A DNA stretch of 33,421 nucleotides from a virus, in the IMG/VR virus record IMGVR_UViG_3300021142_000106, positions 1-33,421 of that record, one strand, 5' to 3'. The notes beneath the pieces were generated by a model. That model was not told where the DNA came from and did no database searches. It saw only the letters and a list, made by a program, of their open reading frames with translations. The stretch's first letter is position 1; each line of letters begins with the position of its first letter. Below are positions 1-33,421 of this stretch, piece by piece. Both the position numbers and the translations under genes were made by a program.

Positions 1-882
1 GGAGCCGCCCGCGCGCGCCGCCACGAGCCGCCCCTTGCCGATGATCACCGCGGTGCCGTTCTTCAGGTCCACGGTCTCGCCGACCACGAAGGGGCCGCCG
101 GTGACCGCGGTGGTCTCGAACGCCTGGAGCATCTCGAACGCGAGCCGCCCCCCTTCGCTCGCCGACGGCACCGGCCCCGAGTAGCCGACCGCGCGCGCCA
201 CGTACGCGGCGTGCCCGACGACGCTCGACGTGACCAGCACGTACTGCCCGATGTGCTCGGGCACGACCACGTCCGGTGAGTCGACCACGACCAGCGACGC
301 GCCTGCCGTCGCCGTCGGCAACGAGACCACGATCGACCCGAGCGTGTTGTTGAGCCCGCTCCCGATCTGGTCGACGAGCGTGATCGTGCTCGGCAGCGGG
401 TTGTTGTAGCCCCAGCCGTCGCGCTCCGCCGTCGCCGTCACCCCGAACGGGCCAGCCTCGCCCGGGAGGAACACGTGATCCGCGTCCAGCGTGTAGCGAC
501 GCCCCGTCGGGACCAGCACGGTGCCGGTGTCGCTCCACTCGACCGCCTGCTCCTCGAACCACACGAGCCCGGCGCCGATCACGAGCGGCTCGTTGGTCGC
601 GCCGGTGCGCGAGAGCTGCAGCGTGACCGTGGCCTTCTGCGGCCCCTGCGCGGGGCTCGCGGTCTGCCCGCTCCACGGGCGCACGTAGAGCGCCTGCGTG
701 GTCGTCTCGATGGCGCTGGAGACGCGCGCGCCGCCCTCGGCGATCTGCCCGTAGACCTCCAGGCCGTTGCCGTCGCCGGCTGCGAAGAACGCGTCGCCGT
801 ACGCGGGGTCGACCGCGGAGCGCCAGATCGTCAGCAGGTCGTCGCGGGTGAGCGGGCCGCTCTGCGCGGCGGGATCGGTCAC
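1..882 (-). CDS. Baseplate or tail protein downstream of gpJ, cut by left edge
   Basis: An open frame starts at a GTG (880-882) that overlaps the TGA stop of the gpJ-like gene as GTGA, so the two are translationally coupled. It runs off the left edge with 294 codons visible. The protein begins VTDPAAQSGPLTRDDLLTIW and continues with a helical stretch (AYGDAFFAAGDGNGLEVYGQ), then beta-rich sequence. In contractile-tail phages and tailocins the gene after gpJ often encodes gpI or another baseplate periphery protein. The N-terminus here fits a structural baseplate protein, but I do not recognise the family. No catalytic motif is visible. The C-terminus is outside the window, so total length is unknown. 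Confidence 0.7.
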   Translation of the reverse strand, partial: MTDPAAQSGPLTRDDLLTIWRSAVDPAYGDAFFAAGDGNGLEVYGQIAEGGARVSSAIETTTQALYVRPWSGQTASPAQGPQKATVTLQLSRTGATNEPLVIGAGLVWFEEQAVEWSDTGTVLVPTGRRYTLDADHVFLPGEAGPFGVTATAERDGWGYNNPLPSTITLVDQIGSGLNNTLGSIVVSLPTATAGASLVVVDSPDVVVPEHIGQYVLVTSSVVGHAAYVARAVGYSGPVPSASEGGRLAFEMLQAFETTAVTGGPFVVGETVDLKNGTAVIIGKGRLVAARAGGS

Positions 883-1991
883 GCGGCCTCCGAGACGTTC
901 GTGAGCGTCGTGCGAAGCGTCATCCCCGGATCCGGGTACACGTCACCCGCAGGCGCGACGATCGAACCCGAGCTCGCGATCACGCCGTCCTGCTTGAAGC
1001 GCGCGAGCACCGCCGCGAGCTCGCCGACCAGCAACGGCGCCGACACCGGCAGCGAATTCACGTACTCGACGACCGCCGTGATCACCTGCTGGGTCAGCGT
1101 CACCGTGTCGACGCCGCTCTGGAAGGCCAGCTTGAGCACGATCGAAACGATGCTCGGCATCGACGTCCACACGATGACGCGGATGCCCGCCGCGCGGTAG
1201 TCCGCGAGCGCGACTTCGACCTGGCGCGCCGCCACCGTGCTCGCCACGCCGCTGGAGTCCGCGATGTAGAGGTTCACGATGCGCGCCGGGCTCGCCGTGC
1301 CCTCGATCGCCTCCACCGCGGTCGCCGAGACGATGCCCGGCACGGTCGTCGCGCCGTACTCGATCGCGCCGAGCGTGCCGCGGCGCACCGACAGCCAGAA
1401 GTTGCGCAGCCGGTTGCGGAACGTGTCGTTGTCCTCGCGGTCCTCGCCGTTGCCGGTCGGGTCGTCGTTGGTGAGCTGGATGGTCGTGTCGAAGACCGAC
1501 GACGACGGCCCGAACTTCCGGATCTGGTTGCGACCGACCTGCGGCGCCTTGCCGGCCTGCACCGCGCGCACGTCCGCGCTCGCCGTCAGATCGAACGCGC
1601 CGAAGTGAGCGACCGAGGTCGTGATGTACTCGGCGCCGTTGAGCGCGACGAGCTTCGTGCCGACCGCGATGTCACCGATGCCGACCGCGAAGCTCGTGCG
1701 CCAGAAGCGCACCGTACCGAGCGCGGGAGTCGCCCCCTTGCGCGCCTCGCCGTAGCGGTCGAGCGCGAGCCGGTCGAGGTCGTCGTCCTCGGCCGAATCG
1801 AGGAAGAGACGCGCGGTCGCGTAGGCGAGGTGCCTCACGATGTGCGCGAGCATCACGCTCCCCGAACCGACGAAGAGGTTCGCGTCCGAGCCGCGCGTGT
1901 CGACCTCGTTCGGGTCGATGAGCTGCGCGCGCGTCAGAAGGAACGCGCGGCCGATGCCGTAGAGGTCGAGTCGGGTGGGCAGATCCGCCAT
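879..1991 (-). CDS. Baseplate wedge protein, gpJ family
   Basis: This 370-residue protein matches gpJ-type baseplate proteins, which form the wedge ring around the hub at the tail tip. The family signature is visible near residues 185-220: EDNDTFRNRLRNFWLSVRRG followed by TLGAIEYGATTVPGI. An acidic loop-rich N-terminal half and a C-terminal segment with VVEYVNSLPVSAPLLVGEL also fit. Length is typical for the family. There is no Shine-Dalgarno sequence before the ATG; instead TAGCCT lies 6 nt upstream. The gene follows the gp25-like wedge gene and overlaps the next gene by 4 nt, the usual baseplate order. Confidence 0.9.
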   Translation of the reverse strand: MADLPTRLDLYGIGRAFLLTRAQLIDPNEVDTRGSDANLFVGSGSVMLAHIVRHLAYATARLFLDSAEDDDLDRLALDRYGEARKGATPALGTVRFWRTSFAVGIGDIAVGTKLVALNGAEYITTSVAHFGAFDLTASADVRAVQAGKAPQVGRNQIRKFGPSSSVFDTTIQLTNDDPTGNGEDREDNDTFRNRLRNFWLSVRRGTLGAIEYGATTVPGIVSATAVEAIEGTASPARIVNLYIADSSGVASTVAARQVEVALADYRAAGIRVIVWTSMPSIVSIVLKLAFQSGVDTVTLTQQVITAVVEYVNSLPVSAPLLVGELAAVLARFKQDGVIASSGSIVAPAGDVYPDPGMTLRTTLTNVSEAA

Positions 1992-1997
1992 GCCGGG

Positions 1998-2003
1998 AGG
2001 CTA
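1998..2003 (-). promoter_or_regulatory. TAGCCT box 6 nt before gpJ start
   Basis: TAGCCT-N6-ATG stands directly before the gpJ gene, with no Shine-Dalgarno sequence. It is read as a -10 element of a leaderless transcript. A weak TGAC lies about 17-18 nt further upstream, overlapping the stop of the previous gene. Confidence 0.4.
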
Positions 2004-2022
2004 CGCGGCGCCGCCGGATGCG

Positions 2023-2943
2023 TCATGCTGCCATCGGGAACGCAGCCGGCACGCTGAGCGCCTGGCCCGAAACCATCCGCACGAGGATCGAGAAGCGCAC
2101 CAGGTTGTGCGCGGCGTCGATCGTCGCGGTGACACGCACCTTCGCCACGTCGGGCTCTTGCGCGATCTGCTTCTCGGCCTCCGAGATCAGCTGCTGCACC
2201 ATCACCGGCGTCGCGAGCTTCTTGAGCATCTGCGGCACGCCAACGCCGTACGCGAGCCCGAGGTGCGCGAAGCCGCCCGGGCGCGTCACCAGGCGACGGA
2301 AGATGCGCTTCTTGAGCCCGACGAGCCCCTCGTCGTACGCGTAGTCGCCGCGCCCATTCGTGCGGTACGTGCCGACCGGCGACGCCACCGCGTTCGACGA
2401 CGACGTGATCAGCCCGCCCTGATCATTCGCGACCGCGAGCGGTGGGTAGGCGAAGTCGCGCGTGCGCCGCGGCTCGTTGATGACCGGCTGCGCGATCTCC
2501 ATGTGCACGCCGAAGAACGGCGGCGTCGTCGCGGGATCCACCGCGTCGAGATTCGACGACCACACGCCATCACTCGTCGCCGAGTACACCGCCGGGTAGG
2601 GGCTCATCATGCGATCGAGCGTGAGATCGATGCACATGCCGAAGAGCGCCGCGCCGACATCCGAGAGCGCCGAGAGCTCCGCCGCGATCACGTTCACCGC
2701 GCGCGCGGCCGCGCCGTCGATGCCCGTCGTGGTCGAGTCGGCGACCACCGCGTACTTCGAGATCAGCGCGGCGTCGTGCGCGTCGCCGATGCCCGAGTAG
2801 TAGACGAGCCGCGAGTACGTCAGCCGGATCACGTTCTCCGCGACCGGGGCCGCGCTGACGAGTTGGATCGACGGCGCGACGATGACGCCGCCCGTGTCGC
2901 CGAACGGCATGCTGCCGAATCCACCGCTGCCGAATCCGCTCAT
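2023..2943 (-). CDS. Baseplate wedge protein, possibly with gp25/gpW-like domain
   Basis: 306 residues from ATG 2943, chosen because GGAGG lies 5 nt upstream; an in-frame TTG four codons earlier is less likely. The N-terminus is Gly/Ser/Phe-rich (MSGFGSGGFGSMPFGDTGG), followed by about 90 residues of beta-rich sequence of the type seen at virion interfaces. The C-terminal third (GLKKRIFRRLVTRPGGFAHL and EAEKQIAQEPDVAKVRV) resembles the gp25/gpW lysozyme-fold wedge proteins, including an acidic segment followed by the EPxV pattern. Its place directly upstream of gpJ supports a wedge role. The domain call rests on pattern and context only. Confidence 0.6.
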   Translation of the reverse strand: MSGFGSGGFGSMPFGDTGGVIVAPSIQLVSAAPVAENVIRLTYSRLVYYSGIGDAHDAALISKYAVVADSTTTGIDGAAARAVNVIAAELSALSDVGAALFGMCIDLTLDRMMSPYPAVYSATSDGVWSSNLDAVDPATTPPFFGVHMEIAQPVINEPRRTRDFAYPPLAVANDQGGLITSSSNAVASPVGTYRTNGRGDYAYDEGLVGLKKRIFRRLVTRPGGFAHLGLAYGVGVPQMLKKLATPVMVQQLISEAEKQIAQEPDVAKVRVTATIDAAHNLVRFSILVRMVSGQALSVPAAFPMAA

Positions 2944-2968
2944 CGCGACCTCCAAACACCGACGTCGA

Positions 2969-4486
2969 TCACGCCTCCAAGTAGCTCAGAATCTCGGCGT
3001 ACGTGCCGCCCGCGTAAGGGTCTTGGAACAGGCCCATCCGATCGGCCGAGCCGGTGAGGTACGCGGTGTTTGACTCGGTCGCCAACGTGGTCCAGTTCTT
3101 TCCGTTCGGACTCCAACTGAAAACGAAGCTCGTGCCGTTGTCCTGCGCCTTGAGCCAGTACATCCCGCCGGGCGGGATGATGGACGCGACCGGCGTGCCG
3201 GAGACCACCGTCGGCGGTGCCGATGCGTGCACCAGCGTCGCCGACGGCAGCGGCGGCCCGAGGCCGAAGTGACATGCGACGATCTTGCCGTTCGACGACT
3301 GCCCGAAGCAGAGACCGAATGCGCTGGTGTACGGGCTCGCCGCGCCAACGATCGAATGACGTACGAGAACGGTGACGGTCTTCGCGCCGCTCTTCGGGCG
3401 GTAGAACGCACCCGAGTGCGAATCAGAGCTGCTCGCGCCGGTGCCGGTGAGCAGCAGCCCGCCGCCGGTGATATCGGCGAGCGCGTTGCCTGCACCGTTG
3501 CCTGCGTCGGCGGTGAACGTGGCTGCGAGAGGTGGAGTCGAGACCGACGCCATCCCGTAGATCATGCTCCCCCACGATGGGTCCGCCGTTCCGCCCGGGT
3601 GCGTGAGCACCGAAGGCGTGCTCGGTGGCGCCAACCCCTGCCACCCGCTCGTCGAACGGTAGGGCATCGTCCCGCGTGCGGAACCCACGAGCACGTCGAG
3701 CACCGTGCCGAGATTCGGACCTTGGAAGAGGCTCACGATCTGCGAGCCCGATGGGTACCAGAACGCCGCGCCCGAAAGCCCCGCACCGACCACGAGGTTG
3801 TTGCCCCACGGGTCCACGATCGTGACGGTCTGGTTGGTGCCGTTCTTGTACGCGAGCGAGGTGTTGTCGGGCGGCGGCGTGATGCCCGCTGCGATGATCG
3901 TCGCGAACGACGGGTAGGTGATCGTCCGCGTACCGTCGGGGGGCGAGCCCGTCGCGACGAGCGTGCCCGTGAGCGCCTGCGCGGCGGTGAGCACGACGTT
4001 GCCCGCACCGACTGAGATCGGCAGAAGCGGTAGCGGCATCGTGAGCCGACGGATCGTCAGCTCTGCGACGTGCTTCCACCCCTTCGCCTTGTACTTCGCC
4101 CACGTGGAGCCGGTCGGCCGGAAGTTGCCGTACGTGACCGAGCCCGTTACCGGATCGGTCACATCGCCGCTCGCGTAGTACGGCGGCACGATGTCGCCAC
4201 TTGGCAGCGGCACGCAGAAGGCGAGCTGCGCGATGCGCGCACCCGAGACCGCGTCGTAGAGCCCGATCAGGTAGCCGCCCGTCACGTCGGGCGTGAACGA
4301 CACCGACGTGCCCACCGCGCCGAGGTTGCCTTCGGTGAGCGTGCTCGCGTACGGCGAATCGTCCAGCTTGAACTGCCCCAAGACACCGCCGCTCGTGACG
4401 GTGACCGCGAGCCCGGTCTGTCCGGTGACGGGCGTCTCGTTGGCCGGGAACGTGACCGAGTTCTGCGCGAAGGTGAGGGTCGCCAT
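2969..4486 (-). CDS. Tail fiber or adsorption protein with lectin-like C-terminal domain
   Basis: A 505-residue beta-rich protein with no signal peptide. The N-terminal 100 residues look like an Ig-like fold (VTFPANETPVTGQTGLAVTV). The middle includes ITPPPDNTSLAYKNGTNQTV. The C-terminal about 170 residues resemble a concanavalin/LamG-type jelly roll: GGMYWLKAQDNG, FVFSWSPNGKNWTTLATES, ADRMGLFQDPYAGGTYAEIL. Such domains usually bind carbohydrate at the cell surface. The gene lies between the spike-associated protein and the wedge genes, so the product is likely a baseplate-attached adsorption protein. No Shine-Dalgarno sequence precedes the ATG; TAGCCT lies 8 nt upstream. Confidence 0.6.
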   Translation of the reverse strand: MATLTFAQNSVTFPANETPVTGQTGLAVTVTSGGVLGQFKLDDSPYASTLTEGNLGAVGTSVSFTPDVTGGYLIGLYDAVSGARIAQLAFCVPLPSGDIVPPYYASGDVTDPVTGSVTYGNFRPTGSTWAKYKAKGWKHVAELTIRRLTMPLPLLPISVGAGNVVLTAAQALTGTLVATGSPPDGTRTITYPSFATIIAAGITPPPDNTSLAYKNGTNQTVTIVDPWGNNLVVGAGLSGAAFWYPSGSQIVSLFQGPNLGTVLDVLVGSARGTMPYRSTSGWQGLAPPSTPSVLTHPGGTADPSWGSMIYGMASVSTPPLAATFTADAGNGAGNALADITGGGLLLTGTGASSSDSHSGAFYRPKSGAKTVTVLVRHSIVGAASPYTSAFGLCFGQSSNGKIVACHFGLGPPLPSATLVHASAPPTVVSGTPVASIIPPGGMYWLKAQDNGTSFVFSWSPNGKNWTTLATESNTAYLTGSADRMGLFQDPYAGGTYAEILSYLEA

Positions 4487-4494
4487 CGCCCGAG

Positions 4495-4500
4495 AGGCTA
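4495..4500 (-). promoter_or_regulatory. TAGCCT box 8 nt before fiber gene start
   Basis: TAGCCT-N8-ATG. The stop codon of the preceding gene reads into GTGACC about 17 nt upstream of the box, which could serve as a poor -35. It is the most widely spaced member, with the hub-gene remnant at 9125, of the TAGNNT set. Confidence 0.35.
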
Positions 4501-4519
4501 CGCGGCGCGCTCCACCCGG

Positions 4520-4840
4520 TCACGAGCCGGGCGAAAGGTCGTCGTAATCATCATCGGGGTCGTGCGGCACGACCGACGTCCGCCCACCGCCCCACGGCTT
4601 CGTCGGCATCGCGAGCGGGTTGTCCGCGTTGCAGTTGAACGCGAGCCCCGGCACCGGGATCGGCAAGAAGGGAAGCAGCTGCCCGATCGATGGGATGCGC
4701 GGGATGAGCCCGGGGAACGTCTGCAGCGGCAGCTTGAACCCGCAAAGCTGCGCCGCCGGCGCCGACGGCTCGAACGAGCCCGCGGCGGTCGCGGCGTCTT
4801 GCACCGCCGGCGGCGGTGCGTCGGGAGGGGGAGCGCCCAT
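4520..4840 (-). CDS. Small proline-rich protein beside the spike gene
   Basis: A 106-residue protein with a Pro/Ala-rich N-terminus, a hydrophobic Pro-rich core (CGFKLPLQTFPGLIPRIPSI then PFLPIPVPGLAFNCN) and a Gly-Gly-Gly-Arg plus acidic tail (WGGGRTSVVPHDPDDDYDD). No transmembrane topology is evident because the core is broken by prolines. Small Pro-rich proteins with a CGFK-type core occur next to gpV in other contractile tails, and a role at the spike tip is plausible but unproven. Two cysteines (CGFK and FNCN) might bind a metal or form a disulfide. The TAGGGT box lies 6 nt before the ATG. Confidence 0.65.
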   Translation of the reverse strand: MGAPPPDAPPPAVQDAATAAGSFEPSAPAAQLCGFKLPLQTFPGLIPRIPSIGQLLPFLPIPVPGLAFNCNADNPLAMPTKPWGGGRTSVVPHDPDDDYDDLSPGS

Positions 4841-4846
4841 GCGTCG

Positions 4847-4852
4847 ACCCTA
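4847..4852 (-). promoter_or_regulatory. TAGGGT box 6 nt before small spike-associated gene
   Basis: TAGGGT-N6-ATG, placed immediately after the TGA stop of the spike gene (TGATAGGGT). No Shine-Dalgarno sequence is present between the box and the ATG. Confidence 0.35.
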
Positions 4853-5827
4853 TCACCCGAGCTGGAGACCGGGGATGCCGGCGCCGACCCCCGTAGGAGG
4901 CGCCACGAGCGCCGCCACGAGCGCTGCCTTGAGCCCGGGGATGGTGGTGAGGTCCGAAGTCGCCGCGTGCTCCACAGCCACCGCAGCGTCCGCCGTGAGC
5001 GCCGCGGCGAGCGCCGCTCCAATCGCAGCCGTCGCCGGTGTCGCGCTCGCAACCAGCGTCGCGCTCATGTCGGCGAGGAGCGTGGTCACGATCGACCAGA
5101 CCTGCTCCACCGTCACGCCGTGCCCGATCGGCTGCGCGCCCGAGGTCGAGATCGTGAGCATGCCCGGCACGAGGAAGATCCCGTCGCCGCCATCCGCGAG
5201 CTGCAGCTTCGCGCTCCCCGCTTCGAGGTGCAGCCGCTTCTCGCCGACGTGGATCTCGACGAAGCAGTCGGCGTCGCCGTTGCGGAACCCGATCACGTCC
5301 GCGCCGAGCTGCAGCAGCGCCTTGTCGGCGTTCGAGACCGTGAACGCGCCTGCCTCGGTGAGCGCGAGGAACGACTTCGTGGGTGCCGAGTAGAGCAGGT
5401 AGCTCGATGCGGTCTCGAAGATGTACGGCACCCGCACGCGCTTGAACGCGAACGAATTCGTCGACGTGTCGTTGCCCGCGACCATCGACGGGAAGCGGTC
5501 GATCGCGTTCGCGAGCCGGTGCGTGATCACCGGGATCGATCGCTCGTTGCCGTCCGGGATCTCGACCAGCACCTCGTCGCCGGCGACGAACGGATGCCAC
5601 TCGCCCTCGCCGTCGCCGCCGCACGCCATCCCCACCCGACACGGCACCTGCAGCCCCGAGCGCAACAGCTTCACGAGCACCAGCGGGCCGGGGTTCTCCG
5701 GGTCGTCGAGGATGACCGAGCGCTGGCCTTCCTGATCGGCCATCACCTGCCCGTACGTGGACCAGTGGCGCGTGTCGGTTCCCTCTCCGGCCACGAGCTC
5801 GCGAATCGCTACGGCGTCGACGTGCAT
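4853..5827 (-). CDS. Baseplate spike protein, gpV-like
   Basis: 324 residues. The N-terminal half has the OB-fold pattern of gpV/gp45-type spike proteins: WHPFVAGDEVLVEIPDGNER, SIPVITHRLANAID. This is followed by beta-helix-like repeats (FTVSNADKALLQLGADVIGF, EKRLHLEAGSAKLQLADGGD). The C-terminal about 80 residues are Ala-rich and helical, an unusual tail for a spike that may trimerise or dock a partner. The protein would sit under the hub as the membrane-piercing needle. It follows the hub gene by 10 nt and precedes the small Pro-rich gene. TAGGCT lies 7 nt before the ATG. Confidence 0.8.
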   Translation of the reverse strand: MHVDAVAIRELVAGEGTDTRHWSTYGQVMADQEGQRSVILDDPENPGPLVLVKLLRSGLQVPCRVGMACGGDGEGEWHPFVAGDEVLVEIPDGNERSIPVITHRLANAIDRFPSMVAGNDTSTNSFAFKRVRVPYIFETASSYLLYSAPTKSFLALTEAGAFTVSNADKALLQLGADVIGFRNGDADCFVEIHVGEKRLHLEAGSAKLQLADGGDGIFLVPGMLTISTSGAQPIGHGVTVEQVWSIVTTLLADMSATLVASATPATAAIGAALAAALTADAAVAVEHAATSDLTTIPGLKAALVAALVAPPTGVGAGIPGLQLG

Positions 5828-5834
5828 GCGCGCG

Positions 5835-5840
5835 AGCCTA
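5835..5840 (-). promoter_or_regulatory. TAGGCT box 7 nt before spike gene
   Basis: TAGGCT-N7-ATG. Here the TAG is also the stop codon of the hub gene, so termination-reinitiation coupling is an alternative explanation for this copy. Confidence 0.3.
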
Positions 5841-8423
5841 CGCTTGGCTCGCCGCGTCCGCCGAGCCGTCGTCGTCGCCGAAGACCGCGTCGGCGCGGAC
5901 GGTGATGTAGTTCATCCCCTCCAGGTCGACCGCGACGCCGTCGTCGATGCCCCACTTGATGCCGATGGTCTTCGTGCGGAACACCGTCTGGAATCCCGAG
6001 TCCCCGTACGCCTTCGCGTAGGCGTCCGCGAAGCCGTCGTCGAACCCGAGGTCGCGGAGGAACTGCGCCGCGCGCTCCTGCACGACCAAGAACTGCTCGA
6101 TCTGGTTCACGCTCGGCCCGCTCGGATCGCGGTTCACCAGGAGCTCGAACGGGTCGCCCGCGCGCATGTCGAGGATGTCCGGATCGAGGTTGCCACCGCC
6201 GAGCGAGGCGAGGTTCTTCGTCGACACCTTCAGCGAGAGCTCGTTGCGCCCGACGCTCTCGTAGATGTGCTTCGCGATCGCGATCAGCGCGGCCTCGCTC
6301 TTGAACCCGGACACGTTGTGCACGGTCCACTTCGCGTCCGTGCCGCCGTCGCCGGGCAGCCCCATCGCGAGGAAGTCATCGCGCCCTGGGAAGCGCCCGA
6401 CGAGCAGACGCTTCTGCGCCGGCAAGTAGCAGTTGTGCGATACGATCCCCTCCGCAGCATAGGTGTTCGACGCGGTCTGGAGGTTGTAAACGTGCCCAGA
6501 AAACTCGAAGGTTTCGACGCTGACGATCTGGTCCGACGGTACCTCGAAGGAGAGAGCGTCTGGGCACTCGGCAATGCGATCGGCATTCACTCCCGCGTCA
6601 TCAACGCGACTCTCAACGCGCGCGGCGTCCGCCGACGCACCCACGCTGAAGCCGAAGCCCTTCGCTTCTCCCGTATGAGCATCGAAGATCGCGCGCGTCT
6701 CACCACTCACATGCACGACGCGACACGCGGACGTCGACTCCCGAGAGCTCAAGTCCGACGCGCTCAGGATGCGCGCGCAGTCGCCGTCGAGCGCACGCGC
6801 TCGTGCACCGGACGTTTTGAGAACGAGTTGCTCGCGCTTCTTCACGAGCGCGGCGTCGATCCGACTCCACAGCTCGCGGTCGATCGTTACAACGTCGACA
6901 TCGCCATCTTTCCCATCGCCGTGGAAGTCCACCTCGGAGGTTCGTACCCGTTCCCGCGGCGCGAGGCCGCAAACTACCAGGCCGATCGCATCCGTCGCCG
7001 CGTCGAAAAGCTCACGAAGCTCGGTTGGCGCACACTCTTCGTGTGGATCTCCGCCGCTGGCCCGTTCACCCCAGCGGTCCTCGCAGACAAGGTGATCTCC
7101 ATGCGCGAGCTCGCGCATCGGAACCCATCCGCGTTCGGTAAGTACCGGGTGATTCGGGGTACCGGAGAGGACGCGCCCATCGCGTGTCTCAAGACGCACC
7201 ATCGGACCTGAATACGCGCGACGATAGATGCGCTCGATCTCGCGCGCGGTGACTCGCGTCTCTCCTGGAAAACACCTGACTTCGACGTTCGACGGCGCCT
7301 GCTTGTTGTACGAGCGCTTGATCCCGATCTTCGACACGTTGCGGCCGAAGATGAAGACGCGGTGGTTGTAGCCGCCGCGCGTGGTGAACGGATCGTCGGG
7401 TCGCTGCGCGCCGCTCGACGAGTAGAGCGTGCGGGCGCGCGTGATCACGATGGTCGTCCCCTCCATGAAGATCAGGTGCCCGAGCGCGCGCGCGCAGTCG
7501 GTGAGGTAGTCCCAGACCGACAGCTTGCCGGTGCCGCCGCTCGCGCCACCGCCACCCGCCGGCGGCGGTCCGAGGTTCGGCGCGTACGTGCCCTTCGCCA
7601 GCACCGACTCCAGCGTCGGTGCGACGCCGACGCCGCGGTACTCGATCGAGAGCCCGACGAACTGAGGGAAGTGCGCGAGATACTTCGCCACCGCTTCGGG
7701 GAAGATGATCTTCGCGTCGCACACGAGCTTCGGCGGCGCCTCTTGGTCGATGACGACCTGCGTGTTGTCGCGGCACTCCAGCGTCGCCGTCGGCTCGCCT
7801 TCGTCGTTGATGTCGACGTCCCACGTGTCGACCCAGCCCTCGAACCGGTTGTTCGTGCGCTGCCGACCGTCCGCGTCCACGTACGTGTCCGGGAGCACCT
7901 CGCCGCCCGACCCGTACTGCCGCCCGAGCAGCTGCGTGCGGTGATCCTCGGTCGTGATCGTCCCGAGGTAGAACGACACCGCGCACGCGCGGATCGCGCG
8001 CGGGTCGACCGGGCAGTCGATGAACTTGAGCGTGAGCTTCAGCGTGTCGGCGGCGCGCACGCCGTTCTGCGTCCACTGCGCGTCCTTCGGGATGATGCCC
8101 TCGATGAAGTGCGTGCGGTCGTCGCTCGACGAACGCTCGTCCTGCGGGCCGCCGACCTTGCCCTCGCCGGGCACGCCACCGCGGGGCATCAGCACCCAGC
8201 GCTTCGAGAACGGCGCACTCGCGTTGAACGGGACGCTGGTGTCCTCGTGCGCGTAGAGCTCGGCGCGCGCGTCGCTCGTGCCCTTCGCGTTCTTCGCAGG
8301 CTTCTTCGGCACGCGCGACTTGAGCGGTCCGGTGTCGCCGAACTCCTCGAAGCGGATGCCCAGGCGCACCTTACAACGGGGCACGTAAGTTTGCTCTGGC
8401 GACTCGAAGGATTGATCCGACAT
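5838..8423 (-). CDS. Baseplate hub protein (gpD/gp27-like) precursor with intein
   Basis: An 861-residue open frame. The exteins (residues 1-383 and 665-861, 580 residues after splicing) resemble the hub proteins of contractile tails. FIEGIIPKDAQWTQNGVR and VWDYLTDCARALGHLIFMEG fit the tail-hub fold, as does the position between LysM tail protein and gpV-like spike. An intein occupies residues 384-664 and joins NVEVR to CYLPAQKR. The first about 17 codons are unusual for this genome, with many A/T-ending codons (GAT, CAA, CCA, CAA, ACT, CGT, TGT). They copy, with changes, the displaced start at 9125. No Shine-Dalgarno sequence is seen before ATG 8423. The region before it (8424-8449) is AT-rich. 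Confidence 0.8.
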   Translation of the reverse strand: MSDQSFESPEQTYVPRCKVRLGIRFEEFGDTGPLKSRVPKKPAKNAKGTSDARAELYAHEDTSVPFNASAPFSKRWVLMPRGGVPGEGKVGGPQDERSSSDDRTHFIEGIIPKDAQWTQNGVRAADTLKLTLKFIDCPVDPRAIRACAVSFYLGTITTEDHRTQLLGRQYGSGGEVLPDTYVDADGRQRTNNRFEGWVDTWDVDINDEGEPTATLECRDNTQVVIDQEAPPKLVCDAKIIFPEAVAKYLAHFPQFVGLSIEYRGVGVAPTLESVLAKGTYAPNLGPPPAGGGGASGGTGKLSVWDYLTDCARALGHLIFMEGTTIVITRARTLYSSSGAQRPDDPFTTRGGYNHRVFIFGRNVSKIGIKRSYNKQAPSNVEVRCFPGETRVTAREIERIYRRAYSGPMVRLETRDGRVLSGTPNHPVLTERGWVPMRELAHGDHLVCEDRWGERASGGDPHEECAPTELRELFDAATDAIGLVVCGLAPRERVRTSEVDFHGDGKDGDVDVVTIDRELWSRIDAALVKKREQLVLKTSGARARALDGDCARILSASDLSSRESTSACRVVHVSGETRAIFDAHTGEAKGFGFSVGASADAARVESRVDDAGVNADRIAECPDALSFEVPSDQIVSVETFEFSGHVYNLQTASNTYAAEGIVSHNCYLPAQKRLLVGRFPGRDDFLAMGLPGDGGTDAKWTVHNVSGFKSEAALIAIAKHIYESVGRNELSLKVSTKNLASLGGGNLDPDILDMRAGDPFELLVNRDPSGPSVNQIEQFLVVQERAAQFLRDLGFDDGFADAYAKAYGDSGFQTVFRTKTIGIKWGIDDGVAVDLEGMNYITVRADAVFGDDDGSADAASQA
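6479..6484 (+). promoter_or_regulatory. Shine-Dalgarno sequence of the antisense endonuclease gene
   Basis: GGAGGT lies 7 nt before the GTG at 6492. On the minus strand the same bases fall in the codons for Asn-Leu-Gln of intein block F (HVYNLQT), so one short stretch serves intein splicing on one strand and translation initiation on the other. Confidence 0.65.
6492..7211 (+). CDS. Homing-endonuclease-like protein encoded antisense inside the intein
   Basis: 239 residues from GTG 6492, which has a GGAGGT 7 nt upstream. The frame extends upstream into extein DNA, but the gene start chosen here keeps it wholly within the intein. Residues 11-46 (DDLVRRYLEGESVWALGNAI then GIHSRVINATLNARGV) look like a helix-turn-helix. 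Residues 108-186 look like a Vsr/DUF559-type PD-(D/E)xK nuclease: RFENELLALL, RYNVDIAIF, IAVEVHLGGSYPF, RRRVEKLTKLGWRTLFVWI. Candidate catalytic residues are E110, D136, E145 and H147. The C-terminus (GKYRVIRGTGE) resembles tails of such enzymes. Its codons are in register with the intein codons. Long antisense frames are common in GC-rich DNA, so the case rests on motifs, start signals and containment, not length. Confidence 0.8.
   Translation: MPRKLEGFDADDLVRRYLEGESVWALGNAIGIHSRVINATLNARGVRRRTHAEAEALRFSRMSIEDRARLTTHMHDATRGRRLPRAQVRRAQDARAVAVERTRSCTGRFENELLALLHERGVDPTPQLAVDRYNVDIAIFPIAVEVHLGGSYPFPRREAANYQADRIRRRVEKLTKLGWRTLFVWISAAGPFTPAVLADKVISMRELAHRNPSAFGKYRVIRGTGEDAPIACLKTHHRT
7101..7118. 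repeat. 18-bp palindrome encoding MRELAH on both strands
   Basis: ATGCGCGAGCTCGCGCAT is a perfect palindrome lying in frame on both strands. In the intein it gives MRELAH just after block B (residues 436-441 of the precursor). In the antisense endonuclease it gives MRELAH at residues 204-209. Confidence 0.9.
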
Positions 8424-8449
8424 ATTACGATCCGGGTTATATTTAACTC
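8424..8449. promoter_or_regulatory. AT-rich divergent start region between HNH gene and hub gene
   Basis: Twenty-six bases separate the two divergent ATGs and are far richer in A/T than the surroundings. On the plus strand TATATT (8438-8443) lies 6 nt before the HNH ATG, fitting a leaderless -10 element. On the minus strand TATAAC lies 12 nt before the hub ATG. The mobile element probably brought its own promoters. Confidence 0.5.
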
Positions 8450-9091
8450 ATGCAAGCCGCCCCGATTGAAGTTGGCGCGACGTTCGGACGACTCAAGATC
8501 ATCGGACCGGGGGCATCGAACAAGGGGCGGACGCGCGTGCACGTGAGTTGTGCGTGTGGTGTCGAGAAAGATGTCGATTGGTACGACGTCCGACATAGCA
8601 AGATCGTCTCTTGCGGCTGCCTTCATCGCGAACGATTCATCTTCAAGAAACACGGCCTGACGCCCGATAACGGCGACCATCACCCGCTCTACAACACGTG
8701 GGTGGTGATGAAGCAGCGTTGCTACAACCCGAAGCATCCCAAGTTTGCGGCCTACGGCGCGCGTGGGATTGTCGTGTGCGAGCGGTGGCGCGAAGACTTC
8801 ACCGCGTTCATCGCCGACATGGGCGAGCGCCCGCGCGGGACGACGCTCGACCGGCGTGAGAATGACGGCCCCTACGCGCCTGAAAACTGTCGGTGGGCGA
8901 CGCGCTCTCAGCAGAACCGAAACAAGCGACCAAACGTGATGCTCACGTGGAATGGCATCACGCTGTGCGTGCGCGATTGGTCCACGCGTCTTGGCATCGG
9001 AGCATCGACGCTCTCGTACCGCATTCGCGCCGGTTGGAATGTCGAAGCCGCGCTCACGACTCCCGCGAGCTTCGGCAATCGGCGCGTGTGA
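8450..9091 (+). CDS. HNH homing-endonuclease-like protein inserted at the hub gene start
   Basis: 213 residues. A Cys pair CACG (C34, C36) and SCGC (C55, C57) suggest a zinc-binding N-terminal domain. The core is AAYGARGIVVCERW and LDRRENDGPYAPENCRWAT (about residues 101-151), the signature of a phage HNH family related to AP2-type endonucleases. QQNRNKR follows, and then a C-terminal DNA-binding segment (WNGITLCVRDWSTRLGIG). It is on the plus strand, opposite the structural genes. It is related to the gene at 10832-11509 (same domain order and core). It lies between a displaced hub-gene start at 9125 and the recoded start at 8423. Codon use is less GC-biased than in the neighbours, consistent with transfer. 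Confidence 0.88.
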   Translation: MQAAPIEVGATFGRLKIIGPGASNKGRTRVHVSCACGVEKDVDWYDVRHSKIVSCGCLHRERFIFKKHGLTPDNGDHHPLYNTWVVMKQRCYNPKHPKFAAYGARGIVVCERWREDFTAFIADMGERPRGTTLDRRENDGPYAPENCRWATRSQQNRNKRPNVMLTWNGITLCVRDWSTRLGIGASTLSYRIRAGWNVEAALTTPASFGNRRV

Positions 9092-9125
9092 AGGTCTGCT
9101 CGGGCGTTTCGAATTCGTCGGCCAT
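9090..9125 (-). pseudogene. Displaced original start of the baseplate hub gene
   Basis: On the minus strand, ATG 9125 begins MADEFETPEQTF, then reads through the antisense of the HNH gene for 10 more codons to a stop. The intact hub protein begins MSDQSFESPEQTY. With one gap, 8 of 12 residues are identical and the others are conservative (A/S, E/Q, T/S, F/Y). The fragment uses GC-ending codons like the rest of the phage. A TAGCCT box (9134-9139) stands 8 nt before its ATG, as at other genes here. The last codon overlaps the HNH stop. This is best read as the 5' end of the ancestral hub gene cut off by insertion. Confidence 0.82.
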
Positions 9126-9132
9126 CGCGCAC

Positions 9133-9161
9133 GAGGCTACACCGCGGCATCGACGCGCTCA
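9133..9161. promoter_or_regulatory. Divergent intergenic module, copy 1
   Basis: GAGGCTACACCG (9133-9144) is followed by CGGCATCGA (9145-9153) and the plus-strand ATG at 9161. The same two words in the same order stand before the plus-strand ATG at 14707. On the minus strand the first word contains the TAGCCT box of the displaced hub start. Confidence 0.5.
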
Positions 9162-9556
9162 TGACCGACCCCTCCCGTCCCGCAGCAGAACCCACCGAAG
9201 ACGACGTGCGTGCGTTCCTCGCCGAGCCCGAGATCGCGATGGTGCTCGACGGCCTCGGCGCCCGCTACACGACCAACGCGCTGCTCTCGTGCCTCATCGC
9301 CGGCATCGAGATCCCCGAGCAGCTCGGGGTGACCGCGGAGGTGCTGCGCAAGACGCCCGGCATCGAGCACGTCATCGCCGACCTCACCGAGAACATGACG
9401 CCGCACGCGCTGAACGCGATCGCGCAATCGGCGAACGGCAACTGGGATGCCGTCGTCGCCGGCGCGCACGCGCTACGCCTCGGTCACGCCAAGCTGCAGG
9501 AGCTCGCCGAGAAGATCACGAGCCCGTCGGACGCCCCGTCGACAGAGCCGGGATGA
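9161..9556 (+). CDS. Small plus-strand protein of unknown function
   Basis: 131 residues, beginning MTDPSRPAAEPTEDDVRAFL. It appears soluble and alpha-helical (VRAFLAEPEIAMVLDGLG, HALNAIAQSANGNWDAVVAG), with no signal peptide, membrane segment or recognised motif. Codon third positions are G/C-rich as in real genes of this window. Its last 41 nt overlap antisense the 3' end of the LysM gene. Its upstream region matches that of the plus-strand gene at 14707, suggesting shared control. No clear Shine-Dalgarno sequence is present. It may be a moron or early-type gene among late genes; function unknown. Confidence 0.6.
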   Translation: MTDPSRPAAEPTEDDVRAFLAEPEIAMVLDGLGARYTTNALLSCLIAGIEIPEQLGVTAEVLRKTPGIEHVIADLTENMTPHALNAIAQSANGNWDAVVAGAHALRLGHAKLQELAEKITSPSDAPSTEPG

Positions 9557-10793
9557 TCACCGGGCGCCCGACCGTGGGCGTCACCTGCGACCACGGCAGC
9601 CGGTTCGCCTTGGCGATGTCGGCTGCGTGGTCGGGGTCTCCGTAGTAGGTCATCGAGAGCCCGACGAACGTGTCGCCCTCGCGCGCGACGTGGACCGCGA
9701 GGATGTCGCCCTGGCGCGCGCCCGAGGTCGAAGCCGCCGAGCCCTTGGCCTGCAGCGGCGCGCGCTCGGCGATGAAGGTGCGGATCGAAGTCATGAGCGA
9801 GACCGCGTCGTTGACGATCACGTTCGACGCGTCGACACCGCCGCCGAAGTAGCGCGCGGCCTTCACGATCTGCGCGGCGCCGTTGCTGCCCTTGGTCGAC
9901 ATCAGCTCCGCCGGCACCTGGCCCATCGTGTCGGCGAAGTCGTTCGCCGTGCGCGCCACGTCCGAGCTCATGGTCACCGCGGCCGAAGAGATCTGCGACG
10001 GCACGCTCGCGATCTTCGACGCGATGTCCGCGACCGCCTTCAGCTGGCCCGTCACGTACTGCACCTTGCGCGTCGCCTGCGTGAGCAGCTTGGTCGGGTA
10101 GTCGGCGATCGCTTCGAGCTGCCCGAGCGTGAACGATCGCGCGGTGCCGATGGAGGCCGCGCGCGCCGCGGCCTGGCTGATCTTGCCGACCGCGATCGTG
10201 GTCGACGTAGCGAGCGTCGCCGCCCACGCAGCCGCCGACACCTGCGCCTGCGCGACCTTCGCGACCAGGTTCGCGTCACGCGCCGAGATCGGGCTCGTCG
10301 CCGGCGCGCCGCGCCCCTTCCACGTGAACTCGACGTTCCACCCGATGTCGTGCGCACGCGTCGTCGGGAACTCCCAGCTCGTCGCGCGCCCCTCGCGCAC
10401 GACCGAATCGTTGTCCCAGACATCCGGCCCGCTCGACCGCCACGTCACGCGCAAGAGCGCGCCGTCCGAGAGCATCGAATCGAACGCGTCGCGGAGCTGC
10501 TGCGGCGCCACGAGCGCCACCGGCTGCCCGGTCTCATCGGTGTACGTGGAGCCGCTCTTGGCGAGGAGCGTGCGCTTCCACTCGCCCTCCCACGACGACG
10601 GCATGTCTTGGCGCACGAGCAGCTGCTGCGTCGCCTCTGGGTTGCCCGGGTACCAGGTCGTCGGGACCTTCTGCGTGGTCTTCCACGACGCGCCCTGATG
10701 CGGCAGCCCGTTGCCGGTGAGGAACAGCCGGCGCGCGCCGCGACCGGTGACGCCGATCTCCTCAATCAAGACGAAGCTCGCGTAGTTCCCCAT
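9516..10793 (-). CDS. Tail/baseplate protein with C-terminal LysM-like domain
   Basis: 425 residues. The N-terminal about 170 residues include GLPHQGASWKTTQKVPTTWY and a DIGWNVEFTWKGRG strand. These are typical of proteins encoded between tape measure and hub in contractile-tail phages. The middle is a long Ala-rich helix (about 180-340). The C-terminus has a LysM-like pattern (VHVAREGDTFVGLSMTYYGD, ADIAKANRL, PTVGRPVIIPAL) of the kind that binds peptidoglycan or stabilises the hub. It probably joins the tape measure end to the baseplate hub. It lies next to the hub in the ancestral order, now separated by a plus-strand gene and an HNH gene. Confidence 0.72.
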   Translation of the reverse strand: MGNYASFVLIEEIGVTGRGARRLFLTGNGLPHQGASWKTTQKVPTTWYPGNPEATQQLLVRQDMPSSWEGEWKRTLLAKSGSTYTDETGQPVALVAPQQLRDAFDSMLSDGALLRVTWRSSGPDVWDNDSVVREGRATSWEFPTTRAHDIGWNVEFTWKGRGAPATSPISARDANLVAKVAQAQVSAAAWAATLATSTTIAVGKISQAAARAASIGTARSFTLGQLEAIADYPTKLLTQATRKVQYVTGQLKAVADIASKIASVPSQISSAAVTMSSDVARTANDFADTMGQVPAELMSTKGSNGAAQIVKAARYFGGGVDASNVIVNDAVSLMTSIRTFIAERAPLQAKGSAASTSGARQGDILAVHVAREGDTFVGLSMTYYGDPDHAADIAKANRLPWSQVTPTVGRPVIIPALSTGRPTGS

Positions 10794-10817
10794 CGCCGTG
10801 TCTCCGATGCGGGCGGG

Positions 10818-10823
10818 TATACT
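10818..10823 (+). promoter_or_regulatory. -10 element before the second plus-strand HNH gene
   Basis: TATACT lies 8 nt before the ATG at 10832 with no Shine-Dalgarno sequence between. It is close to the sigma70 -10 consensus and implies a leaderless or nearly leaderless transcript. No convincing -35 is seen. Confidence 0.5.
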
Positions 10824-10831
10824 AAGCGCCC

Positions 10832-11509
10832 ATGTTCAAGAGAGATTACACCGGCGAGCGATTCGGCGAATGGACCGTCCTCGACGAGAGCACGCCCGCG
10901 AAACTCCTCGCTCACGATCGCGGAGCACCGCGCCGAAAGCTAGCGCGGCGTCTGCGGTGCCGATGCGCGTGCGGCACGATCGCTCCGGTCCTTCTCCAGA
11001 ACCTGCAGCGCGGGCTCAGCACGCGCTGCAGATCGTGCGGCTACCACGTCGGCGGTGAAAAGCGGCGAGCGCGCGAAGAGACCGCGCGCGAACGGCATCC
11101 AGCCGAATACCGAGCGTGGACCGCAATGAACGCGAGGTGCTCGACCCCGAGTGCAGACGTTCACGGCAACTATCGCGGGCGAGGGATCTGCGTCGCGCCT
11201 GAATGGACCGGCCCAGATGGGTTCGAGCGATTCTTCGCTCACATCGGAGCGCGTCCGAGCGCGCGTCACTCGGTCGACCGCTACCCGAACAACGACGGGA
11301 ACTACGAGCCCGGCAACGTGCGATGGGCGACCGCGACTGAGCAAGCGCGCAACCGGCGCTCCAACCTACGCGTCACGATCGATGGGGTCTCGAAATCGGT
11401 CGCCGAATGGGCCGAACAGGCGAGCGTGAGTGCGTTCGCGATTCGGTGGCGCCTCGCGCGCGGTTGGTCAGCGAGCGACGCCGTGTTCAAGCCCGACACG
11501 CGTCGGTGA
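10832..11509 (+). CDS. HNH homing-endonuclease-like protein, second family copy
   Basis: 225 residues with the same layout as the protein of 8450-9091. FGEWTVLDE comes at the N-terminus, then a Cys-rich element (CRCACG and CRSCG). The core is YRGRGICVAPEW and VDRYPNNDGNYEPGNVRWAT (residues 114-167), then EQARNRRSN, then a C-terminal helix-turn-helix-like segment (SVAEWAEQASVSAFAIRWRL). It likely cuts DNA near its own insertion site and promotes its own spread. It lies on the plus strand between the LysM gene and a 24-bp palindrome. Unlike the copy at the hub gene, I find no displaced start of the neighbouring gene on its far side. Confidence 0.88.
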   Translation: MFKRDYTGERFGEWTVLDESTPAKLLAHDRGAPRRKLARRLRCRCACGTIAPVLLQNLQRGLSTRCRSCGYHVGGEKRRAREETARERHPAEYRAWTAMNARCSTPSADVHGNYRGRGICVAPEWTGPDGFERFFAHIGARPSARHSVDRYPNNDGNYEPGNVRWATATEQARNRRSNLRVTIDGVSKSVAEWAEQASVSAFAIRWRLARGWSASDAVFKPDTRR

Positions 11510-11526
11510 TGGCGGTGGAGGAGCGG

Positions 11527-11550
11527 CGATCGAAAAACGTTTTTCAATCG
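11527..11550. repeat. 24-bp palindrome, copy 1
   Basis: Half-sites CGATCGAAAAAC and GTTTTTCAATCG, inverted with one mismatch. Two further G/C pairs extend the dyad on the outside (11525-11552). It starts 14 nt beyond the stop of the minus-strand gene 11565-11789. Confidence 0.85.
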
Positions 11551-11564
11551 CCCCCTCCGACCTG

Positions 11565-11789
11565 TCACTCGCCGCGCTTGGCAGCCCACTTCATCAGCGG
11601 GTTCTCGCCCCCCGCGCCGTCCTTGCCGCCCTTCTTCTTCTTGGGGGGCTCGGCCGTCGAGGACGAGTCCGCGGTCGAAGACGATTCGGTCGAAGACGAT
11701 TCGGTCGAAGACGAATCTGCGGGCTCCTCGGTCGAAGACGAGTCCGCGGCAGCGCCGATCTTCTTCTTGATGAATTCCGGCATGGGCAT
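11565..11789 (-). CDS. Small Ser/Thr/Glu-repeat protein
   Basis: 74 residues. MPMPEFIKKKIGAAA is followed by a low-complexity region of SSSTE/SSSTA repeats (about residues 16-47), then a Lys-rich segment PPKKKKGGKDG and a short C-terminus NPLMKWAAKRGE. The repeats come from a 15-bp unit at 11673-11744 (GGTCGAAGACGATTC and variants) that can expand or contract. GGAG stands 9 nt before the ATG. It follows the tape measure gene. No family is recognised. A flexible linker or bait-like surface peptide in the tail is possible. Confidence 0.6.
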   Translation of the reverse strand: MPMPEFIKKKIGAAADSSSTEEPADSSSTESSSTESSSTADSSSTAEPPKKKKGGKDGAGGENPLMKWAAKRGE

Positions 11790-11813
11790 CGGGGTTGGCT
11801 CCGTCGAAGGGTG

Positions 11814-11830
11814 GTGAGGCGCTGCCTCAC
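11814..11830 (-). terminator. Hairpin after the tape measure gene
   Basis: GTGAGGC and GCCTCAC form a perfect 7-bp stem around a 3-nt loop, 29 nt past the tape measure stop. No U-rich tract follows, so it may be a weak terminator or an mRNA end stabiliser. Confidence 0.4.
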
Positions 11831-11859
11831 GTGCTCACCCGGGCGACGCTATCACGCGC

Positions 11860-13785
11860 TCAGCCGCCGAACACCCCCGCTACCCGCGACTGCGTTCGCG
11901 AGACCGCGGCCTTGCCGACGTCGCGCTTGAACGCCACGAACACGCGGTCCGGATCGGCATCCCGGAAGTCCTGCTTCATGTTGAACGTCTGCCCGCCGTT
12001 CATGTTGATCGCGGCCCCCTTGTCCTTCCCGTTGAAGACCGAGAAGTCGTGCGCGGCGCGCGCCTTGAGGTCTCCGGCGAGCACGCCACCGCCGGGCAGC
12101 TTGCTCAGGTGCGCGGCGAGGTCGTTGTAGCCGCCCTCGATGTTCTTCCCCGCGTCTTCGAACACGCTCTGCAGCGCCACGCTCTGAGCGAGCACCTCTT
12201 CGCCATGCTTGATCATCGCGTCGTTGTGCGTCTTCTTCGCGAGGTTGTACGCGGCCACCCACTTCGCCGGATCCATCGCCGCCGCGGCGTCGTCGAACTC
12301 CTTCGCCTGCGTGTGCGCGGCGTCGTACGCGGCCTGGAAGCCCTTGTTGATGTCCGCCCACTCGGCCTCGTTCATGCCGGCCGCGGTCATCTCGGCCTTG
12401 AACTTGAGGATCTTGTCGTTGATCACGTTCAGCGGCTGGCTCAGATCGCCGGCCGCCTTCATCGCCTGCTTGTGGTAGAGCGACGCCGTCGGCGACTCGG
12501 CCGTCACCGTCGCGCCGCCCGCGGCAGGCGTCGTCTTCGCCTCGGTGACGCCCGCCGCGGCAGCCATCTTCTTCGCCGCTTCGATCCACCACTTCGCCGA
12601 TTCGATCAGCTTGCCTGCGGTCGCGTCGAACGCGGCCTTGATGATGTTCGCGGCGCCGACGATCCACTCCCACGCCTCTTGCGCCTGCACCCACGTTTCG
12701 TCGAGCTTGTCCTTCGCCGCGTCGATCGCGTCGACGAGCTTCTGCCCGATGTCCGTGCTCGCCGTGTCGGTGATCCCGACGAGCTTCGAGAAGTAGTCCG
12801 ACGCCCGGCCCATGTACTCGCCGATCACGTCGCCGATGTGCCCGGCCACGCGCACGAGCTCGTCGGAGTGCTTCATGAAGAAGTTTCGCACCGTGCTCGC
12901 GATGCGTGTGAGCTTGGCGAGGATGGGCTCGCCCATCGCCTCCATCATCTCCTTCTTCATCTCGGTCATCGACTGCTTGATCGCGTTGAAGCCCATGGGC
13001 ATCCCCTTGAGCTTGTCCGCCATCTTGGCGACCGCCTGCTCGCCGATCTCAAGCTGCTTGTCGATCGACATCTTCTGCATCTGCGCCGCGACCTGCTTCG
13101 CGTTGCCCTGCAGAAGTCCCGTCTGCGCCACGAGCTGCACGACCGGGTTGGTGCCGCGGATCATCCCCTTTTCGACCGCGGCGAAGCCCTCCGAGAGCCC
13201 CGAGAGCCCGCCCGAGACCCCCTTGCCTGCGACCGCCATCTGCTCGGTCAGCTTCTTCACCTGCTCGACGCTCTTGTGCGAGCGCTCGGCGATCGTGTCG
13301 AACGCGTCGCTCATCGCCTCCGAGCTCACGCCGGTCTCGATCGCGGTCGCGCGGAACTCGTCGTGCAGCGCCTTCGCCATCGACTTCGCCGAGCTCATGG
13401 AGGCGCCGGGCGCCATCATCATGAGCGCCTTCGACATCTCGCCGACTTCCTTCTTGCCGTCTTGCGCGGCCTGGACGCTGTCCTTGATGAGCGCGATCGC
13501 GTCGTGCGCGACCGACTTCACCTTCGCGTACCCGGCCTCGAACGCGTTCAAGAATAGCTGCCCGGTCACGACGCCCGCGGCGACCTCGTTCGCGTGCGAG
13601 CGCGCCTTGTTCGCCATGTCGACGAACACGCCACCCACGCGCAGCCCGTGGTGCTCGCCCGCGGCGCTCGCCTTCTTCTGCGCGGCCTCGACCTGGCCGA
13701 GCGACGACGTGATGTGATCCGACACCGCGGTCGCGGCGTCGTCGATCACGAGTCGAATGCGTACTTCCGCCGACGGGTCAGCCAT
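11860..13785 (-). CDS. Tail tape measure protein
   Basis: 641 residues, almost wholly alpha-helical and Ala/Lys/Met-rich. A hydrophobic segment around residues 65-100 (EVAAGVVTGQLFLNAFEAGY) and long coiled regions fit a tape measure. ALMMMAPGASMSSAKSMAKA and FAAVEKGMIRGTNPVVQLVA are typical tape-measure sequence. The protein sets tail length, is packed in the tube lumen and is ejected with DNA. Its position directly after the frameshifted chaperone genes is diagnostic. The rather short length predicts a short contractile tail, on the order of 90-100 nm by the usual residue-per-length rule (inference). TAGCAT lies 6 nt before the ATG. Confidence 0.85.
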   Translation of the reverse strand: MADPSAEVRIRLVIDDAATAVSDHITSSLGQVEAAQKKASAAGEHHGLRVGGVFVDMANKARSHANEVAAGVVTGQLFLNAFEAGYAKVKSVAHDAIALIKDSVQAAQDGKKEVGEMSKALMMMAPGASMSSAKSMAKALHDEFRATAIETGVSSEAMSDAFDTIAERSHKSVEQVKKLTEQMAVAGKGVSGGLSGLSEGFAAVEKGMIRGTNPVVQLVAQTGLLQGNAKQVAAQMQKMSIDKQLEIGEQAVAKMADKLKGMPMGFNAIKQSMTEMKKEMMEAMGEPILAKLTRIASTVRNFFMKHSDELVRVAGHIGDVIGEYMGRASDYFSKLVGITDTASTDIGQKLVDAIDAAKDKLDETWVQAQEAWEWIVGAANIIKAAFDATAGKLIESAKWWIEAAKKMAAAAGVTEAKTTPAAGGATVTAESPTASLYHKQAMKAAGDLSQPLNVINDKILKFKAEMTAAGMNEAEWADINKGFQAAYDAAHTQAKEFDDAAAAMDPAKWVAAYNLAKKTHNDAMIKHGEEVLAQSVALQSVFEDAGKNIEGGYNDLAAHLSKLPGGGVLAGDLKARAAHDFSVFNGKDKGAAINMNGGQTFNMKQDFRDADPDRVFVAFKRDVGKAAVSRTQSRVAGVFGG

Positions 13786-13791
13786 CCGCAG

Positions 13792-13797
13792 ATGCTA
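13792..13797 (-). promoter_or_regulatory. TAGCAT box 6 nt before tape measure start
   Basis: TAGCAT-N6-ATG, and the TAG is not a stop codon of the preceding gene, whose TGA is at 13815-13817. No Shine-Dalgarno sequence is present. Confidence 0.4.
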
Positions 13798-13814
13798 ACC
13801 CGTCGACGGGTACA

Positions 13815-14141
13815 TCACTCCTCGCTCACGCGCGTGCTCTCGTTCTCCTCGGTCAGCATCTCGGCGAGCTCGTCGGCGTAGCGACGGATCTCCGCGACCT
13901 CCACGTCATCCCACTGCAGCATGTTCTGCCGCCCGTAGCGCGCGAGGAACACCTTCACTCGGTACCGACTCTTCTCGCGCTCGGCGACGTCGATCTCGAC
14001 GAGGTGATGCCAGTACGCGTCGACCACCGTGCCGCTGTGGAAGTGCAGCACGTTGATCGACTTCGACAGCACGTCGGGATCGACCGTCTCCCAGCCGTGC
14101 TTTACCCAGCCGCGACCGTCCGCACGGCGACGCAGTTCGCG
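13815..14141 (-). CDS. Tail assembly chaperone T segment, reached by -1 frameshift
   Basis: 108 codons in the -1 frame relative to the upstream chaperone gene. The segment has no suitable start of its own; a GTG at 14072 lacks a clear Shine-Dalgarno sequence. The frame is open from the slippery site to 13815 and continues RELRRRADGRGWVKHGWETV. A frameshift at 14141-14147 would yield a 279-residue G-T fusion (171 plus 108). In lambda-type and Mu/P2-type tails the fusion loads the tape measure for tube assembly. The order G, T, tape measure is preserved here. Confidence 0.8.
   Translation of the reverse strand, partial: RELRRRADGRGWVKHGWETVDPDVLSKSINVLHFHSGTVVDAYWHHLVEIDVAEREKSRYRVKVFLARYGRQNMLQWDDVEVAEIRRYADELAEMLTEENESTRVSEE
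14094..14128 (-). other. Possible frameshift-stimulating stem-loop
   Basis: GCCGTGC (14128-14122) pairs perfectly with GCACGGC (14100-14094) across a 21-nt loop, beginning 12 nt after the slippery heptamer. Spacing is slightly longer than the usual 5-9 nt. Confidence 0.45.
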
Positions 14142-14653
14142 AAAAAATCAGCCTGCTCCTCCAGGGAGAGGTTGTGATTCTTGTGGTAGATCGACTGCAC
14201 GAGCTGCCGGCATCCCGCGCCGATCTCGTCCCACCACTTGTTCACGTTCGACATGTCGCCACGCGTCCAGTCGACCTTCACACCGTCGATGGCGCGGATC
14301 GTCTGCTTCGAGAGCTCGGCGAGCGCGCGGCTGCCGTCCCCCTTGGCGCGCTTGAGCGCGATCTTCTCGTCGGCGTCGGTGAGGTTCCACACGATGCACT
14401 GCCGGTCGCCCTTCGCACGCGTGTCGGTCCACTCGGCCTTGAACCGAAGGAACTGCACCTGACGCCCGACTGGCATCTTGAGCGTCGCCGGCACCTTCGC
14501 CCACTCGGGGATCTCGTGCTCGTTCACCGGCGGTGCCTCGGGTGCTTCGTCGGTGACCTCCTCGGCGATCTCTGCGGCCTCCTCGTCCGACATCCGCTTC
14601 TCGATCGACGCCGCTGCAGCGTTCGTGAACAGGTCTTTCGTCTTCTCGTCCAT
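14102..14653 (-). CDS. Tail assembly chaperone G
   Basis: 183 residues, starting MDEKTKDLFTNAAAASIEKR, with an acidic N-terminus. VGRQVQFLRFKAEWTD and CIVWNLTDADEKIAL lie in the middle, and a helical C-terminus (WWDEIGAGCRQLVQSIYHKN) precedes EEQADFF. It would coat the tape measure during tube assembly and be absent from the mature virion. GGAGG is 8 nt before the ATG. The codons GAT TTT TTC near the end (14141-14149) form the -1 slippery site used to make the longer G-T form. The sequence family was inferred from size, position and frameshift, not from strong motifs. Confidence 0.82.
   Translation of the reverse strand: MDEKTKDLFTNAAAASIEKRMSDEEAAEIAEEVTDEAPEAPPVNEHEIPEWAKVPATLKMPVGRQVQFLRFKAEWTDTRAKGDRQCIVWNLTDADEKIALKRAKGDGSRALAELSKQTIRAIDGVKVDWTRGDMSNVNKWWDEIGAGCRQLVQSIYHKNHNLSLEEQADFFANCVAVRTVAAG
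14141..14147 (-). other. -1 ribosomal frameshift slippery heptamer
   Basis: T TTT TTC in the X XXY YYZ arrangement, within the zero-frame codons GAT TTT TTC. Slippage into the -1 frame leads straight into the T segment, open for 108 codons. A run of six T is rare in this GC-rich coding DNA. Confidence 0.85.
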
Positions 14654-14673
14654 GGTTCGCGCCTCCAGAGCCG

Positions 14674-14707
14674 GAGGCTACACCGACGCGCGGCATCGAT
14701 CAGCGCA
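14674..14707. promoter_or_regulatory. Divergent intergenic module, copy 2
   Basis: GAGGCTACACCG (14674-14685) and CGGCATCGA (14691-14699) precede the plus-strand ATG at 14707, matching 9133-9161 with 5 extra bases between the two words. The minus strand carries TAGCCT upstream of the chaperone gene. Confidence 0.5.
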
Positions 14708-14979
14708 TGGCGACCAAACCGAAGTCCGTTCCGAAGCCCGCTCCCATCACCACGCGCATCCCGCCAAGCATCCGAGTCCCGCCGCTCTCGATGGCGATCA
14801 AGACCGCCGAGGCCAGCGGCACCCGCTTCGGTGACTCGCTCACCGAGCTCCACGCGCTCACGAAGTTCGAGCTCGTGGAGAAGCTCCGCGCGCTCGCCGA
14901 GGTCATCGCGTGCACGACCGGCGAGCTCGATGGAGGCGAGATCATCGTGCTGCGCCGCCGGCGGCAGGTCGCCAAGTGA
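14707..14979 (+). CDS. Small plus-strand protein of unknown function, first of a pair
   Basis: 90 residues. The Pro/Lys-rich N-terminus (MATKPKSVPKPAPITTRIPP) is followed by a helical part (SLTELHALTKFELVEKLRAL, AEVIACTTGELDGGEIIVL) and a basic tail RRRRQVAK. No signal peptide or known domain is visible. Its stop overlaps the GTG of the next gene as GTGA, so the two are coupled. It lies opposite to all surrounding tail genes, and its upstream region matches that of the gene at 9161. A regulatory or DNA-binding role is possible from charge, but unproven. Confidence 0.65.
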   Translation: MATKPKSVPKPAPITTRIPPSIRVPPLSMAIKTAEASGTRFGDSLTELHALTKFELVEKLRALAEVIACTTGELDGGEIIVLRRRRQVAK

Positions 14980-15158
14980 GCGACGACGCCGCGACCGAGA
15001 AGCGCGTCAGCGACGCCTACGCGGAGGGGCGTCGGCGCACGCTCATCAACCTCACGAACCACTTCGCCGGCGAGCTCTACACCGCGCGCGAGAACCCGCG
15101 CGACATCGTGGAGAAGCACCTCGGGCGGCGCGTGCGCGCGCTGCTGGAGCCCAAATAG
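14976..15158 (+). CDS. Small plus-strand protein of unknown function, second of a pair
   Basis: 60 residues from GTG 14976, which overlaps the preceding stop by 4 nt. The sequence is MSDDAATEKRVSDAYAEGRR, then NLTNHFAGELYTARENPRDI and a basic C-terminus. It is predicted helical, without recognised motifs. Expression depends on translational coupling because there is no separate Shine-Dalgarno sequence. It ends just before a group of hairpins that separates it from the converging tail tube gene. Confidence 0.6.
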   Translation: MSDDAATEKRVSDAYAEGRRRTLINLTNHFAGELYTARENPRDIVEKHLGRRVRALLEPK

Positions 15159-15164
15159 GAAAGA

Positions 15165-15219
15165 CCCCAGCGGGGTGGAGGCGCGACCGGACCGAGACCC
15201 GGATTCCTCCCCGCTGGGG
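15165..15219 (-). terminator. Terminator of the sheath-tube unit, distal hairpin
   Basis: CCCCAGCGGGG (15165-15175) and CCCCGCTGGGG (15209-15219) pair perfectly over 11 bp with a 33-nt loop. On the minus strand the stem is followed by TCTTTCCTATTT, so it fits an intrinsic terminator for the tail tube gene. Confidence 0.6.
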
Positions 15220-15227
15220 CCACATTC

Positions 15228-15256
15228 ACCGAGCTCGCCAGGGAGACGAGCTCGGT
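15228..15256. terminator. Second hairpin between convergent genes
   Basis: ACCGAGCTCG and CGAGCTCGGT form a perfect 10-bp stem with a 9-nt loop. It lies in the 141-nt space between convergent genes, without a U-tract. Confidence 0.45.
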
Positions 15257-15273
15257 CCGATCGCGCCTATCGA

Positions 15274-15291
15274 CGCCCGCGTGTGCGGGCG
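15274..15291 (-). terminator. Hairpin directly after the tail tube gene
   Basis: CGCCCGC-GTGT-GCGGGCG, a 7-bp all-G/C stem with a 4-nt loop, 8 nt past the tail tube stop. It is the first of three hairpins in a row. Confidence 0.5.
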
Positions 15292-15299
15292 GCCGAGTC

Positions 15300-15734
15300 T
15301 CAGAGCTCTACTTCGAAGTCCTCACCCTCGAAGGACATCTTGACCTTCACGTAATCGCCGCGGCTGCTGATCGACACCGGCGTCGAGCCCCAGGAGATGT
15401 CCGGGAAGAGCACGCTCGGCGTCGTGCCGTCGGGGAAGTTGCAGACCGCGACGACGTTGTAGACCACGTCGGGCGTCACGCGCGTCGCCTTGTCCTTGAT
15501 CGACGTGGCCAGCTTGAACCAATCCGACGTGTGGAGGTGGAGCTCCATGTCCCCCTTCACGCCGTTGTAGATCGTGTCCTTGCGGTTCGTCTTCTCGCCG
15601 AGATAGCCCTGCGACTTGATCTCGAACTCGGGCTCGAAGTTGAACCCCTGGACCTCGGTGAGCGTGTCCTCCAGGTCGCCGCCACGCGTGATGAGTACCT
15701 GAACTTCCTGACCGCGAATTCGCTGCTTGGCCAC
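15300..15734 (-). CDS. Tail tube protein
   Basis: 144 residues from GTG 15734, chosen because AAGGAG lies 7 nt upstream; the ATG two codons earlier is only 2 nt from it. The N-terminus (MAKQRIRGQEVQVLITRGGD) and beta-rich body (GFNFEPEFEIKSQGYLGEKT, VKGDMELHLHTSDWFKLA, VKVKMSFEGEDFEVEL) fit the tail-tube fold of contractile phages. It would stack into the inner tube through which DNA passes. The gene follows the sheath gene, the normal order, and precedes a strong group of hairpins. This would let sheath and tube be made in excess over downstream tail genes. Confidence 0.85.
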   Translation of the reverse strand: MAKQRIRGQEVQVLITRGGDLEDTLTEVQGFNFEPEFEIKSQGYLGEKTNRKDTIYNGVKGDMELHLHTSDWFKLATSIKDKATRVTPDVVYNVVAVCNFPDGTTPSVLFPDISWGSTPVSISSRGDYVKVKMSFEGEDFEVEL

Positions 15735-15763
15735 GTGCATTCTCCTTTCGAGCTACCCGCGAC

Positions 15764-18034
15764 TCACGCGGCCTGCGGAAGCTGCTCGACCACCGAGACC
15801 GTGGTCCCGACCGTCGCCTGGATGACGATGCAGTCCATCGTCGAGAGCGTGCGCACGTTCACGATCACGCGGAACAGCCCCGCGGCGATCGTGTCAGGCG
15901 TGTTCGCGGTGATGGCGTCGACGGTGAAGCCGGCGATGCGCTGAGCCGCCGGCTGCTTCGCCGAGAGCAGCCCCGTGAGGAAGCTCCGGATCTGCCCGGC
16001 GAACGCCTTGCGGCGCGCCTGCGTGTTGACCTTCTTGCCGTACTTCTTCGCGAAGATCGCGATCGAGTCCTCGATGTAGTCCGCCATGCGCCGGCGGTTG
16101 ATGTTCACCAGCGAGGGGCTCGCCGTCGGATCGACGCTCGTCACGCCGCTCTGGAAGACCGGCACGCCCGCGTCCATGCGCAGCGCGCAGATGCCGGCCT
16201 TCTTGAACGCCGTGTAGTCGGCGACGAGCAGCGGGCTCGCCTTCGACTGCGCGCGCGCCTGCGTGTCGAGACCGTTCACCGCCACGAGGTAGTCGGTCTG
16301 CTCGCCCGGGTTCTGTTCGGGCTGCTGCTGGCTCATGATCGAGGCGAGGAAGCCGTCCGCGCCGACGTCGACCGAGCCGTCCGCGGTGAACCCGGTGCCG
16401 CCCGAGAGCCCGACGAGCGCGAGCACCGGAACGATCGTGTTCACGCCCGGCCAGACGTAGATCACGCGCTGATCGCGGTACGCGCCGACGCCCGGCGCCG
16501 CGGTCGTCGACTTGGCAGCCGCCTTCGGCGTGCCGAGCGGCGGACGGACGATGGCGATGCGGCCGAGGCACCCACCGGCGCTCGCCGTGAGCGCGTTCGC
16601 GCGCAGCGCGTTGCGCACCGCGTTCGACTGCCGCGCCGCGTAGATGATGTTCACGTCCGAGCTCGCCGAGCTCGGATCGAGGGTCGCGTTGAGCGCTGTC
16701 TGGTACGCGGCGTCGATCTGCGTCTCGGTGAGCGCGGCGCTCGTTGCCTGCGCGTTGGTCACCGAGAACGAGCCCGCGACGATCGGCGTCGAGCTCGACA
16801 CGGTGTTCAGGTACGCGGCCGCGGCCGCGAGCCCGGTGCCGTCGTCGGTCGCGTGTCGCACCGGCACCGACCACGGAGCGGTCGACGAGACGCCGTCACC
16901 GCCGACCGTCACGCCGCTCGCGCTGAACGCGATGTCCTGCGTCGTGACGAAGGTCTTGGTCGCGAGCGGGGTGCCGTTGGTGATCACGGTGCCCGCGGGG
17001 ATGAGCCCCGAGGTCGGGGTCGCCTTCGCCGCGGTCGTGCCGACGACGAAGCCGAGCGCGGTGGCCGTCGTGTTGGTGCCGACCGTGATGGTCGAGGCCG
17101 CGGTCGCCGAGATGCGCAGCGTGCCGTCCGAGAGCGTGTCGACCAGCGTGCCCGCGATCGCAGCTTCGACCTTGATCTTGATCTCGGCCGCCGTCGCCTG
17201 CGCGATGTTCGCCGCGTCGCCGGTGCCGTTCGTGGTCGCCACCGTGAGGTTGAGCGCGGTGAGCACGCCCGCGCTCCCCGAGACGATGCGCACCGCGCCG
17301 CCGGTGCCGAGCTGCCGCCCGGTGAGCCGCACCTGCCCGCCGTTGTTGTCGGCGAAGGCGAAGCCCGCGTAGAGGTTGATCCGCGCGATGACCGCGTTGA
17401 CCGTCGTGTCGCCGGCGAGGAAGGTGACCGTGAAGTTCGGCCGCGCGTTGATGTCGTCGTAGCCGATGACCAGGGTCTCGCCGCCGACGAAGCCCGCGGG
17501 CGTGCCGGCACCGACGCCCGAGACGGTGGCCGCGGTCGCGGCGAACGTCGCGCTCACCTGCCCGGCACCGAGGTCGAGCGCGAGCACCTGCCCCGCGGCG
17601 AGCACGTAGCGGAACGCGCTTGCACCGAGGAGGAAGGGCAGGTTCGAGAACTGCACCGAACCGACCGAGGTGTCGACGCGGCACAGCTGCAGCGCCGAGA
17701 ACTTCTTGCCCGAGAGCTGGATCAGCCCGTTGCCGTTCCAGGTCTCGCCGGCGATCGCGCCGTCCGCGTACCGGATGCGCGCGCAGGGGTTGTTGGTCTG
17801 CGAGAGCGTGCCGCCGATGTAGCCGACGCCGCCGAACGTGGTCTGCACGTCCGTCGCGCTGAGCACGTCCGTCGGCACGCCGTACGGGCCGTTCTCGAAC
17901 TCGCCGACCAGCAGCACCTTGCCGGCGCCGACCGCGGTGATCGAATCGGGCGGGGTGAGGTCGAGGATGTTGACGGCCTCGATCTGGAGCAGGACATCGA
18001 GACCGGGATCAGCCGTGAACTTGCGGACGAACAT
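15764..18034 (-). CDS. Contractile tail sheath protein
   Basis: 756 residues from ATG 18034, which has GGAGG 6 nt upstream. The C-terminal part has sheath features: YRDQRVIYVWPGVNTI, FKKAGICALRMDAGVPVFQS, VNINRRRMADYIEDSIAIFA and a final beta strand region typical of the intersubunit handshake. The middle (residues about 170-420) is a long Ala/Thr/Gly-rich beta insertion, making this a large sheath compared with the usual about 400-500 residues. The insertion probably forms outward-facing domains. It is the gene that defines the phage as a myovirus type. A palindrome lies 111 nt upstream. Confidence 0.9.
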   Translation of the reverse strand: MFVRKFTADPGLDVLLQIEAVNILDLTPPDSITAVGAGKVLLVGEFENGPYGVPTDVLSATDVQTTFGGVGYIGGTLSQTNNPCARIRYADGAIAGETWNGNGLIQLSGKKFSALQLCRVDTSVGSVQFSNLPFLLGASAFRYVLAAGQVLALDLGAGQVSATFAATAATVSGVGAGTPAGFVGGETLVIGYDDINARPNFTVTFLAGDTTVNAVIARINLYAGFAFADNNGGQVRLTGRQLGTGGAVRIVSGSAGVLTALNLTVATTNGTGDAANIAQATAAEIKIKVEAAIAGTLVDTLSDGTLRISATAASTITVGTNTTATALGFVVGTTAAKATPTSGLIPAGTVITNGTPLATKTFVTTQDIAFSASGVTVGGDGVSSTAPWSVPVRHATDDGTGLAAAAAYLNTVSSSTPIVAGSFSVTNAQATSAALTETQIDAAYQTALNATLDPSSASSDVNIIYAARQSNAVRNALRANALTASAGGCLGRIAIVRPPLGTPKAAAKSTTAAPGVGAYRDQRVIYVWPGVNTIVPVLALVGLSGGTGFTADGSVDVGADGFLASIMSQQQPEQNPGEQTDYLVAVNGLDTQARAQSKASPLLVADYTAFKKAGICALRMDAGVPVFQSGVTSVDPTASPSLVNINRRRMADYIEDSIAIFAKKYGKKVNTQARRKAFAGQIRSFLTGLLSAKQPAAQRIAGFTVDAITANTPDTIAAGLFRVIVNVRTLSTMDCIVIQATVGTTVSVVEQLPQAA

Positions 18035-18145
18035 CGAACGCCTCCGTCGGGGTTCTCGGTCCCGGGCGCGCCTCCGGTCTCGATGGGGCGAGCCTCGCAC
18101 GCACGGGTCGGCGGTGTCACGCAGCGACGCCCTGGCGCCGGGATG

Positions 18146-18169
18146 CGATTGAAAAACGTTTTTCGATCA
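18146..18169. repeat. 24-bp palindrome, copy 2
   Basis: Half-sites CGATTGAAAAAC and GTTTTTCGATCA. The right end is the TGA stop codon (18167-18169) of the minus-strand gene 18167-18913. It is the least perfect copy, with two mismatches in the dyad. Confidence 0.8.
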
Positions 18170-18913
18170 CGGCGCGGGGTCGGTCTCGCCGGCGTCGCCG
18201 AGCGCGACGAGCGTCGCCGGGTCGAACGGCGAGCCCGCGGCCTTCACGTCGACCGTCGTGCTCATCTGCGTCTCGACGTAGTTCACCAGCGCGACCTCGG
18301 TGAGCGTCATCTCCACCGTGATCTCGGCGATGAACCGGCGCTTCGTGTTGCTGCCGTAGTCCTTCGAGAGCGTGCGCCGCTCGATCGTGAAGCACACGAG
18401 CTGGTCGAAGTACGCCGGCATCTTGAAGCGGATGCCGTACATGAATTCGGTCGGGCTCATCGCCTTCACGATGCCCGCCACGATCCCGCGCCGCATCGCG
18501 ATCGTCGGCGTCACGACCTCGATCACGAACTTCTCTTTGTACTCGCTCATCCAATGCACGACCGTCCCCGGAGCGAACACGTCGCGCGAGGTCTCCTCGA
18601 CGTACGCGCCGCACCCGAGCGAGGAGCTCGCGCCGTCGCCGGGCACGAACGTCACCGCCGGCATCTGCGCGTCGTCGACGCTCTCCGCGGGCTCGATCTT
18701 GATGTTCGCCTTCGGGATCTGGAACCGGATCGGCGGACCGCTCGCGTCACCGGCGCGGAAGAACGTGAGCTCGGTCAGGTAGAGCCGCAGCACCTTGAGC
18801 GCCGCCGTGCGCCCATCGTGCGGGGGCGCGGGCGGATCGTCGCGAGGAGGCACAACCTCGCCGAACGGCAGGCCCCAGATGAGCGAGCGGAGCGTCTCCG
18901 AGAAGGTCGGCAT
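18167..18913 (-). CDS. Neck or tail-completion protein
   Basis: 248 residues. MPTFSETLRSLIWGLPFGEV is followed by a beta-rich body (KVLRLYLTELTFFRAGD, FAPGTVVHWMSEYKEKFVIE, RFIAEITVEMTLTEVALVNY). Position between a gp10-like neck gene and the sheath gene fits the tail terminator or tail completion protein, but I cannot identify the family from sequence. No Shine-Dalgarno sequence is present; TAGGCT lies 6 nt before the ATG, its TAG being the stop of the upstream gene. The stop codon is embedded in palindrome copy 2. Confidence 0.62.
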   Translation of the reverse strand: MPTFSETLRSLIWGLPFGEVVPPRDDPPAPPHDGRTAALKVLRLYLTELTFFRAGDASGPPIRFQIPKANIKIEPAESVDDAQMPAVTFVPGDGASSSLGCGAYVEETSRDVFAPGTVVHWMSEYKEKFVIEVVTPTIAMRRGIVAGIVKAMSPTEFMYGIRFKMPAYFDQLVCFTIERRTLSKDYGSNTKRRFIAEITVEMTLTEVALVNYVETQMSTTVDVKAAGSPFDPATLVALGDAGETDPAP

Positions 18914-18919
18914 GCCGCG

Positions 18920-18925
18920 AGCCTA
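18920..18925 (-). promoter_or_regulatory. TAGGCT box 6 nt before neck gene
   Basis: TAGGCT-N6-ATG; the TAG is also the stop codon of the upstream gene. Coupled reinitiation is therefore possible here. Confidence 0.3.
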
Positions 18926-19456
18926 CCGCGCGAGCTCGCTCGTGACCTCGGCCTGGATGTACTCCTGCGCCTTCAGCAGCGCGCGCCCCATCACGCGCAG
19001 CCCGCGCCCCTCGTCGAAGATGCCCCGCTTGGTCATCGCCATCGCGATCCCGAACGCGGCCGCGCGCGCGGCCTTCGCCGGGTCCTGCCCGGGCTCGGGC
19101 TTCACGAACCCCTTCGCGATCACCCACTCGGTCAGCGCGTCGATCATCACGCGCCCGACCTTGATGTTCTTCGCGCGCGCACCCCACTCGATGATCGGCG
19201 CGTAGGGCAGCGAGTTGTAGACGTCCGCGCCCTGCGGCGTGCGCGTGATCTCCCACGCGGCCTTGTACGCGCCGCGGATGCCCACCGGCATGTGGGTTCC
19301 CGGCACGTCCGTCGGCGTGTTCGGGATGACCGTCGACTTGATGTGCGAGAGCAGGTGCAGCGCGGCGCTGTAGACGCCGCGCCGGATCCCGTCCTGCACC
19401 TTCGCATCGACCGACTTGGCGAGCTCGCCGAGCTGGCTGATGTCGAAGCTCTCCAT
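18923..19456 (-). CDS. Head-tail joining protein, HK97 gp10-like
   Basis: 177 residues. DISQLGELAKSVDAKVQDGI, AALHLLSHIKSTVIPNTPTD, GIRGAYKAAWEITRTPQGAD, VYNSLPYAPIIEWGARAKNI. The pattern of helices, a proline-rich loop, then YAPIIEWG fits HK97 gp10-like neck proteins, in which the Tyr-Ala-x-x-x-Glu-x-Gly motif is common. It would form the ring between connector and tail. It has no strong Shine-Dalgarno sequence; TAGCCT lies 6 nt upstream with AGGGG in between. Confidence 0.75.
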   Translation of the reverse strand: MESFDISQLGELAKSVDAKVQDGIRRGVYSAALHLLSHIKSTVIPNTPTDVPGTHMPVGIRGAYKAAWEITRTPQGADVYNSLPYAPIIEWGARAKNIKVGRVMIDALTEWVIAKGFVKPEPGQDPAKAARAAAFGIAMAMTKRGIFDEGRGLRVMGRALLKAQEYIQAEVTSELAR

Positions 19457-19462
19457 GCCCCT

Positions 19463-19468
19463 AGGCTA
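19463..19468 (-). promoter_or_regulatory. TAGCCT box 6 nt before gp10-like gene
   Basis: TAGCCT-N6-ATG, immediately after the TGA of the preceding gene (TGATAGCCT). The intervening AGGGGC contains a partial Shine-Dalgarno sequence, so this copy is ambiguous. Confidence 0.35.
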
Positions 19469-20044
19469 TCAGTCGTCGTCGCACGGCGACGGAGCGCCGG
19501 GCGTCTTGCCCGGGATCGGCGTCGCGCCACCGAACTGCTCGACCCGCTCCATCGCCATGATCCACTGCACGTTCTCGGCGTCGTTCACCGGTGGCGAGAG
19601 CAGCCGGAACTTCATCGGCTCGGGGTCGATCTCGTGCCGGCCGTCCTCGAAGACCTCGTAGTAGAAGTCCCAGGGCTGCGGGATCGTGTCCACGCGCCGC
19701 CCGTCGGGCAGCATCTTGCCGGTGAGCGTCGACGCGTTGAACGACGTCGACACCTCGCGCAGCCGGATCGACCCCACCGGGTACGCGCCGCCGGCGAACG
19801 CGCCACGCGTGATCGCGTCCAGCGACTCGACCACCGGCGTCGGCAAGATCTCCGTGCGCGCGATCTCCAGGTCCGTGCCCTCGCCACGCTCTTCCCCGGT
19901 CGCGCGCGTCCACACGAGGAACACCCGATACGGGCGAGCCCCGAGCGTGGTCGCGATCTGGCGCACGCGATCCGCTGTCGGCCCCATGCGGGCCACCAGC
20001 GTGCGTTTCGCCTCGGCAGGGGAGAGCGGGCGGGGCTTGGGCAC
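19469..20044 (-). CDS. Virion connector-region protein of unknown family
   Basis: 191 residues from GTG 20044, preferred because a perfect AGGAGG lies 6 nt upstream, just after the stop of the preceding gene. A start 14 codons upstream would overlap that gene. The body is beta-rich: RPYRVFLVWTRATGEERGEG, VGSIRLREVSTSFNASTLTG, DFYYEVFEDGRHEIDPEPMK, ending in APSPCDDD. The SD-start and tight spacing show it is co-translated with the upstream exported-protein gene. Location in the neck segment suggests a connector or tail-attachment role. No motif allows a firmer call. Confidence 0.6.
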   Translation of the reverse strand: MPKPRPLSPAEAKRTLVARMGPTADRVRQIATTLGARPYRVFLVWTRATGEERGEGTDLEIARTEILPTPVVESLDAITRGAFAGGAYPVGSIRLREVSTSFNASTLTGKMLPDGRRVDTIPQPWDFYYEVFEDGRHEIDPEPMKFRLLSPPVNDAENVQWIMAMERVEQFGGATPIPGKTPGAPSPCDDD

Positions 20045-20054
20045 CGGAGGCCTC

Positions 20055-20360
20055 CTAGCCGCCCGTGCCGGCGTCGGGGGTGGCAACCGGCGCGCAGCTC
20101 TCGCCGCGCACCTTCGCCATCACCGTGCGGTGCGCCGTCAGCATCACGTCGAGCCACGGCACGAGCACCGCGTCGACCTTGCAGATCGACGCCACCGTCG
20201 CCGTCGGCAGAAGCATGTTCACGATCACGCACGCGGCCTGCGTCTGGCCGATCGCCCACTTCGTGTCCTGCTTCGCCTGCGCGCACGTCGCGCCGACGCC
20301 GCTCGTTGCGACTCCGAGGCCGAGCACGAGCCCACCCACACGACCAATTCCGAGCTTCAT
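20055..20360 (-). CDS. Small exported protein with signal peptide
   Basis: 101 residues. A basic N-terminus and hydrophobic stretch (MKLGIGRVGGLVLGLGVATS) look like a signal peptide ending near GVGATC. The cysteine there might be lipidated, but the lipobox is imperfect. The mature part has ACVIVNMLLPTATVASICKV and three more cysteines, so disulfides in the periplasm are likely. GAAGGA is a good Shine-Dalgarno sequence. Exported small proteins among head-tail genes can act in lysis or in blocking superinfection. Neither is shown here. Confidence 0.6.
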   Translation of the reverse strand: MKLGIGRVGGLVLGLGVATSGVGATCAQAKQDTKWAIGQTQAACVIVNMLLPTATVASICKVDAVLVPWLDVMLTAHRTVMAKVRGESCAPVATPDAGTGG

Positions 20361-20372
20361 CGGGTCCTTCTT

Positions 20373-20807
20373 TCAGTGCGCGACGGACACGTTGATCCCG
20401 CCACCGACACCCGACGGCCCGTCGCCGGCCATCGATCCGCCGAAGCGGAAGTCGAAGGGGTTGGGCATCACGCCGAGCAGGTTGCCGAGCGAGCTGCGCC
20501 AATACTTGTAGCGCTGGACGAGCTTCTCGAAGTGGTCGTCGCGCAGCTCGATGGAGCCGACCTTCTTCGCTTCGAGGTCCGGCATCGACTCCGCGAGCGT
20601 CTCTTCGATCTGATCGAGCTTGCAGAGGTAGTCGCGGAAGAGCGTGAGCGCCTCGGGCAGGATCTTCGGGAACGCTCCCTCGATCATGAACTGCGTCTGC
20701 GTCGCCGCCGGGATGCCCCCGTTGAAGGTCATCGCGCTCGTCACGTTCAAGTAGCCGAGATGCTTGCGCGCTCGGACCTGGTCTTCGGGGCTCACCTGAA
20801 CGGACAC
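20373..20807 (-). CDS. Small virion-associated protein of unknown family
   Basis: 144 residues from GTG 20807, with GGAGGTGA directly upstream. The central part is helical (LTLFRDYLCKLDQIEETLAE, DHFEKLVQRYKYWRSSLGNL), with a glycine-rich C-terminus (GGSMAGDGPSGVGGGINVSV). Short helical proteins at this place are often head completion or connector adaptors, but no signature is visible. It follows the 144-residue Pro-rich gene and precedes the exported protein by 12 nt, all in one operon. Confidence 0.6.
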   Translation of the reverse strand: MSVQVSPEDQVRARKHLGYLNVTSAMTFNGGIPAATQTQFMIEGAFPKILPEALTLFRDYLCKLDQIEETLAESMPDLEAKKVGSIELRDDHFEKLVQRYKYWRSSLGNLLGVMPNPFDFRFGGSMAGDGPSGVGGGINVSVAH

Positions 20808-20833
20808 GAGTCACCTCCTCCGCGATCGAATTC

Positions 20834-21268
20834 CTACACCGTCGTCTCGCCGACGACCGGCTCATCGTCCGCGGGCTTCTCGACCACCGGCGCCACGACC
20901 GGCGGCGGGTTGATCTCGTCGAGCACGAGCCCCTGGTCGATCAGCCCCTGCACGTCGTACTGCGTGTTCTCGATCAGCTTGCCCGCGCGCATCGCCACGC
21001 GGAAGCCACTGATCACGACGTGTCCGCCATTCACGACTCGGTACGTGCGCGACTTCGGCGCGCCCTCGCGCTCCGCGCGTACCGCGTTGCCGACGACGAG
21101 CGCCTGCTGGCTCGACGCGCGCGGCGCCTGCGCGGGGATCACGCCCGCAGTCCCACCGCGCATCGGCGGAACGACGCCCGACCCAATCGGGCGGGTCACG
21201 AATCCAGCACCGGAGTCGGCCTGGGGAGTCACGGTCTTCTGAGCACTCGGCATCTGATTACGGGCCAT
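20834..21268 (-). CDS. Proline-rich head protein of unknown family
   Basis: 144 residues from ATG 21268, with GGAGG 10 nt upstream. The N-terminal half is disordered (QKTVTPQADSGAGFVTRPIG, PPMRGGTAGVIPAQAPRASS). The C-terminal half is a small folded part (SRTYRVVNGGHVVISGFRVA, LIENTQYDVQGLIDQGLVLD) ending in an acidic Pro-rich tail. It lies after the capsid and HNH genes, so it may be a head decoration or connector protein. The AT-rich TATTGT at about 25 nt before the ATG could be a -10 element of a separate promoter after the HNH gene. Confidence 0.58.
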   Translation of the reverse strand: MARNQMPSAQKTVTPQADSGAGFVTRPIGSGVVPPMRGGTAGVIPAQAPRASSQQALVVGNAVRAEREGAPKSRTYRVVNGGHVVISGFRVAMRAGKLIENTQYDVQGLIDQGLVLDEINPPPVVAPVVEKPADDEPVVGETTV

Positions 21269-21321
21269 CGGGGTTGCACCTCCAGCGGCCACAATAGCAA
21301 AGCGGCGCCGACCCGTGAGGA

Positions 21322-22038
21322 TCACCCTGCTGCGAGGAACTCGGCGAGCGTCCGATCGTTCTTGCGCGAGTTGCACGGGAGACACGCCGGCACGACGTTC
21401 GACGCCGTGTGATCGCCACCGCGCGAGAGCGGCGTCACGTGGTCCATCGTGATCGTTCGCGGCTTGCACCCGCAGTACGCGCATCGACCGCCGTGCGCGG
21501 CGACGATCGCTTCCCACTCGTCGCGCGTGAGGTCGCACCGCGCAGCGCCCTTCATCAGCGCGCGCCACTTCCGAGCCTGGGCGGCGCCGTTCGCCTTCCC
21601 CTTCGGCGTCGCGTGGTAGCGCGCCTGCCCTGCGCGCACGAGCTCGGGGTTCGCAGCGCGCCATGCGCGCTCGTATGCGATCCGCGCCGCACGCACCGCG
21701 GGACGCGCGTTGTACTCGACGAGGTACGCGGCGAACGCAGCCCTCTGCTCGGGTGTCCGATTGCGCATCGCATTGCGCTTTCGAGCGCGCTCGGATTCGA
21801 GCAGCTCGGGCGTCTGCTTGATGACCTCGTGGTAGCGCCGCTTGTCCTTCTCACGAAAGCGTTCGCGCACACCGGGTTTCTTCAAGTGCTCGCGCATCGA
21901 GAGCTTCGACGCATCGTTCAAACAAGAACGGCACCACGAAGTCGGGAAGTAACCGGTCTTGCGCTTCTGGCGCTTGAACTCGGTGACCCGCTTCGTGGTG
22001 CCGCACTTCGTGCACGTCTTGAGTCGAACCCGCGGCAT
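21322..22038 (-). CDS. HNH endonuclease behind the capsid gene
   Basis: 238 residues. The N-terminus has a zinc-ribbon-like pair of Cys pairs (C9, C12 and C36, C39). A long basic helical linker follows (about 45-165). The HNH domain is at 180-230: CAYCGCKPRTITMDHVTPLS, HTASNVVPACLPCNSRKND, with D199-H200, N214 and the C186/C189/C219/C222 zinc ligands. All hallmark residues are present, so it is probably active. It is a free-standing homing-type gene in the same orientation as the head genes, inserted between capsid and neck genes. Its ATG lies inside a perfect hairpin, so translation is likely repressed. Confidence 0.92.
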   Translation of the reverse strand: MPRVRLKTCTKCGTTKRVTEFKRQKRKTGYFPTSWCRSCLNDASKLSMREHLKKPGVRERFREKDKRRYHEVIKQTPELLESERARKRNAMRNRTPEQRAAFAAYLVEYNARPAVRAARIAYERAWRAANPELVRAGQARYHATPKGKANGAAQARKWRALMKGAARCDLTRDEWEAIVAAHGGRCAYCGCKPRTITMDHVTPLSRGGDHTASNVVPACLPCNSRKNDRTLAEFLAAG

Positions 22039-22056
22039 CGGATCAACGATGCCGCG
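22031..22056 (-). promoter_or_regulatory. Hairpin covering the HNH start codon after the capsid gene
   Basis: A perfect 10-bp stem CGCGGCATCG / CGATGCCGCG with a 6-nt loop. The 3' arm contains the ATG of the HNH gene (22036-22038). It begins 18 nt past the capsid stop. No Shine-Dalgarno sequence is visible. It may end capsid mRNA and hide the HNH start. Confidence 0.65.
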
Positions 22057-22074
22057 AACCCCAGAAATCAGCGA

Positions 22075-23472
22075 TTACTGGGCGAATTCGATCACAATTG
22101 AGCGTTTGAACCGTTGCGGGCCGCTCGGCGCAGTGATGTCGGTCGGGATCGCGAAGGCCGTCGTGATCGACCACGCGGCCGACACGTAGTGGCCGAGGCG
22201 GTCGAGCGGCGAACGCAGGTAGAGGCGCACGCGCTCGGCGAAGACCGAGATGCCGTTGTTGATGACGTCGAACTCGCCCGTCTTGCCGAGCAGCCCGGCC
22301 TCGCTCACGTAGAGGCTCTCGTCGAGACCCTTCTCGTAGCCGACGCCCGCGCCGGTGATCAGAACGCGGCCGATGTTCACGCCCGCGTTGTTCGTCGACT
22401 CGCCGCCGATCTCGCGCGAGTAGTACGCCTTGGTGCCGGTCGCGGTGCGCGCGCCGCAGTTCAGCTGATTCGGCGCCTCGTTGTTCATGTAGAACATGAC
22501 GCCGCTCGTGTGGCCGATGAAGCCCGAGCTGTACGCCGCGCCCTCGGGCAGCGACTGGTTCAGGCGCTGGTACACCGGGTCCGCGAACATGCCGGCGTTG
22601 CCGACCGGGCTGATGTGCGCGTGATAGAAGCCGTCGTCGTGCGGGGCGACGTTGTTCGACCGCATCACGGCGACCGCGTTGATGATCGTCTGCAGCTGCA
22701 GCGTGTCGCTCGCACCGATGGCATCGACCGAGAGACCGCCCGAGGCGCGGATGACCGTGGGCGCGTCGGCGCTGACGATCGGGGAGCGAATCGGAGCCCC
22801 ACCGCCGCCGAGCGCGGCCTGCAGGTAGAGGGTGCCCGGCCCATACTGGTCGGTCGGATCGTCGGCGACGTAGCCGATGATGTTCGCGGTGATGCCGGTG
22901 CCGCCGTTCCACACCGTGACGGGCAGCGGGTTCGCCGGCGAGACCGCCTGCGGCTTCGCGCTGACCGAGGTGTTGAGCACGGTCGTGAAGCCGTTGATCG
23001 CGGCCACGCGGAGGGTCGTGTCACCGGCGACGGCCGCCGAGATCAGGTTCGACTGCCCCGAGATGTACGCCTTGATCATCGCGTTGCGCGCGACGCGGTT
23101 CACGCTCTGCCCGGCCTGGAGGCCGAAGGTCTTCACCTTGTTCAGGAAGAGGTCCGCGTTGCTCGTGACGCTCGTCGGCATGTGCACGTCGATCGCCGAC
23201 GCGATGAGGTTCAGCTGCACGAGCCACTGCTCGTACGGCACCTCCTGCGGCTGCGGCTCGGCGCCGACGGCGAGCGGCTCGACCACGGGCGTCATCAGCC
23301 CCGAGCGCGTCTCGTAGAGCTCCTGGCCGCTCTGCGCGTCCCACTGCTCGAAGGGGAACTCCGCGCGGTACGCGAGGTTCGGGAAGAGGCCGTCGTAGAA
23401 GTAGCGAGCGAGCAGACCCTTCTGATTGAGATCGAGAACGGTCGCGGGAATGCCGAGGACAATGCCAGCCAT
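22075..23472 (-). CDS. Major capsid protein
   Basis: 465 residues. MAGIVLGIPATVLDLNQKGL, EFPFEQWDAQSGQELYETRS, AGQSVNRVARNAMIKAYISG, VYQRLNQSLPEGAAYSSGFI, GHTSGVMFYMNNEAPN. The overall pattern (a helical N-arm, a long helix around 110-140, and a C-terminal beta-rich region with GDVVxxAxYGV-like content) fits an HK97-fold coat of the P22/N4-type. Position directly after a coiled-coil scaffold gene and own transcription signals support the call. GGAGG lies 7 nt before the ATG. The final about 14 codons use A/T-ending codons (CAA, AAA, TCA, ATT, GAA, TAA), unlike the rest, next to the HNH gene. Confidence 0.8.
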   Translation of the reverse strand: MAGIVLGIPATVLDLNQKGLLARYFYDGLFPNLAYRAEFPFEQWDAQSGQELYETRSGLMTPVVEPLAVGAEPQPQEVPYEQWLVQLNLIASAIDVHMPTSVTSNADLFLNKVKTFGLQAGQSVNRVARNAMIKAYISGQSNLISAAVAGDTTLRVAAINGFTTVLNTSVSAKPQAVSPANPLPVTVWNGGTGITANIIGYVADDPTDQYGPGTLYLQAALGGGGAPIRSPIVSADAPTVIRASGGLSVDAIGASDTLQLQTIINAVAVMRSNNVAPHDDGFYHAHISPVGNAGMFADPVYQRLNQSLPEGAAYSSGFIGHTSGVMFYMNNEAPNQLNCGARTATGTKAYYSREIGGESTNNAGVNIGRVLITGAGVGYEKGLDESLYVSEAGLLGKTGEFDVINNGISVFAERVRLYLRSPLDRLGHYVSAAWSITTAFAIPTDITAPSGPQRFKRSIVIEFAQ

Positions 23473-23590
23473 GGGGGAACCTCCGAGTGCTCGGCGCGCG
23501 CGTGCGCACCAGTGGAGCAGCGATTCGGATCCCGGTTCCCCGCCTGTTACCGCCGGCGTCTGCGTGTGGGATCAGCCCGTTGCGATCGAG

Positions 23591-23620
23591 AGCATCCAGC
23601 GCGATCCAGCGCGACGTCAA
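23591..23620 (-). promoter_or_regulatory. Candidate promoter of the capsid gene with tandem repeat spacer
   Basis: TTGACG (23615-23620) and GATGCT (23591-23596) are separated by 18 nt. A 10-bp direct repeat (CGCGCTGGAT twice, 23594-23613) fills the spacer and could be an operator. The capsid ATG is about 120 nt downstream. Confidence 0.4.
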
Positions 23621-23630
23621 GCCCGAGAAC

Positions 23631-23683
23631 GCAACGAGCCCCGGAGATCTCTCTCCGAGGCTCGCCACGCGCGCGCTCGTTGC
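23631..23683 (-). terminator. Terminator after the scaffold gene
   Basis: Nested inverted repeats follow the scaffold stop at 23697: GCAACGAG/CTCGTTGC outside and an 11-pair stem GAGCC-CGGAGA/TCTCCG-GGCTC (one bulge mismatch) with a TCTC loop inside. On the minus strand the outer arm continues GTTCTCGG, with only a short T-rich tract. Confidence 0.5.
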
Positions 23684-23696
23684 CGCGCGTCAGCCG

Positions 23697-24554
23697 CTAC
23701 CAGAGCCCCTGATCCTTCAGCCCCTTCAGCTCCTTCGCCGAGTACGCCTGCGGGTGCTTCGGGTTCATGCGCGCCGGATCGAAGGTCACGTCCGAGCTCT
23801 TCTTGGACGGCGGCTTCTTGCCGTCGTGGCCGTTGTTGAGCGGCGTCTTCGTGCGCTCCTTCTCGGCCTCGCGCGTCGGCGCAGCGGCTACCGCACGCGC
23901 GAACTTCGGCTTCGAGCTCGCGAGCTCCTCGAACCACTTCGCGATCTTCTCGTCGTCGAGCTTCGCGGCCTCCTTCGGCGAGAGCTCGCGCATCACGTAT
24001 TTCGCGAACCGCTCCATCGCGTCGTCGACCAGGTCGCCGTCGATGTGCTTCTCGGCGAGCGTCGAGATGCGCCGCTCCTGCGTGGTCACGACGTGCCGGT
24101 CTTCGAGGTCTTGCGCGCGCGCCTCCGCGGCCTCCGCACGCGATCGCTCCTTGGCGAGCTCCTCGCGCGTCTTCTCGTCCTCGGTGAGCTTCGCTTTGCG
24201 CTCCTCCTCGGCCTTCGCTTCGAGCGCGTCGAGCTTCTTGAGCTTGGCCTTCACCTCGTCGACGTTCGCCGTGCCGAAGTGCTCCTTGAGCTGGCTCTTC
24301 GAGTAGCGGCCGAGCCGCTTCTTGAGCGCCGTGCCGCTCAACTTGTAGAGCTCCTTCTCATCGGGCTCGGCATCGTCGTCGAGGTCGCGCGCTTCGTGCG
24401 CGCCGTCGCCGGGCTTCGCAGCCGCCGGCGTCTCGGTCCTGGTCTCCACCTTGGGCGCGGGGGGCGTACCCGCAGCGGGCGGCGCCTTCGCCGGCTCCAC
24501 GCCCTTCGCAACTCCGCCTTCGATCTCGGTACCGGTCGCGCCGTCGACAGCCAT
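23697..24554 (-). CDS. Capsid scaffolding protein
   Basis: 285 residues from ATG 24554, which has GGAGGAG 8 nt upstream. The N-terminus is disordered and Pro/Ala-rich (about 1-80). Residues about 95-170 form a strong charged coiled coil (VDEVKAKLKKLDALEAKAEE, TREELAKERSRAEAAEARAQ). The C-terminus is basic and ends KELKGLKDQGLW. The long charged helical rod directly before the capsid gene is typical of scaffolds that guide procapsid assembly. No protease motif is seen, so the scaffold is probably released, not self-cleaved. Confidence 0.78.
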   Translation of the reverse strand: MAVDGATGTEIEGGVAKGVEPAKAPPAAGTPPAPKVETRTETPAAAKPGDGAHEARDLDDDAEPDEKELYKLSGTALKKRLGRYSKSQLKEHFGTANVDEVKAKLKKLDALEAKAEEERKAKLTEDEKTREELAKERSRAEAAEARAQDLEDRHVVTTQERRISTLAEKHIDGDLVDDAMERFAKYVMRELSPKEAAKLDDEKIAKWFEELASSKPKFARAVAAAPTREAEKERTKTPLNNGHDGKKPPSKKSSDVTFDPARMNPKHPQAYSAKELKGLKDQGLW

Positions 24555-24588
24555 GTGATTCTCCTCCGGGCTCGCTTCGAAAACAGAG

Positions 24589-24630
24589 AGGGCGCGAACC
24601 CGTGCGAGCAATCTCGCCGGGCCGCGCCCT
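24589..24630 (-). terminator. Terminator before the scaffold gene
   Basis: AGGGCGCG/CGCGCCCT (8 bp) encloses CCCG-T-GCGAG-CAAT-CTCGC-CGGG, a nested hairpin. On the minus strand it is followed by CTCTGTTTTC, so it fits an intrinsic terminator for the gene 24654-25370. Confidence 0.72.
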
Positions 24631-24653
24631 TCTGTCACGTCGCGAGGATCAGA

Positions 24654-25370
24654 TCAGAGCGCCGTGGTGGTCGCTTCGAGCTGCGTGTCGACGTCGATCG
24701 CGCTCGCCACCGCGAGCTTCACGCGCGCCTGCGTGACCGCATCGGCGGTCGCGAAAAGCACGTTGTCCTTCGCGAGCTTGAGGTTCGCCTTCGTCGTGGC
24801 CGGCGAGCTGTCGGTGGTCGCCTGGATGATCTCCTTGCCGATCACGGTGCCGACGAGCGACTCCGCTTCGATCAGGAAGAGCACGCCGCGCGTGACGTAC
24901 GCCGCGGGGATCGCGCACACGCCGGTGGCCGCGACGACGGGGAGCACGAGCTCAACGACGTCGTACTTCTCGGGCTCGTAGACGATGTCGAGCAGCGTCC
25001 ACGCGTCGGCGCTCGCGAAGATCAGATCACCGTTCGGCGAGACCGAGCAGTGCCCCGCCGCGGGCGCAGTGTTCACCGCCGAGTGGAGCGGCTGGTCGAT
25101 CGTGAGCAGGCCCTTCGTCCCGGTGCCGCCGCGCGCGTACACGCTCTTGATCGTGTGGCACTTCGCCGCTTCGGGCAGCGTGTACGAGTTGACCGCGGTC
25201 GGCAGCACGTACGGGTTGATCGTCGTGTCGACCGCCTTGCTGCGGAGGAACGTGCGCGAGGTGCGGATGAACGACCCCAGCGCGATCATCTGGAAGAGCG
25301 TCGAGAGCGTGGTCATGAGCGCGTTGTTGAGGCGCCCCACGAGGGTGTTCGAGTAGTCCTTGGTGGCCAT
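24654..25370 (-). CDS. Abundant-type head structural protein
   Basis: 238 residues. MATKDYSNTLVGRLNNALMT starts a helical N-terminus; a beta-rich body follows (TINPYVLPTAVNSYTLPEAA, HCSVSPNGDLIFASADAWTL, KYDVVELVLPVVAATGVCAI). It is flanked on both sides by strong terminators and so is its own transcription unit, as expected for a virion protein made in large amounts. It may be a capsid decoration or minor coat protein. It could also be a second coat-like protein, but the long capsid-type helix is missing. The Shine-Dalgarno sequence is AAAGGA. Confidence 0.62.
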   Translation of the reverse strand: MATKDYSNTLVGRLNNALMTTLSTLFQMIALGSFIRTSRTFLRSKAVDTTINPYVLPTAVNSYTLPEAAKCHTIKSVYARGGTGTKGLLTIDQPLHSAVNTAPAAGHCSVSPNGDLIFASADAWTLLDIVYEPEKYDVVELVLPVVAATGVCAIPAAYVTRGVLFLIEAESLVGTVIGKEIIQATTDSSPATTKANLKLAKDNVLFATADAVTQARVKLAVASAIDVDTQLEATTTAL

Positions 25371-25460
25371 CGCTGGTGTGTCCTTTCGACGGTGGTACTT
25401 GGCGCGACGCCGTCGTGCCGAGCGCGAGACTACACGCTCACCGTCTGCCGAAAAGCAGAA

Positions 25461-25488
25461 GGGGCCGCGGCCTCTCGGCCACGACCCC
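25461..25488 (-). terminator. Terminator before the 238-residue head protein gene
   Basis: On the minus strand GGGGTCGTGGCC-GAGA-GGCCGCGGCCCC forms a 12-bp stem with two G-U pairs and a 4-nt loop, followed by TTCTGCTTTTC. It ends the unit 25509-26490. Confidence 0.75.
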
Positions 25489-25508
25489 CTCTCGGCCTTC
25501 GCGCGCGC

Positions 25509-25931
25509 CTACTGTGGTCCGCCCACGAGGTACTCGATCGTCCCGCTGCCCTGTGCGGAGAGCCCGACGAGGTAGCGCGTCGGATCGAATTCCATCACGA
25601 GCAGCCCGCCGCCCGTCGAGCTCCCCACCGCCAGCACCGCCACCGTGGTTCCGCCCGCGGGGTTGTTCTGCGTGAGCGTCACCAGCATCGGCGCGTTGGA
25701 CCGCAAGTAGAGGAACGACCCCTGCGTGACCGTGTCCGCCGCGCCGACGCCCGAGAGCGTCGCCGGCGAGCTCGAGCTGGTCACCGTTCGCTTCACCACC
25801 CCGGTATCCACCGCGAGCGACTTCGGCGACGGCGACAGCGCCAGCGGGATCGTCGTCGCGCCCGCGGGGAAGCTCCCGCTGGCGTCAGACGGCTGGACGT
25901 AGAGATTGCCGGTGAGGGTCGCGTTCGGCAT
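25509..25931 (-). CDS. Small beta-rich head decoration-type protein
   Basis: 140 residues, Ser/Thr/Ala/Gly-rich and all-beta: MPNATLTGNLYVQPSDASGS, SPATLSGVGAADTVTQGSFL, VTLTQNNPAGGTTVAVLAVG, LLVMEFDPTRYLVGLSAQGS. The sequence fits a phage surface protein such as a decoration trimer, but no family is recognised. It starts 3 nt after the stop of the upstream gene without a Shine-Dalgarno sequence and so is translationally coupled. Confidence 0.6.
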   Translation of the reverse strand: MPNATLTGNLYVQPSDASGSFPAGATTIPLALSPSPKSLAVDTGVVKRTVTSSSSPATLSGVGAADTVTQGSFLYLRSNAPMLVTLTQNNPAGGTTVAVLAVGSSTGGGLLVMEFDPTRYLVGLSAQGSGTIEYLVGGPQ

Positions 25932-25934
25932 GGA

Positions 25935-26258
25935 TCAGCCGTGAAGCTTGAACGGCTTCGGCATCGAGAGCGTCCGCGCGTGCGGCATCCCCGGAGCGGG
26001 CGTGTCCTGGTGCGGGAACGTGCCCGGCACGACGCTCGCGGGATCCGGCGAGGCGCCCGGCTTCGAGGTGCGCGCTTCCTGGCGGCGCATCGGGAAGAGG
26101 TCGTCGGGCAGCGTGCCCGCGGGGCTCGCCGACGCCGGCGACGCGTTGCGGTTCGGGAAGAGATCCTTCGGGGGAGCTCCACCCGAAGCGGGCTTGGTCG
26201 AGACGCCGGCAGAGCCGGCCGCGTCGGCAATGAACGAGGGGTGGTTCTGGTCGGCCAT
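25935..26258 (-). CDS. Small disordered head protein with KPF tail
   Basis: 107 residues, Pro/Ala/Ser-rich and predicted disordered, with a repeated DLFP motif (KDLFPNR, DDLFPMR) and a C-terminus MPKPFKLHG. The last residues resemble MAKPFRVQ at the end of the next gene upstream, and that protein begins MTAKPFRL. AAGGAG serves as Shine-Dalgarno sequence. It lies in the head module between the minor head gene and the decoration-type gene. The repeated short peptides look like docking sites for a capsid or portal partner (inference). Confidence 0.58.
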   Translation of the reverse strand: MADQNHPSFIADAAGSAGVSTKPASGGAPPKDLFPNRNASPASASPAGTLPDDLFPMRRQEARTSKPGASPDPASVVPGTFPHQDTPAPGMPHARTLSMPKPFKLHG

Positions 26259-26289
26259 CGGTGTCGATCTCCTTCGATCTCGGGTCAGG

Positions 26290-26490
26290 TCACTGCACGC
26301 GGAACGGCTTCGCCATCGGGCGATTCTTGTCCGCCACCGCCGGCGGTCGCGGAGGCGACACGTCGGTCGGCATCACGCTGCGGTCGCGATCGATGAGCCC
26401 GTGGTCGCGCGCATCGAGGGTCGCGATCTCGCCGTCGGTGTGACCGGCAGGCGCGGGCGTCGGCGTGAGACGGAAGGGCTTGGCGGTCAT
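26290..26490 (-). CDS. Very small head-module protein with KPF motifs at both ends
   Basis: 66 residues from ATG 26490, with GGAGG 5 nt upstream; the longer open frame starts inside palindrome copy 3 and is less likely. It begins MTAKPFRLTP and ends MAKPFRVQ, so the KPFR peptide occurs at both ends. The middle is polar and proline-rich (PTDVSPPRPPAVADKNRP). No family is recognised. It is the first gene after the palindrome and is co-oriented with the 107-residue KPF-tailed protein. Confidence 0.55.
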   Translation of the reverse strand: MTAKPFRLTPTPAPAGHTDGEIATLDARDHGLIDRDRSVMPTDVSPPRPPAVADKNRPMAKPFRVQ

Positions 26491-26508
26491 CGGATCCTCC
26501 GGCGGCCG

Positions 26509-26532
26509 CGATCGAAAAACGTTTTTCAATCG
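26509..26532. repeat. 24-bp palindrome, copy 3
   Basis: Same half-sites as copy 1 (CGATCGAAAAAC and GTTTTTCAATCG). It lies 43 nt past the stop of the minor head gene and 18 nt before the ATG of the next gene. Confidence 0.85.
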
Positions 26533-26575
26533 CAGCGGGTGTTCGAGAGGTACCAGCCGCTCAGAGCCCCGGCAA

Positions 26576-27733
26576 TCAATCGTCCGTCTCACGCTCCGCC
26601 GCCTGCTCCTCGGGCTCGCGCTCTTCGCGCTCCTTCGCCTTCGGGGGCGGTCGCTTCGTCGGCTTGCCGAACTGCTCGATCGGCACCGTCGACCGCGCCG
26701 GGATCGCCGGCATCGTCTTCGGCTTGTAGCCCTTGCGATGCTTCTTCGGCTGCTCGGACGCCCAGCGCTCGGCCACCTCGCCGGGATCGCGCGGTTCGAG
26801 CTCCGCCGGGATCTCCCACGAGATCCGGTGCGTGATCATCGCCTCGCGATCGTTCGGGCGCGCGGGCGGATGCTGCATGAGCCCGGTCCACGTCTCGAAC
26901 GCCTCGGTCGGGCGCCGGATCTGCCCGTGCACCGCGTACGAGTCCGACGCCGTGCGGTCGTCGAAGTTCGCCGAGAGGATCTTCACGACGTCGCCGAGCT
27001 CCTCGTCGGCCTCGCGCGTGGCCTCGAAGGCGCCGCGGTTGAACGCGCCCATGATCTCGGTGCGCACGATCCGCTCGGCCCAGTACTTCGGCGCGCCCTG
27101 CAGGAACGGCGACTCCGCGGTGATGTCCTCGCGCATCTCGGAGAACGACTTGCGCGCGATGAGCCCGCGCTGGAGCGTCGACTCGAAGACCCCGATCGTC
27201 TCAATCCCGTAGCGGGTGAGGATCCCCTCCTTCGCCGGGTGCGGCTCCACGAGCTCGCCGTGCCGACCGACGCGCGAGATCGGCTCTCCCGAGCTCGCGA
27301 GCCGCGTGAGGATCGACGACTGCGACCCCTGCACCGCCGCGTCGAGCATCCGCGCCTCGTTGAGCGCGAGCGGCTGCACGCCGACACCGCGGAACGCCTC
27401 GTCCGCGTTGCGCAGGTACTCGGCCGTGTTCACCGCCGCGGCCTCGGCTGCGGTCTTGCCGCCCGAGAGGATCTGCGAGCGCAGCTTCTTGTTCAGCTCG
27501 CGCTGGACCTGCTTCACCTGCTCCAGCGTCGCGCGCAGCTGCGCCTGCGTGAACGTGTCGTCGCCGAGCCCGCGGCCGACGGCTTCGCGGATCCGCTTCT
27601 CCAGGTCACGCGCCGAGTCCGCGAGCATCCCCTGCGTCGCGCGCACCCCCTTCTCCGAGGAGATGCGCAGCACTTCGGCTCGGTTCTTCGCGAGCACCGC
27701 GCGCGCCTGCGCGGCTGCCTTCGGGTTCGCCAT
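26576..27733 (-). CDS. Minor head protein, Mu F / SPP1 gp7-like
   Basis: 385 residues from ATG 27733, which overlaps the portal stop as TGATG and has GGAGGAG just upstream; a GTG one codon earlier is possible. The N-terminal half is a long helix. The signature region is IVRTEIMGAFNRGAFEATRE, then LSANFDDRTASDSYAVHGQI and HPPARPNDREAMITHRISWE, as in Mu F and SPP1 gp7 families. The C-terminus is basic/acidic low complexity. These proteins bind the portal inside the procapsid and may enter the cell with DNA. The order portal, F-like, scaffold, coat is standard. Confidence 0.85.
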   Translation of the reverse strand: MANPKAAAQARAVLAKNRAEVLRISSEKGVRATQGMLADSARDLEKRIREAVGRGLGDDTFTQAQLRATLEQVKQVQRELNKKLRSQILSGGKTAAEAAAVNTAEYLRNADEAFRGVGVQPLALNEARMLDAAVQGSQSSILTRLASSGEPISRVGRHGELVEPHPAKEGILTRYGIETIGVFESTLQRGLIARKSFSEMREDITAESPFLQGAPKYWAERIVRTEIMGAFNRGAFEATREADEELGDVVKILSANFDDRTASDSYAVHGQIRRPTEAFETWTGLMQHPPARPNDREAMITHRISWEIPAELEPRDPGEVAERWASEQPKKHRKGYKPKTMPAIPARSTVPIEQFGKPTKRPPPKAKEREEREPEEQAAERETDD

Positions 27734-29907
27734 CACTCCTCCGCGGGAGGCTTACCGGGCGGCGCCGGCGGCCCCGCTGACGCGTCTTTGGCTCCAGGGG
27801 GGGCAGGCGCCTTGCCGAAGGTGGACGCGCCCTTCCCAGCGCCTCCAGGCGCGCCCGGCATGCCCGGCGGCGGTGCCTTCGGGGCGTCCGCCTTCGGGGG
27901 CTCGCCGATCTTCCCGGTCTCGGCGTTCGCCGCGGCCGCGATCGGCTTCGCGTTCTTCGCCTTGAACTCAGCCATCGTGAGCTCGCCGCCCGGGCCGCTG
28001 AGCGGCGGCAGACCGACGCTCTCGCGCGCCTCGTTGACCGTGATGATCGTCGCGAGATCCGTCGGTGCGAGGGTGATGCCCCCCTTGCCCTTCGGCTTCT
28101 CGCCTTCGCCCTCGGCGTCCGCGGGCTTCGCTCCGGTTTCGAGGCTGCGCGAGATCGTCGCGCCGCTCGGAAGCTCCTGCGTGTGCGTGACCGAACCGAC
28201 CGCGGCCGCGTCGGCGTCGCCGAGCATCGCCGCCGTCTTCGCCTCTTCCTCGGCGTGCCCGCTCTGCATCGCCGTCCACTCGGCGTCCGGATCCTGACCG
28301 AGCAGCGCGGCCGCGTACCGCGTCGCCGTCTTCTGCGTCATGAACGCCTTGCCGCCCGTCGCGCTCGCGAGCGCCGGCGCCGCCTTTGAGAGATCGTCCA
28401 CGGTCGGCGCGAACCACGGCGGCCACTGCAGCTCCACCTCGCCCGCGTCACCGGGCTCGCGCTCGATGGTCTTGATCGTCTCCTCGCCGGTCGTGTTCCC
28501 GTCCTCGTCGACCACCGGCTCGCGCTCGACGCGCGGCGGGTAGTTCAGCGAGACCTCTTGCTCCTCTTCGCCGTCCGAGCCGTCGTCGTTCTTGACCGCG
28601 ACCTTGACCGTCGTGCCGACCTTCGCCGCTGCGACCGAGTTGATCTGGTCGAGCATCCGCACGATGAGCGCGCCGTACTGCTCACGGAGCACCGCGGCCT
28701 TGCCGAGCATCGGTTCGAAGAGCGTCTCGATCGTCACCGAGCTCACGCCGTTCGCGGCGATCTCGCTCGGGTCCGGGATGATGCACTGCGCGGTCTCCAG
28801 CGCGCTGCGGCGCTTCGAGTCGAACAGCTTCAGCCCGGCCTCGATGCTCGTGCCGGCGAGCTCCATGTACGACGCGTCGCCGTCCTTGCCGGTGACGATG
28901 GCGTTGTCCGAGCCCTTCTTCAACGCGCCGCGCGTGACGGCCTCGGGGTCCATCTTGAGCTTCAGCGTCGGGTCGAGGTTGAGCACGCCACCGCGCGCGA
29001 GCACCGAGTAGAGGATGTCGAGGATGTCGCAGGTCTCGTAGAGCCCGTCGTAGTCGGGCAGCCCGTCGATCTCATCCTCGTTCGGGATGTTCTGGCACCA
29101 GTGGAAGTGGCACCCGTGCTCGCCGTGCTCGTTCTCCTTGTCGACCTTCCACGAGGGGATCTCGATCGTGCGATCGAAGCGCACCGGCTCGAAGGTGATG
29201 TCGGCGTCCTCGGTCCAATCGCGGCGGTGCCAGAACCAGTTGAGCACCCACTTCCGCTTCGTCTCGTCCCACTCTTCCTTCTCGAACAGGTAGCACTCGG
29301 TCGCCCACGCCGGGATCAGCGCGGAGCGATCCAACCACTCGTGCACGAAGATGTTCTTGGTGTTGTGCACCTCGACGCGCGGCCGCCCGTTCACGAACGA
29401 CCACGACGTGCCGACCGAGCCCATCCCGCCGCCGAGGTTGCGCGCGCGAATCATCTTCACCGGCAGCCCGGCGAGCCGCGACGTCGCCTGCGTGAAGTCG
29501 CGGCGCTTGTCGTCGGCGTCGACGCGCAGCTGCGGGAACCGATTCTTGCCGAACAGCAGGTTGGTGAACGCGCCGACGATGATCGGCCCGAGCCGGTACG
29601 GCGAGTGCGGGCGGCGCGCGCGCATCGGCACGAAATAGGGGACCTTCTCCTGCGAGAGCAGCGGCTGCGTCGCCATCGCGCCGCTCGCCTTCGCGATCGG
29701 GCGGCCGTCGAAGTCCACGAGCTTCGCGTCGTGCTGACGGCACTCCAGGTACTGCTGACGCCGATCGAGCTCGCGGAAGCGCGCGGTGTCGAGGATCGCG
29801 CGCATCGGCGCGAACCCAGGCCCCTGGCCGGCGAACGGATCCGCGCCACCGACCGCGCGCCCGTAGGAGGGGGAACCGACCATCCGCCCGTTCGCCATCA
29901 TCGACAT
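27733..29907 (-). CDS. Portal protein
   Basis: 724 residues, starting at ATG 29907 with GGAGG 7 nt upstream. Portal features: an N-terminal region with conserved aromatic and charged residues (REVDRRQQYLECRQHD type), ARNLGGGMGSVGTSWSFVNG, WRFEVHNTKNIFVHEWLD-like sequence, a long helical section (GKAAVLREQYGALIVRMLDQ) and the C-terminal GGKAFMTQKTATRYAAALLG with TVNEARESVGLPPLSGPGGE. The last about 100 residues are Pro/Ala/Gly-rich and may be disordered. It forms the dodecameric gate for DNA packaging and the site of head-tail joining. The long size fits the large Mu/SPP1-type portals. Confidence 0.85.
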   Translation of the reverse strand: MSMMANGRMVGSPSYGRAVGGADPFAGQGPGFAPMRAILDTARFRELDRRQQYLECRQHDAKLVDFDGRPIAKASGAMATQPLLSQEKVPYFVPMRARRPHSPYRLGPIIVGAFTNLLFGKNRFPQLRVDADDKRRDFTQATSRLAGLPVKMIRARNLGGGMGSVGTSWSFVNGRPRVEVHNTKNIFVHEWLDRSALIPAWATECYLFEKEEWDETKRKWVLNWFWHRRDWTEDADITFEPVRFDRTIEIPSWKVDKENEHGEHGCHFHWCQNIPNEDEIDGLPDYDGLYETCDILDILYSVLARGGVLNLDPTLKLKMDPEAVTRGALKKGSDNAIVTGKDGDASYMELAGTSIEAGLKLFDSKRRSALETAQCIIPDPSEIAANGVSSVTIETLFEPMLGKAAVLREQYGALIVRMLDQINSVAAAKVGTTVKVAVKNDDGSDGEEEQEVSLNYPPRVEREPVVDEDGNTTGEETIKTIEREPGDAGEVELQWPPWFAPTVDDLSKAAPALASATGGKAFMTQKTATRYAAALLGQDPDAEWTAMQSGHAEEEAKTAAMLGDADAAAVGSVTHTQELPSGATISRSLETGAKPADAEGEGEKPKGKGGITLAPTDLATIITVNEARESVGLPPLSGPGGELTMAEFKAKNAKPIAAAANAETGKIGEPPKADAPKAPPPGMPGAPGGAGKGASTFGKAPAPPGAKDASAGPPAPPGKPPAEE

Positions 29908-29910
29908 CCG

Positions 29911-30198
29911 TCAGCCTCCCGCGCGAGCTCGCGCGATCCGATCCGCAAGCGACCCGCGCCGCACCACCGCCGGCGGCGGAGGATCGGCGGTCGCGCGCCG
30001 CACTTCATCGACCATCGCCCGAGCCGCGGGGGAGAGCTCCACCTGCGGGATCGGGCGTTCGTCGTCTTCCTCGATGCCGACGAATGCGGCCTCGCTCTCG
30101 GGCGAGAACGGCGGCTTGAACGCGGCCACCCAGAGGCCAGCACGGATGATCGCGACGCCAAGCAGCTCGCGTGCGCGGATGATGGAGTCGCGGATCAT
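29911..30198 (-). CDS. Small protein before the portal
   Basis: 95 residues. MIRDSIIRARELLGVAIIRA and GLWVAAFKPPFSPESEA start with an amphipathic or weakly hydrophobic helix; the C-terminal half is charged (EDDERPIPQVELSPAARAMV, RRGSLADRIARARAGG). GAGG is 7 nt before the ATG and the portal starts 3 nt after the stop, so the two are coupled. A portal-assembly or head-maturation factor is a reasonable guess from position only. Confidence 0.55.
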   Translation of the reverse strand: MIRDSIIRARELLGVAIIRAGLWVAAFKPPFSPESEAAFVGIEEDDERPIPQVELSPAARAMVDEVRRATADPPPPAVVRRGSLADRIARARAGG

Positions 30199-30207
30199 CG
30201 GGTGCCC

Positions 30208-30735
30208 TCAGTAGCCGATCGTGGTCAGGTCCGGCGCGACGAGGATCTCGTGCTCGCCGTTCGGCGCGGTGTTGCCCGCGTGGTCGCTCACGATGATCAG
30301 CAGCTCCTGCGAGCCCGACGACGCCTGCGCGAGATCGAGCATCGAGCCGGTCTTCGCGCGCGGAGGCACGCTGACCGAATCGAAGAACGTGAACTGCCCG
30401 TCGGTGAGCGCGGGCGGGGTGATCACGCTGCTCGTCGTCGGCCCCATCAGGTACCAGCGCTGCGTCTCACCGTCGAAGACGTAGACCGAGACCGGGAGCG
30501 TCACCGGCGTCCCGACGCCCTTGAAGTTGTAGCCGACCGCGATGCGGTGCACCGGCCACCCGTTGAGGTCCGTGAACCGATGCACGAGCACGTTGTCGAG
30601 CTCGGTCGGCAGCACCGGCACCGGCGCAGAGACCGTGTAGACCGGCGCGCCCGGCACCGTGTCGGCGCCGAGTGCGATCGATCCAGCGGGTCCGCCACCA
30701 CCCTTCCAACGGGAGAACCTCTTGTGCACGCGCAT
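30208..30735 (-). CDS. Beta-rich virion-type protein of unknown family
   Basis: 175 residues. MRVHKRFSRWKGGGGPAGSI gives a basic N-terminus; the rest is beta-rich (VYTVSAPVPVLPTELDNVLV, VTLPVSVYVFDGETQRWYLM, SGSQELLIIVSDHAGNTAPN). It resembles capsid-surface or fiber-base proteins, without a recognised family. GAGGAG lies 6 nt before the ATG, and palindrome copy 4 ends 24 nt upstream of it. It is the first gene of the portal unit if the palindrome ends the preceding message. Confidence 0.58.
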   Translation of the reverse strand: MRVHKRFSRWKGGGGPAGSIALGADTVPGAPVYTVSAPVPVLPTELDNVLVHRFTDLNGWPVHRIAVGYNFKGVGTPVTLPVSVYVFDGETQRWYLMGPTTSSVITPPALTDGQFTFFDSVSVPPRAKTGSMLDLAQASSGSQELLIIVSDHAGNTAPNGEHEILVAPDLTTIGY

Positions 30736-30759
30736 CGGCAGCTCCTCGGCCCGACGCCG

Positions 30760-30783
30760 CGATCGAAAAACGTTTTTCGATCG
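30760..30783. repeat. 24-bp palindrome, copy 4
   Basis: A perfect palindrome of half-site CGATCGAAAAAC. It directly abuts the stop codon (30784-30786) of the minus-strand gene upstream. It lies 24 nt before the next ATG, too close for a full promoter. Confidence 0.9.
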
Positions 30784-31338
30784 TCAGGCCAGGCTCACAG
30801 CGGCCCAGGCTACACGGAGTCCCGGTCCGGCGCCGTAGAGCGCGAGCCCCATGTAGCCGTCGCTCGGCGCGAAGACCTTCGCGCGACCGCGGATCACCCA
30901 GCCGCCGTCTTCGCGCTCGTCGCCGAGCGTGGAGAGGTCGAACGCGGGCTCGCGCTCGTCGGCGACGAAGCCCGGGCGCTGCGCGAGAGCCTGCGTCGAG
31001 TCCGGCGTGATGCGCACGAGGCCGTTGAAGCCCACGCGCTCGTCGGATTCGACGTCGCGCACGATGCGCGCGACCCAGTGCAGAGCGGTCTGCCGCTGCG
31101 TCACGAAGAGCAGCATCGGGCACGCGAGCCCGGGGTGCTTCGGCAGCGGCCAGCCCGCGCCCCACGCGCGCTTGAAGTACCCGCCCACCGCGGAGACGTG
31201 AAAGAGCTCGGCCGCCACCGGCAGCACGATCACGCCGCGCGCGGTGAGCACGCCCGCGGTCGTCGCGTCGACGATCGCCCCCTCCCAGTACTCGCCCTTC
31301 GGATCCACGACCACGACGTGATGCTGTTCGGTCTGCAT
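30784..31338 (-). CDS. Unknown protein between lysis and portal genes
   Basis: 184 residues from ATG 31338, which has AGGAGG 10 nt upstream. It begins MQTEQHHVVVVDPKGEYWEG; other parts are LTARGVIVLPVAAELFHVSA, LLFVTQRQTALHWVARIVRD and SDGYMGLALYGAGPGLRVAW. Beta-rich, soluble, and without signal peptide. I do not recognise a family. The good ribosome site and codon use support a real gene. It may be a head-associated or regulatory protein. Its stop abuts the palindrome. Confidence 0.58.
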   Translation of the reverse strand: MQTEQHHVVVVDPKGEYWEGAIVDATTAGVLTARGVIVLPVAAELFHVSAVGGYFKRAWGAGWPLPKHPGLACPMLLFVTQRQTALHWVARIVRDVESDERVGFNGLVRITPDSTQALAQRPGFVADEREPAFDLSTLGDEREDGGWVIRGRAKVFAPSDGYMGLALYGAGPGLRVAWAAVSLA

Positions 31339-31390
31339 GGCTGCGCGCCTCCTGTGAGGGCGCGAGCCTACGACGCGCGCGAGCGCTCCG

Positions 31391-32023
31391 TCACGACCCC
31401 GACGCCGATGGCGCCGGGTGCGAGCTCGCCCACGTGCGCGCGAACCCGACGCGGTGAGCGGCGTAGCGGCTCCCATCCGAGCACCGTCCGCCCGTGTAGA
31501 TCGAGAACACGTCGGCGCCCGAGAGCGCCTTGTGCGTGGCGTTCTGCGGGTGCTTCGCGTCCGAGCAGATCGCGCGTGACGCCTGGAGCTTGTGCAGCGC
31601 CGCGCGGTCGCACTTCTGGCGATCTGCGATGAGCTCAGCGGCGGTCCAGCCCTCGCGCGTGACCATCCCGACGCCCGGTCGGTACGCGCCGTCGATCATG
31701 ACCTGCATCGTGCACACCTCACCCTGCGGGCCGCGGATCTTGCCGGTGTCGACCCCGAGGTCGTAGCCGCTCTCGAAGTAGGCGATCGACATCATCAGCA
31801 GCGCCGTGTCGGCGCGCGCGTTCGCGCCATCGAAGACCGGCGCCTCGCTGGGATCGAACGCGACCGCCACGATGTCGCGCGCGATCGCTTCACGCCGCGC
31901 GAGGTACGCCGCGGGCGTCTCGCCGTTGAGCGCGAGCCCGCCGAACGGGCCGGGCTGCGTCGCCGACGGCACCGCGAACCACGTGAGCGAGGCCGCGACG
32001 AGCCAGGGGATGATCTGCTTCAT
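31391..32023 (-). CDS. Exported lytic-transglycosylase-like protein
   Basis: 210 residues. An N-terminal signal peptide (MKQIIPWLVAASLTWFAVPS) is followed by a domain with AYFESGYDLGVDTGKIRGPQ and GEVCTMQVMIDGAYRPGVGM. E84 in the Glu-Ser-Gly-Tyr segment is the candidate catalytic acid of SLT-type transglycosylases, which cleave peptidoglycan between MurNAc and GlcNAc. IYTGGRC near the C-terminus also fits. Two cysteine pairs may form disulfides. Next to a muramidase gene, it probably forms the lysis cassette. It could also act in virion entry. Confidence 0.7.
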   Translation of the reverse strand: MKQIIPWLVAASLTWFAVPSATQPGPFGGLALNGETPAAYLARREAIARDIVAVAFDPSEAPVFDGANARADTALLMMSIAYFESGYDLGVDTGKIRGPQGEVCTMQVMIDGAYRPGVGMVTREGWTAAELIADRQKCDRAALHKLQASRAICSDAKHPQNATHKALSGADVFSIYTGGRCSDGSRYAAHRVGFARTWASSHPAPSASGS

Positions 32024-32056
32024 GGGACGCGGAGGATGCCGCGCGCCCGGGAGAAG

Positions 32057-32809
32057 TCACGCGGGTTCGGGGATCAGGCTCGCCGCGATCTCGCCCGTGC
32101 TCGCGCTTGCGCGCTCGACTTCGACCGGCCCGACGCCCTTCACGAACGCCATCGAGCGGAGCATCTCCTTCAGCTCGGCGAGCGTGCCGAAGAACACGTC
32201 GTGGTCGACGCGCGGGCTCGTGATGCCGGGCACCTTGCACCCGTCGTCGCCCGCGTACTGCCACCCGACCGCGTGCTTCCACGCCTTCGGGATCGTCGGC
32301 GATCGCACGCCGTAGTGCGCGACGATCAGCGGCCGCGTCGCGAGCGCGGTCTCGCGCAGCGCGGGCCAGCGATCCGCGAAGCCCGGGCCCGTGTAGACGA
32401 AGAACTCCGTCTCGAAGAGCCGCTCGCCTTCGTCGAGGAACGCGAGCGCGTCCTCGGGCTCGTGCCCGCCGCCGGCGACCTCCCAGTCGAGCATCGGCGC
32501 GAGGTCGAGCCCGGGGCGGAAGTCGCGGCACCGGTCGCGGAGGATCCGCGCCTGCACGCGGGGATCTACGCCGCCGTGGATCGCGTGGTACGGGCCCGCG
32601 AGGAAGTCGGCGTCACGCGCACCTTTCCAGTTCTCGATCCATCGATCGTCAGCGGTCGACCAGTCGCTCTCGCCCTCGCGGATCCACCCGCACGCGATCG
32701 CAGCCGCGGCGACCGCGTGCCAGTCGATCGGCCCCTGGAACGTCGAGACGTCGATGCCTTCGAGACCGGGGATCGGAGAAGTCGGAACGCAGACGAGGGG
32801 AGCGGCCAT
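32057..32809 (-). CDS. GH25-type muramidase endolysin
   Basis: 250 residues. The GH25 (Chalaropsis-type lysozyme) signature is visible: GIDVSTFQGPIDW (D20), FLAGPYHAIH, LAPMLDWEV (D108, E110), VYTGPGF, LIVAHYGV, VGWQYAG and VDHDVFFG (D202, D204). These are the catalytic and substrate-groove residues of the family, which cuts beta-1,4 bonds of peptidoglycan. There is no signal peptide, so export needs a holin, which I do not find in the window. The last about 30 residues are linker-like. There is no Shine-Dalgarno sequence; TAGCTT lies 6 nt before the ATG. Confidence 0.88.
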   Translation of the reverse strand: MAAPLVCVPTSPIPGLEGIDVSTFQGPIDWHAVAAAAIACGWIREGESDWSTADDRWIENWKGARDADFLAGPYHAIHGGVDPRVQARILRDRCRDFRPGLDLAPMLDWEVAGGGHEPEDALAFLDEGERLFETEFFVYTGPGFADRWPALRETALATRPLIVAHYGVRSPTIPKAWKHAVGWQYAGDDGCKVPGITSPRVDHDVFFGTLAELKEMLRSMAFVKGVGPVEVERASASTGEIAASLIPEPA

Positions 32810-32815
32810 CCCGAG

Positions 32816-32821
32816 AAGCTA
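32816..32821 (-). promoter_or_regulatory. TAGCTT box 6 nt before muramidase start
   Basis: TAGCTT-N6-ATG downstream of an intrinsic terminator, so this unit needs its own start. The TAG is not part of an upstream stop codon, which is the clearest case for a leaderless promoter. Confidence 0.45.
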
Positions 32822-32857
32822 CCCGGGCGCGCGTAGGGGGCGCTAGGGACGACGAAA

Positions 32858-32891
32858 GGCACCGGGGGCGGATGCTCGCCCGTCCGGTGCC
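32858..32891 (-). terminator. Terminator between unknown gene and muramidase gene
   Basis: GGCACCGG/CCGGTGCC (8 bp) with an inner GGGCG-GATGCT-CGCCC stem; on the minus strand it is followed by TTTCGTCG. It ends the gene 32914-33288. Confidence 0.7.
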
Positions 32892-32913
32892 CTTGGATGC
32901 GTCTGCGGGGCTG

Positions 32914-33288
32914 CTACGCGGCCGCGTCGCGTAGCGTGTCCGCGAGCTTCGTCAGCTGCTGCGAGCAGCACAGGTAGAACGCACGCACGTCGCTGCCTGC
33001 GCCCCGCCCGGAGTCGTCGGCGCGGTTCGCGAGTTCGTGCGCGCCCCACCGGGCCGCCGCGAGGTCGCTCTCGTCGAGCAGCAGCCGCGTGCCCGTGAAG
33101 CCCTCGCGCATCGCGCGCACGCCCGGGTGCTCTTTTTTTTCGGGGTCGAAGCCGTCGACGACGTCGACCTCGAAGTAGCTCCGAAGCGAGGGGGTCAGCG
33201 CGAACGCGCGCGCGGTCGGGTTCGCGATGCGCGCGCCCGCGAGCTTCATCGCCTTCGTCACCATCGCTTCAGTGATCGGCTTCGCCAT
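32914..33288 (-). CDS. Unknown protein, first gene after the promoter
   Basis: 124 residues from ATG 33288, with AGGAGAGACGGAG upstream. MAKPITEAMVTKAMKLAGAR, LTPSLRSYFEVDVVDGFDPE, RLLLDESDLAAARWGAHELA, FYLCCSQQLTKLADTLRDAA. A helical soluble protein with no recognised family. A run of eight A in the coding strand (33133-33140, Glu-Lys-Lys codons) is unusual and could cause slippage. It is bracketed by its own promoter and terminator, so it forms a single-gene unit. Confidence 0.62.
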   Translation of the reverse strand: MAKPITEAMVTKAMKLAGARIANPTARAFALTPSLRSYFEVDVVDGFDPEKKEHPGVRAMREGFTGTRLLLDESDLAAARWGAHELANRADDSGRGAGSDVRAFYLCCSQQLTKLADTLRDAAA

Positions 33289-33332
33289 CTCCGTCTCTCC
33301 TGCCCCTCGGGGCTGTTCTGCAACCGAAGAGA

Positions 33333-33361
33333 AGTCTAACAGCAACCCGGAAACCTTGCAA
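33333..33361 (-). promoter_or_regulatory. Sigma70-like promoter
   Basis: On the minus strand TTGCAA (33356-33361), a 17-nt spacer and TAGACT (33333-33338). The predicted start is near 33326, giving a leader of about 38 nt with a good Shine-Dalgarno sequence before ATG 33288. Confidence 0.65.
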
Positions 33362-33405
33362 ACTTTTTCTTTCGACCCGTGTTTCCTCGCGTAGAAAAGA
33401 CACGA

Positions 33406-33421
33406 CCCCCCCCCCCCCCCC
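33406..33421. other. Terminal homopolymer of C
   Basis: Sixteen C at the very end of the window. It resembles the poly-G artifact of two-colour sequencing or an assembly edge, not a biological element. Confidence 0.7.

Follow-up and report, generated by a model that had tools for sequence, protein, structure and literature searches.

An intein in viral DNA, overlain on the opposite strand by a long open reading frame, raises the question of whether one set of codons can encode both a protein-splicing element and the enzyme that mobilizes it. The stretch analyzed here, hereafter the window, comprises positions 1 to 33,421 of IMG/VR virus record IMGVR_UViG_3300021142_000106. An earlier note had proposed that a canonical intein in this DNA lacks an endonuclease in its own frame and that its homing enzyme is read from the other strand.

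Intein and antisense gene in the window

The intein interrupts a minus-strand gene whose neighbours include those for baseplate-wedge and tail-sheath proteins; outside the intein, family profile searches of the host-gene sequence returned no protein-family match. The features of the locus are as follows:

5838..8423, minus strand: host gene of the intein, 861 codons, a tail-region structural protein (the "hub" of the earlier note)
6432..7274, minus strand: intein, 281 residues, Cys1 to Asn281, followed by Cys+1; Pfam Intein_splicing E=1e-10
7272..7274, minus strand: intein block A, Cys1, from the sequence; invariant in alignment A3
7149..7160, minus strand: intein block B, Thr-Pro-Asn-His, residues 39–42; T39 and H42 invariant in A3
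6480..6494, minus strand: intein block F, His-Val-Tyr-Asn-Leu, residues 261–265; the plus strand holds part of the Shine-Dalgarno sequence and the nuclease start codon
6432..6443, minus strand: intein block G, Val-Ser-His-Asn, residues 278–281; a -10 box on the antisense strand in many relatives, not clear in the window
6492..7211, plus strand: putative antisense homing-endonuclease gene, 239 amino acids; GTG start, TGA stop at 7209–7211
6479..6484, plus strand: Shine-Dalgarno sequence GGAGGT of the antisense gene, seven bases before the GTG
6513..6791, plus strand: predicted N-terminal helix-turn-helix DNA-binding region, residues about 8–100; helix-turn-helix matches of family members, profile match to 2lvs with E=1.8e-5
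6801..7157, plus strand: predicted Vsr/EDxHD-like PD-(D/E)xK nuclease domain, residues about 104–222; PF18741 E=6.4e-6 and fold matches
7088..7211, both strands (approximate zone): nuclease C-terminus over the intein block A/B region; purifying selection in both frames in the equivalent zone of relatives

All class 1 intein residues are present in the window (Cys1, TPNH, HVYNLQT at residues 261–267, His280-Asn281, and Cys+1). With the motifs complete and both the Pfam Intein_splicing and the TIGR01445 (intein_Nterm) scores above their cut-offs, the element is the canonical intein that had been proposed. A split intein or fractured gene was ruled out by the one continuous 861-codon open reading frame through the intein. 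The proposed lack of an endonuclease in the intein's own frame was confirmed across the family: among 35 members, 34 match Intein_splicing, one matches a pretoxin Hint family, and none matches an endonuclease family (LAGLIDADG, HNH). The antisense gene lies entirely within the intein, opposite residues 22–261, and the codons of the two strands are in register, with position 1 facing position 3 and position 2 facing position 2. Its length, GGAGGT, GTG, codon register, and span are exactly as first described.

In the AlphaFold model of the window intein, the splicing blocks mostly have pLDDT above 90, while the middle is modelled at pLDDT 30–50, with values below 50 over most of residues 160–240. 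The top PDB matches of this model are inteins and Hint domains, in agreement with a predicted Hint fold. The model suggests that the ends of the intein fold as a Hint domain and that a long linker, for the most part disordered, makes up the middle; much of this linker resembles a nuclease shadow. The consensus DFHGDG...VEVV in the intein frame corresponds, on the complementary strand, to the nuclease core YNxD...VAVE. The profile of PHROG family phrog_15127 ("head protein") matches the window intein (6432–7274), its middle included; it therefore partly models the antisense-nuclease shadow and may mislead annotation. A free-standing HNH endonuclease gene (8450–9091, plus strand; phrog_374, E=4.7e-58) directly precedes the host gene and is read from the other strand; like the intein, it is missing from the relative L106 and is possibly a second mobile element.

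The antisense protein and its family

The window antisense protein matches Pfam MTES_1575 (PF18741) with 26.6 bits, below the curated cut-off of 38.2; among 47 antisense proteins of the family, 35 have a PF18741 match and 15 a resolvase helix-turn-helix match at E<=0.001. The helix-turn-helix-like N-terminus noticed earlier is supported by family matches to HTH_7 of resolvase, HTH_23, and HTH_58, together with the 2lvs match. The AlphaFold model of the antisense protein has a pLDDT of 89.7; the alignments used for structure prediction held window and viral-contig rows only. The top Foldseek match of this model is the catalytic domain of the homing endonuclease I-Bth0305I (E 2.8e-3, prob 1.00), and VIA-align superposed the model on Vsr (1cw0; Z 10.5, 117 residues, 3.1 Å) and on I-Bth0305I (3r3p; Z 9.6, 93 of 97 residues). 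These fold matches and the PF18741 matches bear out the Vsr/PD-(D/E)xK-like nuclease domain that had been suggested. The alignment of the antisense proteins upheld three of the four catalytic residues put forward with it: E110 is conserved in 46/47, and D136 and E145 in 47/47. The fourth, His147, did not hold, being present in only 10/47; in most relatives the His stands at column 152, a position occupied by Tyr in the window, and His occurs at one or the other position in 41/47 and at neither in 6/47. The antisense protein is thus predicted to be a helix-turn-helix and Vsr/EDxHD-type nuclease.

A lack of homologs of the plus-strand protein would, according to the earlier note, have spoken against a real gene; homologs were found in 126 phage records and 485 viral stretches. 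In tblastn searches against phages, the intein matched 127 records and the antisense protein 117 at E<=0.001 (126 at E<=1), and in every record listed or fetched, except the Acinetobacter phages, the antisense match lay opposite an annotated intein-bearing gene. Phage records with the element have Gordonia, Salmonella, Pseudomonas, Klebsiella, Escherichia, Vibrio, Haemophilus, Mycobacterium, and other hosts, and two plasmid records carry an antisense-nuclease element. In the phage Vivi2, the antisense protein matched at 39.7% (E=9e-33) and the intein frame at 32.1% (E=5e-17). The joined host protein, with the intein removed, gave no tblastn match in phages. Among viral contigs, neither single-protein query (P0001 or P0002) found a match and an alignment query was needed; alignment A1 returned 485 related stretches, of which 80 were kept. 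Both frames are open in 76/76 parsed loci of these 80, and the remaining four proved alike on inspection. Bacterial genome contigs, searched with alignment A4, yielded one locus with the same layout (L108); sequenced bacterial genomes may carry few antisense-type elements, or the patterns used may have missed them. Judged by these sequence matches, the layout is not peculiar to the window and marks a large family.

Several of the records fetched bear on annotation and gene context. In Escherichia phage Snoke (L023, 2272–4131), the intein is annotated and the antisense gene is not, and the antisense gene is likewise unannotated in the other intein-bearing records fetched. One portal-MuF gene (L085, 2246–5635, minus strand) contains two inteins, one LAGLIDADG and one antisense-type, and a MuF gene (L037, 1772–4153, minus strand) combines an antisense-type intein with a C-terminal Ntox50 domain. 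In virus Rctr197k (L021, 616–1968, minus strand), the gene named "head morphogenesis" is a dCMP deaminase with this type of intein, and it probably owes its name to the shared intein.

Long antisense open reading frames are frequent in DNA as GC-rich as the window (about 69%), and the antisense frame could be an empty by-product of base composition and intein codon usage, with the intein as the sole gene. Because choosing loci by the nuclease could bias the count of open frames, a second set was chosen by intein alignment alone. In this set, which holds the best full-length matches and leaves out more distant inteins, the antisense frame is open in 69/69 distinct inteins at GC contents of 33–68%. 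Based on the codon usage of their own exteins, 57 of the intein-picked loci should together contain 328 antisense stops, and they contain none (log10 P about -167, a value not to be read literally given shared ancestry); in the nuclease-picked set, 491 were expected and again none was seen. As a control, the in-register antisense frame of the free-standing nuclease homolog of Acinetobacter phage IME285 contains 12 stops (13 in L105), in line with nothing being coded on the other strand. These counts rule out a chance open reading frame arising from GC content. The frame is open in phages of 38–48% GC too, the nuclease frame is under stronger constraint than the intein frame in the middle of the element, the antisense protein has independent Pfam and fold matches, and codon choice in the intein suits the Shine-Dalgarno sequence and start of the antisense gene, so that an empty by-product has next to no probability. 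Antisense stops in relatives, which had been named beforehand as evidence against the gene, occur in none of the 69 intein-picked or 76 parsed loci.

Constraint and expression signals in the shared codons

Comparison of 24 listed close pairs revealed that, in the middle of the element, position 3 of the nuclease codons is the most variable and position 2 the least; the exceptions have very low divergence (a tie in the near-identical pair L060/L061, and positions 1 and 2 reversed in L010/L024). In the intein N-blocks, variation at position 1 often equals or exceeds that at position 3, and the exteins vary like ordinary genes on the other strand. By a simplified count of four site classes, which models neither transitions nor codon bias, the middle has an omega of 0.16 [0.13–0.20] for the nuclease and 0.42 [0.34–0.49] for the intein, and the intein N-blocks have 0.38 for the nuclease and 0.22 for the intein. 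This pattern indicates that the middle codes mainly for the nuclease, while the N-block overlap codes for both proteins. The intein omega below 1 in the middle may reflect a linker function, or the simple count may underestimate omega. Both frames are under purifying selection over the N-blocks, in keeping with the dual coding that had been proposed; the synonymous versus nonsynonymous comparison of related inteins suggested at the time thus found constraint in both frames, with that on the nuclease stronger in the middle. Selection on the intein frame only was ruled out by the position-variation pattern and the omega values.

The disordered middle of the intein model might also be expected if the nuclease gene were genuine and the intein frame were merely kept open after splicing had been lost. 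Blocks A, B, F, and G nevertheless retain their catalytic residues, the intein frame has its lower omega of 0.22 over the N-blocks, and the host genes are structural and must function; we regard a loss of splicing as very improbable.

Analysis of block F indicated that the antisense gene starts at the codon opposite its His (CAT giving ATG, CAC giving GTG), and that block F Asn-Leu-Gln/Glu reads GGAGGTT or similar on the other strand. Synonymous choice is skewed accordingly: the block F Leu codon is CTC in 47/57 loci (14.7 expected) and the His codon is CAT in 43/57 (20.1 expected). Compared with synonymous resampling, Shine-Dalgarno-like motifs occur in 42/55 loci (17.5 expected), TATAAT in 20/55 (1.8 expected), and TGNTATAAT in 12/55 (0.31 expected). 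In Salmonella phages, the codons of the last intein residues, GIIAHN, read TGCTATAAT on the other strand. A consensus promoter for the antisense gene was sought in the window, and none was found. By their composition, intein codons in blocks F–G appear to double as start codon, Shine-Dalgarno sequence, and often -10 box, through skewed synonymous choice.

Probable mobility and comparison with known systems

The host genes of family inteins include MuF, portal, portal-MuF, and dCMP deaminase genes as well as the tail gene of the window. In the relative L106, which is 84% identical in protein, the same gene is uninterrupted (SNIEVR|CYLPAEK), forming an intein-less allele, and no nuclease match was found in the L106 record. 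Likewise, jerseyvirus ER10 is intein-less and its close relatives have the intein. Comparison of the window with L106 showed a lower mean identity within about 150 bases of the insertion site than further out; in the co-conversion check of LSPA1 against ER10, no clear identity dip was seen near the insertion site. In Acinetobacter phages (L019, 455–1345; L105, 2501–3391), a free-standing relative of the nuclease lies beside an intein-less MuF-like gene; it may be ancestral to the intein form or have escaped from it.

Both frames are conserved and selected, and expression signals, nuclease homology, a predicted fold, full containment, and empty sites are all observed. The locus is very probably a mobile intein whose homing endonuclease is a separate opposite-strand gene, wholly inside the intein and in antisense codon register. 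Read in the direction of the host gene, the DNA would give a self-splicing intein; read in the opposite direction, the same codons would give a helix-turn-helix and Vsr/EDxHD-type nuclease, whose own Shine-Dalgarno sequence and start lie in block F and which in many relatives also has a separate -10 box in the block F–G region. In a co-infecting phage, the enzyme would cut a host-gene copy that lacks the intein, at the insertion point or close to it, and repair templated by the copy with the intein would spread the element. An own promoter would allow the nuclease to be produced independently of, and perhaps before, the late structural host gene. All sequence-testable parts of the mobile intein first proposed hold; homing and splicing are inferred.

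The antisense gene might instead encode a real nuclease that serves phage competition, defence, or Vsr-like repair and is only sheltered in the intein, as a marginal NCBIfam match (E=0.0078) to an anti-phage protein, in its nuclease region, and the Z ranking, with the Vsr repair nuclease as nearest fold, would allow. We consider such a role unlikely. The nuclease, stop codon included, lies inside the splicing element in 64/64 loci, in many of them with its end one or two codons away from Cys1, and this full containment, the patchy intein-plus and intein-less alleles, and the several unrelated host genes are all typical of homing; the nearest Foldseek match is also a homing endonuclease.

Taken as a homing system, the family is probably a phage-wide class of mobile inteins, about 90% coded on both strands (median overlap 0.896), in which the splicing motifs of blocks F and G are synonymously tuned as start, ribosome-binding site, and promoter, and the enzyme is freed from the timing and fold of the host protein. 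Such a class would add a configuration to the three textbook ones, and with the enzyme on the other strand, it may explain phage inteins that spread yet seem endonuclease-less. It would also offer a large number of strand-overlapping gene pairs open to testing, both of whose proteins have known folds, and in which protein-splicing motifs serve in addition as start codon, ribosome-binding site, and promoter. With it come HTH-Vsr nucleases, uncharacterised and in the hundreds, whose likely target sites are readable from their own flanks and which have possible use as site-specific nucleases.

Vsr, the very-short-patch repair endonuclease (1cw0, 1vsr), shares the fold of the antisense model over 117 residues (Z 10.5); its function is repair, and it has neither a helix-turn-helix region nor an intein. 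EDxHD/Vsr-like homing endonucleases, I-Bth0305I among them, were reportedly described by Dassa and colleagues in 2009 and by Taylor and colleagues in 2011, and resemble the antisense protein in a Vsr-like catalytic domain with conserved Glu and Asp and a helix-turn-helix region beside it. To our knowledge, such EDxHD enzymes lie in group I introns or between split-intein halves, and none overlaps a translated intein. The relative in Acinetobacter phage IME285 (L019, L105) belongs to the same HTH-nuclease family and stands beside an intein-less MuF gene; it has no intein, and its in-register antisense frame is closed by 12–13 stops.

Searches of open-licence full-text papers gave no description of an antisense-nuclease intein layout, and to that extent the novelty claimed for it stands. 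In a review, inteins are grouped as full-length, mini, or split (PMC7765530), and the present layout fits none of these three configurations. Canonical mobile inteins are likewise self-splicing inserts in important genes that carry an endonuclease within, but theirs is an in-frame domain, whereas here it is a separate gene read from the other strand of the same codons. Antisense homing endonuclease genes are known from nuclear group I introns, where I-DsqI cuts the intron-less allele (PMC9548176). In both systems the homing gene lies on the strand opposite its host element; however, the host element of I-DsqI is a ribozyme, with no protein on the other strand, whereas here both strands are coding.

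Follow-up and report, generated by a model that had tools for sequence, protein, structure and literature searches.

A phage HNH endonuclease gene lodged in a gene start, between a stranded native end and a differently coded replacement

The window, by which we mean the whole 33,421-nucleotide stretch of DNA analyzed here (IMG/VR record IMGVR_UViG_3300021142_000106, from an uncultured virus), belongs to a contractile-tailed phage with tail sheath, baseplate wedge, and Baseplate_J matches. In this window, the sequence confirms that the start of a tail-module gene is duplicated around an HNH endonuclease gene (Table 1). The host gene (ORF 5838-8423, 861 aa) is encoded on the minus strand, and the HNH gene lies on the opposite strand. 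Beyond the HNH gene, the minus strand retains an orphan start (9125-9090; ATGGCCGACGAATTCGAAACGCCCGAGCAGACCTTC, encoding MADEFETPEQTF), whose last codon is overlapped by the HNH stop codon TGA (9089-9091). The working start of the host gene, at 8423 (MSDQSFESPEQTYVPRCKV), is a second, differently coded start that reads MSDQSFESPEQTY, and the two starts are in direct orientation on one strand. An earlier note on this DNA had described the stranded start with a TAGCCT box (9139-9134) and, across the HNH gene, a working start in A/T-ending codons; both are present. The TAGCCT motif occurs six times in the window, always on the minus strand and never on the plus strand, and five copies lie shortly upstream of gene starts (minus-strand positions 19468, 14680, 9139, 4500, and 2003). 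Near start codons, it is probably a −10-like box of the phage.

Table 1. Features of the locus invaded by the HNH gene, in window coordinates
Feature	Position	Strand	Basis or remark
TAGCCT box, −10-like element of the stranded native start	9134..9139	-	L002 has this box ahead of its uninterrupted start
Stranded native start, host-gene codons 1-12, MADEFETPEQTF	9090..9125	-	homologous to the uninterrupted L002 start
HNH endonuclease gene, 213 aa	8450..9091	+	phrog_374, E = 4.7e−58
A/T-rich 26-bp gap separating two divergent start codons	8424..8449	.	no sigma-70-like promoter found
Replacement 5′ end, host-gene codons 1-17, A/T-ending codons	8373..8423	-	codon usage and comparison
Remainder of host gene, tail-module protein (putative; "hub" in the earlier note)	5838..8372	-	intein-interrupted, 6432-7274

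Profile searches with the host protein gave no family match outside its intein, and its predicted fold was unusable (pLDDT 31); the name "hub" comes from gene order alone and is unverified. The HNH protein carries the HNH nuclease domain of phage HNH families and also matches phrog_3377 (E = 7e−56), with no match in Pfam (E ≤ 0.1), NCBIfam, or the PDB (E ≤ 0.01). The insertion is filled by this ORF, which matches HNH families only. The HNH gene is free-standing and, as the earlier note had held, is carried by neither an intron nor an intein: the region 8200-9300 has no Rfam match at E ≤ 1, and the only intein of the host ORF sits elsewhere. The layout taken by itself would also suit an interruption that is spliced out as an intron, with translation beginning at 9125. 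We consider such splicing highly improbable, given the Rfam result, the complete start that adjoins the gene body, and the opposite strands of the HNH and host genes. Unlike a group I intron or an intein, the insertion is not a splicing element between two exons or exteins.

Several other features of the window are recorded here in their own right. The intein of the host gene (minus strand) is crossed by a plus-strand ORF that ends at 7211 and has a weak match to the restriction endonuclease MTES_1575 (E = 2e−5, below the Pfam cutoff); the nuclease of this intein may be coded on the opposite strand. A second HNH gene (10832-11509), flanked by a 74-aa ORF and the next tail gene, is absent from the gene-end duplication cases of the screen described below and looks like an ordinary intergenic insertion. 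A palindrome around GAAAAACGTTTTTC at 11534-11547 is repeated in other intergenic gaps, with recurring LKNVFRS/IEKRFSI translations in many ORFs, and is probably a terminator.

Which of the two starts is native can be read from contig L002, which holds the only HNH-less relative of the host gene that was found. Three queries of viral_contigs gave only this contig, genome_contigs contained no relatives of the host gene, and the L002 host protein had no relatives in 50,697 phage records. Its host protein is 81% identical to that of the window over the aligned part and lacks the intein as well. L002 has a single uninterrupted start (MADDFDTITPEQTYVPRAKV, reading MADDFDTITPEQTYVPRAKVRLGIRFEEFGDTG), as the earlier note had predicted for a relative lacking the HNH gene. 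This start is also preceded by the TAGCCT box, and its upstream stretch GATGCC.CGGTGTAGCCTCGT is also found upstream of the orphan in the window. An HNH-less relative whose gene starts like the one at 8423 was looked for too; the start of L002 resembles the orphan instead. Over 33 nucleotides (omitting two extra codons of L002 and one extra codon of the replacement), the orphan shares 28 positions with L002 and 23 with the replacement start in the same genome, and the replacement shares 22 with L002. Because the orphan is nearer to L002 than the replacement is, the stranded start is the ancestral one and the working start a replacement, and the HNH gene interrupts the host gene after codon 12. 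These values also bear on another history, in which the start of the host gene was duplicated locally, the HNH gene inserted between the two resulting starts, and one of them drifted; the direct orientation of both copies on one strand would fit it. We regard this history as very unlikely, since the orphan is nearer to the start of another phage than to its presumed duplicate, and it is the functional copy that would have drifted. No nuclease-free relative carrying nearly identical starts in tandem was seen.

The replacement start differs from the rest of the phage in codon usage and composition. Seven of its 17 codons end in A or T, compared to 45 of 306 at the same positions (codons 1 to 17) in 18 other phage genes (Fisher's test, P = 0.01), while the GC3 of host-gene codons 21 to 383 is 0.948. 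Only 0.09% of the window's 77-bp stretches have a GC content as low as or lower than that of positions 8373-8449 (0.468), with the nuclease gene (0.618) and the host-gene body (0.668) both higher. The unusual codons end at codon 17. In the ten codons from PEQTY onward, 10 of 30 nucleotides are changed relative to L002 and 9 of 10 residues are conserved (one amino acid change), and in the next three ten-codon blocks, only 4, 4, and 2 of 30 nucleotides are changed, with no amino acid changes. The concentration of changes in that first block indicates that the changed tract passes the break by about five codons. Its length fits the destruction of both halves of a target and, equally, a short conversion tract.

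Between the orphan and the replacement, 7 of 11 aligned residues after the methionine are identical, and 5 of those 7 have a changed codon. The statement in the earlier note that recoding keeps the protein is roughly borne out by these counts, although the exact protein is not kept. Its proposal that the invader supplied a 5′ end together with a promoter stands for the 5′ end only: promoter supply is unproven, because the TAGCCT box of the native gene remained beside the orphan and a consensus scan of the new 5′ region found no sigma-70-like promoter. These features could also be products of ordinary phage mosaicism, in which the HNH gene and the adjoining start were acquired jointly from a divergent phage through chance recombination. 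The codon differences would then reflect donor divergence, and neither selection for resistance nor a cut by the nuclease would have played a part. The amino acid differences are in line with such a history, and the lower GC contents of the tract and the nuclease gene compared with the gene body would suit a foreign donor.

To place the window among comparable loci, we collected HNH relatives from viral contigs (sets of 63, 42, and 80 loci) and collapsed near-identical HNH ORFs (from 193 to 174). The screen excluded locus row L001, which is the window, and rows L066 and L067, which are from the L002 contig. For each HNH gene, the gene end adjoining one side was scored, in four geometries, against candidate ends across the nuclease gene. 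Mismatched loci served as the null (2,115 pairs, maximum score of 31; the window scores 40), and the cut of 32 was set after that maximum was seen. Scores of 32 or more were found for 8 of 174 HNH genes and for 1 of 663 other similar-sized genes in the same loci (Fisher's test, P = 2e−5; 7 of 173 without the window), and the single control above the cut is a tandem paralogue pair. The remaining 166 HNH genes show no duplicated-end signal above the cut. A previous screen by free local alignment of 69 flank pairs had been too noisy (window 43, null maximum 56), and its match in L041 was out of frame. The rarity of duplicated host ends around control genes argues against mosaicism alone and indicates that the nuclease matters.

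The eight cases are L027 (score of 66), L173 (46), L076 (45), the window (40), L082 (39), L170 (38), L072 (33), and L059 (32). In all eight, GC3 is lower across the 20 replaced codons than in the rest of the gene, and among identical residues in the ten best-scoring cases, 49 of 78 codons differ between the replacement and the stranded copy. The native end is confirmed by uninvaded relatives in four cases (the window, L041, L173, and Vibrio phage 1.133.O). Such support is absent for L082, as the nearest terminase examined (phage Rollin) differs at its C-terminus, and L059 is weaker, as the gene of its uninvaded relative begins near residue 18 of the L059 ORF.

In L173, L170, L175, and L171, the native start of a gene for a tail tubular protein forms the beginning of the HNH ORF (MTITTYATLKTAVA in L173), and the second start of the tail tubular protein gene overlaps the HNH stop codon in an ATGA-type arrangement. 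The uninvaded Octadecabacter virus DB2 has the start MTINTYATLQTAVADFLNR, like the L173 orphan. These four loci share one host gene and may represent one lineage. A 3′ case is found in L041, where the gene before the second HNH gene ends in EILDPTPSTSK, encoded by changed codons, and RDLLNQQPSKA forms the HNH tail, followed by a stop codon and the next gene; L070, uninvaded at this site, reads EILDPTPSKA, a stop codon, and the same next gene. The L041 case comes from the comparison with L070 only, its blind-test score being just 13, and therefore the screen can miss real cases. Elsewhere in L041 (403-1323), GC3 drops from about 0.9 to about 0.5 in the last ~90 codons of the gene that precedes the first HNH gene, and before position 2931 of L070, an HNH gene is reduced to a C-terminal remnant. 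A longer replaced end with a decaying nuclease is possible at this first-HNH site.

Among 14 loci from named isolate phages (L195, L196, L199-L205, and L216-L220), one is positive: Vibrio phage 1.133.O, a 3′ case with a score of 44. Two further loci, with HNH genes inside inteins, were left out: the DNA polymerase inteins of Shewanella phage SFCi1 (L197:1583-2507) and Caulobacter phage GB2A (L198:1529-2447) contain HNH ORFs (1771-2445 and 1732-2373, respectively) in another frame of the same strand, and the intein frame is open throughout in both. In 1.133.O, a MazG-like gene has the replacement end GKCINGCYVKEADL, and the HNH tail is TKINGSFVKEADL. The occurrence of the same layout in this isolate and in several independent contigs makes a metagenome assembly chimera, which the origin of the window in an uncultured virus record might have suggested, exceedingly improbable. 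Eight close relatives of 1.133.O have no HNH gene at the site, and the nuclease gene was found in one record only. Two of the eight (1.157.O and 1.226.O) confirm the native end (GRMINGSFVKEADL and GKMINGSFVKEADL), and the other six are of the replacement type, from which it follows that such an end can exist without the nuclease. A nuclease-free end of this kind could be either a donor allele or a scar after loss; it counts against each element writing its own recoded end and lends mosaicism some support. Weighed with the controls above, mosaicism as the whole explanation appears unlikely to us.

We favor the reading that a homing-type HNH gene entered the start of the tail-module gene and was tolerated through gene-end replacement, to which, judging from sequence comparison, we assign a probability of roughly 0.7. 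Gene-end replacement is associated with HNH genes, and the layout recurs at both 5′ and 3′ ends of phage genes. We hypothesize that the nuclease would cut the native sequence near codon 12, that repair from a donor would copy the nuclease together with a linked replacement end, and that the invaded gene, with a replacement differing on both sides of the junction, would no longer be cut. A diverged homologue in the donor was probably the source of the replacement, which was then presumably kept for its resistance to cleavage. A diverged donor allele explains the changed start as well as recoding for immunity does, and we only infer mobility, promoter supply, and an immunity based on the codon changes. 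Such a process would need neither RNA splicing nor protein splicing.

The usual view is that homing genes need an intron or an intein to reside in conserved coding sequence. The recurrence of the layout suggests that nuclease genes of this kind can enter essential genes without self-splicing, and this wider pattern makes the locus of the window more than a single oddity. We tentatively propose, at somewhat less than even odds, that gene-end replacement could be a third general route, beside introns and inteins, by which phage homing nucleases persist in essential coding sequence. The element would consist of the nuclease and a recoded end, act at either end of a gene and in either orientation, often borrow the native start or stop for the nuclease frame, and leave cleavage-resistant scars when the nuclease is lost. 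Such a route needs no splicing, has a built-in reason for donor resistance, and would account for part of the abrupt shifts in codon usage and sequence at the ends of phage genes. Cultured Vibrio breoganii phages offer a direct test system, with the element in one isolate and native- or replacement-type ends in its close relatives.

Our literature search, which covered few subscription journals and is weak evidence of absence, found no description of this replacement strategy in phages; none is described in the excerpts of PMC12724721, PMC10448857, and PMC2248197. According to excerpts of PMC3706429 and PMC2988022, free-standing HNH genes in Cluster J mycobacteriophages (PMC3706429) and T-even phages (PMC2988022) are linked to flank co-conversion and to split genes (nrdA and gene 60), and phage homing is usually accompanied by the conversion of flanking markers (PMC2988022). 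These accounts differ from ours in putting the changes down to repair error or a distant donor, and the excerpts describe neither a stranded native end nor a replacement strategy. The ShiLan insertion, an HNH gene inside a mycobacteriophage methylase gene with no support for an intron or intein, is partly similar: in the excerpted portion of PMC11855218, its first 11 in-frame residues resemble the host residues after the insertion site. It differs in that the host frame reads through the insertion with the HNH gene out of frame, much like the out-of-frame HNH ORFs in the inteins of SFCi1 and GB2A, and that portion describes no gene-end replacement.

Among integrative elements, IMEVchUSA3 in dusA and SXT in prfC rebuild the 5′ ends of genes (excerpts of PMC8409611). 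They provide a new N-terminus (61% identical over 35 residues in DusA), as in the window, and keep the gene expressed, as would be expected there too; these elements are integrase mediated with a demonstrated promoter, whereas the insertion in the window has HNH-family matches only. The mORFs of fungal mitochondria (atp6, atp9, cox2, and nad3 of Glomus sp. and atp6 of Allomyces macrogynus; excerpts of PMC3630166) are also alike, in that an endonuclease ORF lies within a gene whose body is joined to a foreign end with different coding, and the native end is stranded past the nuclease and better matches the close relative. The window has the same arrangement, its nuclease ORF lying between the fused foreign end and a stranded native end that is nearer to the uninvaded relative (28 versus 22 of 33 nucleotides). 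As far as those excerpts go, mORFs encode LAGLIDADG or GIY-YIG proteins, are mitochondrial, and affect C-termini only, whereas the window has an HNH nuclease in a phage, at a 5′ end and pointing the opposite way; 3′ cases occur in phages as well. The element in the window works like an mORF and, as a phage HNH element at a 5′ end, is not classed as one. The closest precedents are the fungal mitochondrial mORFs, for 3′ ends, and the integrative elements that rebuild the 5′ ends of prfC or dusA.
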